A stretch of 64,000 bases of DNA from Erysipelothrix anatis (lineage in GTDB: Bacteria; Bacillota_I; Bacilli_A; Erysipelotrichales; Erysipelotrichaceae): positions 1-64,000 of the forward strand of contig NZ_WTSX01000008.1 in assembly GCF_009828745.1 (NCBI RefSeq). The letters run 5' to 3'. Below, one piece after another: positions 1 through 64,000 of this stretch. Each line of letters starts with the position of its first letter. The first letter of the stretch is position 1. The notes beneath the pieces are model-generated. The model saw only the letters and a program-made list of their open reading frames with translations, searched no databases and was not told where the DNA came from. The translations under genes and the position numbers were made by a program.

Positions 1-90
1 TCCTTTGATAATTTTAGATAGTTTGCAGACTACACTTAAATATTATCAAATGGAGGTTTAAAACAGAATACATCGCTAAAGCTATAATCG

Positions 91-115
91 AACCCCCAGA
101 CTATCTGGGGGTTTT
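91..115. terminator. GC-rich hairpin, possible bidirectional terminator
   Basis: Five C's and five G's flank a short loop (CCCCCAGACTATCTGGGGG), followed on the plus strand by TTTTAAAAT. It could end a plus-strand gene lying left of the window, or act as a second stop after the tRNA cluster. The first 90 bases hold no gene that I can support. Confidence 0.55.
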
Positions 116-128
116 AAAATGCACAAAT

Positions 129-152
129 AAAAACCCACTAAATAGTGGGTTT
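129..152 (-). terminator. Terminator of the tRNA cluster
   Basis: Stem AAACCCACTA/TAGTGGGTTT, read on the minus strand, is followed by TTATTTG. It sits 10 bp past the 3' end of tRNA-Phe, the last tRNA of the cluster. Confidence 0.8.
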
Positions 153-161
153 GTTTCATAT

Positions 162-237
162 TGGTGGCCCCAGCCAGAATCGAACTGGCGACACACGGAG
201 CTTCAATCCGTTGCTCTACCGACTGAGCTACAGGGCC
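162..237 (-). tRNA. tRNA-Phe (GAA)
   Basis: Complete cloverleaf on the minus strand. The 7-bp acceptor stem starts GGCCCTG, the anticodon loop is TTGAAGC (anticodon GAA), the T-loop is TTCGATT, and the CCA end is encoded. It is the last gene of a nine-tRNA transcription unit. Confidence 0.95.
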
Positions 238-239
238 AT

Positions 240-316
<77 letters not shown>

Positions 317-378
317 ATATGTAATTTTTACTGCTACACCATTATATCACATTTACTTAACAAATCAAGCAAAATTTA

Positions 379-467
379 TGGCGGAGGAGGGGAGATTCGA
401 ACTCCCGCACGCTCTCACGTCTGCTGGTTTTCAAGACCAGTCCCTTCAGCCACTTGGGTACTCCTCC
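379..467 (-). tRNA. tRNA-Ser (TGA)
   Basis: Class II tRNA of 89 nt with a long variable arm and acceptor stem GGAGGAG/CTCCTCC. Anticodon loop CTTGAAA gives anticodon TGA, which reads UCN serine codons. Discriminator G and encoded CCA. Confidence 0.94.
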
Positions 468-488
468 ATAAGGAAATTTTGTTTTATT

Positions 489-565
489 TGGTGGACCCTG
501 TAGGACTCGAACCTACGACCAACCGGTTATGAGCCGGTAGCTCTAACCAACTGAGCTAAGGGTCC
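489..565 (-). tRNA. tRNA with CAT anticodon, probably tRNA-Ile2 (lysidine-modified)
   Basis: 77-nt tRNA starting GGACCCTTAGCTCAG with anticodon loop CTCATAA. From memory, Bacillus and E. coli Ile2 tRNAs share the GGxCCxTTAGCTCAG start and this loop. The neighbouring CAT tRNA has the elongator-Met loop instead. The call is therefore tRNA-Ile (k2CAU) made from CAT by TilS. An elongator-Met identity is not excluded by eye. Confidence 0.72.
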
Positions 566-593
566 AATACTACAGTAGTTTGTTTTAGATAAA

Positions 594-670
594 TGGTAGC
601 GGGTGTGAGATTCGAACTCGCGACCTTCCGGGTATGAACCGGACGCTCTAGCCAACTGAGCTAACCCGCC
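594..670 (-). tRNA. Elongator tRNA-Met (CAT)
   Basis: 77-nt tRNA with anticodon CAT in loop TTCATAC. The acceptor stem GGCGGGT/ACCCGCT has a G1-U72 pair, as in Bacillus elongator tRNA-Met. CCA is encoded. Of the three CAT tRNAs in the cluster this one best fits elongator Met. Confidence 0.83.
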
Positions 671-696
671 ATGTATAAATGTGTTTTAAAATAAAA

Positions 697-773
697 TGGT
701 CGGGATGACAGGATTCGAACCTGCGACCCCCTGGTCCCAAACCAGGTGCACTACCAAGCTGTGCTACATCCCG
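697..773 (-). tRNA. tRNA-Pro (TGG)
   Basis: 77-nt cloverleaf with acceptor stem CGGGATG/CATCCCG and anticodon TGG in loop TTTGGGA. Encoded CCA. Confidence 0.94.
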
Positions 774-780
774 ACTAATA

Positions 781-857
781 TGGCGCGCTCGACAGGAGTT
801 GAACCCATAACCTCTTGAGCCGTAATCAAGTGCTCTATCCAGTTGAGCTACGAGCGC
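781..857 (-). tRNA. tRNA-Arg (ACG), discriminator G73
   Basis: 77-nt cloverleaf with acceptor stem GCGCTCG/CGAGCGC and anticodon ACG in loop TTACGGC. The discriminator is G, followed by encoded CCA. A34 is normally deaminated to inosine, so this tRNA should read CGU, CGC and CGA. It is the probable ligand of the tandem T-boxes at 39100-39572: their predicted specifier is CGC, and the UGGC bulge of the first pairs with the GCCA end. Confidence 0.95.
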
Positions 858-904
858 GAATGTACATCGTTTATTGAATTGTGGATCCACCAGTTAAAAA
901 GTAA

Positions 905-991
905 TGGTGGGGATGAAGGGACTTGAACCCATACGAAGTTGCCTTCAACGGATTTTAAGTCCGTTGCGTCTACCAATTCCGCCACATCCCC
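905..991 (-). tRNA. tRNA-Leu (TAA)
   Basis: Class II tRNA, 87 nt, with long variable arm, acceptor stem GGGGATG/CATCCCC, anticodon TAA in loop CTTAAAA, and encoded CCA. Confidence 0.93.
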
Positions 992-995
992 ATAT

Positions 996-1069
996 TGGAG
1001 GTTCCTATCGGATTCGAACCGACGATGACAGAGTTGCAGTCTGTTGCCTTACCACTTGGCTAAGGAACC
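996..1069 (-). tRNA. tRNA-Cys (GCA)
   Basis: 74-nt cloverleaf with acceptor stem GGTTCCT/AGGAACC, anticodon GCA in loop CTGCAAC, discriminator U (typical of Cys) and encoded CCA. It is the first tRNA transcribed in the cluster. Confidence 0.94.
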
Positions 1070-1125
1070 ATTTTAAGCGACTTTTAATCTTGCGATTGAC
1101 TTGCCGTTTCCTTGACTGCTTTTAC

Positions 1126-1153
1126 ATTATACAATAACAGAAACAAAATGCAA
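1126..1153 (-). promoter_or_regulatory. Promoter of the tRNA cluster
   Basis: On the minus strand TTGCAT and a perfect TATAAT are 16 bp apart. The start would lie about 50 bp upstream of tRNA-Cys. Confidence 0.75.
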
Positions 1154-1420
1154 GCATATTATTGAAAAAGAATTACGTTTTTTAGCAATATTTTCCCAAC
1201 ACTATCAATAACCCACTAAACAGTGCGTTTGAGTATGCTGATACGATTAATAATTATTTAATTCTTTTATAATTTAGTAGAATTTTTCATTCTTGAATCG
1301 AGAATTTGAATATTTAATATATCCGCTATTTTAGCGAGCCAAACGCACATTTGTATGTATTACATTTAATATGTTGTACATTTATTTTCGTGAATTAATT
1401 GGTGATCTTTGATTCGCTAA
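1154..1420. other. AT-rich intergenic stretch, nothing assigned
   Basis: No open frame with a ribosome site and no RNA fold that I recognise. Near 1210-1230 an imperfect hairpin (AACCCACTAAACAGTGCGTTT) resembles the tRNA-cluster terminator at 131-152 with one arm mutated, perhaps a decayed terminator copy. Confidence 0.4.
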
Positions 1421-1464
1421 TAAAAAGCGAGAGTTACGCACATAAACTCCTGTGCATAACCCTC
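1421..1464 (-). terminator. Terminator of the pot operon
   Basis: Minus-strand arms GAGGGTTATGCAC and GTGCGTAACTCTC pair over 13 positions (one G-T, one A-A mismatch region) and are followed by GCTTTTTATT. It lies 11 bp past the potD stop. Confidence 0.75.
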
Positions 1465-1474
1465 ACATTACTAC

Positions 1475-2524
1475 TTAAACTGCTTTAATTTTTTGCCAAT
1501 AATCTGAAAGAATAACTTTCATGTTTGCATCATAGAAAAACTCTTCATCCTTCTCATAACCATCACGTGGCACGTATGAGCTTACTTCAGCATATTTAGC
1601 ACCTGGTGCTGTTAATGCCTCCACAACTGTAGGTAACGGACTTGTGTAACCTACTTCCTCAGAGATACGTGTAGATGCATCTTCGCTAATCATGAAATTC
1701 ATCCATTCATGTGCAAGTTCTGGGTTTTGTGCGTTTGTAGGGATAACCATTGTATCTGACCATACGTTTGTTCCTTGTAACGGTGCATAGAAAGCCATAT
1801 CAGGATTCTCTGATAGAATATAGCTTGCATCCCCTGAGTACACTACAGCAAGGTCTTTGACCCCTGTAGCCATTCCATCAATAACTTCGTCTGTTACATA
1901 AATTGGAGACATTGTTTGGCGCATTTCAACCAACCAGTTGTATGCTATTTCTAATTCTTCTGGGTTTGTCGTATTCATGGAGTATCCATTAGCTTTTAAA
2001 GCAACCATGAAAGCATCACGCTCTGAATCGTAGAAATATGTTTTACCTGCATATTTTTGATCCATGAAAATATTCCATCCAAGAGCATCTAAGTCTTTTT
2101 GATCAACATTATTCTTATTGTAAACAATTCCAACACTTCCCATGAAGTATGGCACTGTATATTCATCATTTGGATCCATGTGACGTCCTTTTAGACTTGG
2201 ATTAACATTTGCGTAGTTAGGAATTTTAGAATAATCAACTTTTTGAAGCAAACCTTCTTCGCGCATACGTTGTGTCATATAGTCTGAAGGAATTAAGATA
2301 TCATAACTTGAACCATCTTGAAGTTTTGTATACATTGCTTCGTTGGATTCAAAGCGATCATAAATTACTTTTGCATTAAATTCTTTTTCAAATTCTGTAA
2401 TAAGGGTTTCGTCTATGTATTCACCCCAGTTAAATACACGGAGTGTTTGTGTTTCTTTTGATGTACCGGATGCACATCCTGCAAGCACAATTAGTGCTGC
2501 AAGTCCTACTAAAATTTTTTTCAT
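1475..2524 (-). CDS. potD: Spermidine/putrescine-binding lipoprotein PotD
   Basis: 349-residue extracytoplasmic binding protein of a polyamine ABC importer. It begins with a lipoprotein signal peptide whose lipobox LAGC puts the acylated cysteine at residue 17. The mature part starts with LRVFNWGEYID, the typical PotD/PotF opening strand, and later has PYFMGSVGIVYN and a C-terminal YWQKIK segment as in this family. The start overlaps the potC stop by 4 bp (ATGA), so it is the last gene of a tight potR-A-B-C-D operon. Substrate (spermidine versus putrescine) cannot be settled from sequence alone. Confidence 0.93.
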   Translation of the reverse strand: MKKILVGLAALIVLAGCASGTSKETQTLRVFNWGEYIDETLITEFEKEFNAKVIYDRFESNEAMYTKLQDGSSYDILIPSDYMTQRMREEGLLQKVDYSKIPNYANVNPSLKGRHMDPNDEYTVPYFMGSVGIVYNKNNVDQKDLDALGWNIFMDQKYAGKTYFYDSERDAFMVALKANGYSMNTTNPEELEIAYNWLVEMRQTMSPIYVTDEVIDGMATGVKDLAVVYSGDASYILSENPDMAFYAPLQGTNVWSDTMVIPTNAQNPELAHEWMNFMISEDASTRISEEVGYTSPLPTVVEALTAPGAKYAEVSSYVPRDGYEKDEEFFYDANMKVILSDYWQKIKAV

Positions 2525-3327
2525 ATGGTTTCGACCTTTCGTTTATCTTTCTTTTTCACGATGAGTGGGAGTACGTTGATTAAAATGAGGGCTATCGTGA
2601 TAATAACAACAATAATTGTTGAGAGTGCATTAATCATTGGATTAATACGTTTTGACATCGTATAGACATAAATTGAAATATTGCTGACACCATTACCTGT
2701 TGTAAAGTATGAAATCACGAAGTCATCAAATGACATGGTGAAGGCAATTAGCGCAGCGGAAATTATGGCTGGTGTTAGTTGTGGCAGAATTACTTTACGT
2801 AATGCTGCAAAGGGTGTTGCACCCAGGTCCATAGCTGCATCGGCAATGCTTGGATCTAACGATCGAAGCTTTGGCAGTACGGTTAGGATTACATAAGGTG
2901 TACAGAATGTTATATGGGCAATAAGCATTGTCATATATCCTTTGCCGAGCTTCGGCAAGGATATAAAGAGTAGCATTAACCCTATCGCTGTAACGATCTC
3001 TGGATTAAGCACCGGAAGATTATTGATGTTTAGGTAAATCTTACGAACGAGTGGTTTGTGTCGTGAAATACCAATTGCTGTTAGAGTTCCTACGATTGTT
3101 GAGATGATTGTTGCAATAATCGCAATGCTTACCGAATTTGATACTGCATCCATGATATCTCGGCTTTCAAAGAGTTTGGAATACCAGTCTGTTGAGAAAC
3201 CTGTCCATGATGTCAATGATTTCGAACTATTGAACGAGAAGACAATCATAACGATAATTGGACCGTAGAAGAAGATCAGCATTGCTGCAAGTGTTAAGAT
3301 ACTTCCAAATTTACGTTCTTTTTTCAT
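2521..3327 (-). CDS. potC: Spermidine/putrescine ABC transporter permease PotC
   Basis: 268-residue integral membrane protein with about six transmembrane helices (the first near residues 10-30, the last near 240-260). The cytoplasmic EAA loop reads DAAMDLGATPFAALRKVILP, which docks on the ATPase PotA. It belongs to the binding-protein-dependent permease family (BPD_transp_1). It overlaps potB by one base and potD by four, so the subunits are translationally coupled. The second, slightly longer permease next door is PotB; PotC is assigned by order and length. Confidence 0.92.
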   Translation of the reverse strand: MKKERKFGSILTLAAMLIFFYGPIIVMIVFSFNSSKSLTSWTGFSTDWYSKLFESRDIMDAVSNSVSIAIIATIISTIVGTLTAIGISRHKPLVRKIYLNINNLPVLNPEIVTAIGLMLLFISLPKLGKGYMTMLIAHITFCTPYVILTVLPKLRSLDPSIADAAMDLGATPFAALRKVILPQLTPAIISAALIAFTMSFDDFVISYFTTGNGVSNISIYVYTMSKRINPMINALSTIIVVIITIALILINVLPLIVKKKDKRKVETI

Positions 3328-4172
3328 TAGATTTTCCCTCCCTTCATCACTTCGTCAGTATTCGACTTGTCGGCACGTTGTGCAAAGTGCATCGAAACGA
3401 GGATGAGAATTGCCATAATGAGTGAAATGGCTGATCCGAAGTTGTAATCACCAATATTAATGAATTGGTTCTCAATGAGGTTACCAATCAAGACATAACT
3501 TCCACCTCCGAGAAATTTCGGAATAATAAACGTTGATAATGATGGTAAAAATACTAATGTAATTCCCGAAATAACACCTGAAAGGGATAATGGGAAAATA
3601 ACTTTTCTAAATGTTTGGAAACGATTTGCTCCAAGATCGTGACTTGCTTGAATGAGTGATTCATCCAGCTTGGATAACACTGTATAAATTTGAATAATCA
3701 TAAATGGTAAGAAGTTGTAAACCATACCTAGAATTACGGCAAAGTCGGTATACATCATTTTAATAGGTGGAATCCCAAAGAATCCGAGAATATTATTAAT
3801 GATACCAACATCTGACAGAATGCTAATCCAAGCATATGTTCGGACCAACATATTAATCCACATCGGTAGTGTCACCAACAGAATTAAGAGAGTTTGCATC
3901 TTTTCGCTACGGCGTGAAATGATGTATGCAAGTGGGTATCCTATAATTAAACAAATTACCGTTGTTACAGTTGCAATTTTTAGGGATTCGAGCAAGACTT
4001 TGATAAAGACTGGATCAAAGAATTTTTTGAAGTTATCTAATGATAATTGTAGCGTCACAACATCATTGCCTTTTGTTGTCAGTGCGTAGATTAGGATGAT
4101 AAACATCGGTAATACTACGAAGAGTGACATCCAGACAGCATAAGGTGTGATTAACTTACGATAGCTTTTCAC
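3327..4172 (-). CDS. potB: Spermidine/putrescine ABC transporter permease PotB
   Basis: 281 residues, six predicted helices. The EAA loop reads QASHDLGANRFQTFRKVIFP around residues 180-200. It forms the heterodimeric channel with PotC. The stop/start overlap with both neighbours is one base. The short charged N-terminus and a first helix at about 10-30 match PotB/PotH proteins. Confidence 0.92.
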   Translation of the reverse strand: MKSYRKLITPYAVWMSLFVVLPMFIILIYALTTKGNDVVTLQLSLDNFKKFFDPVFIKVLLESLKIATVTTVICLIIGYPLAYIISRRSEKMQTLLILLVTLPMWINMLVRTYAWISILSDVGIINNILGFFGIPPIKMMYTDFAVILGMVYNFLPFMIIQIYTVLSKLDESLIQASHDLGANRFQTFRKVIFPLSLSGVISGITLVFLPSLSTFIIPKFLGGGSYVLIGNLIENQFINIGDYNFGSAISLIMAILILVSMHFAQRADKSNTDEVMKGGKI

Positions 4173-5221
4173 TAATAAGTCTCCATCGTGTACATAACAT
4201 GGATATCTTCTGGGAAGAAGTGGATGCCTACTTCTTTTCCTATTTCAGATATATCGGTTGTATGAATAATAAATTCACGATTTTCCGTTTTTACGACTAT
4301 TTCATAGTGAACGCCTTTAAAGAGAATTGAATCAACAACACCCGTTAGTTTCCCAAGTTCAACATCAACAATATCGATGTCTTCAGGTCGGATAACAATA
4401 TCAACTTTTTCATTTTCATCGAATCCATGATCAACACATTCAAATTGAGTGCCGTCAAACTCGACAAGGTTATCGCGAATCATTGTACCCTCAAAGATAT
4501 TTGAGTCACCAATAAAGTTTGCAACAAAGCGGTTCTCTGGTTCATTGTAAATATCTGTTGGGGTTCCGATTTGTTGAATCTCACCCGCATTCATAACTAC
4601 AATCTTGTCGGACATCGTTAATGCTTCTTCTTGATCATGGGTAACATAAACGAAAGTAATTCCAACATCTTGCTGAATAGCTTTGAGTTCGTGTTGCATT
4701 TCTTTACGTAGTTTTAAATCGAGTGCTCCCAAGGGTTCATCAAGGAGTAAAACCATGGGTTCGTTAACAAGCGCACGTGCAATCGCAATCCGTTGTTGCT
4801 GTCCACCTGACATTGCGGTAACACTGCGGTGTTCATAGCCAACAAGGCCTACAAGTTCAAGCATCCGTTCAACTTTTTGTTTAATGATGCTTTCATCTTC
4901 CTTTTTGATGCGAAGTCCAAATGCAATATTTTCATAGACATTTAAATGTGGAAAGAGTGCATACCGTTGAAAAACTGTATTGACTTCACGTTTGTAGGCC
5001 GGAAGTTTTGTAATCTCTAATTCATCGAAGTAAACTTCTCCTGAATTTTGTTCTAAGAATCCTCCAAGAATTCTCAGTAATGTTGTTTTGCCACATCCTG
5101 ATGGTCCCAGTAGTGTTACAAATTCATTTTCAAAAATATCAAGGTTAATTCCTTTTAAGACTAGTTGGTCATCAAAACTCTTAACGATATTTCGAAATTG
5201 AATCAATGGTTTGTTTTCCAT
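4172..5221 (-). CDS. potA: Spermidine/putrescine ABC transporter ATPase PotA
   Basis: 349-residue ATPase that powers polyamine import. Walker [10 protein letters not shown] lies at about 39-47, Q-loop [10 protein letters not shown] near 84-93, signature MSGGQQQR near 137-144, Walker B LLLDEP near 158-163, and an H-loop THD follows. The C-terminal 110 residues form the TOBE-type domain of PotA/MalK proteins. An upstream in-frame extension exists, but AAGGAGG lies 6-7 bp before the ATG at 5221, so that start is chosen. The gene begins 11 bp after the regulator stop, which indicates one transcript. Confidence 0.94.
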
Positions 5222-5232
5222 GCGTTTCCTCC

Positions 5233-5766
5233 TTAAAAAATCGGTGGGGTACATACCCAAATGAGTCGAGCCGTTTGTTGGTACGGATTCTCAATCACGT
5301 GCGTTTTGCTCCCGTTAATATAAAATGTTTGTCCTTTAGATACGGTGAGTTCTTCATCACCATACTTAAGAAGTATTTTTCCCTGCAGTACATAACCGAA
5401 TTCTTCACCTTCATGGGGTTCGATCGTATTTGAAACACCACCTGCTTTAAGTTCAAGCATGATGGGTTCCATTTCATTTTTTTGTGCATTGGGAACAATC
5501 CAGTGGATTGTATGGTCTTCATTCTCATCAATAAAGTAGTCATCTGATTTAAAAACAATCTGTTCCTCTTTTTCTTGTTTGAAGAATGCTGATAAGTCCG
5601 TACCCAACGCTTCTACAAGATCACTAAGCGTTGCGATTGATGGCGATGTTAAATCATTTTCCAATTGCGATAAAAAGCCTTTCGACAGTTCACTACGACT
5701 TGCTAGCTCTTCTAACGTTAATCCGTTTTTTATGCGTAATTGTTTGAGTTTTTTCCCGATTTCCAT
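5233..5766 (-). CDS. XRE/cupin transcriptional regulator of the pot operon
   Basis: 177-residue cytoplasmic regulator. Residues 2-55 form an XRE-type helix-turn-helix ([20 protein letters not shown]). Residues about 105-175 form a cupin_2 beta-barrel ([13 protein letters not shown]), a small-molecule sensing module. The architecture is that of PuuR-like polyamine regulators, and its place as first gene of potABCD points to polyamine-responsive autoregulation (inference). A GTG lies two codons upstream, but GAGGTGCAT before the ATG at 5766 fits the extended Shine-Dalgarno pattern better. A likely operator lies at 5780-5796. Confidence 0.88.
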
Positions 5767-5779
5767 ATGCACCTCGCTT

Positions 5780-5796
5780 GTTTAGTATTGCTAAAC
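5780..5796. promoter_or_regulatory. Inverted repeat, likely operator of the XRE/cupin regulator
   Basis: GTTTAG-TATTG-CTAAAC, a perfect 6-bp inverted repeat with a 5-bp spacer. It sits between the promoter and the regulator start, where a bound repressor would block transcription. The assignment to this regulator is inference from position. Confidence 0.6.
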
Positions 5797-5827
5797 AAAT
5801 ATATTAGTAACCTTAAACACAAGTTTT

Positions 5828-5855
5828 ATTATACATATTCATTTTTGAAATGCAA
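5828..5855 (-). promoter_or_regulatory. Promoter of the potR-ABCD operon
   Basis: Minus strand TTGCAT, 16 bp, TATAAT. The expected start is near 5821, giving a leader of about 55 nt that contains the 5780-5796 palindrome. Confidence 0.7.
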
Positions 5856-5863
5856 TACATATG

Positions 5864-5894
5864 AAAAAAAACACCAACAAAATTGTTGGTGTTT
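5864..5894 (-). terminator. Terminator of trxA
   Basis: Stem AAACACCAAC/GTTGGTGTTT followed on the minus strand by seven T's, immediately after the trxA stop. Confidence 0.88.
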
Positions 5895-5897
5895 AAA

Positions 5898-6206
5898 TTA
5901 TTCAGCTGATGTGATGAATTTTTCAAGTTCTGGTTTTGGCATGAATCCTGTTTTGCGACCAACAGGTTTTCCGTCTTTAAACAAGATAAGCGTTGGGATT
6001 GACATAACGTCGAAACGTTGTGCAAGCTCGCCTTCCTCATCAACATTAACTTTGACGATTGTAGCCTTGTCAGCATGTACCTCTGATAGTTCAGCAAGAA
6101 TCGGGGAGATCATCTTGCAAGGTCCACACCAGTCAGCGTAAAAATCTACTAATACAACGCCATCTGAAATTTCTTCATTGAAGTTAGCTTTTGTTAAGTT
6201 TTTCAT
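5898..6206 (-). CDS. trxA: Thioredoxin
   Basis: 102-residue cytoplasmic thioredoxin, the usual length. The redox motif WCGPC is at residues 26-30, preceded by LVDFYADW. The conserved cis-proline is in SIPTLILF and a C-terminal GF/KPELEKFI helix follows. The start is set by TAGGAGG 9 bp upstream. It is a monocistronic unit with its own extended -10 promoter and strong terminator. Confidence 0.96.
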   Translation of the reverse strand: MKNLTKANFNEEISDGVVLVDFYADWCGPCKMISPILAELSEVHADKATIVKVNVDEEGELAQRFDVMSIPTLILFKDGKPVGRKTGFMPKPELEKFITSAE

Positions 6207-6230
6207 GTGTATTACCTCCTAAGCCTGTAT

Positions 6231-6239
6231 ATTATACCA
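6231..6239 (-). promoter_or_regulatory. Extended -10 promoter of trxA
   Basis: Minus strand TGG-TATAAT, a TGn extended -10, about 25 bp before the trxA start. No good -35 is visible. Confidence 0.6.
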
Positions 6240-6253
6240 CAACTACTCAAAAA

Positions 6254-7138
6254 TTAAGTGTTGTTGCCCACAGGCATTCTAAATTTGAGTTTTCCTTGTA
6301 ATACTTTGATTGCAATATCCGTATATTCAAAGACTTCTCCATCATATCCTACTGCAACTGGATGATTTGCATGAATATGTAATTCTGTGACTTTTTGAGT
6401 TTCCACAACATCAAGTCCTAGATGATTTCCTTTATAGTACATTGGAAATAATTTCGGCAATCTCCAAAAAGGAACATCACTAACAATGGTTACATCTAAC
6501 AATCCATCTTCAATATCTGCCAATGGGGCACTCTTAAACCCGCCGCCGTACCACTTTCCGTTCATTACAGATGTGAGTAGCGTATCGAATCGTTGTGTCT
6601 CGCCATTCATCGTTATATCTAAATGCGTTTTCTTTTTTACCGCTAGTGCAATCACCGCGTTGTAGATATATACAAGTGAACGGGGGAAGATTGTTGTACG
6701 AACTGCATTGACGCGTTTGTTAACATCAGCGTCTACTCCGATATTTAGGCAGTTTAGGAAATAGTGATCATTCGCGATTCCAATATCAATATTATGAACT
6801 TCGCCTTCAATTGTTCGATAAAGTACATCTTTAATATCCTTTTTATCCGCTGCGATCATTCGCCAAAAATCATTACCTGTTCCCACAGGTATTATTGCGA
6901 GTTGTGAGTCAAAGTGCATTCCGTTTAGAATCTCGTGGGCTGTTCCATCACCACCAACGGAATATAAGACGACTTCTTCTGTATATTCAGATGCAATGCG
7001 TTGTGCATGACCAACAGATTCCGTAAAACGAATTTCATAACTTTCATTACTTTTTTCAAAATATTCATGAACCCAACCAGCAACATCTTTTACATTCCCC
7101 AGTCCTGAAATTGGATTAATAATAAATACGTGTTTCAT
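6254..7138 (-). CDS. Diacylglycerol kinase family lipid kinase (DgkB/YegS type)
   Basis: 294 residues. The N-terminal diacylglycerol kinase catalytic domain has NPISGLGN at about 8-15, VGGDGT at 61-66 and PVGTGNDF near residue 90, all ATP-binding motifs of this superfamily. A C-terminal beta-sandwich domain with GFKSAPLADIEDGLLDV follows. In Gram-positives DgkB recycles diacylglycerol released by lipoteichoic acid synthesis; that role is likely but not proved here. AGGAGAAG precedes the ATG. The gene has its own promoter and ends just upstream of the trxA promoter. Confidence 0.88.
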   Translation of the reverse strand: MKHVFIINPISGLGNVKDVAGWVHEYFEKSNESYEIRFTESVGHAQRIASEYTEEVVLYSVGGDGTAHEILNGMHFDSQLAIIPVGTGNDFWRMIAADKKDIKDVLYRTIEGEVHNIDIGIANDHYFLNCLNIGVDADVNKRVNAVRTTIFPRSLVYIYNAVIALAVKKKTHLDITMNGETQRFDTLLTSVMNGKWYGGGFKSAPLADIEDGLLDVTIVSDVPFWRLPKLFPMYYKGNHLGLDVVETQKVTELHIHANHPVAVGYDGEVFEYTDIAIKVLQGKLKFRMPVGNNT

Positions 7139-7164
7139 AAAACTTCTCCTGTTTTAACGTTACT

Positions 7165-7193
7165 ATTATCGTACAGTCCGACTTTCTTTTCAA
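7165..7193 (-). promoter_or_regulatory. Promoter of the lipid kinase gene
   Basis: TTGAAA, 17 bp, GATAAT on the minus strand, 27 bp before the kinase start. Confidence 0.6.
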
Positions 7194-7202
7194 CAAAGAC
7201 GA

Positions 7203-7224
7203 AAGGAAGTGGCATCACTTCCTT
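7203..7224 (-). terminator. Probable terminator of the LCP operon
   Basis: Stem AAGGAAGTG/CACTTCCTT, 50 bp past the end of the second LCP gene. The T-tract is interrupted (TTCGTCTTTG), so termination may be weak. Confidence 0.45.
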
Positions 7225-7274
7225 ATCCTTCTCTATTAATTCTTGCATAAACGATTACAATTGTAAACACATTT

Positions 7275-9236
7275 TTATGTTTTCACAACATAATGAATCA
7301 CAATTGTGGACCCTTGTGGTAGTACATCACCCTCAAGACTCGATTGCGACCAAAATTGGCCATCATTGAACATTTCTGAACTCTGTTCTGATTGTGCAAA
7401 TTCGATGTCAATTTTATGCTTTGTTGCCCATTTATTGATAGCGTCACGACTCATCGTGCTAAAGTCTGGTACTTTAACTTCGCCATTTGCAGTCATACTA
7501 TCGATGCTTTCGTTTTTTGAGCTATTTGAGTCCTGCGTATTTTTGGAGTTCGTTTGTGATGTTTTCGAATCATTGGTGCCATTTATCTTGGTTTCTTGAT
7601 TCGCAATGGATTTATCTTTTGAACGATCTCGATTACTCTTTAACTCATTCTCCGACCACAAGCGACCATCAAATGTTTCTAAGTCAGGGTTTTGAGTAAA
7701 CGCATCATATGGTTTTGAAAACGTGAAACCGAAGGCTGTATCGCCTTGAAGCTGCGGAGTTGTCTCCATATTTTGATCGATGAGTGTTCGCGTATTATGC
7801 ACATACGTAGTATATGGACGAATTACGCTTGCACCATTCGGTGCTTCATCGGGTTCTCCAAGTATTTGTGATTGGACAATTCTGAATGTTTCCATTGGTT
7901 CTAGTGGTGACGTTTGGATACTTGTGATTGCATACCCCATCAGAGATGTCATGTGATTAACGGACATGTTCGTTGAAATATTGTTTTTAGCTCCATCCAA
8001 AATATTTACGAGTGTATTGGGATTGCGAGTATTAATAATAGCTGCCGCTATCTCTCGAATGACATACTGTTGGTTTCGTTGGCGAGCAAAATCATTATCT
8101 GCGAAGCTATAGCGTTCGCGGGCAAATGTAACAACTTGTTTTCCGTCGAGATGATTCATCCCTTCAGGTACAGTTATTGGTTCGTATTCGACTGGATTTG
8201 AGTCTTCAATTGGGAATGAACCCGCGAATTGTAATGGCGACTCAATATCTAGTCCCCCAAGCGCGTCGACAATTTTCTCAAGAGCATAAAAATCTGTTTC
8301 AAAGTAGAAATCGATATCAACATCAAGGAAATTCTCCACAGTATCAATCATGCATTCACGGCTAATACCACGCGAATGATTTATTTTATCAAAAGTTTGG
8401 CCTGGGTAACATGCTATAGGGACATAACTATCACGTGGGACACTTGTCATTGTTGCTTTCATCGTGTTTGGGTTGAATGTTGCAAGAATGATGGAATCGG
8501 ATAGATTATCATTGTTTCCCAGCATGAGTAAGGTAAAGGGTTCACGTACAACATCAACATTAGATACTTCTGAAGATACAGATGCCGAAAAGTTCACAAT
8601 ACTCTTTGATGGCTCGAACGGATTCACAGGTGCATCAACAGTTTCAGCAAGTCGTGTGTAGTTCTTAGGAAGTACCGCAAACGGAATTTCTTTGTTAAGG
8701 GCTGCATCCACCAAACTCTTGGTATCTTTATATTCGACCAGTTCCGAAGTTCGTGAGTATCTCTGTACATTCTCTTGAATAAGCGTTTCAAATTCTGGAT
8801 TGACACTTTGAATATAACCCACTTTCGCGCCGGCTAAATCTTTGTCTGTTTTCGTTCCATCAATTGAGACAATAACGTAGTCAATACTTTCTTCTCCCGA
8901 AATGTTGATAATTTGGTTTATTAAAGAATCTGTTTTATATAGATAATAAGTAGCAACTCCACTCACTGTAAGTAAAGCAATTCCAAAGAAAACAGTGATA
9001 GTTCGCATGAATCGAACACGTTTCGCATACCCGATTAAGAACGTTAGATTTAAGACAAGTGCTAGAATAACCAATATTCCAATTCCCATCGTAAAGTACT
9101 CCGAATGGATTTTCATATAATTACCTGCAAGAACGATCATCATCGCTATTACAATATTGGTTGCAAAGGTTATGAGAATACCATAGAATGGTGCATCAAA
9201 AAAACGCTTGGCTTTGGGTTGTTTTCGGTGTCGCAT
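7275..9236 (-). CDS. LCP (LytR-CpsA-Psr) family wall-polymer ligase with C-terminal PASTA-like module
   Basis: 653-residue membrane protein. Three hydrophobic helices lie in the first 100 residues, then a CpsA-like accessory region (about 115-230), then the LCP catalytic domain (about 235-450) with SVPRDSYV, DALGGLDIE and FARERYSFADNDFARQRN. LCP enzymes attach wall teichoic acid or capsule to peptidoglycan outside the membrane. A Ser/Asn/Lys-rich linker (about 500-570) leads to a final 70-residue module (VPDFSTMSRDAI...VLPQGSTIVIHY) that reads as a PASTA repeat. The start is the ATG at 9236 after AAGGAGG, not the in-frame ATG 22 codons upstream. It closely resembles the preceding LCP gene over its first 520 residues, which indicates a tandem duplication. 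Confidence 0.88.
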   Translation of the reverse strand: MRHRKQPKAKRFFDAPFYGILITFATNIVIAMMIVLAGNYMKIHSEYFTMGIGILVILALVLNLTFLIGYAKRVRFMRTITVFFGIALLTVSGVATYYLYKTDSLINQIINISGEESIDYVIVSIDGTKTDKDLAGAKVGYIQSVNPEFETLIQENVQRYSRTSELVEYKDTKSLVDAALNKEIPFAVLPKNYTRLAETVDAPVNPFEPSKSIVNFSASVSSEVSNVDVVREPFTLLMLGNNDNLSDSIILATFNPNTMKATMTSVPRDSYVPIACYPGQTFDKINHSRGISRECMIDTVENFLDVDIDFYFETDFYALEKIVDALGGLDIESPLQFAGSFPIEDSNPVEYEPITVPEGMNHLDGKQVVTFARERYSFADNDFARQRNQQYVIREIAAAIINTRNPNTLVNILDGAKNNISTNMSVNHMTSLMGYAITSIQTSPLEPMETFRIVQSQILGEPDEAPNGASVIRPYTTYVHNTRTLIDQNMETTPQLQGDTAFGFTFSKPYDAFTQNPDLETFDGRLWSENELKSNRDRSKDKSIANQETKINGTNDSKTSQTNSKNTQDSNSSKNESIDSMTANGEVKVPDFSTMSRDAINKWATKHKIDIEFAQSEQSSEMFNDGQFWSQSSLEGDVLPQGSTIVIHYVVKT

Positions 9237-9253
9237 CGGTTGCCTCCTTATCG

Positions 9254-9294
9254 AAATAAAACCATCGCTGCAATGACGTGCACACGACGGTTTT
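9254..9294 (-). terminator. Hairpin between the two LCP genes, attenuator or terminator
   Basis: Minus-strand arms AAAACCGTCG and CGATGGTTTT pair over 10 bp (one G-U) around a 17-nt loop, followed by ATTTCG. It lies 27 bp after the stop of the first LCP gene and just before the Shine-Dalgarno of the second. It may lower expression of the distal paralogue. Confidence 0.5.
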
Positions 9295-9320
9295 GCTTTC
9301 ATTAAATTACAATTTCTGTG

Positions 9321-11213
9321 CTAACTATTCGTTGGCTTTTGTGCTTGACCAGATGAACCTGAATCTGGTTTTGTTGAATTTGTTCCTGAGTTATCGTCTG
9401 GTTTTTGGTTCTCATTATCCGTATCAGGTTTGGTTTCCGGTTCTGTTGGTTTCGTAATTGGTGGTTTTGTTTCTTCCACCGCTTCTTCTTCGTTATCAGT
9501 CGGACGTTCTGTTTGTGTATTCTGTTGAGATTCGTTTTGATTATTTGTTTGTGGCTCTCTTGTTTGTTCCTGCTCTGTTGTCTCTTCGCGTTCTGACACC
9601 GGTAAGCGTGTCGGACCGTTCGGTGACCAGAATAGCCCATCAAATGGTTCTAAATCTGGATTTTGAGTGAAAGCATCATAGGGTTTTAAGAGTGTAAAGC
9701 CAAAGGATGTATCATTTTGCAATCGAGGTTCTTTTTCCATATTTTGATCGATCAATGTACGTGTGTTATTGACATATGTTGAGTATGGACGAACCACAGA
9801 CGCATCACCCACGAAATCTGGAACGCCTAAGACTTGCGACTGTGTAATTCTGAAGGTATCCATAGGTTCAAGTGGTGATGATTGAATACTTTGAATTGCA
9901 TACCCCATAAGTCCTGTCATATCACTGACTGACATGTTCGTAGAAATGTTATCTTTTGCGCCATCGAGAACACTTACAAGGGTATTCGGATTGCGGGTGT
10001 TGATAATCTTTTTCGCAACTTCTTGAATTACATATTGTTGGTTTCGTTGACGGGCAAAGTCACCATCAGGGAACGTATGACGTTCACGTGCAAAGGTAAC
10101 AACTTGCTTACCATCTAAATGATTAAGACCTGCAGGAACAGTGATATCGTCGTACTCCACAGGATTTGAACCTTCAATTGGGAATGATCCCGCAAATTGA
10201 TGTGGCGATTCAATTTCAAGGCCTCCTAAAGCATCAACAATCTTAACGAGTGCATAGAAGTCTGTTTCGAAGTAGAAATCCACTTGGATATCCAAGAAGT
10301 TTTCCACAGTATCAATCATACATTCACGGCTGATACCTCGAGCATGGTTGATTTTATCTGACGACTGTCCAGGGTAGCATGCAATTGGAACATAACTGTC
10401 ACGAGGAATACTTGTCATCGTTGCTTTCATCGTTTGTGGATTAAAGGTTGCCAGAATGATTGAGTCTGATAAGTTGTCATTGTTTCCCAGCATAAGCATG
10501 GTAAACGGTTCTTTAATAACATCGACACTCGAAATATCTGATGTTATCGATGTTGAAAATTGAATAATTGCTTTTGATTTTTCAAATGGATTCACTGGAG
10601 CATCCACTGTTTCCGCAACACGTGTATAGTTTTTCGGTAAGACAGCAAATGGAATTTCCTTATCAATCGCCGCTTGGACAAGTTCTTTGTTGCTTGGATA
10701 TTCAACGAACTCGACTGTCCGTGAGTAACGATGAATCGTATCTTGCATCAACGGTGCAAACTCAGGATTTGTGCTTGTTACAAATCCAACACGTTTTCCA
10801 TCTAAATCATTTTCTGTTAGTGTACCATCAATGGATACAACGACATGCTCGACATTCTCTTGACCTGTCGTATTAACAATTTGATTAATGAGGAAATCCG
10901 TACGGTAAAGGTAGTATGTTGCAACACTCCCCACGGTTATTAGGAGTAACCCAATGACGACCGTTACGATGCGAAATATGCGTTTATTTTTTGCATATCC
11001 CACGAGGAATGTAATATTAAGAAGTAACGCAAGAATCACAAGGATTCCTATTGCCCACGTAAAGTACTCTGCATGGATTTTCATGTAGTTTCCTACTATA
11101 AAGAGTAGTGCGATAACAAGTCCGTTGCTGATAAGCGCTACGCCCATTCCAACGTATACATTGTCCCACAATGAAAATTTAGGCTTGGTTGTTGGTGTCT
11201 GTTGGTTGTCCAT
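9321..11213 (-). CDS. LCP (LytR-CpsA-Psr) family wall-polymer ligase with Gln/Glu/Pro-rich tail
   Basis: 630 residues. It has the same order as its downstream paralogue: three N-terminal transmembrane helices, accessory domain, then the LCP domain with SIPRDSYV, DALGGLEIE and FARERHTFPDGDFARQRN. The last 105 residues are low-complexity, rich in Thr, Glu, Gln, Asn and Pro, and lack the PASTA-like module. Such tails usually span the cell wall. GGAGG lies 6 bp before the ATG, inside the upstream gene, which it overlaps by 35 bp, so translation is probably coupled. Expected to act on the outer membrane face, transferring undecaprenyl-linked polymers to peptidoglycan; the polymer is unknown. Confidence 0.9.
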   Translation of the reverse strand: MDNQQTPTTKPKFSLWDNVYVGMGVALISNGLVIALLFIVGNYMKIHAEYFTWAIGILVILALLLNITFLVGYAKNKRIFRIVTVVIGLLLITVGSVATYYLYRTDFLINQIVNTTGQENVEHVVVSIDGTLTENDLDGKRVGFVTSTNPEFAPLMQDTIHRYSRTVEFVEYPSNKELVQAAIDKEIPFAVLPKNYTRVAETVDAPVNPFEKSKAIIQFSTSITSDISSVDVIKEPFTMLMLGNNDNLSDSIILATFNPQTMKATMTSIPRDSYVPIACYPGQSSDKINHARGISRECMIDTVENFLDIQVDFYFETDFYALVKIVDALGGLEIESPHQFAGSFPIEGSNPVEYDDITVPAGLNHLDGKQVVTFARERHTFPDGDFARQRNQQYVIQEVAKKIINTRNPNTLVSVLDGAKDNISTNMSVSDMTGLMGYAIQSIQSSPLEPMDTFRITQSQVLGVPDFVGDASVVRPYSTYVNNTRTLIDQNMEKEPRLQNDTSFGFTLLKPYDAFTQNPDLEPFDGLFWSPNGPTRLPVSEREETTEQEQTREPQTNNQNESQQNTQTERPTDNEEEAVEETKPPITKPTEPETKPDTDNENQKPDDNSGTNSTKPDSGSSGQAQKPTNS

Positions 11214-11889
11214 CAGTTACCTCCACGATTGAGTATAAGCCATCGGTATCTTTCACGATTGTTATGGTCGATGATTTTTGGAAGTCTCCGGTTTTCACTG
11301 CAGTTGCTTCTTTATAAGTCCATGTGATTTCAACTTGGAAAGCATCAACTGTGATAGCTTCTTTCGTGATAACACCGTCTTCATCCATTTCCTCTTCCTG
11401 CATTAAAAATTTAACATTCGTTGTTGGTTTCGTTGTTGACTGATTGACCTCCAACGTATTGGCAATGTCGCCTTTTTGAAGGTAATAGTTCATATCCCCA
11501 TAAATATTATCGAGTGCCTGGTCAAAGACAGGTTTTCGAATATCTTGGTGAATAAACTGGAGTCCTCCAACATCGTTAAATTTTGTTTTATTTGTCCATG
11601 TATAGAAATCCGCAACAAAACTCTGAGCTACAAGCCCAGCTATTTTTTGATCGTCACGCACATCTTGATTTAGTGCATCCGATAATTGATCATAGATTTC
11701 CTTTTGATGTGGTGTTGCATTTTTACGTAATGTATAAAAATTATTTTGACTTACGGTTCCGACACCAGAATTATTTTTGTTTCCTTGAAATCCCTTCATA
11801 ATGTAAAAGCCCCCAACACTCATAATTGCAAGTGATAGTATTGTTATAAAGAGCACAAGTCCTTTTGATTGTTTGGTTGTATTTTTCAT
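11179..11889 (-). CDS. Membrane-anchored protein of unknown function upstream of the LCP genes
   Basis: 236 residues. A single N-terminal hydrophobic helix at about 10-30 acts as signal anchor and is followed by an extracytoplasmic domain of about 200 residues with no motif I recognise. It is rich in Asp, Asn, Thr and Gln, and alternating hydrophobic residues near the C-terminus suggest a beta-rich fold (FQVEITWTY, STITIVKD). It is first in an operon with two LCP ligases, so a role in surface-polymer attachment is a reasonable guess only. AGGAAG precedes the ATG, and the promoter is at 11914-11942. Confidence 0.7.
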   Translation of the reverse strand: MKNTTKQSKGLVLFITILSLAIMSVGGFYIMKGFQGNKNNSGVGTVSQNNFYTLRKNATPHQKEIYDQLSDALNQDVRDDQKIAGLVAQSFVADFYTWTNKTKFNDVGGLQFIHQDIRKPVFDQALDNIYGDMNYYLQKGDIANTLEVNQSTTKPTTNVKFLMQEEEMDEDGVITKEAITVDAFQVEITWTYKEATAVKTGDFQKSSTITIVKDTDGLYSIVEVTDGQPTDTNNQA

Positions 11890-11913
11890 ATGTCCACTTC
11901 CTGTAGTTATTTT

Positions 11914-11942
11914 AGCATACTAAGACTTGTAGTTTATGTCAA
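11914..11942 (-). promoter_or_regulatory. Promoter of the LCP operon
   Basis: Perfect -35 TTGACA, 17 bp, TATGCT on the minus strand. Confidence 0.65.
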
Positions 11943-11956
11943 TTTCGTGAATTGTG

Positions 11957-11985
11957 TTACACGACTTCACATTTTCTTTTATAAT
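11957..11985 (+). promoter_or_regulatory. Promoter of the yfcE-like gene
   Basis: TTACAC, 17 bp, TATAAT, ending 19 bp before the start codon. It is back to back with the LCP operon promoter. Confidence 0.65.
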
Positions 11986-12004
11986 AGTTTTAGGAGGTAT
12001 TACG

Positions 12005-12541
12005 ATGAATACATTAATTATTTCCGATATCCACGGAAGTCACCAGCGGTTGCAGGAGGTTTTAGCAACACCTTTGCCTTATGATCAAATAATCTTGGTC
12101 GGTGATTCCCTCTATCATGGTCCACGAAATCCAATCTTGGATGACTACAATCCACAAGCTGTTGCCGATTTATTAAATTCCGAAACCGTTCCTATTTTAG
12201 CGGTACGTGGTAATTGCGATGCTGAAGTCGACCAAATGTTGTTGAACTTTCCAATGATGCAAGACTACACCCTGACACAACTTAATAATAAGAAGATATA
12301 TATTACACACGGACACTTGGTTGATCCAAATACGTTTGGCCCTCAATCAAACGCTGACATCTTTATTTCAGGCCATACGCACATCCCTGTCCTCGAAATA
12401 TCCGGTAACACCCTTATGTATAATCCTGGTTCAATTGCACTCCCAAAGGGCGGACATCCTAATTCTTACGGATATCTCAGCGATTCATCAATATCAATAC
12501 TAACGTTGGACCACAAACCTTACATGACCTTAGATTTTTAA
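12005..12541 (+). CDS. yfcE: YfcE-type metallophosphoesterase (phosphodiesterase)
   Basis: 178-residue cytoplasmic enzyme with all calcineurin-like metal motifs in order: SDIHG (residues 8-12), GDSLYHGPRNPI, RGNCDAEVDQM, ITHGHL and SGHTHIP, then PGSIALPKGG. GDxxxHGPRN and GNCDxEVDQML are specific to YfcE/MJ0936 proteins, which hydrolyse phosphodiesters with Mn2+ in vitro. The physiological substrate is unknown in general. TTAGGAGG lies 7 bp before the chosen ATG, and a longer in-frame upstream extension is rejected. It is convergent with the ABC permease gene that follows, with a shared bidirectional terminator. Confidence 0.92.
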   Translation: MNTLIISDIHGSHQRLQEVLATPLPYDQIILVGDSLYHGPRNPILDDYNPQAVADLLNSETVPILAVRGNCDAEVDQMLLNFPMMQDYTLTQLNNKKIYITHGHLVDPNTFGPQSNADIFISGHTHIPVLEISGNTLMYNPGSIALPKGGHPNSYGYLSDSSISILTLDHKPYMTLDF

Positions 12542-12547
12542 GCACAC

Positions 12548-12577
12548 AAAAACTCCGATATTTACACCGGAGTTTTT
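12548..12577. terminator. Bidirectional terminator
   Basis: Stem AAAAACTCCG/CGGAGTTTTT with A's before and T's after, located between two convergent genes. Confidence 0.88.
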
Positions 12578-12584
12578 ATTTGTT

Positions 12585-13406
12585 TTAGTTTAAGATTTCA
12601 AGTTTGTTGTTCCAGAACCAAATCGTTCCAACACCACTAATAATGATAAAGATAACATCTTTAATCAATGATATGACTTGGTATGAATTTGAAATTCCAC
12701 CACCTGTGCCATTTTCGATACTCGTGATGTCAAATCCAGATCCTGGTAACATGATATTTGACATAATTAAAATTAGGAAATACATTCCGATAAAGAATAC
12801 AAATGTTAATAAACCACGATTGTTTCTGAATCGGCTTGAGTTCGCAATACTTCCTGCAAACAATAATACGGATACCCACAAGATTGTTTGTGTAAATTGA
12901 CCAAGTACAATGAGGAATGATGCAAAGGTTGCATTCCCTTCAAAGATTGAGCCAAATAAGAAACTAAAGATTTTGGTAATTTGACGCCATGTGGATGCAT
13001 CGATAAAGAAAATACTGATTGCACCAAAGTAAATGGCAAAGATTCCTCCAAATGAAACAAGACTCCAGAAGGATGCTGTAATTGTTTTGGCTATGAAAAT
13101 TTCAGTTGATGATGCAGGGTATGTAAATAAGCGATAAGCACTTTTCTTATAAATACCTTTGTAAAGCATATCAATAAGTGCTTTATAGGTTAGTACAATT
13201 GATGCAATAATCATGGCATAGATTGCTAGCATCGCGACACCAAGGAAAATTGATCCGAATGTCGTTAGTTCAAGACCACTTGTGACATCTTTCATTTGGA
13301 ACACAATGACAACGGCAAGGACTGCACCAATAATTGTCATAATAAGCACTGGCAAGAATGATTTTGCTGTTGCTTTAATTTCGTTTTTAACAAGTTTGAT
13401 TACCAT
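12585..13406 (-). CDS. ABC-2 type transporter permease
   Basis: 273 residues with about six hydrophobic helices (near 18-40, 50-75, 105-135, 160-185, 195-215 and 245-265) and no large soluble domain. It is the membrane partner of the ATPase encoded just upstream, whose stop it overlaps by 7 bp. The GntR-ATPase-permease arrangement matches Bacillus ytr-like exporters that respond to envelope stress. The substrate is unknown. Confidence 0.82.
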   Translation of the reverse strand: MVIKLVKNEIKATAKSFLPVLIMTIIGAVLAVVIVFQMKDVTSGLELTTFGSIFLGVAMLAIYAMIIASIVLTYKALIDMLYKGIYKKSAYRLFTYPASSTEIFIAKTITASFWSLVSFGGIFAIYFGAISIFFIDASTWRQITKIFSFLFGSIFEGNATFASFLIVLGQFTQTILWVSVLLFAGSIANSSRFRNNRGLLTFVFFIGMYFLILIMSNIMLPGSGFDITSIENGTGGGISNSYQVISLIKDVIFIIISGVGTIWFWNNKLEILN

Positions 13407-14101
13407 TTGAACACCTCACGGAATACATCATTAACCGATGCATTGTACTCTTCACGTAGATCATCACAGTTTCGGTGAAGGTGAATTTGTCCTTCTTTAA
13501 GGAAAACAACTTCATCCAAGACTGGCTCAATATCAGCAATTAAGTGCGTGGCAATAATCAATAACGCATCGTTTGCATAATTACCAAGAATTGTATCTAA
13601 AATTGAATCACGTGATGCTGGGTCAACCCCTGCAATCGGTTCATCAAAAATATAGATATCAGCTTTTCTTGACAAGCACAATGCTAGCTGAAATTTTTCA
13701 CGCATCCCTTTTGACATTTTGGAAACTGGCATCGTTGGATCCAGTTTTAGTTTTAAGAACAAGTCTTCTAACACTGCCATGTCAAAATCAGGGTAGATAT
13801 CTTTATACAGTTTTGCTGCATTGATTCCTGTAAGTGTTGGTTCTAAATATTCTACATCAGGTAAATATGAGATTTTTGCTTTTGAAATTGCACCAATTTC
13901 ATTACCTTGGACCAAAATTTCGCCATCAAAATCTCTGAGTAATCCCATAATGGATTTAATCATCGTTGTTTTTCCAGAACCGTTAGGTCCACACAAACCG
14001 ATAATCTTACCACCGTCTAATTCTAAATTAATGCCTCGAAGCACAGGATATGATCCGTATTGTTTCGATACATTACGCATACTTAAGAATGGTTGATTCA
14101 T
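13400..14101 (-). CDS. ABC transporter ATP-binding protein (YtrB/YhcH type)
   Basis: 233 residues. Walker A GPNGSGKTT is near residue 40, signature SKGMREK near 128, Walker B IYIFDEP near 150, and the H-loop reads IATHLI. It lacks a C-terminal regulatory domain and so fits the small exporter ATPases regulated by YtrA-like GntR proteins. It starts 1 bp after the GntR stop and overlaps the permease. Confidence 0.88.
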   Translation of the reverse strand: MNQPFLSMRNVSKQYGSYPVLRGINLELDGGKIIGLCGPNGSGKTTMIKSIMGLLRDFDGEILVQGNEIGAISKAKISYLPDVEYLEPTLTGINAAKLYKDIYPDFDMAVLEDLFLKLKLDPTMPVSKMSKGMREKFQLALCLSRKADIYIFDEPIAGVDPASRDSILDTILGNYANDALLIIATHLIADIEPVLDEVVFLKEGQIHLHRNCDDLREEYNASVNDVFREVFKW

Positions 14102-14102
14102 A

Positions 14103-14462
14103 TTATTCCTCCCACACCAGCGTGACTGCTTCTAGAAGTGCCTCGCTGCCTATATTTAAATCTTTCGCCCTTTGAACAAAGTCAACAGTTAAATCGTGCG
14201 TTAGTTTCTGTTTCAATTCTTGAATTTTAACTTCATCCTCTGTCACAAATTTTCCGTTTGTTCTATCTGTGATGATAAATCCATCACGTTCTAATTCTGT
14301 TAAGCCTTTTTGTACTGTATTTGGATTCACCTTAAACTTAAGTGCTAAGTTACGAATCGAATCAATACGTTCCCCTGGTACAGCACGGCCTGATGCTATT
14401 TCATATTGAAAGTAGTCAATTATTTGTCGGTAGATTGCTACCGTACTTTTATTTAACGACAT
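14103..14462 (-). CDS. GntR family (YtrA-type) transcriptional regulator
   Basis: 119 residues. A winged helix-turn-helix occupies about 5-75 (IYRQIIDYFQYEIASG, SIRNLALKFKVNPNTVQKGL), followed by a short 40-residue helical dimerisation tail. The absence of a ligand-binding domain is typical of the YtrA subfamily, usually encoded first in an operon with the ABC transporter it represses. AAGGAGG precedes the ATG. The promoter overlaps the end of argS, and two TGATAC direct repeats bracket the -10. Confidence 0.9.
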   Translation of the reverse strand: MSLNKSTVAIYRQIIDYFQYEIASGRAVPGERIDSIRNLALKFKVNPNTVQKGLTELERDGFIITDRTNGKFVTEDEVKIQELKQKLTHDLTVDFVQRAKDLNIGSEALLEAVTLVWEE

Positions 14463-14477
14463 GCCATGACCTCCTTG

Positions 14478-14502
14478 TGATACTTATATAATACACTGAT
14501 AC
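14478..14502. promoter_or_regulatory. Direct repeat, candidate GntR operator
   Basis: TGATAC at 14478-14483 and again at 14497-14502 bracket the -10 of the GntR operon promoter. Binding by the GntR protein is inference from position. Confidence 0.4.
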
Positions 14503-14516
14503 ACTAGGATGTGCAA
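14488..14516 (-). promoter_or_regulatory. Promoter of the GntR-ABC operon
   Basis: Minus strand TTGCAC, 17 bp, TATTAT. The -35 abuts the argS stop codon. Confidence 0.65.
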
Positions 14517-16157
14517 CTACATTTGTTCAGGTGCTGAAACCCCAACAAGGTTTAGTGCATTTTTTAATGTAATTTGTGTTGCCACAAGTAAGTTTAGACG
14601 TTGTTGTGTTAAAGCTGGATTACTTGGATCATTGACTTTTAATTCTCCATAGAAACTATGGAAATATGCTGCTAATTCTTGAATATAGTTTGTAATTTTA
14701 TGAACGGTACGATTTTTAGCTGTATCCGCAACTACAGAGCTGAATTCGTTAATATGTTTAAGTAGCTCTACTTCTTTTTGATGTGTTAGTAAATCAATAA
14801 CAGGTACACGATTTACATCACCTGCTTGACGCAAGATTGATGCGATGCGCGCATGCGCATATTGTGCGTAAAAAACAGGGTTGTCATTTGATTGTGTTCG
14901 GGCAAGACCCAAATCAAAATCAAGTGGTGTCTGTAGTGCACGGCTTGCAAAGAAATAACGGGCTGCATCAACACCAATATCATCAATAAGATCCACAAGA
15001 CCTACAGCATTTCCTGTACGTTTGGACATCTTAACTTCTTCCCCATTTTCCACAAGGCGTACCATTTGAATGATATCGACATCCATGACGTCTTTATATC
15101 CAAAGGACTCAAGCGCAGCATTCATTCGTGGAATATATCCATGATGATCGCCACCCCAAAGGTTGAGAAGACGTTGATAACCACGTTCTAGTTTGTAGAG
15201 GTGGTAAGCAATATCTGGTACAAGATATGTGTATGAACCATCTGATTTAATCAGCACTCGGTCTTTATCATCACCATATTTTGTGGATGCAAACCATAAT
15301 GCATCATCTTTTTCATAAGTTTCGCCATTTGCTTTCATTTCTTCTAAGCGACGGACAACACTACCATTGTCGTAAACGGATTTTTCACTGACCCATGAGT
15401 CGAATGAAACCCCAAATTTACCAAGATCACGTTCAATACGTTCCAGTTCAAACTCAATACCAATTTTTTTAAAGAATGGTTCCCATTCTTCTTGTGGTTT
15501 TGTGAGCCATGCGTCACCTTCACGTGCAATAACATCTTGGGCAATTTGTTTAATGTCTTCACCATGATAGCCGTCTTCAGGCATCACAGCTTCAATACCA
15601 TACGCTTGTTGATAACGTGCATACAGTGAATGGCTTAGCATTGTGATTTGATTTCCAAGGTCATTAACATAATATTCACGTAAGACATCATAACCTGCAT
15701 ACGTCATGATTCGTGTTAATGAATCACCCCATGCCGCACCGCGAGCATGTCCAACATGAAGTTGTCCTGTTGGGTTTGCACTAACGTACTCTACAAGGAC
15801 ACTTTTTCCAGCGCCTACTGTGGAGCGACCATAGTTATCTTTAGCATCTAAGACCGTATTGATAACATCGCCCAATACTGATGGTTTCATAAAAAAGTTA
15901 ATAAATCCTGGTCCCGCAACTTCCACCTTTTGGATCATTGGGTTTGCTGCAATGGCTTCTGTAATAATAGTTGCTATTTCGCGTGGATTTTTCCCCACAC
16001 GTTTGGTTAAGCGCATTGCAATATTGGATGAATAATCACCCATTTCAGATTTGTTTGGAATTTCTAACATAACTAAGCCCGGTTCATGATCGATACCGAA
16101 TGCTTCTTTTATGATGGTTTCTAGCGCTGCGACTAGATTTGTTTCAATTGAATTCAT
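14517..16157 (-). CDS. argS: Arginyl-tRNA synthetase
   Basis: 546-residue class I synthetase that charges tRNA-Arg, usual length. An N-terminal additional domain (1-110) is followed by the HIGH motif HVGH at 134-137 in SANPTGQLHVGHARG, the KMSKR motif near residue 375, and the C-terminal DALR anticodon-binding domain (last 120 residues). It follows degV by 12 bp and is probably co-transcribed. Its product should influence charging of the tRNA-Arg sensed by the T-boxes at 39100-39572. Confidence 0.96.
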   Translation of the reverse strand: MNSIETNLVAALETIIKEAFGIDHEPGLVMLEIPNKSEMGDYSSNIAMRLTKRVGKNPREIATIITEAIAANPMIQKVEVAGPGFINFFMKPSVLGDVINTVLDAKDNYGRSTVGAGKSVLVEYVSANPTGQLHVGHARGAAWGDSLTRIMTYAGYDVLREYYVNDLGNQITMLSHSLYARYQQAYGIEAVMPEDGYHGEDIKQIAQDVIAREGDAWLTKPQEEWEPFFKKIGIEFELERIERDLGKFGVSFDSWVSEKSVYDNGSVVRRLEEMKANGETYEKDDALWFASTKYGDDKDRVLIKSDGSYTYLVPDIAYHLYKLERGYQRLLNLWGGDHHGYIPRMNAALESFGYKDVMDVDIIQMVRLVENGEEVKMSKRTGNAVGLVDLIDDIGVDAARYFFASRALQTPLDFDLGLARTQSNDNPVFYAQYAHARIASILRQAGDVNRVPVIDLLTHQKEVELLKHINEFSSVVADTAKNRTVHKITNYIQELAAYFHSFYGELKVNDPSNPALTQQRLNLLVATQITLKNALNLVGVSAPEQM

Positions 16158-16169
16158 GATTTACTCCTC

Positions 16170-17006
16170 TTAAATAATCTTTTTGTAAGCTGCGATTGAA
16201 ATTGAACCGGGCCCTGTATGGGCAAGGACAATTGGATACAACAACTCACGAATAACCGTTTGTCCCGTAATTTTCTCAACATCATCAATCGTTTGTTGTA
16301 GTAATTTAGGATCGCAATCTCCGTCAAGCACGACCCAATGGTATGCTTCTGGATTGCGGCCTTCTGTTACTTTCTCAACACCAACTTTTACTGCTTTTTT
16401 ATGAGTACGTACTTTTTCCAATAAATCAATTTCACCGTTCGCAACTTTAAGAACAGGAATGATTTTCAGTAAGTTTGCAATCGCGGCTGCCGTTGGCGTA
16501 ATTCGCCCCCCTCGTTTGAGGTATTGAATATCTTCGGGAATCAATGGTGCAAACATGTCTGCATTTTGTTCCACATGGCTTTTAATCGCATCGGGTGTCA
16601 TACCATTATCCACCATTTGTTTTACATCTTTTGATAATAAAAGTAATGGAGCTGCCACAAATTTTGAATCAATTACAGTTATACGGCGATCAAAGTCATC
16701 GATAATGCTTGAGACTGTTTGAAATGTACCGCTTAACTTACTTGAAATGGGAAGAAATATAATATGGTCATATGTCTTCAAGAGTGTTTCAAATTGTTCC
16801 ATCATTGCCCCCAATGGTGGCTGAGATGTTCCAACAGTTGAACCACGTCGCATTGCTGCAATGAGGTCTTCACGTGAAATCCCTTCTTCTTCCATATATT
16901 CTTTCCCGTCTATGGTTATTGGCATACGTGCCACGTAGATTCCGTATTCTTCAGCTTGTGCCTTAGAAATTCCTGCGGATGAGTCTGTGATCACTGCAAT
17001 TTTCAT
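16170..17006 (-). CDS. DegV family fatty-acid-binding protein (FakB type)
   Basis: 278 residues, complete DegV fold. It opens with IAVITDSSAGI, then has GTSQPP near residue 62, LPISSKLSGTFQ near 100-111, YLKRGGRI near 163 and HTGPGSISI near the C-terminus. DegV/FakB proteins hold a fatty acid for phosphorylation by FakA, feeding phospholipid synthesis from external fatty acids. Which chain it binds cannot be read from sequence. The start is set by GGAGG 11 bp upstream, and argS follows 12 bp downstream. Confidence 0.92.
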   Translation of the reverse strand: MKIAVITDSSAGISKAQAEEYGIYVARMPITIDGKEYMEEEGISREDLIAAMRRGSTVGTSQPPLGAMMEQFETLLKTYDHIIFLPISSKLSGTFQTVSSIIDDFDRRITVIDSKFVAAPLLLLSKDVKQMVDNGMTPDAIKSHVEQNADMFAPLIPEDIQYLKRGGRITPTAAAIANLLKIIPVLKVANGEIDLLEKVRTHKKAVKVGVEKVTEGRNPEAYHWVVLDGDCDPKLLQQTIDDVEKITGQTVIRELLYPIVLAHTGPGSISIAAYKKII

Positions 17007-17068
17007 CGTGTTTTTTCCTCCATTATTACAGTAACTATATCATATTTCGTTATTTTTAATATACCCTA

Positions 17069-17097
17069 TTTACAAACGATTTTTTATGGGCTATAAT
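17069..17097 (+). promoter_or_regulatory. Promoter of tRNA-His copy 1
   Basis: TTTACA, 17 bp, TATAAT, 12 bp before the tRNA. The same -35, spacing and GGGC-TATAAT-G context recur before copy 2 at 19945. Confidence 0.8.
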
Positions 17098-17191
17098 GTC
17101 AAAGCATATGGCGGTCGTGGCGAAGTTGGTTAACGCACCGGGTTGTGGCTCCGGCACTCGCGGGTTCAAGTCCCGTCGGTCGCCCCATGAT
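17088..17191 (+). repeat. tRNA-His duplication, copy 1
   Basis: 104-bp block from GGGCTATAATG through the tRNA to CCATGAT. It is repeated at 19964-20067, an offset of 2876 bp, with two mismatches (17107 T/C and 17114 G/A). The block includes the promoter -10. Confidence 0.9.
17110..17187 (+). tRNA. tRNA-His (GTG), copy 1
   Basis: 78-nt tRNA with the His-specific extra G-1 giving an 8-bp acceptor stem (GGCGGTCG/CGGTCGCC). Anticodon GTG is in loop TTGTGGC and the CCA end is encoded. It is followed by a strong terminator. Confidence 0.95.
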
Positions 17192-17199
17192 AAAAATAC

Positions 17200-17227
17200 A
17201 AGCTCCCTTGAACAAGGGAGCTTTTTT
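17200..17227 (+). terminator. Terminator of tRNA-His copy 1
   Basis: Stem AGCTCCCTT/AAGGGAGCT followed by six T's. On the other strand it sits 8 bp past the ABC permease gene and may stop that transcript too. Confidence 0.85.
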
Positions 17228-17234
17228 ATTATGT

Positions 17235-17954
17235 CTAATTATCGAGTTGTTTTCGCTTATAATAGGTCGTAAATGCGAGTATGGCAATGACAATCCATAA
17301 GAGCATCGATCCATAGCCTAACCAACTTGGATAAACTAAACTGGGATCCACTTCACGAAAGAGCATCAACGTGATCGGTCCTGTAGGTAAGAATTTGCTG
17401 ATTGTTAGCACGACACTGTTTTCACCCATAATCGAAAACATAGGTGCTGCCGTCAACATCATTACAGGTAATCCATAGATTCCAACAGCTTGTTGATTTG
17501 GTGCTATTAATCCAATAATAGAACTTATGAATAGTAGTGAGAGTACACTCAGAAATACCAATAATATATAATATGGTAAATAATTAAGCGCAACACCTAC
17601 AATTAGGAAGCATATAACTTGAATCAACGTAAAGAGTAGCGTGACAACGATCATTTTGCTTACTAAGAATTCCAAACCGGATACATCGGACAACATTAGT
17701 GATCGCAATGTCTTCTTTTCTTTTTCTTCAGCAATCGACATCCCCATCGCCGAAGATCCGAGCATCATCAAACCTAAAACCGTAATCATAATTAAGATAA
17801 TCATATCCGCTTCTGGTCCTGGTGGCATTGGCAGTATCGTCGTGTAAAAAACGGCAAAGATTACTGGCATAAGCATAATAACCAGAAAACTTTTATTGCT
17901 GAATGTTAATTTAAAGTCTTTTTGAATAAGTGCTTTCCATTTACGCATTGTCAT
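17235..17954 (-). CDS. ABC-2 type exporter permease (NatB-like)
   Basis: 239 residues with six predicted helices: the first at about 22-42, then a conserved SIAEEKEKKTLRSLMLSDVSGLEFLVSK-type cytoplasmic stretch (residues about 73-100) typical of ABC-2/NatB permeases, then helices spread over 100-235. It overlaps the ATPase gene by 14 bp. The substrate is unknown; relatives export Na+, peptides or antibiotics. Confidence 0.85.
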   Translation of the reverse strand: MTMRKWKALIQKDFKLTFSNKSFLVIMLMPVIFAVFYTTILPMPPGPEADMIILIMITVLGLMMLGSSAMGMSIAEEKEKKTLRSLMLSDVSGLEFLVSKMIVVTLLFTLIQVICFLIVGVALNYLPYYILLVFLSVLSLLFISSIIGLIAPNQQAVGIYGLPVMMLTAAPMFSIMGENSVVLTISKFLPTGPITLMLFREVDPSLVYPSWLGYGSMLLWIVIAILAFTTYYKRKQLDN

Positions 17955-18789
17955 AATTATTTCTCCCTGTTACTGCTAAGAATATTGTTTCTAAGTTAGG
18001 CTCTATCGAGTGAATTGTGTTAATAATTTTCGTTTCATTCGCAAGTTCTTGAAGTCCTTGTTGATCTTTCGTGACTCGCTTTTGTGTACCGTCATTGTAA
18101 TGAACAATGACTTCATTTTCTGCATATTTAAGTTTTAGTGCCTCTGATGACCCCATCTCAACAATGGTTCCATTGTCTAGAAATGCAATACGATCACACA
18201 GTTTATCAGCTTCTTCCATTGAATGTGTGGTTAAGAAGATAGTTGTTCCATTCTGATTAATCCGTTGAAACAGGTTATGGATATCAGCGGTTGTCTTTGG
18301 GTCCAAAGCGGCGGTTGGTTCATCCAAAAATAATAGTGCGGGTTTGTGGATGAGTGCTGTAGCAAGGATGAGGCGTTGTCGCATCCCGCGGGATAGCTTT
18401 TTAGCGAGTGTCTTTCGATCCTCATAGAGACCAATTTCTTTCAGCAATTGATCAACTTGGTCCAAATCAACATGCTTCAAATTGGCAAAGAATTTTAAAT
18501 TATCATACACACTGAGTGCATCATACACATCATTGCTATCCGTCATAATACCAAGTCGGTCATAAACTGATGCATTATGATCTTCAAGTGGTTTCCCAAA
18601 TAGTTCAATACTATTGGGGCGAACTCGTAGTTGTTTGGTAAGAGCTTTGATTGTTGTGGTTTTCCCAGCACCACTTGGTCCTAAGAACCCAAATATTTCT
18701 CCTTCGTACACATCAAAGGACATATGCTTTAAAACTTTTTTAGTGTTAAATGCGATTGATAAATCGTTAATTGATACGATTTTATTCAT
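17941..18789 (-). CDS. ABC exporter ATP-binding protein (NatA-like)
   Basis: 282 residues. Walker A GPSGAGKTT lies near 37-45, signature LSRGMRQR near 137, Walker B LLFLDEP near 157 and H-loop TTHSMEEAD near 190. A 70-residue C-terminal extension is typical of NatA/CcmA exporters. AGGAGG precedes the ATG. It pairs with the permease downstream. The LytTR gene immediately upstream on the same strand probably regulates it. Confidence 0.9.
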   Translation of the reverse strand: MNKIVSINDLSIAFNTKKVLKHMSFDVYEGEIFGFLGPSGAGKTTTIKALTKQLRVRPNSIELFGKPLEDHNASVYDRLGIMTDSNDVYDALSVYDNLKFFANLKHVDLDQVDQLLKEIGLYEDRKTLAKKLSRGMRQRLILATALIHKPALLFLDEPTAALDPKTTADIHNLFQRINQNGTTIFLTTHSMEEADKLCDRIAFLDNGTIVEMGSSEALKLKYAENEVIVHYNDGTQKRVTKDQQGLQELANETKIINTIHSIEPNLETIFLAVTGRNNYDNA

Positions 18790-18821
18790 ACATAAACCTC
18801 CTGGCTTGTTTGCCTAAGACC

Positions 18822-18849
18822 AGTATAGAGGTTCTTAATTTGATTTTAA
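18822..18849 (-). promoter_or_regulatory. Promoter of the NatAB-like operon
   Basis: TTAAAA, 16 bp, TATACT on the minus strand. The poor -35 fits an activator-dependent promoter, with phased repeats upstream at 18862-18933. Confidence 0.5.
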
Positions 18850-18861
18850 GCTTCTTTCACC

Positions 18862-18933
18862 GAATGGCGTGAGAAAGCCCGTGAATACTGCATATCATTC
18901 GCTGAGTGGCGCATTATTGGCCTGAGTGGAGCA
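18862..18933. repeat. Phased short repeats, candidate LytTR operator
   Basis: GAATGGCG at 18862, GAGTGGCG at 18904 and GAGTGGAG at 18924. The last two are part of 12-mers CTGAGTGG(C/A)GCA. The spacings are 42 and 20 bp, about two turns and four turns of DNA. They lie upstream of the weak NatAB promoter and run into the 3' end of the LytTR gene. LytTR proteins bind pairs of direct repeats with about 21-bp period; assignment here is inference. Confidence 0.4.
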
Positions 18934-19798
18934 CTGCTTTAAATTCACTATAGCGTCGTTTGCTAAGGGGAATCTCCACATCGCTTTGTCCCGTTAAGAC
19001 GAGTACGTAACTATTACGGATCCATTGTTGAATTTCTGAAACCTTGGGAATGTTAACAAGATAGGAACGATGGCATCTAAAAAATTGGTATGCTTGCAAT
19101 TGTGTCTCTAATTCCTCCAGTGTAAATTGGGTTGGGATTAACGAATTTTTGACATAGATGTGGGTTACGGAATCGATACTCTCTGCATAATAAATATCTT
19201 GAATATCAATGACATATTCATTGCCTTTACTTTTCACCACGAGTGTATTCGTTGTCTGAATGCTTGGCATGATATTTTGAACTGATTCATAAATTGGAAT
19301 AATGGTTTCGTTACGACTGTAGTACAAGTTTCCGGGCATTAAACACACATTCCGAAAAGACGGTGATGTGGTAATAATACGAGTCGTCTCACTCATCGAT
19401 TCGATTGCACCAACAATTATTTTCGCCGACGTGTTATCGAGATTGGCTAAGGGATCTTCAATCAGGATTAACTGTGGATTCATAAGCAATGCCTGTGCAA
19501 TCATCAAACGGCGTTTAACTCCCGTATCAAGCTGAGATACTTTATGTTGCGCATATCGATGTAAATCCAAACAAGTCATCACATCATAGATATCTACGTG
19601 CGAATGATTAATGTCTTTATAGAAATTGAGGAGCTTACTAACTTTCATAAACTCGTACATACCATCATCAAAGGCAATCGTAATTAAATTGGTTTGTGGT
19701 AGTTTTTTCTGAATTTCAACAAACGTATCGTGGTCACATTCAATATGAACCGACTGCACACCTTCATTTAAGAGCTGGATTAAATCAAAATTAGTCAT
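18914..19798 (-). CDS. LytTR DNA-binding regulator fused to a degenerate ABC-ATPase half-domain
   Basis: 294 residues in two parts. Residues about 60-160 look like the back half of an ABC ATPase: SQLDTGVKRRLMIAQALLMNP resembles the signature region and LILIEDPLANLD resembles Walker B plus D-loop. The Walker A P-loop is missing and the Walker B acidic pair is E-D instead of D-E, so ATP hydrolysis is unlikely. Residues about 195-290 form a LytTR DNA-binding domain (YYAESIDSVTHIY, FFRCHRSYLVN, IPLSKRRY). It lies directly upstream of an ABC exporter on the same strand, which suggests it senses or regulates that transporter. The ribosome site is weak (GGGGAATA). Confidence 0.82.
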   Translation of the reverse strand: MTNFDLIQLLNEGVQSVHIECDHDTFVEIQKKLPQTNLITIAFDDGMYEFMKVSKLLNFYKDINHSHVDIYDVMTCLDLHRYAQHKVSQLDTGVKRRLMIAQALLMNPQLILIEDPLANLDNTSAKIIVGAIESMSETTRIITTSPSFRNVCLMPGNLYYSRNETIIPIYESVQNIMPSIQTTNTLVVKSKGNEYVIDIQDIYYAESIDSVTHIYVKNSLIPTQFTLEELETQLQAYQFFRCHRSYLVNIPKVSEIQQWIRNSYVLVLTGQSDVEIPLSKRRYSEFKAVLHSGQ

Positions 19799-19876
19799 AG
19801 TTATTCCCCATTCTATTCTTTATTGTATCAAATATTAGATGTCGTAAACTTCTTTTTTTGATAGTCTAAAGAGCAA

Positions 19877-19906
19877 CAAAAGTGGTGCGTACATGCATCA
19901 CTTTTG
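19877..19906. other. Unassigned 30-nt hairpin
   Basis: Arms CAAAAGTGGTGC and GCATCACTTTTG pair over 12 positions (one G-U) around GTACAT. It has no T-tract on either side and sits about 80 bp upstream of the LytTR gene and 40 bp before the tRNA-His copy 2 promoter. It could be an operator or a stable RNA element. Confidence 0.4.
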
Positions 19907-19944
19907 AATTCATTGTCGTTCATCAATTTTTTTTGAATAATCTG

Positions 19945-19973
19945 TTTACACCGTCAGGTATTTGGGCTATAAT
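19945..19973 (+). promoter_or_regulatory. Promoter of tRNA-His copy 2
   Basis: TTTACA, 17 bp, TATAAT, the same hexamers and spacing as copy 1. Confidence 0.8.
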
Positions 19974-20067
19974 GTCAAAGCACATGGCGATCGTGGCGAA
20001 GTTGGTTAACGCACCGGGTTGTGGCTCCGGCACTCGCGGGTTCAAGTCCCGTCGGTCGCCCCATGAT
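19964..20067 (+). repeat. tRNA-His duplication, copy 2
   Basis: Second copy of the 104-bp block found at 17088-17191, two mismatches. Confidence 0.9.
19986..20063 (+). tRNA. tRNA-His (GTG), copy 2
   Basis: Identical to copy 1 except for one base in the acceptor stem (GGCGATCG), which converts a G-U into an A-U pair. The extra G-1, anticodon GTG and CCA end are intact, so it should be functional. Confidence 0.95.
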
Positions 20068-20074
20068 GATATTC

Positions 20075-20101
20075 AAACACGTGAATTTCCACGTGTTTTT
20101 T
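20075..20101 (+). terminator. Terminator of tRNA-His copy 2
   Basis: Stem AACACGTG/CACGTGTT followed by TTTTTAT. Confidence 0.8.
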
Positions 20102-20120
20102 ATATGCCGTTGAAAAGAAT

Positions 20121-20147
20121 AACCCACTCAAATTGCTGAGTGGGTTA
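20121..20147. terminator. Terminator of the SPFH operon
   Basis: Stem AACCCACTCA/TGAGTGGGTT, just past the last minus-strand gene. T-rich sequence on both sides makes it potentially bidirectional. Confidence 0.75.
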
Positions 20148-20149
20148 TT

Positions 20150-20707
20150 TTATTTGTGGTTGTAAACAAGTTTGCGTCCACAATATTCACATTCACGAGT
20201 CTCATTTTCAACGACTTCATTACGAGCACCGCAACCACTACAACGAATAACCTTGCGTTGAATCTGTTCTTTGACAGATGTGACGAAGGCCCCTTCAACG
20301 GTTCGCAGTTTTTCATTCAAATGAATGTTTTTAAGAAAACCATCATTAATCAAACTATTAATTTCTCGAATAATTGTCGCTTCTGATTTGTCACTTGCCT
20401 TCGCAAGTTCCTGAAGTGTAAACATTTCGTTTTGATAAATCCAATAGTAATATTGATTGTACATGTCAATTTGTAGATTAAAGCGCGTTGCTCGATAAAT
20501 CATCAAAAGACCTACCGCGATAAATACAAAGGCAAAGTACTTACCCATTTCAAATGCATAGTAATAATCACCAAACGCTTGCTGATACCACGTAAACATC
20601 CCAAATACATATACGGCGATCCCGATATTACGCAATGCTTGTTTTTTAAGAACTTTACCGGATTCACTGCGGCGTAAGTCCTTTTTTCTCTCACTTAACT
20701 TCGCCAT
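20150..20707 (-). CDS. Membrane protein with helix-turn-helix-like region and C-terminal zinc ribbon
   Basis: 185 residues, family not recognised. Two hydrophobic helices lie near 28-47 and 55-73. Residues about 90-145 resemble a winged helix (FTLQELAKASDKSEATIIREINSL in part). The end is a zinc ribbon with spacing CX2C-X13-CX2C. It is last in a four-gene operon with an SPFH protein. Zinc-ribbon membrane partners of SPFH proteins occur in the Bacillus pspA-ydjGHI operon, so a membrane-stress role is possible. Confidence 0.75.
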   Translation of the reverse strand: MAKLSERKKDLRRSESGKVLKKQALRNIGIAVYVFGMFTWYQQAFGDYYYAFEMGKYFAFVFIAVGLLMIYRATRFNLQIDMYNQYYYWIYQNEMFTLQELAKASDKSEATIIREINSLINDGFLKNIHLNEKLRTVEGAFVTSVKEQIQRKVIRCSGCGARNEVVENETRECEYCGRKLVYNHK

Positions 20708-20709
20708 GA

Positions 20710-21072
20710 CTATGATTCCTTATGATTTGCATGCGCAGTTGTATTAATGACAAGATAGGCAATAATGACAGCTCCAAGTAGGACAGCTTCACCAATATGC
20801 AAAATAGCTTCTGAGGAATTTGGAATTGCGAACATAATTATCGCAAAGACCATTGCAAGCAAAACATATACAACCATGATTGGCATCACTGCAATCTTGG
20901 TCAGTGTATTTTTTTGTAAAGATTGGTAGGTTAGCCCTGTCGCAAGTAATTCCGCAACCAAAACCCAAACAATATAACTTGAACCCAATATATCTGCTAG
21001 CACTCCAATAAGTACGGTTAAGGCGATAATAATTATCCCCGAGACTAGGGCTGTATCTGCTTTACGCTTCAT
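20710..21072 (-). CDS. Small four-helix integral membrane protein
   Basis: 120 residues with four hydrophobic segments (about 8-28, 31-48, 60-80, 90-110) and short charged ends. No family is recognised. It overlaps the SPFH gene by 11 bp, with its AGAGG directly against the ATG, so translation is probably coupled. It may be the membrane partner of the SPFH protein, like YdjH in Bacillus (inference). Confidence 0.72.
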   Translation of the reverse strand: MKRKADTALVSGIIIIALTVLIGVLADILGSSYIVWVLVAELLATGLTYQSLQKNTLTKIAVMPIMVVYVLLAMVFAIIMFAIPNSSEAILHIGEAVLLGAVIIAYLVINTTAHANHKES

Positions 21073-22195
21073 CCTCTACAACCGCCTTTCCGCACTCTGG
21101 GCAGAACTTCGCATCGTTTTTAAGTGGTGCATCACAAGCAACACATTTCTTATGTAGGCTTTGACCACATTCATGACAGAACTTTTGCTGTTCTCCTACA
21201 ACTGCCCCACATGTGCAGTGTCGTTCTGGCTCTTCCAAGATCTGCGCACAATTTCCACAGAACTTGTCACCTTCTTTTACAGGATGATTGCAATTGCTGC
21301 ATGTCTTCGTATCTGATGTCAAAACGCTTTGAGTAACGTCGTTCATGGCTGCTCCGAGGTTTTGACCCACAGCACTTCCGACACCCAAGCCAATCCCAGC
21401 TCCCATGAAGCCGCCTGTGCTTCCTTCATTTTGTGCAGCACCCACTAATGCATCGAATGTTCGTTCTTCTTTGTATTCATAGCCGATGATATCCATTTCT
21501 GCGCGTTTTGATAGTGCTTTTTTGAGACGAACAACACCTTCATCATCGTCATCCGTACTAATGTCTTCAACATAGAAATTGAGTAATTCAATCCCATAGG
21601 CATCAAATTCCGGTTTCATTTGTTGTTTCATAAAGGCAGACAGTTCCGTTAAGTACGCACCTAAATCCAAGACTGGAATTTTCTTTTCAAGAAGATACGT
21701 CGAAATTTCATCTTTTACATGGCTGGTATACATGCCTCTAAAATATTTCGTGATATGTTCGCGCCCGAAACTTGGAATGGTTCCGACCATCTTTTTCAAG
21801 AATGTTTTAGGATCATGTATCGTCATTCCAAATTGTCCATAAGCACTCACAGGAACATAGATACCATATTTCGGATCTTGAATATTCACCGGTGTCTGTG
21901 TTCCCCATTTTACATCCAGGGCATGAACCATATTGACATACCATATTTCGACTTTGAATGGCGATTCTCCACCAAACGGAAGGTTGATGATTGTATTGAG
22001 TAATGGAATATTTTCTGTATTTAAAGTATGGCGTCCGGGTTCGAAGATATCATATGCTTTCCCCCCTTTAAAGAGCACTGCCACTTGTGATTCATTAACG
22101 ATTACTTGTGATTTTGTTGAAAGTGCATCATTTGGGAATTTCCATGCGAATTCTTGATTGTCACCTTCATATTTTACGATATCGATCATTGCCAT
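21062..22195 (-). CDS. SPFH-domain protein with three C-terminal zinc ribbons (YdjI-like)
   Basis: 377 residues. The first 240 form an SPFH/virion-core-like domain as in B. subtilis YdjI (QVIVNESQVAVLFKGG, YFRGMYTSHVKDEIS, ELLNFYVEDIS). A glycine-rich linker near 255-285 follows. The end carries three cysteine clusters (CSNC..CGNC, CTC..CHEC, CVAC..CPEC), each a zinc-ribbon half pair. There is no N-terminal transmembrane helix, so it probably sits at the inner membrane face bound to its operon partners. YdjI recruits PspA to the membrane in Bacillus; no PspA gene is seen here. Confidence 0.85.
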   Translation of the reverse strand: MAMIDIVKYEGDNQEFAWKFPNDALSTKSQVIVNESQVAVLFKGGKAYDIFEPGRHTLNTENIPLLNTIINLPFGGESPFKVEIWYVNMVHALDVKWGTQTPVNIQDPKYGIYVPVSAYGQFGMTIHDPKTFLKKMVGTIPSFGREHITKYFRGMYTSHVKDEISTYLLEKKIPVLDLGAYLTELSAFMKQQMKPEFDAYGIELLNFYVEDISTDDDDEGVVRLKKALSKRAEMDIIGYEYKEERTFDALVGAAQNEGSTGGFMGAGIGLGVGSAVGQNLGAAMNDVTQSVLTSDTKTCSNCNHPVKEGDKFCGNCAQILEEPERHCTCGAVVGEQQKFCHECGQSLHKKCVACDAPLKNDAKFCPECGKAVVEDEA

Positions 22196-22207
22196 TTTAT
22201 TATCCCC

Positions 22208-23470
22208 CTATTGTTCTAGCTTGAATTCACCCTCAAGCAGAATTTCCTTTCTATCATTTGATAAGATAAAGCGATATGTCTCATTTGGAACAAGAGCATT
22301 CATGCCGCGTTCATCTCTTAAAAATTCGAAAATAAGATCGGCTGTCCCATTGGCATCAACTTGCAGTCGTGATGCCACGAGGTATCCCGTTGATTTGTAA
22401 TTACTTGATGTTAAATCCAGTGAAGCGTTGAGTACCTGTGTATTAATCGATGACATTCCCAAATTCGTCAATCGTATTTTTACGACTTGATAGTTTGTTT
22501 TGCCAAGGAGGTATGAACGATTTTTCCGTTCATGAATATAATATGGACGGTATTCAGCATAACCTTCTTCTATCGTATCGATTGTGACCGCGATTGTCTC
22601 TTGAGCATTTATCATTGATACATGTGGTTCATAGCGCGTTGATACTTTTGAGAAACTTGTATTTCGTGTTGTTTGATCAATCGGTAAATTGTTGACCGTT
22701 TCAAGATAAGCGGCCATGACAGGTTCTACCATTGGCAGCTCAATCATTTTGGATATTCCCATAAGATTTCGATCATCGAATGTCGAAGTATCTAGAATAT
22801 CTGGCATCTCAATCCAGTAACTTCCTTCAAAGTATAATTGTCGGTATGCTTCACTTGTTAGTGGATAGAATAAATAGCCATCATATGTTTCATGCGGATT
22901 TACGTTAAATGGTGCGTCACGACCAAAGCTCCCAATGTTGTTGGGAATCTCAAACTCTTCATTGCTTAGAGATTTTGTAAAGTCGGAAACTGATCCGTAT
23001 GTCTGGCGGAATTCTCCAATTGTAATTGGATTATCACGATTGTTCGCAACTTCCATCCGCAAAATCACAAAGTGGCTTGCTTTATTGTATTTATAGACTG
23101 ATGTTAATGGCACATTGCTTTCTGTTTGGAATAGTTCGTACCCTTTAACACAAAGTGAAACATCATTCATTTCATAACAATAAGGTGTCTCAAGCTTAAA
23201 ATGTACATCTTTAACCGATGCACCCTTCTCTTGCGATAGCAATTCATAAAATTCGTTAAAATCGTAACTTCCTGTTACCTCATTATAGTTACGCGTATTT
23301 GTGTAAAATGGTGTTCGCATTGAATTGGGTCGATCTTCCCAAAGGGTGTACCCGATTAACACTACCGCAATAACCATAAGAATATTAAATAGCTTATAGT
23401 TTATTGCCCATTTTTTAAATGCATTGAATGAAAACTCAATGCGTCCTTTTGAATTCAGTATTTTACCCAT
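22208..23470 (-). CDS. Membrane-anchored extracytoplasmic protein of unknown function
   Basis: 420 residues. One transmembrane helix at about 27-44 is followed by a 375-residue outside domain. Two segments have the look of immunoglobulin-like beta modules (HFVILRMEVANNRDNP near 140 and YQVVKIRLTNLGMSS near 330), similar in style to DUF4352 domains. It heads the SPFH operon, 12 bp before the SPFH gene. I do not recognise a family; a surface sensor or membrane-complex partner is a guess. Confidence 0.68.
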   Translation of the reverse strand: MGKILNSKGRIEFSFNAFKKWAINYKLFNILMVIAVVLIGYTLWEDRPNSMRTPFYTNTRNYNEVTGSYDFNEFYELLSQEKGASVKDVHFKLETPYCYEMNDVSLCVKGYELFQTESNVPLTSVYKYNKASHFVILRMEVANNRDNPITIGEFRQTYGSVSDFTKSLSNEEFEIPNNIGSFGRDAPFNVNPHETYDGYLFYPLTSEAYRQLYFEGSYWIEMPDILDTSTFDDRNLMGISKMIELPMVEPVMAAYLETVNNLPIDQTTRNTSFSKVSTRYEPHVSMINAQETIAVTIDTIEEGYAEYRPYYIHERKNRSYLLGKTNYQVVKIRLTNLGMSSINTQVLNASLDLTSSNYKSTGYLVASRLQVDANGTADLIFEFLRDERGMNALVPNETYRFILSNDRKEILLEGEFKLEQ

Positions 23471-23501
23471 ATTTCTTACCCCAATACTTACTATTTATTT
23501 G

Positions 23502-23514
23502 TATGATAATCATA
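23502..23514. promoter_or_regulatory. 13-bp palindrome before the SPFH operon
   Basis: TATGAT-A-ATCATA lies 32 bp upstream of the first gene. It resembles half of a Fur-type TGATAATNATTATCA box but is too short to assign. Confidence 0.35.
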
Positions 23515-23562
23515 TCACAAAATTCCAGCAAACATTCAACGATATGTAATACTTCCACAGCG

Positions 23563-23592
23563 AAAAAAAAGTAAGCAATTAATTGCTTACTT
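23563..23592 (-). terminator. Terminator of the GNAT gene
   Basis: Stem AAGTAAGCAATTAATTGCTTACTT with eight T's on the minus strand. The stem includes the stop codon of the acetyltransferase gene. Confidence 0.85.
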
Positions 23593-24021
23593 TTCCATAT
23601 GAAGAATTGGATAAGGCTTACCTTCATCATCCACAGCACTTCGACGCACCACACGATAACCCATTGCTTCATAAAATGCGTGAGCATTAGGATTGTCTTC
23701 GTTTACATCGAGGGTTGTTACACCCAATGCTTCCATTGCTTTAAGAAGTTGCTTACCGATTCCCTTGCCAAAATAAATTGGGTCTACAAAGAGCATATCG
23801 AGATTCACGCCTTTACGGGCTGCAAATCCGACACATTGATCTCCTTCATAAGCGCCTAAAACAACATCCGTATATTCAAAATAATTAGGGATCATTGTTT
23901 TATATTTACGGAAGTCCCCGATTTGTAAGAAGTCATGCGTCTCAAAGACCGCACGTTCCCAAATGTCGACCAAGATTGCAATTTGTTGTGCATCTAATGG
24001 CTCTATACGTTTAATTTTCAT
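23587..24021 (-). CDS. GNAT family N-acetyltransferase
   Basis: 144 residues spanning a single GNAT domain. The acetyl-CoA binding loop is in FVDPIYFGKGIGKQLLKAM (R/Q-x-x-G-x-G/A pattern, residues about 76-94), followed by DVNEDNPNAHAFYEAMGY, the typical beta6-alpha4 element. The substrate is unknown; YiaC/YjaB-like small GNATs are the nearest match by eye. Its own ribosome site AGGAG precedes the ATG. Confidence 0.85.
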   Translation of the reverse strand: MKIKRIEPLDAQQIAILVDIWERAVFETHDFLQIGDFRKYKTMIPNYFEYTDVVLGAYEGDQCVGFAARKGVNLDMLFVDPIYFGKGIGKQLLKAMEALGVTTLDVNEDNPNAHAFYEAMGYRVVRRSAVDDEGKPYPILHMEK

Positions 24022-24069
24022 GATTAACTCCTTTCTTATAGTATAACAAATATTGTGATTTATGCGTCA

Positions 24070-24098
24070 TTGAAGTTCATAATTGATTGGTGTAAGAT
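24070..24098 (+). promoter_or_regulatory. Promoter of the LicC-like gene
   Basis: TTGAAG, 17 bp, TAAGAT. Confidence 0.5.
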
Positions 24099-24136
24099 AT
24101 CCATAGATTAAATGGGCAATGCCTTAAGGAGTTACT

Positions 24137-25150
24137 ATGAACGCAACAGAATTCACTTACTTACGAAATGCTTACGAAAAAAAACTTCACAACACAGATT
24201 CTCAATCTCAACATTTGCTTGAATTGGGATTCATTGATGCTGATCTCAACATTACCGATGCTGGCTTGAACGCACTGGAGCCGTATAAAGTTGATAATGC
24301 CGTCATTATGGCTGCGGGAATGGCTTCTCGCTTTGCGCCTCTTTCATTTGAAAAACCAAAGGGCCTTTTATTAGTTAAAGACGAAATTTTAATTGAACGT
24401 CAAATCAAACAACTCCAAGCTGTTGGTATTACAGATATTACATTAGTTCTTGGTTACAAGTACGAGTTGTTTGAATACTTGGGTGACAAATTTAATGTTA
24501 ACATTGTGATTAACCATGATTTCAACCGCTACAATAACACTTCAACACTGATGCTCGTCTTGGATAAACTAAAGAATACATACATTTGTTCATCCGATAA
24601 TTATTTTACTGAGAATGTATTTCATGCTTATGAACTTCATGCAACATATCCTGTTGTCAAGCATGAAGTCTCTGAAGCGGGAGAGTATTATGTCAGTGCA
24701 GATGCTGATGGAAAAATTCTTGATGTCGTTATAGGCGAAGGTACTTGGTGTATGTTGGGACACGTCTATTATGATCGTGCCTTCTCTACTGCGTTCTCCG
24801 CACTTCTTGTTCAAGAATATGAGAAACTCGAAACCCGGGAAAATCTCTGGGAAAAACTATACATCCAACACATTGATGCGTTTGATCTTCGTGCCAAACA
24901 ATATGAAGATGGTATCATCCAAGAGTTTGATGCCCTTCACGAACTTCAACAATTTGACACTCAATACCTCGAAACAACAGATAGCCCCATTCTCAATGAA
25001 ATTATGACAACATTGAATGTTCCTTTACGTGACATTCAAGACATTGACGTAGTCAAAGAGTCTGCGTATCCACTTGCTTTTAACTTTAGTGTCCATGGCG
25101 TCCCTTATCTTTATGAATACAGTGCTTCGCCTGCAATCAAACAACGTTAA
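24137..25150 (+). CDS. LicC-like nucleotidyltransferase (probable phosphocholine cytidylyltransferase) with extra N- and C-terminal parts
   Basis: 337 residues. Residues 1-50 look like a small winged-helix module. Residues about 53-285 form a nucleotidyltransferase domain with AVIMAAGMASRF, KPKGLLLV, NRYNNTSTL and ICSSDNYF, closely following pneumococcal LicC, which makes CDP-choline from CTP and phosphocholine for surface decoration. The last 50 residues (DIQDIDVVKESAYPLAFNF..PYLYEYSA) look like the first strands of a LicA-type choline-kinase domain, cut short before its catalytic loop. A terminator follows at once. TTAAGGAG precedes the ATG. Specificity for choline is inference. Confidence 0.8.
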   Translation: MNATEFTYLRNAYEKKLHNTDSQSQHLLELGFIDADLNITDAGLNALEPYKVDNAVIMAAGMASRFAPLSFEKPKGLLLVKDEILIERQIKQLQAVGITDITLVLGYKYELFEYLGDKFNVNIVINHDFNRYNNTSTLMLVLDKLKNTYICSSDNYFTENVFHAYELHATYPVVKHEVSEAGEYYVSADADGKILDVVIGEGTWCMLGHVYYDRAFSTAFSALLVQEYEKLETRENLWEKLYIQHIDAFDLRAKQYEDGIIQEFDALHELQQFDTQYLETTDSPILNEIMTTLNVPLRDIQDIDVVKESAYPLAFNFSVHGVPYLYEYSASPAIKQR

Positions 25151-25154
25151 TTTT

Positions 25155-25185
25155 AAAACACCCGCTTAAACCGGGTGTTTTTTTT
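25155..25185 (+). terminator. Terminator of the LicC-like gene
   Basis: Stem AAAACACCCG/CGGGTGTTTT with a long T-tract. Confidence 0.88.
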
Positions 25186-25187
25186 AC

Positions 25188-25216
25188 TTGAAATATTCTT
25201 GAATTACGATTATACT
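25188..25216 (+). promoter_or_regulatory. Promoter of the TetR operon
   Basis: TTGAAA, 17 bp, TATACT, about 47 bp before the start codon. Confidence 0.6.
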
Positions 25217-25262
25217 CTAATTATGAATATTGTAACTAAATTATTCACGATTGGAGATTATG

Positions 25263-25862
25263 ATGAAAACTGGACCAAAAGGATTCTCTGAAACAGAGAA
25301 AAATATCTTGCGTCACCAACTTATTCAATCATGCGTACAGTTCTGGACAACTTACGGTTATTCAAAAACGAGTATCGCAAAACTAACAGCTGATGCGAAT
25401 ATAGCAACCGGTTCATTTTACTTACTCTTTGAGACCAAAGAGGACTTATTCTATGCGGCCTTTATGTATATTCAAAACGAGCTTGCGCAACGGGCAAAAC
25501 AAATAACCCAAGCTCAACCATCATCTGAAGGCTTTATTGCTCTAAATTTAATGTTGTATCAAGAATATGCTTCCAAACCGTTCCTGTATACGTTCAACAA
25601 TCATGACTTCTCGTTGTTTCTCAAAAAACTTGATCCACAACAGGTAGAATCACTTTTTTCGAGTAATTATGACAGCTTTGAAGCAGCATTAAAAACGTGC
25701 CATCTTACATCTACTATTTCTGATACTTTTACATTTGACACGCTCAACACACTACTCGCCACACTCAAAATTGATCATCAAACAACGCATTCCCAGCACG
25801 AAATTTATGAACTGTTGCTGCGCGCGACACTACCACACATCACAAAGGAGGAAATCCAATGA
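25263..25862 (+). CDS. TetR/AcrR family transcriptional regulator
   Basis: 199 residues. The N-terminal TetR helix-turn-helix at about 10-55 has the standard WTTYGYSKTSIAKLTADANIA and GSFYLLFETKEDLFYAAF elements. The C-terminal ligand-binding region is unlike any family I recall. Two adjacent ATGs at 25260 and 25263 follow GGAG; the second gives better spacing. It overlaps the next gene (ATGA), so it probably controls its own short operon. Confidence 0.88.
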   Translation: MKTGPKGFSETEKNILRHQLIQSCVQFWTTYGYSKTSIAKLTADANIATGSFYLLFETKEDLFYAAFMYIQNELAQRAKQITQAQPSSEGFIALNLMLYQEYASKPFLYTFNNHDFSLFLKKLDPQQVESLFSSNYDSFEAALKTCHLTSTISDTFTFDTLNTLLATLKIDHQTTHSQHEIYELLLRATLPHITKEEIQ

Positions 25863-26092
25863 TTCGCGAAATCAACCAAAAAATAAATGCAATAAATAAG
25901 AAAATAGGTGTCAACGTGACATTACCAAAGGATGACAACGAAAGCCTTCGGAAACACGCTAAAATCAATGGCACTGTAGCAACAGTCTTGTTAGGTGCTG
26001 GCATTATTTTTAACTCTAAAGGATTACTCGTCCTCTCCGCTTTAGCAGGTATCGGAACCTATTTCACGCTACGCGAGAGTAAGCACGACTAA
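25859..26092 (+). CDS. Small membrane protein of unknown function
   Basis: 77 residues with a lysine/asparagine-rich amphipathic N-terminus and one hydrophobic hairpin or helix pair at about 39-68. It is preceded by a perfect AAAGGAGG and overlaps the TetR stop by 4 bp, so it is a real translated gene. The family is unknown. Confidence 0.72.
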   Translation: MIREINQKINAINKKIGVNVTLPKDDNESLRKHAKINGTVATVLLGAGIIFNSKGLLVLSALAGIGTYFTLRESKHD

Positions 26093-26097
26093 GACTG

Positions 26098-26126
26098 TAA
26101 AAACACCACATGAAGTGGTGTTTTTA
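26098..26126. terminator. Bidirectional terminator
   Basis: Stem AAAACACCAC/GTGGTGTTTT between the convergent TetR operon and LysR gene. It overlaps the LysR stop codon. Confidence 0.85.
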
Positions 26127-26996
26127 TATTTTGGTGATCGTTTCTAAAAAATCCTTCATACCTTTGCTTAAAAATTTCTTTTCATGCACCATAACCTGGC
26201 GCCACATTGTAACGTGGGGAATATCGACATCAACAATGTTTAGTACATGACTGTCAACATCATCTTTAACTGAAAAATATGGAAGGTACGCAATTCCCAA
26301 ACCTTTCTTGAGCACTTTTGTAATAATGCCAATCTCACCCACTTCAACAATCGCGTTGAGATCAACCGATTCATGTGCAAGGTGACGTTCGAGTTCATAC
26401 CGATACGCTTCTCCTTTTTCTGTGAGTAAAAACGGATAATCACTAATAGCATCCAACGAATATTTTTGTGCTTTAATGTTTGGATCTTTAGTTACAAAAT
26501 AAATTGGCTCAGGTTCTCGCATCATGTTTACAAGTTCGGGCTCATAAATGAGTTCGTCAATCGTGTACATGATATCAATTTCGTTACGATGTAACATATC
26601 AGTCAGACTTTTCGTCGTGCCAATAATTATTTTGAGTTCAACTAACGGATATTGTTGGCTAAACGTATAGATAAAATCCGGGAAGAAGTGACTTCCCAAC
26701 GAACCGACGGTCCCAACGCGAATAATTGTCTTTACCGATTCCTCATCATGCTTGAAAGATCGCGCACGATTGAATGTACGTAAAATATCGTTAGCATAAA
26801 AAATAAAGGCTTCTCCATCTTCAGTTAAGCGCACTCTACGATGGATTCGGTCAAACAACTTCGTGCCTAGCGTTTCTTCAAGTTGTTTAATCTGAATTGT
26901 GATTGCTGCTTGAGTATAACCCAACTCCTGCGCAGCCTTACTAAAGCTTTGCTTTTCCACAACCTTTACAAATGATTGAATATGTCGTAAATCCAT
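26124..26996 (-). CDS. LysR family transcriptional regulator
   Basis: 290 residues. A winged helix-turn-helix at 1-60 (FVKVVEKQSFSKAAQELGYTQAAI, LEETLGTKLFDR) and a periplasmic-binding-like effector domain (about 90-290) match the family length and order. It is divergent from the PLP decarboxylase gene with 106 bp between the coding starts, the classic layout for control of the neighbour. The effector is unknown. Confidence 0.92.
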   Translation of the reverse strand: MDLRHIQSFVKVVEKQSFSKAAQELGYTQAAITIQIKQLEETLGTKLFDRIHRRVRLTEDGEAFIFYANDILRTFNRARSFKHDEESVKTIIRVGTVGSLGSHFFPDFIYTFSQQYPLVELKIIIGTTKSLTDMLHRNEIDIMYTIDELIYEPELVNMMREPEPIYFVTKDPNIKAQKYSLDAISDYPFLLTEKGEAYRYELERHLAHESVDLNAIVEVGEIGIITKVLKKGLGIAYLPYFSVKDDVDSHVLNIVDVDIPHVTMWRQVMVHEKKFLSKGMKDFLETITKI

Positions 26997-27102
26997 GGGT
27001 ACCTCCTATTAATATTATTTATAGGTCACATTAATTAGTTTAATTTTTCTTATGTATACTGACATGGTATATTTAATCGAAAGCATTGTAAAGGAGTTCC
27101 CC

Positions 27103-28518
27103 ATGAAAAATTTAAATCTATCAGAAGATCAAGCGGTCTATGAAGCAGCACTTGCGTTTATCGACGCCTATTTTAACGATACAACCGATGCCCCAGCTCG
27201 CAGTGTTGCTCCGGACGAAACCATTGCATACTTCGCAAACCAAACCTTTAGCAAGGAAGGGCGAAGCGTTGATGCGGTTGTCCAAGAACTACTCACAGAC
27301 GTTTATCCACATATCCTAAAACAAGACCATACCCGCGCATTTGGGTTTATCCCCGGACCTGCATCAAAGTTGTCATGGTTAGGTGATGTCATGACTCAAG
27401 CGTTTAATGTACATGCAAGTAACTGGATTAACAGTTCTTCCGCAAGTACTATCGAAGAAAACGTCATCCAATGGCTAGCTCAACAAATTGGCTTCACCGG
27501 AAAAGCTGGTGGTGTCTTTGTTTCAGGTGGTTCCATGGCTAACTTAACAGGTGTTATTGCAGGACGTGACAAAATATTATCCGAAGATAACCGTCATCTT
27601 GGTGTGGTATATTTATCCGACCAAACACACCACTCTGTTGAAAAAGCATTGTATATTATCGGGTACACCCGCAAGCAATTGCGTTTTGTTCCAACCAATA
27701 ATGCCTTCCAAATGGACGTCCATCAACTTCAAACAATGATCGAACAAGACCTCTCAAATGGCCTTGTCCCAACAACAATTATTGCGAGCGCAGGAACAAC
27801 CAACACTGGAACAGTCGACCCCCTTCATGGCATTGCCGACATCGCAGCATCGTATGGTATTTGGCTCCATGTGGATGGTGCCTATGGCGCATCGTTCTTG
27901 TTATCGACAACCCAACGTCATCATTTAGCAGGCATCGAGCGTGCAGACAGCGTAAGCTGGGATGCTCACAAATTACTGTTCCAAACTTACAGCTGTGCCA
28001 TGATTATCGTTAAGGACAAACAAGACCTTCTCAATAGTTTTAGTGCAACGCCGGAATATCTGCAAGATATTGATGGTGGTTCAGTCGACTTTTCTTCTTT
28101 AGGAATTGAACTAACTCGGCCCGCACGTGCGCTAAAATTATGGCTCACACTGCAAGTTCTTGGTACGGACGAATTTAGCCGCCGTGTCGATTATGGTCAA
28201 ACATTAGCAGAGTTAGGAGAACTCACACTGAGCACGATGGAAAACTGGGAAATTGTATCTCATGCACATTTCGCAATTATCAATTTCCGTTACAATCACC
28301 CCAACTATTCAAAAGAAGAAAACGATGCCCTAAATGCAAGCATTGCGAAGTCCATTGTAGATTCAGGATTTGCAGGCGTATTCACGACAGAATTAAAATC
28401 AAAGACTGTCGTTCGTATGTGTAGCACCAATCCAGCTACTTCCGATCACGATATTATAAGCACACTCAATCGTTTAAATACATATGCACAAGAATATGTT
28501 GCAGCCCATAGTGCATAA
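27103..28518 (+). CDS. Pyridoxal-phosphate-dependent (group II) decarboxylase
   Basis: 471 residues. The fold-type I aminotransferase-like decarboxylase domain has FVSGGSMANLTG (cofactor phosphate binding), HVDGAYGAS (Asp contacting the pyridine N) and SVSWDAHKLL with the PLP lysine. The family includes aromatic amino acid, glutamate and diaminobutyrate decarboxylases; the substrate cannot be assigned by eye. AAGGAG precedes the ATG at 27103, and an in-frame upstream extension lacks a ribosome site. It is divergent from a LysR regulator and followed 28 bp later by an acetyltransferase gene on the same strand. Confidence 0.88.
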   Translation: MKNLNLSEDQAVYEAALAFIDAYFNDTTDAPARSVAPDETIAYFANQTFSKEGRSVDAVVQELLTDVYPHILKQDHTRAFGFIPGPASKLSWLGDVMTQAFNVHASNWINSSSASTIEENVIQWLAQQIGFTGKAGGVFVSGGSMANLTGVIAGRDKILSEDNRHLGVVYLSDQTHHSVEKALYIIGYTRKQLRFVPTNNAFQMDVHQLQTMIEQDLSNGLVPTTIIASAGTTNTGTVDPLHGIADIAASYGIWLHVDGAYGASFLLSTTQRHHLAGIERADSVSWDAHKLLFQTYSCAMIIVKDKQDLLNSFSATPEYLQDIDGGSVDFSSLGIELTRPARALKLWLTLQVLGTDEFSRRVDYGQTLAELGELTLSTMENWEIVSHAHFAIINFRYNHPNYSKEENDALNASIAKSIVDSGFAGVFTTELKSKTVVRMCSTNPATSDHDIISTLNRLNTYAQEYVAAHSA

Positions 28519-28546
28519 TTTGTATACTTAAGGTAGAGGTGGCCTT

Positions 28547-29470
28547 ATGGACTTACAAAAACTTTTTCGAACCAAACAGCAACAAGAGCAAGATGCTCAA
28601 GATTACTTCAAACACGTTTTTCCTTTCGGAGAAATTCATCAAAAGACAATTAAAGATTTACTCGATACACGCATCGAACAAGGCGCTCATATCGAACCCA
28701 ATTTGATGTATCATTATCTCGTTCTCAAGCAGCATTATCTTGAAACACCGGAAACTTCACCAACATACCCAACAGAATTTAATGTATTGAGTGCAAATGA
28801 ATTGGCAACCTTTCAAACAATTCTCACCATGGATTTAAGTGCTCAATCAATTGACGATATCTTAACGTTATCAAAACGGATGGATGGCGAAACAACCGAA
28901 ACGATTTTCGAACATAAACCAACACTGATCGGCAAAAATATTCAACTTCGTCGTTTTGAGACTGAAGACATTCCACGAATGATTGAAATCATCAACATTC
29001 CCGAAGTGACCTTTTTAACCGGAAGTGCTTTTACATCTAAGGATGCTCAAAAAGCACCCACCGAAGCAGATCTTCAACGTTATACAACATGGTATCAATC
29101 ACTACCAAGTGCAACCGACCGCCTCGACTTTGCTATTGTCGCAAATGGCATTGTCGTTGGGGAAATCGTCTTGAACGAATGGGATGAAATCCTGAATATT
29201 TGCAATCTTCGGATTCTTATGGATCCAGCACATGCAAACTTTGGTTATGGAAGCGAAGCAATTCAACTTCTATTAGGCTATGCATTCGGAACTTTAGGAC
29301 TGCACCGTATCGAGTTGGATGTCTTTGACTTCAACCCGAGAGCCCGTCATGTTTATGAGAAACTAGGCTTCAAGCATGAAGGAACCAAACGGGAAGCATT
29401 CCGCTACGACGATATTTGGTATGACATTCACTACTTTGGATATCTATTAAAAGACTGGCAATCACAGTAA
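28547..29470 (+). CDS. GNAT acetyltransferase with an N-terminal domain of unknown function
   Basis: 307 residues. Residues about 128-300 form a RimJ/RimL-type GNAT domain (IQLRRFETEDIPRMIEIIN, FGYGSEAIQLLLGYAF, IELDVFDFNPRARHVYEKLGF). Residues 1-120 are a helical, acidic region with no match I know. GAGGTG precedes the ATG. The close spacing behind the decarboxylase suggests co-transcription, perhaps acetylating the amine product, which is a guess. Confidence 0.82.
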   Translation: MDLQKLFRTKQQQEQDAQDYFKHVFPFGEIHQKTIKDLLDTRIEQGAHIEPNLMYHYLVLKQHYLETPETSPTYPTEFNVLSANELATFQTILTMDLSAQSIDDILTLSKRMDGETTETIFEHKPTLIGKNIQLRRFETEDIPRMIEIINIPEVTFLTGSAFTSKDAQKAPTEADLQRYTTWYQSLPSATDRLDFAIVANGIVVGEIVLNEWDEILNICNLRILMDPAHANFGYGSEAIQLLLGYAFGTLGLHRIELDVFDFNPRARHVYEKLGFKHEGTKREAFRYDDIWYDIHYFGYLLKDWQSQ

Positions 29471-29490
29471 TGTGACACCAGTCTTTTTTA
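29451..29490 (+). terminator. Terminator of the decarboxylase-GNAT unit
   Basis: Stem AAGACTGG/CCAGTCTT with an inner TCAC/GTGA stem, then six T's. The stop codon lies inside the loop. Confidence 0.82.
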
Positions 29491-30252
29491 TGATCCCGTT
29501 GATCGATAATGATTACGTCCCCATCGCCACATCACCAATGCAGGAATCACGAAGAGAAAGCACGCAAGCGGCGTCCATTGAAAGTATGTTGGAACATCAC
29601 GTCCAAGTACTACCAACAACGGATAATATTGAAAACATGCCAAAGGGAGTATGAAGGTTAATACTTTTAGGATATTCTTTCCATACAAACCATACGGCAT
29701 TTGGCCAAACTCACGACCACCATCCGTTAAAATATTGAACACTTCTAAGGAATCAGTCGTAAAGAAACTACAGGATCCATAAATTATAAATAAAGAACCA
29801 AAAAGAACGATCCCAGACACAACCATGATTACCAGTAACCAAATATGGTATAGCACTACAGTTTGTGAGACCACCACAAGAATGATACTCGCAACTACAA
29901 TTCTTCCGAACCGACTTAATTCCATTGTGCTCCCTAAGACCTGAAGCAGCACATTTTGAGGCCGGACGAGGATACGATCAAATTGACCGTTGCTCAACAA
30001 CCTTGGAAAGGTATCAAACCCACGAAAGACGCATTCTGCAATTGCGAATGATAAAGTTACAACTGCGCCCGCAAGCAAAATTTCTGGTGTGCTAAACCCC
30101 TCAACTGTCGTAACATTGGACGCTAAAATTATAACTGCAAAAATACCACTAAATGTTAATAAAGCCTGTCCTAAAGATAACGCAAGAAATGCGGTTCGAT
30201 GTTGTAATTGTGACTTAACATGCATTGCAACGATTTTAAAATACAGTTTCAT
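29488..30252 (-). CDS. ABC-2 exporter permease (PF06182 / DUF990 type), subunit 2
   Basis: 254 residues, six predicted helices. FRGFDTFPRLLSNGQFDRILVRPQN around residues 75-100 is the hallmark 'FD..L..G.fD..L..P' cytoplasmic motif of ABC2_membrane_6 permeases. Paired with the preceding permease and ATPase. GGGAGG precedes the ATG at 30252; a longer in-frame extension upstream is inside the neighbour and rejected. The substrate is unknown. Confidence 0.85.
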   Translation of the reverse strand: MKLYFKIVAMHVKSQLQHRTAFLALSLGQALLTFSGIFAVIILASNVTTVEGFSTPEILLAGAVVTLSFAIAECVFRGFDTFPRLLSNGQFDRILVRPQNVLLQVLGSTMELSRFGRIVVASIILVVVSQTVVLYHIWLLVIMVVSGIVLFGSLFIIYGSCSFFTTDSLEVFNILTDGGREFGQMPYGLYGKNILKVLTFILPLACFQYYPLLVVLGRDVPTYFQWTPLACFLFVIPALVMWRWGRNHYRSTGS

Positions 30253-30253
30253 A

Positions 30254-31033
30254 TTATCCTCCCACAATTTCGAATGACTTGAGTTTGTACTGCATTGCAA
30301 CATACCCCGTACCAATTAGGACACAGGCCCAAAAGAATTGTATGCTCAGAGTTGAAAGTGGTTCTGCAAGCCCAAGATAAAGATTAAATGTAGCTGTTTG
30401 CAAACCATAAAAGAAGGTTAATTTGAGGATGTTTTGAAATGCAATCGGAAAGAACGCATAGGGAATGCTGCTTCCAGAAAACATTTCAAACAAAGCTACA
30501 AAGAATGTTCGGATACCCAATGATGACTTCGTATGCATAACAAAGACATACATCCACATTGTTATCGCAACCTCAATTGTGACTGTAAGTGCAAGTGAGA
30601 GGAGAAATCCTAAGAAGTGGGTAGGTGTTGATGGCAACCGTAATGTAAAGGGTGCTGGTAACCACAATGCAATCAGAAGAATTGGCGCAAACCGTAATGC
30701 ACAACGAGATAGCCGATGGGCCACATTGCGAACAAACCACAGTGTGTAGAGATTCACCGGTTTCACTGCTTCATAAGCGACATCACCATTTTCAATCGTT
30801 TCGAATACACTACTATCCAGTGCCCAAATCGCAGTTAAGGCAAGTAGCGCTTGATTAAGCCACACGTACGTTGATAAATCGGCGGGTGCCATCGTACTAC
30901 CGTTAAAGACCCCTAACATGACAATAAGCATAAAGCCCCATGCAAATTGGGTTATCATTCCCGAAAGGGCTGCAGCACGGTATTGAAGACCCGCTTTAAA
31001 ACGTATTTTAAAAAACGATAGATACAGTTTCAT
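30254..31033 (-). CDS. ABC-2 exporter permease (PF06182 / DUF990 type), subunit 1
   Basis: 259 residues, six predicted helices, with the variant cytoplasmic motif VFETIENGDVAYEAVKPVN near residues 75-95. The start overlaps the ATPase stop (ATGA) and the stop lies 1 bp before the second permease, so all three are one operon. Confidence 0.85.
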   Translation of the reverse strand: MKLYLSFFKIRFKAGLQYRAAALSGMITQFAWGFMLIVMLGVFNGSTMAPADLSTYVWLNQALLALTAIWALDSSVFETIENGDVAYEAVKPVNLYTLWFVRNVAHRLSRCALRFAPILLIALWLPAPFTLRLPSTPTHFLGFLLSLALTVTIEVAITMWMYVFVMHTKSSLGIRTFFVALFEMFSGSSIPYAFFPIAFQNILKLTFFYGLQTATFNLYLGLAEPLSTLSIQFFWACVLIGTGYVAMQYKLKSFEIVGG

Positions 31034-31992
31034 ATTTGATATGCCTCGTAGGCCTTGACGATAATATCATCTAAAGATGTGCTCACAATTTCCATATCCA
31101 CGATATCAACGGTATCACTTAAAACACGGACCGCATCACTGACGGCACCGACAACACGAAGCATTGCTGTTTGGTCGTCTTGCAACTCGATAACATAGCT
31201 CGAATGCTCAATAAGCCTGCCGTTGAAACGAATCTTGATCTGCTTTTCGAGTTCATACTGATTTTTAAGCATGCGCATAGTACCATCAAATAAAATACGT
31301 CCCTTGCCTATTAATATAATTCGGTCTACCAACGATTCAATATCTTGCATGTCGTGAGTTGTTAAAACGATTGTTGTTTCAAAGCGTTTATTGATTGATT
31401 TAATAAATCGGCGAACTGCTATTTTTGAAGGTGCATCCAACCCAATCGTTGGTTCATCCAAAAACAGCACCTTCGGATTGTGGATTAATGCAGCAGCAAT
31501 ATCACACCGCATTCGCTGCCCTAAGCTCAATTGTCGAGTGGGTATCTTTAATAACGGATTGAGATCTAAGAGTGTCGAAAGTTCCGACAATCGGTGCTGG
31601 TAATCTTCATCCGAAATCGCGTAGATATCTTTGAGTAGTTCAAATGAATCAATAACGGGAATATCCCACCATAACTGTGTCCGTTGGCCAAAGACAACCC
31701 CAATTTGTTTGGCATGCTCTTTTCGCGAACGAAAAGGATCACGACCGTTGATGGTGCATGATCCAGTATCGGGTTGTAGAATGCCTGTCATAATTTTAAT
31801 CGTCGTACTTTTCCCCGCTCCATTTGGACCGATGTAACCAACAATTTGACCCTTGGGAATGGTATAACTAATATCGTCTAAAGCCTTAATGATTTGGTAC
31901 TGACGATTGTAAAGGGCACGGATTGCTTCTTTGATACCACCCTCACGGATGGGTACTTTATATGTTTTAGAAATATGCTCTATTTGTATCAT
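31030..31992 (-). CDS. ABC exporter ATP-binding protein of the PF06182 permease pair
   Basis: 320 residues. Walker A GPNGAGKST is near 55-63, signature LSLGQRMR near 148, Walker B VLFLDEP near 171, then the H-loop TTHDMQD. A long N-terminal insertion (REGGIKEAIRALYNRQYQIIKA) between the first strand and Walker A is typical of ATPases paired with DUF990 permeases. A C-terminal 85-residue domain follows. TAAGGAGG precedes the ATG. Confidence 0.9.
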   Translation of the reverse strand: MIQIEHISKTYKVPIREGGIKEAIRALYNRQYQIIKALDDISYTIPKGQIVGYIGPNGAGKSTTIKIMTGILQPDTGSCTINGRDPFRSRKEHAKQIGVVFGQRTQLWWDIPVIDSFELLKDIYAISDEDYQHRLSELSTLLDLNPLLKIPTRQLSLGQRMRCDIAAALIHNPKVLFLDEPTIGLDAPSKIAVRRFIKSINKRFETTIVLTTHDMQDIESLVDRIILIGKGRILFDGTMRMLKNQYELEKQIKIRFNGRLIEHSSYVIELQDDQTAMLRVVGAVSDAVRVLSDTVDIVDMEIVSTSLDDIIVKAYEAYQI

Positions 31993-32062
31993 AATGCCTC
32001 CTTAATTTCTAAATCAAAATTAAGGGTCATTACACACCGAGAAGCGGACCCATAGTGGAAGT

Positions 32063-32071
32063 ATCATACCA
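32063..32071 (-). promoter_or_regulatory. Extended -10 promoter of the PF06182 ABC operon
   Basis: Minus strand TGG-TATGAT, about 70 bp before the ATPase start; no clear -35. Confidence 0.45.
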
Positions 32072-32118
32072 CATATTTAAGGTTGTTTCTATATTTTCAT
32101 AACACACTCGTGTACTTT

Positions 32119-33489
32119 TTATTCCACAATAATACTCGTCATCATACCACCATCTTCGTGATCTAAAATATGGCAATGAAGCATCCACTCGCCAGGGTTT
32201 TTAAATTGGATGGCAATATCTATAGAGCTCCCAGCTGGTACGTCAACAGTATCTTTCCACACTGTTCTTTCAACGGCTTCGCCATTCACACTTAAAATTT
32301 TAAAATGAGCCCCATGGATATGCATCGGATGATTGTTCATACGATTTTCATTGGTAAAACGTATACGGTAGACTGTATCTTTTTGTAGATTGAACGATTC
32401 CGTATTGGGGAAAACTTCATCATTTAATGTCCACTCATGACCCATACCACGACTCATGGTTGAACCCATTCGTATTGATACATTGGGTTGTTGTGGAATT
32501 GCAGTTTCCGCGATTTGGTAAAGCGATGGTTGTTGATTTGTGGTTGTTTGAGGATTTCCTTCCTCTTTCGCCTCATAAATCAAAGGAATCTTAAATCCTT
32601 GATTACGATCATTGGTGATTGCAAATGTCTCATTTGTATTTCCTTGATGGGTTAATTCAACATCATAGCGCTCTCCTGGTGCAATTTCTAATTCGGTTGT
32701 TTTAAAAGGAGCTTCAAGTGGCATCCCATCGGTATGCGTTACATTGACCTCAAATGGAAAGCTAATAACTGTACTCTTCGCTGTTGCTGCCTGGATAAAT
32801 CGTAACTTCACTAAATCCGTATTATTAAAAGAAATTGGCTTAATTTCAGACCCTGTTTTTCCATTAACTGTATCCGTATCACCTTCAATTTGCATATGAC
32901 CGCTGACTTGATTTACAGCCCAGTCATCGATCACTAGGATTTGATCTATCGTATATTTTGCATCTTCTGGTTCTAAAATAACCAACGGCCCATACATCCC
33001 AAAATCAACTTGGTCTCGAACCGGACGATTATGTGAATGGTACCAGTAGGTCCCTTGATAGTCAGGCGTGAACTTATATTGAAAGGTCTGGTGAGGGTTT
33101 ATCAGTAACGCAGGACCGTCTTGATCATTGGGTAAGGATAAACCGTGCCAGTGAATATTCGTATCCGTTTGCGTTTGATTCTCAACATTCAAGGTTAGTG
33201 CTGTATCTTTTTTTACAACGATTGGATACCCTGCCGGATATGCCGTGTTGTCTTGATCGGTATACATATAACGGTTTAATGTTTGAGAATTGAATGTTTG
33301 CGTTGTTTCAATCACCTTTATGTCATGCGTTGTATCTGTATCAGAGACTGCATCATATTCAATCCGATACGGATCATGATCCTTTGTTTGAACGACTTGT
33401 TTTGGTGCTTCTAAAGGCTCCGTTTCTTGGCTTTGGGTGCAACCCACTAGCAAAACTAAGAGCAGAAGTAATATTGTTAGTTTTTTCAT
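32119..33489 (-). CDS. Multicopper oxidase lipoprotein
   Basis: 456 residues. The signal peptide has lipobox LVGC (acylated Cys at about residue 17), so it is a surface lipoprotein. The three cupredoxin domains contain the copper motifs HWHG, YWYHSH, HPMHIHG and HCHILDHEDGGMM, covering type 1, 2 and 3 sites. The family (CotA/CueO type) oxidises phenols or Cu(I)/Fe(II) with O2. The start is fixed by GAGGAGG before the ATG at 33489. A terminator separates it from the ABC genes upstream. A role in copper or metal tolerance is inference. Confidence 0.9.
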   Translation of the reverse strand: MKKLTILLLLLVLLVGCTQSQETEPLEAPKQVVQTKDHDPYRIEYDAVSDTDTTHDIKVIETTQTFNSQTLNRYMYTDQDNTAYPAGYPIVVKKDTALTLNVENQTQTDTNIHWHGLSLPNDQDGPALLINPHQTFQYKFTPDYQGTYWYHSHNRPVRDQVDFGMYGPLVILEPEDAKYTIDQILVIDDWAVNQVSGHMQIEGDTDTVNGKTGSEIKPISFNNTDLVKLRFIQAATAKSTVISFPFEVNVTHTDGMPLEAPFKTTELEIAPGERYDVELTHQGNTNETFAITNDRNQGFKIPLIYEAKEEGNPQTTTNQQPSLYQIAETAIPQQPNVSIRMGSTMSRGMGHEWTLNDEVFPNTESFNLQKDTVYRIRFTNENRMNNHPMHIHGAHFKILSVNGEAVERTVWKDTVDVPAGSSIDIAIQFKNPGEWMLHCHILDHEDGGMMTSIIVE

Positions 33490-33537
33490 TATCCACCTCC
33501 TCATAAGCATACACATCAAATAGGGCAAAAGTATGAC

Positions 33538-33565
33538 ATAAAAAAGAAACGACTAAAGTCGTTTC
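33538..33565 (-). terminator. Terminator of the two-component/ABC operon
   Basis: Stem GAAACGAC/GTCGTTTC then TTTTTTTA on the minus strand, overlapping the stop of the FtsX-type permease gene. Confidence 0.85.
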
Positions 33566-36081
33566 AAATTTTCGATAATACTATGTCGTTCAAGGGTGCG
33601 CAAGGCTACTTTAGCATTAATTATGCATATCACTACAATTGCAATTGCGAGTAACACAATACTTCGAATATCGAGATAAAATGGCATCTGATCCACTGCA
33701 GGTAGATCCTTATTCATAATGTAGATCATTGCAGAATACCCAAGCACACCGAGCACTAATCCGATCATCATGGGGCGCACTGTTACGATTGTGCTTTCTA
33801 CCATTACTGTCTTACTTAGTTGTGTTTGCGTCATGCCCATTGATCGCATCATTGCAAATTCACTGCGACGTTCACGATACAGAATCATTGACATACTAAT
33901 TAAATTAGCAAAAACGATAAATCCAATCATTCCTGTAATTAATTTTGTGATATTATCCACTGTTGCAAGCACGATCACACGAGACTCATACCTCGTTTGA
34001 TTATTATCAATATGAAGTCCCGGAAAATGTTTCGTTAATAATTCCTCGGTTGCCATCGCATCACTACTGGATATGTTAAATATCGTTTCGGAGAACGGTT
34101 TATGGTTCTCTTCATACGCTGAGGGACCTGAAAGCACTTTATTAATCTCATTGAATGTTGTCATGTTTGTCAAAATGATAGGGCTGGCCATTTGTCCATG
34201 TCCTATTCTAAGTATATCTAAATTTGTATTGTCCTCATTTATAACTTGATGAATTTTAACATTAACATTTTGATGATCACTGTTTGTCAATGTCACCGTT
34301 TCAATGCCTTCAAAATCCAAAATCGGACCCGCATATTGAACGTACTCAGATCCTTTTTCCAGATATCCTTCATAATAATTATCAATCACAAGCATCGGTT
34401 CGCTTGACGAAGTCTTCTGGAATACCGACGCAAATAACGAATCATCTAGAACTATCATCTTCGTCGAATTCATTTGTTTTGCGACTGTATAAGATTCACT
34501 TAAATCTGCATTATAGATGGATTTTGAGTAATCGATGTCCCCCATCATCAGTTCTGATATATTGATTGGAAATGTTCGTGTAATCACTACCTGATTGGTA
34601 TGATCGCTGTTATGCAAGACTTTGGCGATTTCTTGAACAAACGGCTCTTGTTGCGCAAGCGTATCGAGAGCTGGTACCTCACCGCCATTATCCAATCTAA
34701 AAAACAGATTATAAGCAACCGGTTGGGGAACTGCATGTCTCAATACCGTTTGAAATAATGAGACAACTAAAACCGTAAGCATCACTACAATCACAATTGC
34801 GACTCGAATTCCTCGATACTTATACCCGTCACGTTGCATTGATTTTCCAGCTAAACGAATGGGTTCTTTGCGGCTCAATCGGGCCCAAAGCGGTAATTGC
34901 CCTTTGCGTTTATAACGCGTCGATTCTTTTATTGTTTCCAATGCTGTCATCCGATACATTTTAGTAATCATAAATTCAATCGGTATCATGACTGAAATGA
35001 AACCGATAAGCATTAAGATTCCAATTAACTGCCATGTTAACCTGAGATGAAAGGGAGCATAACTTTCCATATTAAGAGTCGTTGTGAGCGTGGATGCATT
35101 GTTATAAATCAGCTGAATACTTCGCGTCATTAAGATTCCTACACCAATTCCAAAGATGATTCCTAGAGCGGCAAGCACATAACTTTCTTTTCGCATCATT
35201 GCATGAATCTGCTTCTTACTCGCACCGATACTTCGAAGTAAACCAAAGTCCTTTTGCCGACGACTCATAGTGGCAAAGAATGCATTTTGGACCATCGTGA
35301 ACGTTGCAAGGCCGAAGACAGTCATCACAACCGCAGCAATACCGATTGCAAGCATTTTTTCTGGCGCAACACCACGCATCATTCCAAGTTCGCGATTGTA
35401 GCTTTGGTTGTAAGTTACAAGAATGTTATCTCCATTTGTTGCGATTGCAGTTTCAACCAATTTATCAATTCTTTGGGTACCCGGTTTAAAGATAATATCT
35501 GCTTGTGTTGCATACATTGGATTGGATAACTGACTGTAGTATCCATAACCAGTACCCGCATCATTCTCAAAGAAACCAACAACTGTCAGCGGACTCATGT
35601 CAATTGGTTCTCCATTATCCAACACTGCAACAACCGTATCTCCAAGGGTCATAGAGTCAGCAAAATAAGAACCAAAAGCGACTTCCGTTTCATTAAGTGG
35701 AGCACGACCCGATATAAAGTTCCGATTGCCATTGTATTTTACATCACTATCAGATCGCATTGAATCAAAATTAGCATCACTCATTACGCCCCGAATAATA
35801 TTGTTACCATGTTTGATTAAGAGTGGCCTACTATAAGATACAGTATCAATTGATGCTTCCATTTGACTTATGGTAGTGGGTAAATCCGTTCCGTTTAATT
35901 GAGCATTCCATTTTTCGGTGTAACTCAGCTGATTATGCATCTGAGCATCATAAATTGTCTGGGTGATTAGTCCAACCATTGTCAGTAATGCGACCGAAAG
36001 TACGACACTCAAAATAGTCATGACGGCTGCGAACGAATCGTGACCCAACTGTCGTTTCATAAGTTTGTTAAGAATGCTCAT
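33553..36081 (-). CDS. FtsX-type ABC transporter permease
   Basis: 842 residues. One N-terminal helix (about 18-40) and a 200-residue extracellular region come first. Then three helices carry the first FtsX domain (about 240-380, with MSRRQKDFGLLRSIGASKKQI). A second anchor helix near 430, another large extracellular part and a second FtsX domain follow (about 700-840, with RRSEFAMMRSMGMTQTQL). Such duplicated permeases are MacB/LolCE-like mechanotransmission or antimicrobial-peptide transporters. It overlaps the ATPase gene by 4 bp. It is longer than BceB-type permeases, so a Bce assignment is not favoured. Confidence 0.88.
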   Translation of the reverse strand: MSILNKLMKRQLGHDSFAAVMTILSVVLSVALLTMVGLITQTIYDAQMHNQLSYTEKWNAQLNGTDLPTTISQMEASIDTVSYSRPLLIKHGNNIIRGVMSDANFDSMRSDSDVKYNGNRNFISGRAPLNETEVAFGSYFADSMTLGDTVVAVLDNGEPIDMSPLTVVGFFENDAGTGYGYYSQLSNPMYATQADIIFKPGTQRIDKLVETAIATNGDNILVTYNQSYNRELGMMRGVAPEKMLAIGIAAVVMTVFGLATFTMVQNAFFATMSRRQKDFGLLRSIGASKKQIHAMMRKESYVLAALGIIFGIGVGILMTRSIQLIYNNASTLTTTLNMESYAPFHLRLTWQLIGILMLIGFISVMIPIEFMITKMYRMTALETIKESTRYKRKGQLPLWARLSRKEPIRLAGKSMQRDGYKYRGIRVAIVIVVMLTVLVVSLFQTVLRHAVPQPVAYNLFFRLDNGGEVPALDTLAQQEPFVQEIAKVLHNSDHTNQVVITRTFPINISELMMGDIDYSKSIYNADLSESYTVAKQMNSTKMIVLDDSLFASVFQKTSSSEPMLVIDNYYEGYLEKGSEYVQYAGPILDFEGIETVTLTNSDHQNVNVKIHQVINEDNTNLDILRIGHGQMASPIILTNMTTFNEINKVLSGPSAYEENHKPFSETIFNISSSDAMATEELLTKHFPGLHIDNNQTRYESRVIVLATVDNITKLITGMIGFIVFANLISMSMILYRERRSEFAMMRSMGMTQTQLSKTVMVESTIVTVRPMMIGLVLGVLGYSAMIYIMNKDLPAVDQMPFYLDIRSIVLLAIAIVVICIINAKVALRTLERHSIIENLKRL

Positions 36082-36758
36082 TGATTAGTACCATCATATA
36101 CGATCTGCCCATCTTCGATATGAATTGTACGATCAGCCATTCGTGCAATATCGATATCGTGGGTGACTAAAATGATTGTTTGATTATAGGTTTCATTTGC
36201 ATACCGTAACATGGTCATAATACTGCGCGAATTTTCCTGATCAAGATTTCCTGTCGGTTCATCCGCTAGCAGCAGTGAGGGTTTGTTCATCAAGGCCCGT
36301 GCTATCGCAACCCGTTGTTGCTGACCCCCTGATAGTTGATTGGGCAAATGATTAAGCCGATTTTCAAGTTGCAGCATCGTAACAAGCTCATTGTAATAGT
36401 TCATATCCACTATTCCTTCATCCAGTAAAATAGGCAATTGAATATTCTCTTCCACAGACAACATAGGAATAAGATTGTAAAATTGGTAGATTAAACCAAT
36501 ATGACGTCTACGGAAAAGTGTCAATTTGGTGTCGTCCAAGGTTTCCATTTGCAACTCATCAATGGCAACCGTACCGCTTGTTTGTTGGTCCACACCTCCT
36601 AAAATATGAAGTAATGTTGACTTTCCACTACCACTTGGTCCAGTTATAGCTATAAACTCTCCTTTTTGAACGCTAAGCGATATTGATTGGAGCGCATCAA
36701 CGTGATAGTCAGGGGTCTTGTATACTTTTCTTAGATTCTCAATTTTTAGTATTTCCAT
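36078..36758 (-). CDS. ABC transporter ATP-binding protein (MacB/LolD type)
   Basis: 226 residues. Walker [10 protein letters not shown] is near 38-46, Q-loop IYQFYNLIP near 85, signature LSGGQQQR near 138, Walker B LLLADEP near 158 and H-loop VTHD. This is the short single-domain type that partners FtsX-like permeases. GAGGAGG precedes the ATG at 36758. It lies 48 bp after the kinase stop, with a TGAC-N6-GTCA inverted repeat in between that could bind the response regulator. Confidence 0.92.
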   Translation of the reverse strand: MEILKIENLRKVYKTPDYHVDALQSISLSVQKGEFIAITGPSGSGKSTLLHILGGVDQQTSGTVAIDELQMETLDDTKLTLFRRRHIGLIYQFYNLIPMLSVEENIQLPILLDEGIVDMNYYNELVTMLQLENRLNHLPNQLSGGQQQRVAIARALMNKPSLLLADEPTGNLDQENSRSIMTMLRYANETYNQTIILVTHDIDIARMADRTIHIEDGQIVYDGTNQ

Positions 36759-36806
36759 TGTACATCCTCCTCGCACCCCAATTCTAAGTCAAACAAGTAC
36801 CTACAG

Positions 36807-37769
36807 TTATGACACTTCCGTCACACTTAAAAAACGAAAAACAAAGGAATTATCAGCTTCGACATAAAGCGCTCCGTGTTGCTGGTGCATAATTTCTCGA
36901 GCCATAGACAGACCGATACCAACACTATCTGGTGCTTTATTCATCCCACTATAAAATCTTTCAAAAATCCGTTCACGATCGCGCGGTGAAATTTCAACAC
37001 CATCATCTTTGATGACAACCTCAGTTGCCCTACCACTCTTGCGGGTTTGGATCGTAATCATAGTTTTTGCATATCTTATTTTATTTACTAAAACATTCGA
37101 CAATGCCTCATATGTTTGATTATAATCACACTGAATTATCATGTCATGGAGTAAATTATTAACGGTTAGTTCAGCTTCATAAAGCTGTGGTTCTATTGCC
37201 GTAAGTAATTGTGTCATCAAATTATTGAGCGAAATGCGTTCAAGCTTGAATACAATCATATGAGTCTCTAATTGAACGATTTTATTTAAAGACAAAACAA
37301 GATTTTCCATACGACGTAGTTGTAGGGACATAGTCTCAGAAAGTTCTGGTTCCAATGTTTCGACCTCCACCATTATCGATAAAGCAGTTAGCGGCGTCTT
37401 TAGCTGATGCGAAATATCTTCCATTGCTTTTTTCAAGCCTTGTTTTTGTAGTTGTAGTTGATATGCTGTCCCTTTCATCGCAATCATCGTTTTATTCAAC
37501 TCGGCATGCAATGTAGACAATTCCCCTTCTTCATATGCCTGAATATCGTGATGGTAATCTCCGCTATTTAATGTTCGTAGGTATGCGACTACACCTTCTA
37601 TTGCTTGGTTTCGTTGGCGTACAAACTGATAGAAACAGATTGTCGAAAATACAGCAAAAAAAATAAGCCCCGCAAACGGTAATAAGTGTTCAATAACAAC
37701 TGCAACAAAAAATCCAATACTAACTTGGATCAAAAACTTTTTGACATCACGATTTCGAAATTGTTTCAT
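36807..37769 (-). CDS. Sensor histidine kinase
   Basis: 320 residues. Two closely spaced helices (about 12-45) leave almost no outside loop, as in intramembrane-sensing kinases that rely on a neighbouring ABC transporter. The phosphoacceptor box reads SHQLKTPL near residue 118. The N-box (NVLVNKIRYAK) and the GIGLSMAREIM box are present. The G1 box reads DDGVEI rather than DxGxGI, so one glycine of the ATP lid is replaced by glutamate. It overlaps the regulator gene by 4 bp. Confidence 0.9.
   Translation of the reverse strand: MKQFRNRDVKKFLIQVSIGFFVAVVIEHLLPFAGLIFFAVFSTICFYQFVRQRNQAIEGVVAYLRTLNSGDYHHDIQAYEEGELSTLHAELNKTMIAMKGTAYQLQLQKQGLKKAMEDISHQLKTPLTALSIMVEVETLEPELSETMSLQLRRMENLVLSLNKIVQLETHMIVFKLERISLNNLMTQLLTAIEPQLYEAELTVNNLLHDMIIQCDYNQTYEALSNVLVNKIRYAKTMITIQTRKSGRATEVVIKDDGVEISPRDRERIFERFYSGMNKAPDSVGIGLSMAREIMHQQHGALYVEADNSFVFRFLSVTEVS
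36810..36823. promoter_or_regulatory. TGAC-N6-GTCA inverted repeat before the ABC genes
   Basis: TGACACTTCCGTCA sits at the 3' end of the kinase gene, about 55 bp upstream of the ATPase start. A plausible response-regulator site by position only. Confidence 0.35.
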
Positions 37770-38407
37770 AAGTAGCGGTATCCTTTTCCATGAACGGATT
37801 CGATAACCCGTATGTTCGCAAGTTTCTCGCGAAGCCGTTTAATCGTAACTGTAAGTGCATTGTCCGTTATATATTGAGATCCTTGCCATAACATCTGATT
37901 CAATCTTTCTCGACTTACAATTTCCCCTTTATGCTCCACAAACATCACGAGTAATCGATATTCTTGAACGCTAAGCATGATGAGCGTCTTTTGATAGTAC
38001 ACTGTCGCATTACTCAAGTGAATGGTTATATCACCATCATGAATCCGCAGTGCCAAAGAACGCTTCGCAATAGCACGAATACGACTATCTAATTCCGCTA
38101 AACGAAATGGTTTTGTAATGTAGTCATCAGCCCCAATACTGAATCCTTCTAAGATGGTAATTTCGTCATCCATAGCTGTGAGGAAAATGATGGGCGTTTC
38201 AAACTGACTTCGAACATAACGTGCAAAATCAAGCCCATTCCCATCCGGTAAACCAACATCTAAAATGATGATATCAAAAGTATTGTTTAATAACCGTTCT
38301 CCCTCTTGAACACTAAAAGCAACTGTTAGATCCCAGTTGTTATTTTTAAAATATTTACGCAATCCATATACGATGCCTGCGTCATCTTCTAATAGGAATA
38401 TTTTCAT
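37766..38407 (-). CDS. OmpR/PhoB family response regulator
   Basis: 213 residues. The receiver domain (1-115) has acidic pocket EDD at 7-9, phosphoacceptor Asp in ILDVGLPDG near 51, and the switch Thr and Lys in FLTA and TKP. The C-terminal winged helix (about 125-213) ends with RLREKLA..IESVHGKGYRYL. The only visible -10 (TATAAT at 38414-38419) ends 6 nt before the ATG, so the transcript may be leaderless. It controls, presumably, the adjacent ABC transporter. Confidence 0.93.
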   Translation of the reverse strand: MKIFLLEDDAGIVYGLRKYFKNNNWDLTVAFSVQEGERLLNNTFDIIILDVGLPDGNGLDFARYVRSQFETPIIFLTAMDDEITILEGFSIGADDYITKPFRLAELDSRIRAIAKRSLALRIHDGDITIHLSNATVYYQKTLIMLSVQEYRLLVMFVEHKGEIVSRERLNQMLWQGSQYITDNALTVTIKRLREKLANIRVIESVHGKGYRYL

Positions 38408-38413
38408 ACCTTC

Positions 38414-38419
38414 ATTATA
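38414..38419 (-). promoter_or_regulatory. -10 element of the two-component operon
   Basis: TATAAT on the minus strand, 6 nt before the response-regulator ATG. The -35 is poor. Confidence 0.4.
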
Positions 38420-38462
38420 ACTGAGGACACTTAAATACGTGTGAATAAATCGTCACTTTTGG

Positions 38463-38468
38463 TATGAT
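38463..38468 (+). promoter_or_regulatory. Extended -10 promoter of the GNAT gene
   Basis: TGG-TATGAT on the plus strand, 30 bp before the start codon at 38499. Confidence 0.45.
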
Positions 38469-38498
38469 TAGTGTACAGATAGAAAGTGGTGCATCCCT

Positions 38499-39050
38499 AT
38501 GAAAATAATCACCTTAGACCGGCAAGTGTATCAAGGAGTCGTCTTACAGTTTAACTACACTACAGATGCTTATTATGATGTTCTCGTGGATCCACAAGAA
38601 CTATTTAGTGTGCGCTTGGTTAAAAAACAGTTTACGAGCCCAATAAACAAATCATTTACAGGTGCGTTGTTTCCAGATCATCTTGAAGATGCCCATGTAT
38701 TTGCGGCAATAGATGACAATGAACAGATTGTTGGGTATCTCGAAGTTGGTGTGGAAACTTGGCATCAACGAGTACGGTTATCCGAAATTTTGGTAGTCGA
38801 ACACGCACGTGGAAAAGGTGTCGGAACACTGCTTATGAACACCGCGTATGAATTTGCACAAACACGTGGATGTCGCGAAGTAGTATTAGAAACACAGACG
38901 TGTAATGTCCCAGCAATTAACTTTTACTTGCAGCATCACTACCGTGTAATTGGCATTGACCTAACACATTATTCTGACGAAGATATTGCTGACAAAGAGG
39001 TTCGTTTAGAGATGGTTCGATCTGTCATCTCAAAAACCACATCAAAATAA
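38499..39050 (+). CDS. GNAT family N-acetyltransferase
   Basis: 183 residues. A GNAT core lies at about 65-165, with the acetyl-CoA loop in VVEHARGKGVGTLLMNTA and ETQTCNVPAINFYLQHHYRV after it. The pattern is that of streptothricin/ribosomal-protein acetyltransferases, but the substrate is not identifiable. Divergent from the two-component operon. Confidence 0.85.
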   Translation: MKIITLDRQVYQGVVLQFNYTTDAYYDVLVDPQELFSVRLVKKQFTSPINKSFTGALFPDHLEDAHVFAAIDDNEQIVGYLEVGVETWHQRVRLSEILVVEHARGKGVGTLLMNTAYEFAQTRGCREVVLETQTCNVPAINFYLQHHYRVIGIDLTHYSDEDIADKEVRLEMVRSVISKTTSK

Positions 39051-39064
39051 ATAATAATAAAGTT

Positions 39065-39093
39065 TGACAATCCAAGTGAAACCTAGTATATTA
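39065..39093 (+). promoter_or_regulatory. Promoter of the T-box/arginine transporter operon
   Basis: Perfect TTGACA, 17 bp, TATATT. The start near 39100 leads directly into T-box 1. Confidence 0.8.
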
Positions 39094-39099
39094 CTCTTA

Positions 39100-39327
39100 A
39101 ATCGTTGAACAAGAGAGTAAACTTAAGAATGCCTCAAGCGAGTCAGGGTTGGTGGAAGCCTGATAGGAAACAATAAGTCGAACCGCACTTGGGAGATATT
39201 AGATTGAACTTAGTAGGTCTAATCGCCAACCTAGCGTTATAGGAAAGTGGTTTATCATACATGATAAGCAATTAGAGTGGCACCGCGTTAATGACGTCTC
39301 TAGATACAAATATCTAGAGATTTTTTT
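39100..39327 (+). ncRNA. T-box riboswitch 1, predicted arginine (CGC)
   Basis: Complete T-box leader. Stem I starts with AGAGAGTA, carries AAGCGAG (AG bulge) and the distal GGTGGAAGCC loop. Its 3' side returns as GAAC-CGC-A-CTTG, so the specifier codon is CGC (39185-39187), arginine. The T-box proper AGAGTGGCACCGCG has the acceptor-pairing bulge UGGC (39278-39281), which matches a tRNA ending G73-CCA. Terminator and competing antiterminator are present. Uncharged tRNA would open the terminator. Confidence 0.88.
39296..39327 (+). terminator. Regulated terminator of T-box 1
   Basis: Stem TCTCTAGATA/TATCTAGAGA followed by seven T's. Confidence 0.88.
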
Positions 39328-39344
39328 ATTTCTAGATCATCAAT

Positions 39345-39572
39345 AACATCAAAGAACAAGAGAGTAATTATTGGGATGTGATAGCGAACTAAGGATGGTG
39401 GAAGCTTAGTGACTCAACAATAATGAACCGCACTTGGAAGATGGTTATGTGAACTGAAGTAGCAAAACCCGCAGATACTGCGTTACCAAAAAGAGTGGCT
39501 AAATGATATTTAGCAATTAGAGTGGTACCGCGATAACTTCGTCTCTAGACAAATCTTGTCTAGAGTTTTTTT
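39345..39572 (+). ncRNA. T-box riboswitch 2, predicted arginine (CGC)
   Basis: Second complete T-box, about 250 nt after the first. AGAGAGTA, a perfect ATTATTG/CAATAAT helix, TAGCGA and GGTGGAAGC come first, then GAAC-CGC-A-CTTG with specifier CGC at 39429-39431. The T-box AGAGTGGTACCGCG has bulge UGGU (39523-39526), which pairs with A73 or, by wobble, G73. It has its own terminator directly before the transporter gene, so read-through needs both switches open. Confidence 0.88.
39543..39572 (+). terminator. Regulated terminator of T-box 2
   Basis: Stem CTCTAGACAA/TTGTCTAGAG followed by seven T's; the transporter Shine-Dalgarno follows. Confidence 0.88.
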
Positions 39573-39592
39573 ATTATAAGGAGAGAAAGAAT

Positions 39593-41089
39593 ATGAAGAA
39601 ACTATTATTAAGTCTCATCATGGTGTTAGTCCTCACAGCGTGTGGTGCAAATACAACATCAACTGAGACCGCACCACCTCAAAATATGCTTGAGGAAATT
39701 CAACAACGTGGAGAACTCATTGTTGGAACTTCCCCTGACTATGCGCCATTCGAGTTTATTGATCCTTCAAAATTAGGTCAAGATCAATACGTTGGTGCTG
39801 ACATCGATCTTGCCCAACAAATTGCGGATGACTTAGGGGTTAAGTTAACCGTTAAAGCGATGAATTTTGATGACATCCCGACGGCTGTCAAAGAACGTAA
39901 ATTTGATATCGGATTATCCGGTTTTACGTATACAGATGACCGTGCTAAAGTTATTCAGTTCAGCGAACCTTACGATAACTCCGAATCCCTTTGCCAAGGA
40001 TTCCTCGTTCGTTCTGACAATACATTCACATCACTTGATGATTTCAATAATGCGACAGTTACCGTTCAAAACGGTTCAGTCCAACAACAATATACGGAGC
40101 AACAACTCCCAGGGGCTAACGTTCGATTCGTTACAGCTCTAGAAGACGGTGCATTAGAACTAAAAGCTGGTAAGACAGACGCTGTTGCGGTAAGCTGTAA
40201 ATCAGGTGAAGGTTTCCTTGCCAACAATCCAGAACTTAAACTTAGTGATACACTCTTTGCAGTTAGCGATGCCATCGGTACAATGGTTATCATGCCATTG
40301 GGTGAACCAGAATTACTTGAAGCAGTCAATACAAGCATTATCGCAGTTAAAGACGCTGGTCTTTATACACAATGGTTAAGTGATGCGAAAGCATTATCTG
40401 CACAGGTTGGAGAACTTGGTGCCGCTAAACCAAATGTCTTTACATTGTTAGGAGCCTACGGAAATGTCTTCTGGCAAGGAACATTGGGAACAATTTGGTT
40501 ATCACTAATCGTTGTCTTCTTCGGAACAATTGGTGGAGCATTACTTGCTCTCGCTAAAATGTCGAAGTTTAAACCATTACAATGGTTTGCGACTGCATAT
40601 ATTGAACTAGTACGTGGAACGCCAATTCTCTTACAACTCTACTTATTTGTATTTGGAGGGGCACAGTTCTTCCCGAATGGTATTAGTGATCAAATGTGGG
40701 TCATCTTTGCCTTAATCTTCAACTCCAGTGCCTACGTTGCAGAAATCTTCCGTGCTGGAATTCAAGCTGTCGACAAAGGACAATTTGAAGCTGCGAAGAG
40801 CTTGGGTCTTTCTGATCGCAACATGATGATTAAAGTTATTATGCCACAAGCCGTTAAAAATATCTTACCGGCACTTGGAAACGAATTTATCACAATGATT
40901 AAAGAAACATCATTAGCATCTATCTTCTTTATTAACAGTTTAATGACATCACAATCCATTGTTTCAGCTGCAACACACATGAAACTTGAAGCATTAATGA
41001 TTGTTGGGGTTATCTACTTTATTCTGACATTCTCACTTTCAAAAGTTGTTCAATACTTTGAAAAGAAAGGACAAACAAACCATGACTAA
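39593..41089 (+). CDS. Amino-acid ABC transporter binding protein-permease fusion, predicted arginine
   Basis: 498 residues. A lipoprotein signal peptide (lipobox LTAC, Cys at about 17) is followed by a family 3 solute-binding domain (about 33-265: [32 protein letters not shown]). Then comes a permease domain of about five helices (285-495) with the EAA loop [21 protein letters not shown]. Fused binding-permease proteins of this type import Gln, Arg or His. The twin CGC T-boxes upstream argue for arginine. AAGGAGAG precedes the ATG. It overlaps the ATPase gene by 8 bp. Confidence 0.9.
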
Positions 41090-41816
41090 CGAACTCATCA
41101 AAATTAAAAATCTTAAAAAGAACTATGGTAGTCTCGAAGTCCTCAAAGGCATCGACTTCACCATCAACAAAGGTCAAGTTATTTCAATTATCGGGCCTTC
41201 AGGATCGGGTAAATCGACATTTCTAAGATGCTTGAATCTTCTCGAAGTTCCGACAGATGGAACGATTGAATTTAAAGAACAAGTCTTAAGTGCTAAAGGG
41301 AAATCACTGGACAAGATTCGCCAAGAAATTGGAATGGTCTTCCAACACTTCAACGTCTTTCCCAATTTAACGGTACTTGAGAACATCACATTAGCTCCTA
41401 CACTTGAGAAAGGTATTTCTAAGGAAGATGCTAAAGCACAAGCATTAGAACTCCTAGAGCGCGTTGGATTGGCTGACAAGGCTGATACTTTCCCAACGAA
41501 ACTATCAGGGGGTCAGAAACAACGGTTAGCGATTGTGCGCGCCTTGGCGATGAATCCTGATGTCATGCTCTTTGATGAACCAACCAGTGCATTAGACCCT
41601 GAAATGGTAAAAGATGTTTTGGATGTTATCAATCAATTAGCAGACTCGGGAATGACTATTGTGATCGTAACACACGAAATGAACTTTGCGAAACACATCA
41701 GTGATACCGTATTGTTCATGGACGGCGGTATTATTGAAGAAGCTGGAACACCTTCTCAAATTTTCGATAATCCAACAAGCCCTCGTACTCAAGAATTCCT
41801 CAGTAAAGTTTTATAA
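41082..41816 (+). CDS. Amino-acid ABC transporter ATPase (GlnQ/ArtP type)
   Basis: 244 residues. Walker [10 protein letters not shown] is near 37-45, Q-loop [11 protein letters not shown] near 83, signature LSGGQKQR near 137, Walker B VMLFDEP near 157 and H-loop VTHEM, ending with the usual [12 protein letters not shown]. The start at 41082 is preceded by AAAGGA; a longer in-frame form inside the permease gene is rejected. It works with the fused binding-permease protein. Confidence 0.93.
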
Positions 41817-41823
41817 TGAAGCA

Positions 41824-41853
41824 AGCAACACATGTCGATGTGTTGCTTTTTTT
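41824..41853 (+). terminator. Terminator of the arginine transporter operon
   Basis: Stem AGCAACACA/TGTGTTGCT followed by seven T's. Confidence 0.9.
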
Positions 41854-41940
41854 AACTATAAGTAGAACAGATGATCTGCATATGTCATACCACAAGATGG
41901 TATTGGCAAAGTGGGCATTGTTAAAGTAAATAGACATACA

Positions 41941-41960
41941 AAAAAGGCCTTACGGCCTTT
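41941..41960 (-). terminator. Terminator of the choloylglycine hydrolase gene
   Basis: Stem AAAGGCC/GGCCTTT with T's on the minus strand, 8 bp past the stop. Confidence 0.75.
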
Positions 41961-41967
41961 CTCTTTA

Positions 41968-42951
41968 TTATTTTATTGAACCAAATACTTGTTGGGTTGG
42001 TACAGGATGACTTAAGGCATCTTGCCCATCCAGCGTGAAGTCGTTAAGATTTACGCGAACGATTTGTGAGTTGTTGTACATCTTAAAGTAATACGTACGC
42101 GTATTTGTCATCATACATGTAGTGTATTGCGTGTAGTCTAAGGAGTTACGTTGTGTCACAACGGATCCTTTCATAATATCAACACCGCTTAGAATATGAT
42201 ATGCGCTGTTGACTAGATCTTCCTCGCCATAGTTTGGCACGCGTGTTAATTTCGCAAAAAGCGTACGAATGAATCGTGAAGGTGGACTGTAATCGCCAGG
42301 TAAACCAAAGGTACCCGATCCCTGCCCAAATGGCTTAAAGGTTTCTTCAAAGAGTTCAACAGGTTCTACTTGTTTTGGATTAACTCCTATATAGTTACGA
42401 ATATTTGTTTTATGCCAGTCGTAATCCGGACTGTTAGCCATAACACCCAGTTTGTTTTCATGGATTTTAAGTCCGTCTTTTAACGGTTCTACGATGATGC
42501 TGCGTCCTGTTGCATCGGTAAACACCCAGTGCAATGGCGATGCAATCCCTAACATAGGATTGGCATCATTGGTAATATTAATGCGACCAAAAGCTTCTAC
42601 CACTTCTTCAATCGAAGTATACGATGCAAGAATCCAGTTTACAATTTCATGGGACATAAGGTTGAGTGCACCCTCTTTTTGATCATTGTAATGAGCATAG
42701 CCTTCAAAATATAGTACTGCAGCTGCAAGTCCATACTCATTCAATCCGTCTGCCATAATATGATCGCCAATATTTTTAGATAAACCTAAGAATGCGAAAT
42801 GATTGGTTAATGGTTGATCAAGCAAACCAAATTTCAGTGGATAATCACGCTGAATTATCGTCATTTCTGGTGAGAGATCATATGAGAAGTCCATGGTTCG
42901 TGCAAGTAAATGCAAATCATCACGACTCTTTAATGAAACACTTGTACACAT
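41968..42951 (-). CDS. Choloylglycine hydrolase / penicillin V acylase family enzyme
   Basis: 327 residues, the family length. The Ntn-hydrolase nucleophile is Cys2, exposed when Met1 is removed (MCTS). ARTMDFSYD supplies the Arg and Asp near 18-23, VMANSPDYDWH the Asn near 172, and NSLDYTQYTTCMMTN near 285 completes the fold. Members are bile salt hydrolases, penicillin V acylases or acyl-homoserine-lactone/ceramide-type amidases; which one cannot be read by eye. There is no signal peptide, so it is cytoplasmic. Single gene with its own -10 (TATAAT) about 25 bp upstream. Confidence 0.9.
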   Translation of the reverse strand: MCTSVSLKSRDDLHLLARTMDFSYDLSPEMTIIQRDYPLKFGLLDQPLTNHFAFLGLSKNIGDHIMADGLNEYGLAAAVLYFEGYAHYNDQKEGALNLMSHEIVNWILASYTSIEEVVEAFGRINITNDANPMLGIASPLHWVFTDATGRSIIVEPLKDGLKIHENKLGVMANSPDYDWHKTNIRNYIGVNPKQVEPVELFEETFKPFGQGSGTFGLPGDYSPPSRFIRTLFAKLTRVPNYGEEDLVNSAYHILSGVDIMKGSVVTQRNSLDYTQYTTCMMTNTRTYYFKMYNNSQIVRVNLNDFTLDGQDALSHPVPTQQVFGSIK

Positions 42952-43000
42952 AAATAAAGCCCCCTTTTTTTATATTATATAGTTTATGCGGGGAATAATA

Positions 43001-43022
43001 AAGACCTACAGGTGTAGGTCTT
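43001..43022 (-). terminator. Terminator of the malQ transcript
   Basis: Stem AAGACCTACA/TGTAGGTCTT, 20 bp past malQ, with a T-rich tail on the minus strand. Confidence 0.8.
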
Positions 43023-43041
43023 TTAAGGAGATTGTATGTTT

Positions 43042-44475
43042 TTAATCAACAACTCTGTCAAACGCTGTGACAAGCGTTGCTAGAAATTGAAAGGCATCAG
43101 TGAGATCGGTATTTAAATCGAGTTTCCATTCCCAGTTAGGAGACCCAATTGTTCCCGGTTCATTGATTCGTGCTTCATTATCAAGTCCCATAAGATCTTG
43201 AATCGGCAGAATCGCCCAGTTCGCATTTAGTGAGAGTGTATACGATGCGACTTGTTGCCATAGCGATGGGTAATCGTGGCCAAGATCCTTAAGATTTTTG
43301 GTAATTTCTTTATATTTTTTTATGGTGAGTTCATCCGTCCAATCTGCCATAGTTTGATTATCATGCGTTCCTGTGTAAACAAGAATATTCGAATCAACAA
43401 GGGCGTTGGCTTCAAGCTCATGCGGATTGAGATTGAATTGAATTATCTTCATACCCATGAGATCGTAGTCATCACGAAGTTCAAGAACTTCCGGTCGTAA
43501 ATCACCCAAATCCTCGACTACAAGTTCCAAATTTTCAATTTGACGGTACATAGCATCGAAGAAATGATTGCGTGGACCTATTTTCCATTCGCCAATGCGT
43601 GCGGTTTCACTTTCTCCCGGTATGATCCAATAGGTATCAAAAGCACGGAAGTGATCAATCCTAATCACATCAAACATTTCTTGATTCCATCGTAAACGAT
43701 CTGCCCAAAGCGCATAGTCATTATGTGCCATAGCTTTCCAATCATAAATAGGATTTCCCCACAACTGACCTTCAGTACTAAAATAGTCAGGCGGAACACC
43801 CGCAACCCAAGCTGGTGTGCCATCACGGTTCAATAAAAACTGATCGCGATGATGATATACCTCAGCAGAGTCATGACCTAAGTAAATCGGAATATCACCA
43901 ACGACGCGAATACCTAAGTCATTCGCATACTTTTTAAGGTCCATCCACTGCATGTAGAATACATATTGAACAAAACGTTCGTATTCGAGCTCGGACTCTG
44001 AAACCTTCATGACTTTCCATTCTGTCCATGACGCATTATCGTTCAATTTTTTAAGAGCAATAAATGTCACATACTCATCAAGCCACGTTACCGCTACTTC
44101 AAGAAAGGCATCATAAGACGCATCTTTCTTAAAATGTTGGAATGCATTACGAAGGTATGCTGTTTTCAAAGTACGAACAGCTCCAAAATTGACGCGCTTG
44201 CCAAAAACAGGTTCTTGGTCAAACTCGAGTTGCAAGGTTGCATATAGCTTCTCGATCGATATATAAATTTCATCGCCTGCAAACGATGAATACGTTTGGT
44301 ATGGACTGTTTCCATATCCGACAGGGTTTAGTGGCAAGATTTGCCAAATAGTTGCGTTTGTTTTTGCGAGATTTTGAATCCAAGTATAAGCACTTGATCC
44401 AAAGTCACCGATGCCAAGTGTCCCTTCAAAACTGGACACCGGCATCAGGACACCAGCGCGTCTTGTCTGTGTCAT
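43042..44475 (-). CDS. malQ: 4-alpha-glucanotransferase
   Basis: 477-residue GH77 enzyme that disproportionates maltodextrins, cytoplasmic. It opens with RRAGVLMPVSSFEG and GDFG, and carries the nucleophile region VIRIDHFRAF, the acid/base Glu in VVEDLGDL and the third Asp in GTHDNQTM. Length and motif order match bacterial amylomaltases. The ATG at 44475 follows GGAAGG and lies 1 bp after the phosphorylase stop, so both genes are one transcript. Confidence 0.95.
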   Translation of the reverse strand: MTQTRRAGVLMPVSSFEGTLGIGDFGSSAYTWIQNLAKTNATIWQILPLNPVGYGNSPYQTYSSFAGDEIYISIEKLYATLQLEFDQEPVFGKRVNFGAVRTLKTAYLRNAFQHFKKDASYDAFLEVAVTWLDEYVTFIALKKLNDNASWTEWKVMKVSESELEYERFVQYVFYMQWMDLKKYANDLGIRVVGDIPIYLGHDSAEVYHHRDQFLLNRDGTPAWVAGVPPDYFSTEGQLWGNPIYDWKAMAHNDYALWADRLRWNQEMFDVIRIDHFRAFDTYWIIPGESETARIGEWKIGPRNHFFDAMYRQIENLELVVEDLGDLRPEVLELRDDYDLMGMKIIQFNLNPHELEANALVDSNILVYTGTHDNQTMADWTDELTIKKYKEITKNLKDLGHDYPSLWQQVASYTLSLNANWAILPIQDLMGLDNEARINEPGTIGSPNWEWKLDLNTDLTDAFQFLATLVTAFDRVVD

Positions 44476-44476
44476 A

Positions 44477-46717
44477 CTATACCTTCCAAATATCACGATT
44501 GTATTCCGCAATCGTACGGTCGCTTGAGAAGAAACCTGCGCGTGCAATATTAATTAATGTCTTCTTAGCCCAGGTCATGCGGTCTTCATAGTCCGCAATC
44601 ATTGTGTTTTTAGTTGCAATGTATGCTTCAAGGTCAATCAAAGTCATGAACCAGTCTTTGCTAATTAGTTCATGATGCAAGCGATCAAGATTTTCTTTTG
44701 TTCCACTTGCAAGCATTAACGGTCCATTGATAAAATCAACGGCCTGTTTAATTTGAGGGCTCTTTTCATAATAATCTCTTGATACATAATCAGCTTTCGC
44801 ATAGTGTTCGATAATCGTATCACTGGATTCACCAAAGATATAAATATTTTCATCACCTACAAGTTCGCTGATTTCAACGTTAGCGCCATCCATAGTTCCC
44901 AGTGTTAAAGCGCCATTCAGCATAAATTTCATGTTTCCTGTTCCACTTGCTTCTTTAGATGCAAGCGAAATTTGCTCAGAGATATCACATGCAGGAATCA
45001 ACATTTCGGCCTTCGATACATTGTAGTTTTCCACAAAGACAATTTGTAAGTATTGGCTTACGAGTTCGTCATCCGCAATCACTTTGGATAGCGTGAGTAA
45101 AGCGTGAATAATGTCCTTAGCGATCGTATAGGCAGGTGCTGCTTTCGAACCAAAGAACATTGTAAGTGGACGTGTTGGAACATATCCCGCTTTAATTTCA
45201 TGGTACATGTGAATTGCATAGAGTAAATTCATTTGTTGGCGTTTGTATTCATGAAGACGTTTAATTTGAATATCGAAAATAGCATCCGCATTAACACTAA
45301 TGCCTTCCGTCTTTTCAATATATGCAGCAAGGTCTTCTTTCTTCGTATGTTTGATCGTTAGTAATTCTTGAAGGCTTGCTTCATCATCCACAAAACGCTC
45401 TAACTTCAATAATTCCATAGCATCCTGCTTAAATCCATCACCAATACGTGTTTCGATAAATTCAGTTAGCGGTCGGTTGGTATGTTGGAGCCAACGACGG
45501 AATGTAATTCCATTAGTCTTATTATTAAATCGGTCAGGATACATATCAAAGAACGGTTTGAGTTCACTGTTTTTTAAGATTTCTGTATGTAAGGCTGCAA
45601 CACCATTGGTTGATTTACTGAAATGGATTGCAAGTGACGCCATATGTACACGTCCTTCGTGATCAATAACCGCAGTACGAGCATCATTGCTTCGTGCTGC
45701 CGCAAGATCTTGAAGTTGATGTAATAATGGTACTAAACTTGCATCAACTGCTTCAAAGTATGCGAGTGGCCATTTTTCAAGTGCTTCTGCCAAAATTGTA
45801 TGGTTGGTGTACGCACAGGTGTTTGAAATAATTTCAACGGCACGATCAAATGCTATACCATCTGCCAACAAGGCTTTTAAAAGTAACACGATGACCATCG
45901 ATGGGTGTGTATCGTTAATTTGAATGGTTGCATAAGAATCCAAACGGTCAAGATGGTCTTTGTGTTCTTCTAAGATCCACGCAAGTCCCCCAGAAACCAT
46001 AAAATACTGTTGTGCAAAGCGAAGACGTAACCCTTCTTCGGTTGAGTCATCTGGATATAAGAATAATGTGAGGTTCTTGTCCACAGCACGCTCATCAAAA
46101 CGAATTCCTTCTGTAATGATTGAATCATCAATTGACTCAAGATCGAATAAACGAAGCGGTGCTTTTTCACCGTTATATCCGAGTACGTCAATTTCATACA
46201 TACGACCCGTCACTGCGACATCGCCAATTTGTACGGGCACTGTAAAATCAGTCTTACGTAACCAACCTGGTTTGTCCAACCACGTATCTTTTTCTTCAGC
46301 TTGAAGTCGATTCCGGAACACTTGGCGGAACAGACCGTAGTGGTAGACTAAACCGAGCCCTTGGCCATTCAGTCCTAATGTTGCGATTGAATCCATAAAG
46401 CACGCTGCAAGTCGTCCTAATCCACCATTTCCTAGTGATGGTTCTGGTTCATAATCTTCAACTTCAGAAATATCGCGACCATTCGCAGCTAACACATCGC
46501 GAACTTCATCATAGATGCCTAAATTCATTAAATTATTGGATAATAGTTTTCCAATTAGAAACTCTGCCGACATGTAGTAGACGCTGCGTTCGCCCGTCAC
46601 AGCTGGTACTTTAGCAATGCGATTTTGTGCAATTTCAAGCACAGCTTCGTATAATTTATCGACCGATACAGTACGCATATCCGTATCTAAAATATGTTCT
46701 AATTCTTGTTTTATCAT
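44477..46717 (-). CDS. malP: Maltodextrin/glycogen phosphorylase
   Basis: 746-residue GT35 enzyme that releases glucose-1-phosphate from alpha-1,4-glucans. VYYMSAEFLIGKLL and EPSLGNGGLGRLAACF near the N-terminus, TNHT, and the PLP site SGTGNMKFMLNGALTLGT near 610-630 are all present. No glycogen-synthesis genes are nearby, and it sits between a LacI regulator and malQ, so maltodextrin is the likely substrate. A GAAAACGTTTTC operator lies 12 bp upstream of the start. Confidence 0.95.
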   Translation of the reverse strand: MIKQELEHILDTDMRTVSVDKLYEAVLEIAQNRIAKVPAVTGERSVYYMSAEFLIGKLLSNNLMNLGIYDEVRDVLAANGRDISEVEDYEPEPSLGNGGLGRLAACFMDSIATLGLNGQGLGLVYHYGLFRQVFRNRLQAEEKDTWLDKPGWLRKTDFTVPVQIGDVAVTGRMYEIDVLGYNGEKAPLRLFDLESIDDSIITEGIRFDERAVDKNLTLFLYPDDSTEEGLRLRFAQQYFMVSGGLAWILEEHKDHLDRLDSYATIQINDTHPSMVIVLLLKALLADGIAFDRAVEIISNTCAYTNHTILAEALEKWPLAYFEAVDASLVPLLHQLQDLAAARSNDARTAVIDHEGRVHMASLAIHFSKSTNGVAALHTEILKNSELKPFFDMYPDRFNNKTNGITFRRWLQHTNRPLTEFIETRIGDGFKQDAMELLKLERFVDDEASLQELLTIKHTKKEDLAAYIEKTEGISVNADAIFDIQIKRLHEYKRQQMNLLYAIHMYHEIKAGYVPTRPLTMFFGSKAAPAYTIAKDIIHALLTLSKVIADDELVSQYLQIVFVENYNVSKAEMLIPACDISEQISLASKEASGTGNMKFMLNGALTLGTMDGANVEISELVGDENIYIFGESSDTIIEHYAKADYVSRDYYEKSPQIKQAVDFINGPLMLASGTKENLDRLHHELISKDWFMTLIDLEAYIATKNTMIADYEDRMTWAKKTLINIARAGFFSSDRTIAEYNRDIWKV

Positions 46718-46728
46718 GGGTTTCCTCC

Positions 46729-46740
46729 GAAAACGTTTTC
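46729..46740. promoter_or_regulatory. LacI-family operator before malP
   Basis: Perfect palindrome GAAAACGTTTTC, 12 bp before the phosphorylase ATG. Identical to the site at 56051 and one base different from 52818. Confidence 0.75.
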
Positions 46741-46757
46741 TAAAAGATGTTAATAAT

Positions 46758-46773
46758 TAGGGCTTTCGCCCTA
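46758..46773 (-). terminator. Hairpin after the LacI regulator gene
   Basis: TAGGGC-TTTC-GCCCTA, between the regulator and malP. The T-tract is poor (AATTATTA), so it may be a partial terminator or an mRNA stabiliser. Confidence 0.5.
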
Positions 46774-46777
46774 GTTA

Positions 46778-47767
46778 TTACATGATGACATCATCGTATG
46801 ATATCGTAGTCAGTTCATAGTCCATTAAGATTTCTTCAGATGGGTTTCCTTGGAGTAAGCGGCTCACTGCATTCATCGCATTTACCGATACCTGGTAGAA
46901 ATCTTGACGTACCGTATCAATTTTATAGTTAATATACCCTAATAGTGTAATCCCGTCAAATCCACAAACTGGGCGGAATTCTTCGATCTCCTTCAGTCCA
47001 TGTACAGCCCCAATGGCTGTAAGGTCTGAAGCACAGATCACAAGATCTGATTTTAGTGCGTGTTGTTTCACTAATTCACGTGCCCGTTTCTCACTAAAAT
47101 TTGCATATTGCGCATTCATGGTGACACCCAACTCATCGCAAGCATTCACAACACCTTGCATTCTTAAGTCTGTGACATAGCCATCACGACGTCCAGCCAA
47201 ATATAAAATACGTTTCGCTTTATGACGTTTGATCATTTTGACGGCAATATCGTATTGGGCCGTTTCATGATCAACCATGACATAACTAGTTCGTGGACCA
47301 ATGATTGGTGCATCTACCACAACACTTGGGAACACATCCATATCTATCAATTCTTTGTACGAGACAGCTTCTTTCGATAATCCATAGTAGATAACTGCAC
47401 TCACTCGAAGTGAATTAAAATGCTGAAGAATTTCTTTCGCATTCTTTCCTTCAAGAAGATTAGAGAAGACAGGTATTACTTCAATTTTAAGTTCTTTGGA
47501 ATGATTCATCGCCCCAAAGAGATACTGCATATTAATTTCATCAATTGCTTGGCGGTGGTTGTTGATAAAAATGACCAACGCCACCCTTTTGCCTTGCTTG
47601 GATGATAATGCAGATGCAATGGAGTTTGGCACATAGTTGAGTTCTTCAACTGCTGCAAGTACTTTTGCACGTGTTGCATCACTAATATTATTGTAGTTGT
47701 TTAAAACCTTAGAAACAGTTGAAACCCCTACGCCTGCTTTTTTAGCGACATCATTTATACTGGCCAT
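46778..47767 (-). CDS. malR: LacI family maltodextrin regulator (MalR-like)
   Basis: 329 residues. The N-terminal LacI helix-turn-helix (INDVAKKAGVGVSTVSKVLNN, hinge about 46-60) is followed by a periplasmic-binding-like effector domain. It lies inside the maltodextrin locus, and three near-identical GAAAACGTTTTC palindromes occur in front of malP, malE and the amylase gene. Together these identify it as the likely repressor, released by maltose or maltodextrin (established for MalR homologues; inferred here). Confidence 0.9.
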   Translation of the reverse strand: MASINDVAKKAGVGVSTVSKVLNNYNNISDATRAKVLAAVEELNYVPNSIASALSSKQGKRVALVIFINNHRQAIDEINMQYLFGAMNHSKELKIEVIPVFSNLLEGKNAKEILQHFNSLRVSAVIYYGLSKEAVSYKELIDMDVFPSVVVDAPIIGPRTSYVMVDHETAQYDIAVKMIKRHKAKRILYLAGRRDGYVTDLRMQGVVNACDELGVTMNAQYANFSEKRARELVKQHALKSDLVICASDLTAIGAVHGLKEIEEFRPVCGFDGITLLGYINYKIDTVRQDFYQVSVNAMNAVSRLLQGNPSEEILMDYELTTISYDDVIM

Positions 47768-47791
47768 GTGTTGCCTCCCTTACACTGATTA

Positions 47792-47800
47792 ATTATAGCA
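47792..47800 (-). promoter_or_regulatory. Extended -10 promoter of malR
   Basis: TGC-TATAAT on the minus strand, 25 bp before the regulator start; no strong -35. Confidence 0.5.
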
Positions 47801-47861
47801 TCCTGACTGTAAATACGTGGAAAATCACGCTTTTTTCAGCAAGTATCACATATCTTTTGTT

Positions 47862-49346
47862 TTATTTGTCTCTAACGATAATACTACTCATGCCTTCGAT
47901 TTGCAATCCATCTGACGATGCTTTTGCAGATCCTTGAATGGTATCTAGAATGGAATACGAGCCTGGCAGCGTTTGTAATTCCTGCGATAAATTATGAATA
48001 ACGGTAATATCGTCATGTCTCATGACGTATAATGCTGCACTGGATGTCACTGCAGTGGGTGAGCTCGTAACCAGCTGCGGATACTTATTCCGTATTTTAA
48101 TTGCGTGTGCATAATGATTAAGTAACGATGCTTTATCCTTTTCTTGATCCGCAACTGACGAATCAAAAGGTACTGTATAGTCCGCATTTTGTGGTGCTTT
48201 CGTTTGACCCGTTGTTTCTTTTTGAGACCAGACCATAGGCAAGCGTTTGTTTTCATCAACACCGCTTCCCTTCATCCCAATCTCTTCGCCGTAGTAAACA
48301 AACGGATTTCCTGGCATCATCAAGTATAATGACGCAGCCATCTTCTGTTGATCTACATCATTAAAGTATGTTGCGGATCGACCCTGATCATGATTCGATA
48401 AAAAGGGTGCATCTAAAGCATTTTCATTATTAACTTTAATTGCTTGATTATATTCTGCAACAAACTGTGCAAGTGATTGACCGTCACCTTTTTTCACGCT
48501 CTTTGCAATCATACCGTTGGCTTGGCTGAGACCAAAATTAAAGAAAGAGTCAATATTTGATGCATACATATCCGTTACAATCGCATTCGGAATCCATGCT
48601 TCCGCAACGATATATGCATCTTTTGTATGTGTTTTTACTTCAGTATTGAGCCAATCTAAAAATTCATTGTTACGCGCTACATCATCAGCATAATAATGAC
48701 TGGTTGCATCAAGACGAAAGCCTTTAACACCCATGTCGAGCCAATATGTAACGATATCCGAGATTTCACGGCGCACTTCTAAACTATCCAAATTTAAATC
48801 TGGCATATGTTCAGAGAACACCGATTCATACCAAATACCCGGTGCATATTCACGATATCCCGTTTGCCACGTATCACTGAAATTGTAGTATTCACAATAT
48901 TTGTTTGAATCACATGTGTTGGTCTGTTTCGCAGCAACTGCCTGGGTAAACCATGGATGCTCAATAGATGTATGATTGAGTACCAAATCGAGAATCAAGG
49001 TCATGCTTCGAGATTCCATTGCGGTTAATAAGTTTTTCATTGATTCCAAATCCCCATACTGAGGATCAATTGCCTTATAATCGGTGACATCATACTTATG
49101 ATATGACGGTGATGGCATCACAGGCATAAACCATACATTTGAAATCCCCAATGTTTCTTGGATATATGGAAGTTTCTCACGAACACCATCAAGATCACCC
49201 ATACCGTCACCATTACTGTCATAATACGATGCAACAAATATTTCGTAATAGACTGAAGGTATTTCAGGATGGACATACGATGTTTGTGACGATGCACATC
49301 CTGAAATCATTAAGACTAAGATTAGAAGTAAACTCAATTTTTTCAT
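47862..49346 (-). CDS. Lipoprotein alpha-glucosidase/alpha-amylase (GH13)
   Basis: 494 residues. A lipoprotein signal peptide (lipobox ISGC, Cys at about 17) anchors it outside the cell. The GH13 motifs are DLVLNHT, GFRLDATSHYY (nucleophile Asp), VAEAW (acid/base Glu) and FLSNHDQGR (third Asp). It overlaps malG by one base and is the last gene of the malEFG operon, so it likely trims dextrins next to the transporter. Cys pair CDSNKYC near 145 may form a disulfide. Confidence 0.92.
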   Translation of the reverse strand: MKKLSLLLILVLMISGCASSQTSYVHPEIPSVYYEIFVASYYDSNGDGMGDLDGVREKLPYIQETLGISNVWFMPVMPSPSYHKYDVTDYKAIDPQYGDLESMKNLLTAMESRSMTLILDLVLNHTSIEHPWFTQAVAAKQTNTCDSNKYCEYYNFSDTWQTGYREYAPGIWYESVFSEHMPDLNLDSLEVRREISDIVTYWLDMGVKGFRLDATSHYYADDVARNNEFLDWLNTEVKTHTKDAYIVAEAWIPNAIVTDMYASNIDSFFNFGLSQANGMIAKSVKKGDGQSLAQFVAEYNQAIKVNNENALDAPFLSNHDQGRSATYFNDVDQQKMAASLYLMMPGNPFVYYGEEIGMKGSGVDENKRLPMVWSQKETTGQTKAPQNADYTVPFDSSVADQEKDKASLLNHYAHAIKIRNKYPQLVTSSPTAVTSSAALYVMRHDDITVIHNLSQELQTLPGSYSILDTIQGSAKASSDGLQIEGMSSIIVRDK

Positions 49347-50200
49347 TATCCTTTAACAGAGCCTCCGGTAACACCTGTTACATAGTATTTTTGCATAAAG
49401 ATAAAGAGAATTGTAATCGGAATCGCAATCAATACCGCTGCCGCACAGAAGCGGGTAAAGTATTGATAGATGTTCTCACGTTTCAACATCTCGAAGAGTC
49501 CTAGAGCGACTGTATAGTTATTGTAGTTATCACGCATGATAAAACTTACAAAGATAAAATCGACCCATGGTGCTAAGAATGATGTTAATACAGTATAGAC
49601 AATAATTGGTTTTGAAAGTGGTAACGTAATTTTCCAGAAAATATCGTTACGAGTCGCACCATCAATAATCGCTGATTCATCGATGGCCTTTGGAATCGTA
49701 TCAAAGAATCCTTTGGAGATATAGTAACCCATCGCTGCTCCACCTGAATAAACAAGAACAAGTGCCGCTAGTGATTGGTCCAACCCAATTGCTTTAATTA
49801 GATAATAAATTGCAATCATTGCCATAAAGCCAGGGAACATCCCAATAACTAATACCACATTCATCATGGGTTTACGCAATTTGAAGCGTAATCGTGAAAA
49901 TGCATACGATGTTGCAAGTGTAATAACAGTCGAAATCGCACATGTAAAGATAGCAACAATCAACGTGTTCATAAACCAACGTGGAAAGTTAAATAATGTC
50001 GTATCTGTAAACAGACGTGTATAGTTATCGAGTGTCCATGTTTTAGGAATAATGTAACTTGTAAATGCTCCACCTTCTCCACGGAACGATGTCATGACAA
50101 CCCATGCTACTGGTAGTAACCAGATAAAACTTAGGATTGTTAGGACAGTATGGCCTGCTGCACTTGTTGCACGGCGTTTTGCTTTAATACCTCGGATCAT
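49346..50200 (-). CDS. malG: Maltodextrin ABC transporter permease MalG
   Basis: 284 residues, six helices, with the EAA loop DESAIIDGATRNDIFWKITLP near residues 180-200. It ends in a GGSVKG tail typical of MalG. It overlaps malF by 4 bp. Confidence 0.93.
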   Translation of the reverse strand: MIRGIKAKRRATSAAGHTVLTILSFIWLLPVAWVVMTSFRGEGGAFTSYIIPKTWTLDNYTRLFTDTTLFNFPRWFMNTLIVAIFTCAISTVITLATSYAFSRLRFKLRKPMMNVVLVIGMFPGFMAMIAIYYLIKAIGLDQSLAALVLVYSGGAAMGYYISKGFFDTIPKAIDESAIIDGATRNDIFWKITLPLSKPIIVYTVLTSFLAPWVDFIFVSFIMRDNYNNYTVALGLFEMLKRENIYQYFTRFCAAAVLIAIPITILFIFMQKYYVTGVTGGSVKG

Positions 50201-51552
50201 TGGAAATCACTCTCCTTCGATGTAACCCTTCTAAAGACTACTAATGATAATACTGCACTGATAATGAAGATAATAATACCGACCGTTGATGCAAGTGCGT
50301 AGTTTTTGTCTGTAAGCGTTAGCTTATAGAGCCACGTTACTAAGAGGTCAGTTTCACCAGCTTGGTAGTAATTCAAGGATAATGGACCACCACCTGTTAA
50401 TAGATAAATTAAGTTAAAGTTATTGAGGTTACCAATGAACTGTGTAATAAGATAAGGTGTCGTAACACTTAACATGTACGGTAACGTAATGCTAAAGAAT
50501 TGGCGGACCGGTCCGGCACCATCAATTCGTGCACTTTCGTACATATCTTGTGGAATGTTCATAAGGATTCCAGATGTGATTAACATTGTATAAGGAACCC
50601 CAACCCATAAGTTAACAACAATAACTGTTATCTTGGCCAATGTACCGTTCGTTAAGAAACGAATCGGTTCGTTGATGATACCCCAGTTTTGAAGCAAGAC
50701 ATTAACAGGGCCAAGATCGTGTAAAAGTTGACTCATTATCATTAAACTTACAAATTGCGGAATCGCAATCGAGACAATAAAAATTGTTCTCCAGAATTTT
50801 TTAATTTTAATGCCTTTGGCGTTGATAAGCATCGCTAACAACATTCCAAAGATATAGTTCAAGAATGTTGCAAAGATTGCCCAAATAAAGGTCCATTTCA
50901 ATAATGCAAAGAATGTTCCAGAAATGATTTTATTATTATAGAGCATATCTGTAAAGTTTTTGATTCCAACCCAGCCGAAGATATTACCTGGAGGTTGGTG
51001 ATTTTTATCAAAGTTGGTAAATGCAATTAAAATCATAAAAATTAGCGGTGCAATTGTGAATGCAAAGGTCAAAATTGTTGGTAGCGCTAAAATTGTAATG
51101 TGGAAGCGTTCGTTAAGAAGTGTTTTAAGTTCTTCTTTGAATGTTGGTAAAGGGTGCCCTTCTTCAATCATTTTTTGATTGTTAATTGCCCCTTTAACAC
51201 TAATAAAGTAAATCAGTAAAAATCCTAAAATGATAAAGATACAAAATACTCCAAATAGAAGCATAAGCATCGAGTTATCACCCTCAGTATAAATATAAAT
51301 CCCCAATGCTTCGTCAAAGACTTTTCCTTGGACATTAGTTCCTAATGTCACGAGCCCTGCGAGCTGGTTTACACCAAATCGTAGCATATACAACACAAAT
51401 AGAATTTGTGCGGATAGATACAGGTATCCTTTTATAAATTGCTTTCTTAAGAAGGCCCCCGAACCCATGATAAAGTATGCGCATCGTGTGGCTGTATCAC
51501 CCTTAACAAATCCGTTGATATACCTTTTAAACGGTAGAGTTAGTTTCTCCAT
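50197..51552 (-). CDS. malF: Maltodextrin ABC transporter permease MalF
   Basis: 451 residues. Two extra N-terminal helices (about 35-60 and 95-120) precede the six-helix permease core, as in Gram-positive MalC/MdxF. The EAA loop reads YESARIDGAGPVRQFFSITLP near residue 350. It forms the channel with MalG. A hairpin separates it from malE upstream, which probably lowers its expression relative to the binding protein. Confidence 0.93.
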   Translation of the reverse strand: MEKLTLPFKRYINGFVKGDTATRCAYFIMGSGAFLRKQFIKGYLYLSAQILFVLYMLRFGVNQLAGLVTLGTNVQGKVFDEALGIYIYTEGDNSMLMLLFGVFCIFIILGFLLIYFISVKGAINNQKMIEEGHPLPTFKEELKTLLNERFHITILALPTILTFAFTIAPLIFMILIAFTNFDKNHQPPGNIFGWVGIKNFTDMLYNNKIISGTFFALLKWTFIWAIFATFLNYIFGMLLAMLINAKGIKIKKFWRTIFIVSIAIPQFVSLMIMSQLLHDLGPVNVLLQNWGIINEPIRFLTNGTLAKITVIVVNLWVGVPYTMLITSGILMNIPQDMYESARIDGAGPVRQFFSITLPYMLSVTTPYLITQFIGNLNNFNLIYLLTGGGPLSLNYYQAGETDLLVTWLYKLTLTDKNYALASTVGIIIFIISAVLSLVVFRRVTSKESDFQ

Positions 51553-51575
51553 TTCACGTTCTCCTTAATAAATAA

Positions 51576-51591
51576 AGGGGCTTACGCCCCT
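51576..51591 (-). terminator. Intra-operon hairpin between malE and malF
   Basis: AGGGGC-TTAC-GCCCCT followed on the minus strand by TTATTTATT, 6 bp past the malE stop. Partial termination here would give excess binding protein. Confidence 0.65.
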
Positions 51592-51596
51592 AATTG

Positions 51597-52793
51597 TTAC
51601 TCTATTACACCTTCTTGAATTTGTTTGACCATTTGATCTAAGAGTTCTTGCATAGGTGCAGGATTCTTATCTTCAAGTGCAAGGCCGAATGCTTCAGATG
51701 GTGTCCAGTAGTTTGAAAGGACACTCTTTTGACTGTGTGCGAATTGTGCTTGTTCTGCTAAAGCGCTTAATGCAACGTTAGCTTGAACTGCTTCACTTTC
51801 TGCAGCTTTAATATTTGATGGTCCAAGTTTCAATGTGTTGAAACGTTCTAATTGACTTTCTTCATTTGTTAAGAAGTCTGCTAATGCCATTGCTTCAATT
51901 GGATGTTCTGTTTTTGTTTTAACACCCATGAGTTTATAACCACCGAAGCTTGCCATTTGAACATCTTCGCCCCCAATGTTGAATGTTGGAAGTTTTGTCG
52001 CTGCATAGTTATCACCCAATGTTTTTTCCATTGATTCTGCAACCCATGTTCCAGATACACCAGCAGCAATTGTATCACCCATACCAGCTTGTAAAACTGT
52101 GTCATCGCCAGTTAAGAATGCTGGTGATGCTGTGAATGAACGCATGTATTCACCAACTTGAAGTCCACGAGCATTATTGAAGTCAGTGACTTGTTTACCG
52201 TTTTCAACAGCAAGTTTTCCACCAGCTCCTAAGAAGAATGATGCATTATACCAACCGTTTGAAACGTCCATGAAGATTTTTTTATTTTTTTCTTCAGCAA
52301 CTTTAACCATTGAATCTAATGACTTAACATCTTCTTCTGTGAAGACACTCTTGTCATAGTACATGAAGTATCCATTATCTGCAGTCATTGGGTAAGCATA
52401 AAGTTTACCATCAATTGTTGCTGCATCAACTGATCCCGGAACATTGTCTTTAACAATACGTTCTTTGTCTTTAGTGATTTCATATAATGCACCTGCTTCA
52501 ACCAAGTCTGTGATTTGGTCATTAGCAAATGCGAAGACATCTGCAGCTGCTTCGATATCTTGTGTTACATAATCACGTGCGTCAGGTTCCCCGACAACAC
52601 CTAATTCAATATTGTATGTCTTGTCCGTGTTTAGTTCTTTGAACTTCTCAATACGTTTTGATAGGAACTCTTGAGAATCTTGGGAACCCCATACTTTCAG
52701 ATTAATTGTTTCGGATGCTGGCTTGCCTGATGAACATCCTGCTAGTGCTAGTGATACCATAAGTACCGTCATAACTTTAACAAATCGTTTCAC
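51597..52793 (-). CDS. malE: Maltodextrin-binding lipoprotein MalE/MdxE
   Basis: 398 residues with lipobox LAGC (Cys at about 20). It is a family 1 solute-binding protein with LKVWGSQDSQEF at the mature start, FAFANDQITDLVEAGAL, TADNGYFMYYDKSVF and FGGYKLMGV motifs as in maltose-binding proteins. It uses a GTG start at 52793 behind GAGGAGG. The promoter with its downstream operator makes it inducible. It delivers maltodextrin to MalFG; the energising ATPase is not in this window. Confidence 0.92.
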   Translation of the reverse strand: MKRFVKVMTVLMVSLALAGCSSGKPASETINLKVWGSQDSQEFLSKRIEKFKELNTDKTYNIELGVVGEPDARDYVTQDIEAAADVFAFANDQITDLVEAGALYEITKDKERIVKDNVPGSVDAATIDGKLYAYPMTADNGYFMYYDKSVFTEEDVKSLDSMVKVAEEKNKKIFMDVSNGWYNASFFLGAGGKLAVENGKQVTDFNNARGLQVGEYMRSFTASPAFLTGDDTVLQAGMGDTIAAGVSGTWVAESMEKTLGDNYAATKLPTFNIGGEDVQMASFGGYKLMGVKTKTEHPIEAMALADFLTNEESQLERFNTLKLGPSNIKAAESEAVQANVALSALAEQAQFAHSQKSVLSNYWTPSEAFGLALEDKNPAPMQELLDQMVKQIQEGVIE

Positions 52794-52817
52794 TACTTCT
52801 TCCTCCTCACGATTTAG

Positions 52818-52829
52818 GAAATCGTTTTC
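52818..52829. promoter_or_regulatory. LacI-family operator before malE
   Basis: GAAATCGTTTTC, one mismatch from the perfect palindrome. It lies just downstream of the expected transcription start. Confidence 0.65.
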
Positions 52830-52837
52830 TTAAGCAT

Positions 52838-52865
52838 ATTATAACAAGACTTTTGTATTTGTAAA
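52838..52865 (-). promoter_or_regulatory. Promoter of malEFG
   Basis: TTTACA, 16 bp, TATAAT on the minus strand. Confidence 0.7.
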
Positions 52866-52873
52866 GAGGGAAA

Positions 52874-52887
52874 TGTATACGTTTACA
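52874..52887. promoter_or_regulatory. Candidate CcpA cre site upstream of malE
   Basis: TGTATACGTTTACA matches the cre consensus at all but one position and abuts the -35 from upstream. Catabolite control by CcpA is inference. Confidence 0.45.
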
Positions 52888-54642
52888 TTATTCATCGTGG
52901 AAGATAACATTGTTAGGTGTTACAGATATCGCTCCATGAGTACCTTTGAACACAATTTCATCACCTACAAAATTTATAGAATAATTTTTGTTTTTTGTTC
53001 TAAATTCAATGAATCGCTTCACATTTTCATGATAATCGCGATATGTCTTCACAAAAGACCAATCAATCCGATTTATTGCATCTGGTAAATTATAGGAGTT
53101 ATGGTTGCGTTGTTTATTTCGGAAGAAACTTTGACCTATTTGCATGAAAGGAACACCCTTCGATAAAATCACCAAGGCATTTAAGACATCGATGGCTTCC
53201 ACCTGCTTATGATTTAAAACAACTTTATCTGCAAGGGCATAATTATCATGGCATTCAATGTAATTAATACTTAAAGCAGCGTCAGCGAAAAGATTACTAC
53301 TTCCCAAAATACTTTCTTTTATGAGTGGCGTCAGCCCCGTATCGACATATCCTAAATTACGAGCATCCGTGTCTCCTCCTACTAGATTTCGGAATTGATC
53401 ATTGAAATGGCCGATACTTGGCAAGCTCGCGGTATTTTCCATACTCGCTTTAAGACTATCAGGGAGTCCTGATGCCATATGCCATCCTTCTCCGTATAAC
53501 GTTGTATTCGGAATGGCTTCTTGAATTGCGAGTATGGTGTCGATGTCCATTATGCCCATCAAATCAAAACGGTAACCATCAATTCTAAATGTTTCAACAT
53601 AATAGCGACATGCATCGACGATCATTTTTCGAACCATAGGACGCTCTGAGGCAACCTCATTTCCGCAGAATGTTCCATTATAAAGTTCAAAGACATTGTC
53701 GTAACGGAAGTAATAGTATGGGACCGTTTGATGAAACGCTGATGGTGCGACTTCATAGACATGATTAAAAACAACGTCAACATTAACTCCTATACCGTGT
53801 TTGTGATAACCATTCACCAATGTGGAAAACTCGGAAATGACACGAAGTGGATCATTGGGATCGGTACTGTATGATCCTTCCAATGCCATATACTGCATTG
53901 GATCATAGCCCCAGTTATAGTTTTCCAAAGGATTGAGTTCGTCAATACTTCCGAAATCATTGATTGGCATCAACTGAATATGGCTGACTCCCATATCGAG
54001 GATATGTTGCATCCCATAGTCGCCATAAGACTCCAGCATGCCAAGGAACTTACCACGATACTTAAATGCAACATTCGGGTCCATTGAAAAATCACGAACC
54101 TGAGTTTCCAAAATGACCCCTGAGCGAGACTCAATTGGATTCGTTTCAAGATGCATTTGATTAAAATCAACCACTACACTGGCAGAACCATTCGGCATCG
54201 ATGCTTTTGCGTAAATATCTGTCGTGATATTGACGTCCCCGTTGACATGCACTTCATAGTTATAAATTATCCCATGAAGATTTTGTGCAATCGTGTGCGT
54301 ATAAACACCGTTATCTTTGCGGTGCATTAAAATACGGGCATTATCTACGCGTAGGTATACTGCAATTGCCGTTGGAGCAAAAACACTAAAAGTCGTTTCA
54401 TCTGCTTCAACGTAACTGCCTAAGCGCTCATCCGTTGCATCAAAGGTAGTATCAAACCAAGTCGTATGTACAATACCACGATAGATGATTGGATAGACCG
54501 TTCCAAATTGATCCGTCACAACATGGTCAATTCCCAATTCTAAATTAGGTACAACACCATTTTCAATTAGCACACCATGATAATATAAATTAATGGGTTC
54601 ACGCCACGTTAATTTTCCAAGTGTATCATAAAATACTTTCAT
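52888..54642 (-). CDS. pulA: Type I pullulanase
   Basis: 584 residues, no signal peptide, so an intracellular debranching enzyme. An N-terminal CBM48-like beta domain (TFSVFAPTAIAVYLRV) precedes the GH13 barrel. The type I hallmark YNWGYDP is near residue 245, followed by DVVFNHV, GYRFDLMGIMD (nucleophile), GEGW (acid/base) and CHDNYAL. The ATG at 54642 follows AAGGAG and overlaps the amylase gene by 17 bp. Confidence 0.94.
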   Translation of the reverse strand: MKVFYDTLGKLTWREPINLYYHGVLIENGVVPNLELGIDHVVTDQFGTVYPIIYRGIVHTTWFDTTFDATDERLGSYVEADETTFSVFAPTAIAVYLRVDNARILMHRKDNGVYTHTIAQNLHGIIYNYEVHVNGDVNITTDIYAKASMPNGSASVVVDFNQMHLETNPIESRSGVILETQVRDFSMDPNVAFKYRGKFLGMLESYGDYGMQHILDMGVSHIQLMPINDFGSIDELNPLENYNWGYDPMQYMALEGSYSTDPNDPLRVISEFSTLVNGYHKHGIGVNVDVVFNHVYEVAPSAFHQTVPYYYFRYDNVFELYNGTFCGNEVASERPMVRKMIVDACRYYVETFRIDGYRFDLMGIMDIDTILAIQEAIPNTTLYGEGWHMASGLPDSLKASMENTASLPSIGHFNDQFRNLVGGDTDARNLGYVDTGLTPLIKESILGSSNLFADAALSINYIECHDNYALADKVVLNHKQVEAIDVLNALVILSKGVPFMQIGQSFFRNKQRNHNSYNLPDAINRIDWSFVKTYRDYHENVKRFIEFRTKNKNYSINFVGDEIVFKGTHGAISVTPNNVIFHDE

Positions 54643-56038
54643 GATAATTCTCCTTTGTGATATAGACGCTGCATACTTTAGCAGCAACCGGGAACAAGCC
54701 AATTCCCTTCTCATTGATCGTTACCACACCTTCAGTGTGTTCCATCAAATCAACAAACTCTTTACCTGCATGTTGTTTTCCAACATACATTTTTTTAATA
54801 CTATTGTAGCGGTTACTCATGACGACCGCCCCAGGATAGTCGCCGTCAAAACTCCATCCAATAACATGAGTATCATCAATCATATCGAACTGTTTACCAT
54901 TAAGTCGATGTGATACGCGCATCATGCGTGCCAATTTGGGAAGATGCGTTTTATAATCAGGATAAAATACACACGGTACACCTTCAGTACGTAATAGAAT
55001 CAATGCATACGCATGATAACGAAACCAATGTTTGACATACGACTCCAGCGATTGGCCCACTTGGGTATCGTGATTGTCCACAAATGTAACTGCAAAATCA
55101 GGTTGTGTTGCAACGAGTGTGCCATTGAATATTTTTCGTAAATCATAGTTATCTCCAAGAAAACTCGCAATATGAAAGTTAAAGTGTAATGGGACATCAA
55201 ACAATGACATACTGTACTGTGTTTCTTGAAGATAGTTATGAAGCGCTCGCAAATCAGGGCTCCAATATTCACCGACTGCATACTTCGGTGCCTCAGACTG
55301 CATTTCCTGAAGCCACTCATAATAAAAGTCAAAATCAATATGCTTAACAGCATCAATTCGGTAGCCATCCAAACCGAAACGCTTGGTATACCAGTGACCC
55401 CAATCTTTTAAATGTTGGCGCACTTCAGGGTTCGACACATCAATATCTGCACCCATAAGGTAGTCATAATTTCCTAACTCAACATCGATGTTCTCAGACC
55501 ATGACTTCCCATCAAAAAGATAGATTTCAGATGTCTTAGAGCGATGATCAAAGTCCACTGCTTTGAAATGATGCTTGTTCCACTTAAAATCGGAATACAT
55601 GTTATTACGATTATCGAAATTAAAAACAGTCCATGCTTCTATCTCAGTTTGGTGTTTCATATTTAGACGATTCGTGGCATGTGATACCGTCGCATTCACA
55701 CGCTCAACGCCATCAGCACCCATTTTATGATTTAAGACAATATCTGCATAGACTTTAATACGCTGCGCTTGAAGTGCTTTGATTGCTTGCTCATATTCTG
55801 AACATGTTCCATACTTGGTCCGAACCGTGTTCTTCTGATTAAATTCACCAAGATCGTATAAATCATAGACTCCATACCCAACATCATTAATTCCATTCTT
55901 AGCTTTATATGCTGGTGGCAACCATGATTCCGTAATTCCATCTTGCGCATACTGATAAGCATCACGTGCAATTTCTGCCCATAGATTCGTTTCTGGTTTC
56001 ATATACCACTCAAAATTTTGTAATAAAATACGTTTCAT
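54626..56038 (-). CDS. Cytoplasmic alpha-amylase (GH13)
   Basis: 470 residues without a signal peptide. It has the start FEWYMKPETNLW, DIVLNHKMGADG, GYRIDAVKHI (nucleophile), VGEYW (acid/base) and FVDNHDTQ. The layout matches the intracellular AmyA/AmyB amylases (liquefying type). GGAGG precedes the ATG at 56038. First gene of a two-gene unit with pullulanase, with promoter and perfect operator immediately upstream. Confidence 0.93.
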   Translation of the reverse strand: MKRILLQNFEWYMKPETNLWAEIARDAYQYAQDGITESWLPPAYKAKNGINDVGYGVYDLYDLGEFNQKNTVRTKYGTCSEYEQAIKALQAQRIKVYADIVLNHKMGADGVERVNATVSHATNRLNMKHQTEIEAWTVFNFDNRNNMYSDFKWNKHHFKAVDFDHRSKTSEIYLFDGKSWSENIDVELGNYDYLMGADIDVSNPEVRQHLKDWGHWYTKRFGLDGYRIDAVKHIDFDFYYEWLQEMQSEAPKYAVGEYWSPDLRALHNYLQETQYSMSLFDVPLHFNFHIASFLGDNYDLRKIFNGTLVATQPDFAVTFVDNHDTQVGQSLESYVKHWFRYHAYALILLRTEGVPCVFYPDYKTHLPKLARMMRVSHRLNGKQFDMIDDTHVIGWSFDGDYPGAVVMSNRYNSIKKMYVGKQHAGKEFVDLMEHTEGVVTINEKGIGLFPVAAKVCSVYITKENYHESIL

Positions 56039-56050
56039 GCAAACCTCCGA

Positions 56051-56062
56051 GAAAACGTTTTC
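56051..56062. promoter_or_regulatory. LacI-family operator before the amylase gene
   Basis: Perfect GAAAACGTTTTC, 12 bp before the amylase ATG and just downstream of the transcription start. Confidence 0.75.
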
Positions 56063-56071
56063 CTCATGTTC

Positions 56072-56099
56072 ATTATATACAACGCGTATAAAATTGCAA
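56072..56099 (-). promoter_or_regulatory. Promoter of the amylase-pullulanase unit
   Basis: TTGCAA, 16 bp, TATAAT on the minus strand. Confidence 0.72.
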
Positions 56100-56160
56100 C
56101 CAAGAAGCCGATGAATCAATCGACAAAAACATTACCGATTCCATTTGTGCCATTAGCGTG

Positions 56161-56186
56161 AAAAAAAAGGTCATTCATTGACCTTT
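56161..56186 (-). terminator. Terminator of ung-folC
   Basis: Stem AAAGGTCA/TGACCTTT overlapping the folC stop, then eight T's on the minus strand. Confidence 0.85.
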
Positions 56187-57388
56187 TTAATTAAATACTC
56201 TCGTGCTTCCGAAATAAAATAAAGTGAACCCGTTACGATGATACTCCCTGTTCCTTGATTCTCGAGGGCTGTATCAATCGCTTGTGTATAAGGTGTCATT
56301 GTTTGGACATTTTGATTTTCTGCAAGTTCTTGTGCTCGAGCAGCACGGAAAAAATCAAACTCTGTAACAATCACTGTATCAAATGCCTCCGTAAGTTGAT
56401 GCACCATATTCTCATATTCTTTGTCCTTAAGTGCTGCGAAAACGGCAACATGTGGACGTGGTAAAATCTCAGCACTTTGAACCAAACGCTCAATTCCCAT
56501 TTCATTGTGCGCACCATCAACGTAAACATTAGGCAATATTTCTTCAAAACGTCCTGCCCATGACGCAAGACGGACACCGCGTTGAAAGACATCGGCCGCT
56601 AATTCTGGAATTATGAACCGAACGATTGACGCCGCTAATGCTGCATTACCGACTTGATAACTGCCCTGATTCGTAAGTGTATACGTTACATTTTCATGTT
56701 CAAAAAAATAGGATTTGTCCACCCGCTTGTAACGAGGAATGCATAATTGTTTTAGTTTTCCATGGTGGTCGTGCACCGTATTAATCATCACATCCAAAGC
56801 TTCGCGATCTTGGATTGTTGTGACAAGCTGCACACCCTCTTTGATAATACCAGCCTTTTCATGTGCAATTGCTGTAATCGTATCACCTAATATCCCTTGG
56901 TGATCGAGACCAATATTCGTAATAGCACATATCTCTGGGTTAATTACATTGGTTGCATCCAAACGGCCGCCTAAACCTACTTCATAGATAACATAATCGA
57001 CACCTTCATCCAAGAAATAGAGAATTGAAATCAACATATCAATCTCAAACATGCTCAGATGATGCTCATCCCATAGAGGATATGTTTGATTGATATAGTT
57101 TAAGAAGATATCGTCCGCAATTGGTACATTATTGATGCGAATTCGATCATTGTGAACAATGAGATGTGGCGATGTAAATGTTCCCACACGAAACCCTGCT
57201 TCTTGCAAGATTGAGCGTGTGTAGTTTGTAGTTGAACCTTTCCCATTGGTTCCCCCAATATGAATGGTCTGCAGTTGGTCTTGGGGGTTGCCCATACTTT
57301 TCAAAAGTTTTCTAAAGTGATCGATGCCGTATGTTTGGTTCTTACGTTGCATCAACGCATCTAAAGCTATATGAATATCGTTATACAT
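56171..57388 (-). CDS. folC: Folylpolyglutamate/dihydrofolate synthase
   Basis: 405-residue Mur-ligase-family enzyme that adds glutamate to folates. The P-loop is GGTNGKGST near 39-47, followed by GRLDATNVI, ITNIGLDHQGILG and DGAHNEMG, the diagnostic FolC set. The ATG at 57388 follows TTGGAG and overlaps the ung stop by 8 bp (ATGTATAA), so the two are coupled. Confidence 0.92.
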   Translation of the reverse strand: MYNDIHIALDALMQRKNQTYGIDHFRKLLKSMGNPQDQLQTIHIGGTNGKGSTTNYTRSILQEAGFRVGTFTSPHLIVHNDRIRINNVPIADDIFLNYINQTYPLWDEHHLSMFEIDMLISILYFLDEGVDYVIYEVGLGGRLDATNVINPEICAITNIGLDHQGILGDTITAIAHEKAGIIKEGVQLVTTIQDREALDVMINTVHDHHGKLKQLCIPRYKRVDKSYFFEHENVTYTLTNQGSYQVGNAALAASIVRFIIPELAADVFQRGVRLASWAGRFEEILPNVYVDGAHNEMGIERLVQSAEILPRPHVAVFAALKDKEYENMVHQLTEAFDTVIVTEFDFFRAARAQELAENQNVQTMTPYTQAIDTALENQGTGSIIVTGSLYFISEAREYLIKKVNE

Positions 57389-58034
57389 TGAGACTCCAAT
57401 CAATTGGCGTTTCGCCAAGTTCTTCTAAATGGTGATTTATAGTTGAGAAAGGGCGCGATCCATTAAATCCGCGATAGGCACCCAATGGTGAAGGATGACT
57501 GCTTTCAACAAAAATATGATGCTTTTTTATCAGTACTTTTTTTTCTTGTGCCTTCTTACCCCACAAGACGAAAACAATTGGTTTATCTTGACTTCCAAGC
57601 GTTGCAATAACTGTATCCGTAAATGTCTCCCATCCTTTTTTTTGATGTGACAACGGTTGACTTTCCTCCACCGTCAAAATTGTATTAAGCATGAAGACAC
57701 CTTGTTTTGCCCACGAGGACAAATCACCGTGTGTGTTAACAATTCCTAAATCTCGTTCTAATTCTTTATACATATTGATGAGACTTTTCGGAAGTGGAAT
57801 ATCTTTATGTACGGAAAAACTAAGACCCATCGCCTGCCCAGGTTGATGGTAAGGGTCTTGTCCCAAAATCACGACCTTCACGGTATCAAGCGGGGTATCA
57901 TCAAATGCAGCAAAAACATCTTGTTCGGGCGGATAAACTGGAACTTCCAGGCGGCGTTCACGAACAAATTGCGTCAATGAAATAAAGTAAGGTTTTTCAA
58001 ATTCTTCTTGAAGTAGTTCTTGCCATGTACTCAT
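57381..58034 (-). CDS. ung: Uracil-DNA glycosylase
   Basis: 217-residue family 1 UDG that removes uracil from DNA. The catalytic Asp lies in VILGQDPYHQPGQAMGLSFSV near residue 60, and the leucine-intercalation loop reads SSHPSPLGAYRGFNGSRPFS near 183-202. Usual length. The first in-frame ATG contains the Shine-Dalgarno itself (ATGGAGG), so the second ATG at 58034 is used. Confidence 0.96.
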   Translation of the reverse strand: MSTWQELLQEEFEKPYFISLTQFVRERRLEVPVYPPEQDVFAAFDDTPLDTVKVVILGQDPYHQPGQAMGLSFSVHKDIPLPKSLINMYKELERDLGIVNTHGDLSSWAKQGVFMLNTILTVEESQPLSHQKKGWETFTDTVIATLGSQDKPIVFVLWGKKAQEKKVLIKKHHIFVESSHPSPLGAYRGFNGSRPFSTINHHLEELGETPIDWSLNV

Positions 58035-58047
58035 AGATACCTCCATT

Positions 58048-58070
58048 AAAAAAAGAAGCTTACGCTTCTT
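58048..58070 (-). terminator. Terminator of the mevalonate operon
   Basis: Stem AAGAAGC/GCTTCTT then TTTTTTAAT on the minus strand, overlapping the end of the binding-protein-like gene. Confidence 0.8.
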
Positions 58071-59634
58071 TTAGTATATCATTTTTCGCAATCCATTCGT
58101 CAGCAAGCTTTTGAATTTCTTCTTGCGCTTTTTTGACATCTATTTTTCCATTATAAAGGTCACGCAAGGGTTGCATGATATCAACCTCTGAGTACAATGT
58201 ACGCGCGAGCACATTAGGATTGTTATCTAATGCCATGACAGGCGGAGTATCGCTTGTATTGTAAGCAAAAATACGTTCTTTCGTATGTCTGTCTTCAATC
58301 TTCAATTCATCGATATATGTTTTATGATATACTGGGATTTTTCCTGTGGATGTATTGTGAATTGAGACAGCTTCTGGCGAACGCAGAATTCGAATGACTT
58401 CTGCTGCAGCTGAAGGATACTGTACATCTTTTGAAACTACATAACCATCAGTCTCTGCCATCGGTGATAAACGGTGATCTTGATAGGATGGGAATGGTGC
58501 ATAGACATATTTTTGTCCTGTGCTTTCCTCATATTGTGCGGCCATATCAAAGTCGTTAATAATTGTGAAAAGAGCTCGGTTTTCATAGAATGCTTTTTCA
58601 TATTGCCATGTTAACTCTTCAGCAACATTTCGTTTAACTGTTGGAACTACTGGTGCTTTCACATCAGAATCACCATCTGCTGTCGTGGCTTGGTCTGTGT
58701 TCGTTTCAGTCGTGTTTTCAGAATCACTTGGTTTGTCTGGAGTAGTGCTTGGTTTTTGAGCATCCGATTCGCTATCTTTTGCATTTGCATGATCATCTTG
58801 TTTTGTTTCTGTTGGAATTGGCGCATTGGGATCTGGGAAATCTTTAGCAACTGTTCGATCCCAGACGATATCTCCCATCGCATCAATAAGTTCTAATCCC
58901 TCTCGGAACTCACGTGTATTAAATCCAGGATTGGATCCTTTTTTGGTAAAATTCAATGTCCAACGACCCGCTGTTAACATTGGATAAAAACTTTGTTGAT
59001 CGGTGAAAGTCAAAGGAAAAATAACATCTACTTGTTCATTCAATGTTTTACTTTGGTTCATGATTTTTGTCCATGAATCAAAAACATCCGGAAGCCCTGA
59101 GGTATCACTGTCTTCGATATTATAGCCGAGTGATTTCATTAAGGTCTCATTGTATGCAAAAGTTGGACCCGAGATACTATTTTGAATAAAATAATAGCCC
59201 GTTAAATTAATGGTATCCTGTATTTGTACAGGGATCTTCGATCCAACGATCGAGTCGAGTTTCCCACCCATATCATGGAATTTATCCAGGAAGTACGCTG
59301 CATCATTCTGCTTTGTTACCAAGATATCTGTTTGAAAGGGTTCATTCAATTGCTTTGCAGTTAGTGGGGCTGCAACTTCGTAGGTGATGGCATCAATATG
59401 ATTAGGATGTGCCTCATTCCATGTCGCAACGACATATTCACCCAATGCTTCACTTTCGACTTGAATCTTTAATGTTGCATTCTCTTCGATCAAGAAGCGT
59501 TCTGTTTCTTTGTCATAACATACCGATTGTCCATCTAAAGTACATCGGTTCGCAATCACAAAGTACGATGTTGCAAATAAAGCCACAACTAAAACAAGGA
59601 CAATCCCTATTATTGTGGGTTTATTTTGTTTCAT
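58060..59634 (-). CDS. Membrane-anchored extracellular solute-binding-like protein at the end of the mevalonate operon
   Basis: 524 residues. An N-terminal hydrophobic helix (about 8-27) without a lipobox acts as signal anchor. The rest resembles family 1 sugar-binding proteins (FAYNETLMKSLGY, RIDKF-like hinge, DGYVVSKDVQYPSAAAEVIRIL, C-terminal EEIQKLADEW). A low-complexity Asp/Ser/Thr/Lys-rich insert of about 55 residues lies near 270-325. No permease or ATPase gene is beside it. It overlaps fni by 14 bp, so it is translated with the isoprenoid genes. Ligand and role are unknown. Confidence 0.75.
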   Translation of the reverse strand: MKQNKPTIIGIVLVLVVALFATSYFVIANRCTLDGQSVCYDKETERFLIEENATLKIQVESEALGEYVVATWNEAHPNHIDAITYEVAAPLTAKQLNEPFQTDILVTKQNDAAYFLDKFHDMGGKLDSIVGSKIPVQIQDTINLTGYYFIQNSISGPTFAYNETLMKSLGYNIEDSDTSGLPDVFDSWTKIMNQSKTLNEQVDVIFPLTFTDQQSFYPMLTAGRWTLNFTKKGSNPGFNTREFREGLELIDAMGDIVWDRTVAKDFPDPNAPIPTETKQDDHANAKDSESDAQKPSTTPDKPSDSENTTETNTDQATTADGDSDVKAPVVPTVKRNVAEELTWQYEKAFYENRALFTIINDFDMAAQYEESTGQKYVYAPFPSYQDHRLSPMAETDGYVVSKDVQYPSAAAEVIRILRSPEAVSIHNTSTGKIPVYHKTYIDELKIEDRHTKERIFAYNTSDTPPVMALDNNPNVLARTLYSEVDIMQPLRDLYNGKIDVKKAQEEIQKLADEWIAKNDILKEA

Positions 59635-60640
59635 CGTACATCACCAATCTCTCTAATAGTTGAATTTTACGTTTACGCAATGCTGTTAAGTCTGAAGCAC
59701 CGATCAGCACCATGAGTTTCTTTAAATCCTCAAGGAAAAGTTCGACTTCATCAAACATTGCATCTGTTTCTAAGTGTGCTGCTTTGAGGAAGTATCCTGA
59801 AATACCAACACCATGCGCTCCCAATCGGAGCAGTTTCATGACATCCAAGGGATTCGTTACTCCACCTGAGGCTAACATCTGTGCTTGATGGTGATAGGGC
59901 TGTGTCATGAGTAAGGATTCAACTGGTGTTAAACCCCAATCCGCAAGATAATCATAACGTTTTCGTTCAGAGCGAGCATTTTCAATCATGATGAAATTGG
60001 TACCACCGCGACCACTCACGTCAACATAGCGTACGCCGCGATCAAGCAATTGACGGACTGTTTCATCACTCATGCCAAAGCCTACTTCTTTAACGATTAC
60101 AGGAACATCAACACTACGAATAATGGCTTCAATATGATCTAACCAGTGTGCAAAGTCACGGTCACCTTCATCCATTGTAATTTCTTGCGCAATATTAATG
60201 TGGATACCCAAGGCATCTGCTTTAATCATTTGAATCGCACGGATAGCATCGTCGACTGATGCATTCGCATTAATATTACCAATTATAAATCCATCTGGGT
60301 TTGTTTCACGAACAATTGAAAAACTTGGAATTTGTGATGCATCATCTAAGGCAACATGCTGCGAACCCACGGCCATTGCAAGACCAAAATGCTTCGCAAT
60401 CATTGCAAGTTTTTGATTGATTTCACGTGTTTTATCACTACCACCCGTCATCGCATTAATATAAACCGGATACTCAAAAGCATGACCAAAATAATGGCTA
60501 CTTAAGTCAACATCCGAAAAATTCATATTCGGTAAACTATTGTGGATAAAACGCACTAACTCAAAATCGTTTTTGAAACCGTTTTGTTCCAATGCATGTG
60601 CGACGTGATCGTCTTTTCGTTGGGATCGTATACTACTCAT
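59621..60640 (-). CDS. fni: Type 2 isopentenyl-diphosphate isomerase
   Basis: 339-residue FMN/NADPH-dependent enzyme that interconverts IPP and DMAPP, cytoplasmic. It has the N-terminal RKDDHV, the flavin-binding YINAMTGGS and VGSQHVAL, VIVKEVGFGMS, and VDVSGRGGTNF in the TIM barrel. Matches the Gram-positive Fni type. Overlaps mvaK2 by 8 bp. Confidence 0.95.
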   Translation of the reverse strand: MSSIRSQRKDDHVAHALEQNGFKNDFELVRFIHNSLPNMNFSDVDLSSHYFGHAFEYPVYINAMTGGSDKTREINQKLAMIAKHFGLAMAVGSQHVALDDASQIPSFSIVRETNPDGFIIGNINANASVDDAIRAIQMIKADALGIHINIAQEITMDEGDRDFAHWLDHIEAIIRSVDVPVIVKEVGFGMSDETVRQLLDRGVRYVDVSGRGGTNFIMIENARSERKRYDYLADWGLTPVESLLMTQPYHHQAQMLASGGVTNPLDVMKLLRLGAHGVGISGYFLKAAHLETDAMFDEVELFLEDLKKLMVLIGASDLTALRKRKIQLLERLVMYDETK

Positions 60641-61649
60641 AATGTCTAAATACCTCTACATCTAATGATACAATATCATTTTTTTTCCATTCCATGTCTA
60701 ATTTGATAATTTTTTCATAATTATGGGGCTCGTAAATTGCAATTCCGCAGTCACCACCACCAGAGCCAGAGATTTTCGCACCTAAATTTAAAACTTCTGA
60801 TTTTTCGATAAGAGCTGTTAGTGCAACCGTTTCAATATCGAGTTGCGTCCATGATGCAACTGCTTGCATCCATTTACGGTAATGATGCATTGATGAACGA
60901 ACTCCTTCATAATTACTATCTTGCCAAGCGTTGATAAATGAATCGACACACGATTTAGAGCCCAACAATAATGCTCTGTACGTCAAAGGATCCTCATCTG
61001 CACGTCGATAGTACGTTTTAAGATACGAGACCGTTCTATTGACGGACTGCGTCCAGCCAACATGAATTTTAAATATATCATCTTGCAAAGGTTCAATCTT
61101 AAGGAGGGGCCATTCTAGATGGAGAATATCCGGTGAAGACTGATGAGTTTTCAACCATTGGACATCATAACGTTCATAGATAATAATGCCACCAAAGACC
61201 GCTGCAGCCAAATCACCACCAGAACTCAATTCATTCATCTCAAGTTGTGCCAGTACCGCCATCTTAAATAATTCTGTTTTTGATATTGAAACTTGGTAAA
61301 AATCAAGGACCGATGCAATTACCGCAACAATTACAACGCCTGACGAACCCAATCCATACTTCTGATGATTGACCGATTCTAACTCGCTTTCAATGGTGAG
61401 GTGAAACGGTTCTTGAAGTGGATAAAAACGGTTGACAGTTCGCAATGCCGCCGATACATAACGCATACCTTCAGTATCAGTTAAAAGCGTCTTACCGGAT
61501 AACTGACCATACTGACTCACGATTGTAAATGCATCTGTCGCGCAAATTTTCGTATTAATTGTTTTATCAACAGCCATTACAACTGATGGAAACCCTGGTT
61601 CCATCACTGCATATTCACCCATTAAAAACAATTTCCCAGGGAATCTCAT
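60633..61649 (-). CDS. mvaK2: Phosphomevalonate kinase
   Basis: 338-residue GHMP kinase converting mevalonate-5-phosphate to the diphosphate. FPGKLFLMGEYAVME at the N-terminus, the ATP loop KYGLGSSGVV near 105-115, and the C-terminal KISGSGGGDCGIAI loop fit the phosphomevalonate kinase subgroup. Its start overlaps the mvaD stop (ATGA). Confidence 0.94.
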   Translation of the reverse strand: MRFPGKLFLMGEYAVMEPGFPSVVMAVDKTINTKICATDAFTIVSQYGQLSGKTLLTDTEGMRYVSAALRTVNRFYPLQEPFHLTIESELESVNHQKYGLGSSGVVIVAVIASVLDFYQVSISKTELFKMAVLAQLEMNELSSGGDLAAAVFGGIIIYERYDVQWLKTHQSSPDILHLEWPLLKIEPLQDDIFKIHVGWTQSVNRTVSYLKTYYRRADEDPLTYRALLLGSKSCVDSFINAWQDSNYEGVRSSMHHYRKWMQAVASWTQLDIETVALTALIEKSEVLNLGAKISGSGGGDCGIAIYEPHNYEKIIKLDMEWKKNDIVSLDVEVFRHYE

Positions 61650-62587
61650 AAAACGATAAGCCCTGGTCCTGACTTACAAACAACTGTTGTAACTGATGAT
61701 GGCAGTGCTTCTAAAATGGTTTCAACATGAGCCGCAGTTGTCATAATTTTGACATTTGGCCCAGCGTCCATTGTAAAGTATGCTGGAATTGATTTTTGCA
61801 GTTGACGGACCCGATTCATGATTTCTACCGTCATAGGTTCAAAATACCACATATTCACCGCCATTAAAGAGGCATGCATTTTCAATGCATTGGTTTGTGC
61901 AATTTCACCGACACGTTCGATATCATGATTTTTGACAGCTTCTTCCAGTTGTATGAGATCTGCTTCTGTTGATGCAACCCATGAATCATAATATGGTGAG
62001 TCTGCCACAGTTGTGTTCATTGCATCCGTACTCGAAAAAGGTTTTATCTGATCATTTAAGATACAAACAATCATTCTAAAATCAGACCAGGGCTCCATGG
62101 TAATTGGTTCAGCAAAACTGTCTTCATCAGAAGTACCACGATTCCATCGTACGAAATCCCCGTAGACCGATCGTGACGCACTTCCAGAGCCCAAACGAGC
62201 AAGTCTTGATATTTCCCTGTCATCAAGATTTAAGTCTAAAGTCGCAGCTTTAGCGAGCGCAGCGAAAGCTGACGCACTTGATGCGAGTCCTGCTTCTTTC
62301 GGTACATGATTTTCCGATATAATGCGGGCATACTCTTGAATACCGTATCGCTCACGAATTCGGTCCATAAACCAATAAACTCGTTGGCTGGTTTTATCAT
62401 CAACCCATGCTCCATCCAACATAAATTGGTCTTGTGTTAATGAAGCATCGTATTCAACCCGTGTTTCAGTATAGAATTGATCGAGTGTCAATGATAAACT
62501 CGAATTATGCGGAATTTTTAACGCATTGTCTTTTTTGCCCCAATACTTAATCAGCGCAATGTTTGTATGTGCACGAACTGTTTTCAT
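61646..62587 (-). CDS. mvaD: Diphosphomevalonate decarboxylase
   Basis: 313-residue GHMP enzyme producing isopentenyl diphosphate with ATP and loss of CO2. NIALIKYWGKKD near the N-terminus, EAGLASSASAFAALAKA near 95-110, SGSASRSVYG, and TMDAGPNVKIM with the catalytic Asp near 270 are all diagnostic. 1 bp after mvaK1. Confidence 0.96.
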   Translation of the reverse strand: MKTVRAHTNIALIKYWGKKDNALKIPHNSSLSLTLDQFYTETRVEYDASLTQDQFMLDGAWVDDKTSQRVYWFMDRIRERYGIQEYARIISENHVPKEAGLASSASAFAALAKAATLDLNLDDREISRLARLGSGSASRSVYGDFVRWNRGTSDEDSFAEPITMEPWSDFRMIVCILNDQIKPFSSTDAMNTTVADSPYYDSWVASTEADLIQLEEAVKNHDIERVGEIAQTNALKMHASLMAVNMWYFEPMTVEIMNRVRQLQKSIPAYFTMDAGPNVKIMTTAAHVETILEALPSSVTTVVCKSGPGLIVL

Positions 62588-62588
62588 A

Positions 62589-63536
62589 TTACACCATTTC
62601 CTTTAAGTGATACTGCCATGTTTGAACTGCTCCATGACCTTTTAAGACTGCTGAAATTTCTGAGGCAACTGTTAAATTAGGCGCAAGCGCAATCATACAT
62701 CCACCTTGACCACTACCCGTCAATTTAGCACCAACTGCACCTGCACGACGTGCTGCATTAACTAAAGTATCCAAAGTCGTTTCTGACACACCAAAGAGGC
62801 GCAATAGCTCATGCGCACGGTTCATTGCTTCACCTACACTCGCAATGTCATTCAGTTCAAGACCGCGAACTGTTTTCATTGCGAGTTGTGTAAACTCATC
62901 CAAATAAGGTTTCATCTTTTCAGGCTCACATTCCAGTTGGGTCCCAAAAGTAGCAACTGCTTCTTTTGTATTCCCTAGTACACCTGTATCTGCAACAACC
63001 AAGTAACCATCCATGTTCATGGCAATTGAGTCCATCAGTTTATCCCGTTCAAATAACGTTGGCACACCACGTGTAATTGTGTTTGCATCCAAACCACTTG
63101 GATTAAGATGGTGAATTGACTCCGCCACTAAGACAAGTTCTTTCATAATATCTTCTGTAATTTTAATCTCAAAAGCATCAAACAATGCACGGACAATCGA
63201 TACAGATACAGCCGCACTGGACCCGAGTCCTCGTGACGCTGGAAGCATTGAGTTGATGTTGATATCAATATTAACGTTTTCTTTATTTAAATATTTTAAA
63301 ACAGCATGAATCAAGGCTGTTATTCCTTCTATCGATTCCGGTGCTGTATTTAATTTCCCTGTATAAAAGACACAATCTATGGTTGATTCTGATTGTGTTA
63401 TTGTTACTGTTGTTTCAATTTTCGCAGCATAAAAAGGTAAGGCAATTGCTGGTTTACCATAAACGACAGCATGCTCACCAATCAAGATTATTTTTCCTGT
63501 TGCGATTCCGATTCCAATTTGATTCATATTTACCAT
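62589..63536 (-). CDS. mvaK1: Mevalonate kinase
   Basis: 315-residue GHMP kinase for the first phosphorylation of mevalonate. It has GKIILIGEHAVVYGKPAIALPF, the ATP loop ASRGLGSSAAVSVS near 100-113, and GAKLTGSGQGGCMIAL near the C-terminus. Two in-frame ATGs (63536 and 63527) are possible; neither has a strong Shine-Dalgarno and the -10 (63545-63550) is very close, so the start is uncertain by three residues. HMG-CoA synthase and reductase are not in the window. Confidence 0.93.
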   Translation of the reverse strand: MVNMNQIGIGIATGKIILIGEHAVVYGKPAIALPFYAAKIETTVTITQSESTIDCVFYTGKLNTAPESIEGITALIHAVLKYLNKENVNIDININSMLPASRGLGSSAAVSVSIVRALFDAFEIKITEDIMKELVLVAESIHHLNPSGLDANTITRGVPTLFERDKLMDSIAMNMDGYLVVADTGVLGNTKEAVATFGTQLECEPEKMKPYLDEFTQLAMKTVRGLELNDIASVGEAMNRAHELLRLFGVSETTLDTLVNAARRAGAVGAKLTGSGQGGCMIALAPNLTVASEISAVLKGHGAVQTWQYHLKEMV

Positions 63537-63544
63537 CCGTATCT

Positions 63545-63550
63545 ATTATA
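63545..63550 (-). promoter_or_regulatory. -10 element of the mevalonate operon
   Basis: TATAAT on the minus strand, 8 nt before the first mvaK1 ATG, with a poor -35. The leader would be very short. Confidence 0.4.
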
Positions 63551-63604
63551 CATCATTTTATTTACAAATAATCGCTTCACATAAATTCATGAAATTACAT
63601 AAAG

Positions 63605-63634
63605 AAAACTCTCTAGCCAGATGGTTAGAGAGTT
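63605..63634 (-). terminator. Terminator of nusG
   Basis: Stem AACTCTCTA/TAGAGAGTT followed by TTTCTTT on the minus strand, just after the nusG stop. Confidence 0.82.
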
Positions 63635-63638
63635 AGTA

Positions 63639-64000
63639 TTAGATACGTTCAATATCTGTGTATGAAATTTCTGTAGGTGTTTCACGTCCAAAGAGAATTG
63701 TTAGAACCATCGCTGACTGTGAATCATCATTCATACTGTCAACTGTACCTTCGATTCCGGCAAACGGTCCGGATAAAATTCGAACTGTATCTCCAATTTC
63801 GAAATCTACGATAAGTTTTTGATCACTCATACCCATACGTTGTAAGATTGATTCAATTTCTTCTGGTGAAACTGGGAACGGCTTCGCTCCACCACCTGAT
63901 GATCCGATAAATCCTGTGACACCTGGTGTATTACGAACAACATACCATGCTTCATCAGTCATAATCATTTCAACGAAAAGGTATCCTGGGAAAAGATTAC
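63639..64000 (-). CDS. nusG: Transcription elongation/antitermination factor NusG (5' end beyond window)
   Basis: The reading frame runs off the right edge, leaving about the last 120 residues. Reading on from the window edge gives NLFPGYLFVEM..MTDEAWYVVRNTPGVTGFIGS, the conserved end of the NGN domain. The KOW motif VRILSGPFAGIEGTV follows. NusG couples RNA polymerase with ribosomes and Rho. The ATG at 63968 is internal and not the real start. Confidence 0.95.
   Translation of the reverse strand, partial: NLFPGYLFVEMIMTDEAWYVVRNTPGVTGFIGSSGGGAKPFPVSPEEIESILQRMGMSDQKLIVDFEIGDTVRILSGPFAGIEGTVDSMNDDSQSAMVLTILFGRETPTEISYTDIERI

What the first reader, a model, noticed from the sequence alone, without database searches (positions are those of the whole stretch)
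39100..39572. Two complete tandem T-box riboswitches, both predicted arginine-specific
Each unit has Stem I landmarks, the GAAC-NNN-A-CTTG specifier context, a T-box sequence and its own terminator. In both the specifier reads CGC (39185-39187 and 39429-39431). Serial T-boxes act as a stricter, logic-AND-like gate on the transporter. Tandem T-boxes are known but uncommon. The specifier position was worked out by comparing with known glycine and isoleucine T-boxes recalled from memory.
Basis: partly seen in the sequence, partly recalled or inferred. Interest (0 to 1): 0.68.

Follow-up and report, generated by a model that had tools for sequence, protein, structure and literature searches.

The report
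Tandem arginine T-box riboswitches before transporter
Two back-to-back RNA switches that sense uncharged arginine tRNA sit in front of a probable arginine uptake operon in an Erysipelothrix bacterium; this is a real feature, but a new example of an arrangement already described in related bacteria.

Summary
Two complete T-box leaders lie in series at 39096-39304 and 39343-39549. They score 128.5 and 123.3 bits against Rfam RF00230 (cut-off 93), and each has its own U-tailed terminator. One strong promoter-like site lies upstream and none lies between them.

The arginine reading is well supported. In the same genome, 12 other T-boxes carry a cognate codon at the same register, 11 before genes whose amino acid is independently clear. 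The CGC codon is invariant before an amino-acid ABC transporter in all 13 Erysipelothrix genomes, while the base before it varies. The genome has two tRNA-Arg(ACG) genes whose G73 can pair with both UGGN boxes. The downstream protein's closest solved relatives are arginine-binding proteins, and no argininosuccinate synthase passes its cut-off.

Tandem leaders occur in four of the 13 genomes, always before a fused binding-protein/permease gene; single leaders precede split genes. Tandem T-boxes before artQ-glnQ-artP operons are already published, and CGC is the commonest arginine specifier in TBDB. The "AND gate" reading is reasonable but untested. Ordinary, new member of a known kind.

The parts
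39064..39092 (+). promoter-like site TTGACA-N17-TATATT, the only strong one upstream; none on the + strand between the two units
   Evidence: 11 of 12 consensus matches; consensus match only, not shown to be used
39096..39304 (+). T-box leader, unit 1
   Evidence: RF00230 128.5 bits, E 3.5e-28, model 1-219
39184..39186 (+). specifier codon CGC (Arg) of unit 1
   Evidence: Rfam alignment, coordinates checked, frame calibrated on 12 other T-boxes
39278..39281 (+). UGGC of the T-box bulge, complementary to the GCCA 3' end (G73) of tRNA-Arg(ACG)
   Evidence: sequence; tRNA sequence
39296..39328 (+). intrinsic terminator of unit 1, whose 5' arm (GUCUCUAG) is shared with the antiterminator
   Evidence: 11-pair hairpin plus T run; folding
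39343..39549 (+). T-box leader, unit 2
   Evidence: RF00230 123.3 bits, E 7.5e-27, model 1-219
39429..39431 (+). specifier codon CGC (Arg) of unit 2
   Evidence: Rfam alignment, coordinates checked
39523..39526 (+). UGGU of the T-box bulge (U-G wobble with G73 of tRNA-Arg(ACG))
   Evidence: sequence; tRNA sequence
39543..39573 (+). intrinsic terminator of unit 2
   Evidence: 10-pair hairpin plus T run; folding
39593..41089 (+). regulated gene 1: fused substrate-binding protein (SBP_bac_3) and permease (BPD_transp_1) of a polar amino-acid ABC transporter, probably for arginine
   Evidence: Pfam; closest solved relatives are arginine-binding proteins
41082..41816 (+). regulated gene 2: ATP-binding subunit (GlnQ/ArtP type), overlapping the end of gene 1
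   Evidence: Pfam ABC_tran; best NCBIfam GlnQ, below its cut-off
781..857 (-). tRNA-Arg(ACG), the predicted ligand; one of two identical copies in the genome
   Evidence: ARAGORN

Best explanation
Two complete transcriptional T-box riboswitches in series read the charging state of the arginine tRNA that decodes CGC, tRNA-Arg(ICG). In each unit the CGC specifier pairs with the anticodon; if the tRNA is uncharged its NCCA end pairs with UGGN, the antiterminator forms and RNA polymerase passes. A charged tRNA leaves the terminator to form. Polymerase must pass both units, so read-through is roughly the product of the two, giving low leak and a sharper switch-on of an arginine ABC importer when arginine runs short. 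Shown here: two full T-boxes, CGC in both, two terminators, one promoter-like site upstream, a matching tRNA, an arginine-type transporter. Inferred: actual tRNA binding, read-through and cooperativity.
For: Both units over the RF00230 cut-off. Two terminators, and one strong + strand promoter-like site upstream with none between the units. Frame calibration: at the Rfam specifier position the genome's other T-boxes read CUC-leuS, GUC-valS, AUC-ileS, AAC-asnS, UUC-pheS, UCU-serS, ACA-thrS, AUG-metN, AUG-metQ, GAC-hisS/aspS, GCU-alaS (after local re-registration of the closing stem), and AUG before an amidohydrolase. CGC is invariant in all 15 homologous units from 11 genomes of the genus, while the preceding base is C or A, and G in the two remaining genomes, where the T-box precedes a different amino-acid ABC operon. 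A further genus of the family has a CGC T-box before a similar operon. 21 of 43 consensus pairs show compensatory changes. tRNA-Arg(ACG) is present twice with G73; a TadA homologue is present. The binding protein's best solved relatives are arginine binders; no argininosuccinate synthase over cut-off.
Against: No expression or binding data. The specifier pairs with I34 by I-C, not by a Watson-Crick G-C pair, which most T-boxes prefer (PMC7778990). Unit 2 uses a U-G wobble to G73. The A after CGC is also invariant, so conservation alone does not exclude the +1 frame (GCA, Ala) for unit 2. The substrate of the transporter is inferred.
Confidence: 0.93

Rival explanations
1. One or both units use the +1 frame (GCA) and sense tRNA-Ala(UGC), so that the operon responds to alanine.
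For: Four tRNA-Ala(UGC) genes with A73 are present; UGGU of unit 2 would pair with A73; the A after CGC is invariant. The TBDB method allows -1/+1 frames (PMC7778990).
Against: All other T-boxes of the genome fit frame 0, including this genome's alaS leader, which uses GCU. UGGC of unit 1 mismatches A73. The A after the specifier is a consensus T-box residue in Rfam. The transporter resembles arginine binders.
Confidence: 0.04
2. Only one unit is functional; the other is a decaying duplicate that adds little beyond an extra terminator.
For: Nine of 13 genomes of the genus manage with a single T-box at their CGC-controlled amino-acid ABC operon. The units are only 64% identical.
Against: Both units keep full scores, specifier, T-box and terminator despite considerable divergence between them, and two other species of the genus also keep both.
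Confidence: 0.12
3. The two units sense different arginine tRNAs and integrate two signals.
For: UGGC in unit 1 versus UGGU in unit 2.
Against: Both specifiers are CGC, which only tRNA-Arg(ACG) can read among the four arginine tRNA species found (ACG, CCG, CCU, UCU). U can wobble-pair with G73, and single units in relatives also carry UGGU.
Confidence: 0.02

Closest known systems
Tandem T-box riboswitches of artQ-glnQ-artP operons in Bacillota (PMC12452182)
   Same: Two complete T-boxes in series before an amino-acid ABC transporter operon; that paper reports T-box T-box in 94-100% of contiguous cases for these genes, and triples in 6%.
   Different: Erysipelothrix is not named in the text of that paper; here the binding protein and permease are one fused gene.
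Tandem trp, ilv-leu and thrS T-boxes of Bacillota (PMC12452182)
   Same: Serial complete T-boxes, expected to give a digital, pseudo-cooperative response.
   Different: Different amino acids and targets.
Tandem histidine T-boxes before the histidine transporter in five Enterococcus species (PMC9413887)
   Same: Same architecture before an amino-acid transporter; double T-boxes are described there as possible recent duplications that might give a sharper response.
   Different: Histidine specifier rather than arginine.
Arginine T-boxes in TBDB (PMC7778990)
   Same: CGC is 52% of arginine specifiers there, the commonest one.
   Different: No difference seen in the specifier.

Membership tests
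T-box leader (RF00230) | Covariance model score over the gathering cut-off for each unit | tested here: met
   128.5 and 123.3 bits against 93
T-box leader (RF00230) | Stem I with specifier codon matching a host tRNA | tested here: met
   CGC in both; tRNA-Arg(ACG) x2, pairing through I34
T-box leader (RF00230) | T-box sequence with UGGN able to pair with the tRNA acceptor end | tested here: met
   UGGC and UGGU against G73
T-box leader (RF00230) | Antiterminator in competition with an intrinsic terminator | tested here: met
   GUCUCUAG shared by both hairpins; terminators called in both; competition itself not measured
T-box leader (RF00230) | Response to uncharged tRNA | not testable with these tools
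   needs in-vitro transcription or a reporter assay
Tandem T-box arrangement | Two complete sensor-plus-terminator units in one leader, no promoter between | tested here: met
   the promoter part rests on a consensus scan
Arginine ABC importer (ArtPQ-like) | SBP family 3, permease and ATPase with arginine specificity | tested here: inconclusive
   Domains met. No NCBIfam arginine model passes its cut-off. Best structure relatives are arginine binders, but glutamine and lysine binders follow within a few Z units

The most novel reading that the evidence does not exclude
The tandem leader and the fused binding-protein/permease gene travel together in part of the genus, so that duplication of the sensor was selected along with the gene fusion, with the two units tuned differently (UGGC Watson-Crick versus UGGU wobble to G73) to give a graded two-step gate on arginine import.
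Probability: 0.12. Interest if true: 0.35.

Novelty: new member of a known kind. Interest (0 to 1): 0.22.

Why it matters
It is a clean natural example of two same-specificity T-boxes in series, with close relatives that have only one before a homologous operon. A 2020 review states that the mode of action of tandem T-boxes remains unknown (PMC7583486), so this genus offers a natural single-versus-tandem comparison. Otherwise it is routine regulation of amino-acid uptake in a probable arginine auxotroph.

Tried and rejected
A scan of genome contigs with the transporter protein named the species (Erysipelothrix aquatica, 100% identical protein) but gave few useful relatives. A first pattern search over 294 genomes used a wrong spacer range and missed even the window, so it says nothing; the corrected search is and is strict, so it underestimates the spread of arginine T-boxes. 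A tree of the 15 T-box units was mostly unresolved: it cannot tell one old duplication from several. A -1 frame (CCG, proline) was rejected because the base before CGC varies (C, A or G), no tRNA with anticodon CGG was found, and tRNA-Pro(UGG) has A73, which UGGC of unit 1 cannot pair with. A pair-count call was malformed and was not repeated because one search already gave compensatory changes.

Full report
Observation. The whole window was compared with all Rfam families. Besides tRNAs, only two matches pass: T-box leaders at 39096-39304 (128.5 bits) and 39343-39549 (123.3 bits), both + strand, both covering the full 219-position model, against a gathering score of 93. They are 38 bases apart. 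Each is followed by a U-tailed hairpin, 39296-39321 and 39543-39565, whose 5' arm also supplies the 3' strand of the antiterminator. The only strong + strand promoter-like site is TTGACA-N17-TATATT at 39064-39092; none is called on the + strand between the units. The units are 64% identical to each other, so this is not a recent perfect duplication or an assembly repeat.

Specifier. The Rfam alignment puts CGC in the specifier position of both. Unit 2 has CGC at 39429-39431. Because specifier frames can slip, I calibrated on the same genome. It holds 14 T-boxes. The other 12 give, at the same position, CUC before leuS, GUC before an acetyltransferase gene and valS, AUC before ileS, AAC before asnS, UUC before pheS, UCU before serS, ACA before thrS, AUG before metN and metQ, AUG before an amidohydrolase, GAC before hisS-aspS, and GCU before alaS; for alaS, and only there, the closing stem had to be re-registered by one base by hand. 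Gene identities here were read from the translated sequences and rest on my knowledge of these protein families. The rule 'three bases, one base, then the closing strand of the stem' is also the one used by TBDB (PMC7778990).

Relatives. The window comes from Erysipelothrix, with a transporter protein identical to that of E. aquatica. In 11 of 13 genomes of the genus a homologous transporter is preceded by one or two T-boxes, all with CGC; the base before is C or, once, A. In the other two genomes a CGC T-box with G before it precedes a different amino-acid ABC operon. Another genus of the family also has a CGC T-box before such an operon. Four genomes have two units (the window's, a near-identical second assembly, and two further species) and all four have the binding protein fused to the permease; the seven with a single unit before the homologous operon have separate genes. 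In the near-identical genome both units lie at contig ends, on separate contigs, so their linkage there is inferred. RNAalifold on the 15 units finds 43 pairs, 21 with compensatory changes. A tree of the units is too weak to date the duplication.

Ligand and target. The genome has 54 tRNA genes; the arginine ones are ACG (two identical copies), CCG, CCU and UCU. tRNA-Arg(ACG) ends in G73-CCA, which pairs with UGGC of unit 1 and wobbles with UGGU of unit 2. CGC would be read by I34; a TadA-like deaminase is present, slightly below the curated cut-off of the model. The operon is a fused SBP_bac_3/BPD_transp_1 protein and an ATPase. By sequence the nearest solved binding protein is 4h5f, followed by 4i62 and 6svf; a predicted model (pLDDT 85) ranks 4h5f and 4i62 first, with several entries titled as arginine-binding (STM4351, T. 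maritima ArgBP, an ancestral arginine-binding protein) among the top eleven. That 4h5f and 4i62 are arginine complexes is from memory, since their titles are cut off in the output. Argininosuccinate synthase is not found over its cut-off although all 14 control genomes ring, which suggests dependence on uptake. argS lies in this window at 14520-16148 on the - strand and has no T-box.

Mechanism. The best-supported reading is two transcriptional T-boxes in series on the same tRNA. Read-through needs antitermination twice, so expression should go roughly as the product of two probabilities: low leak and a sharper rise on arginine shortage. This last step is inference; it is also what the literature proposes for tandem T-boxes (PMC12452182; PMC9413887), and a 2020 review calls their mode of action unknown (PMC7583486).

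Novelty. A 2025 survey lists contiguous T-boxes as significantly enriched before artQ, glnQ and artP in Bacillota, mostly pairs (PMC12452182). CGC is the commonest arginine specifier in TBDB (52%). I found no paper describing this case in Erysipelothrix, but the library is partial. The finding is real and correctly interpreted, and is an ordinary new member of a known kind.

Noticed in passing
L120 (own genome C6:48400-53000), T-box at C6:48425-48615: The T-box before hisS-aspS carries GAC (Asp), not a histidine codon, by the same frame rule.
   Followed up: partly
G009:C110, G009:C112 and G010:C40 (L117, L119, L118): Two Erysipelothrix genomes without a close homologue of this transporter carry CGC T-boxes before other amino-acid ABC operons, so the arginine T-box seems to stay while the transporter differs.
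   Followed up: partly
window 39593-41089 versus L060, L061, L062, L063, L064, L065, L066: Binding protein and permease are fused in the genomes with tandem T-boxes and separate in those with a single T-box.
   Followed up: partly
G002:C12 and G002:C48 (L086, L087); L015: A near-identical draft genome breaks between the two T-box units, so short-read assemblies may hide this tandem.
   Followed up: no
L007 (own genome C11:177803-178047): A methionine-type (AUG) T-box precedes an M20-like amidohydrolase gene, similar to the amhX association with metNIQ operons reported in PMC12452182.
   Followed up: no
window 14520-16148 (-): argS lies in the same window and has no T-box, although many other aminoacyl-tRNA synthetase genes of this genome do.
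   Followed up: partly
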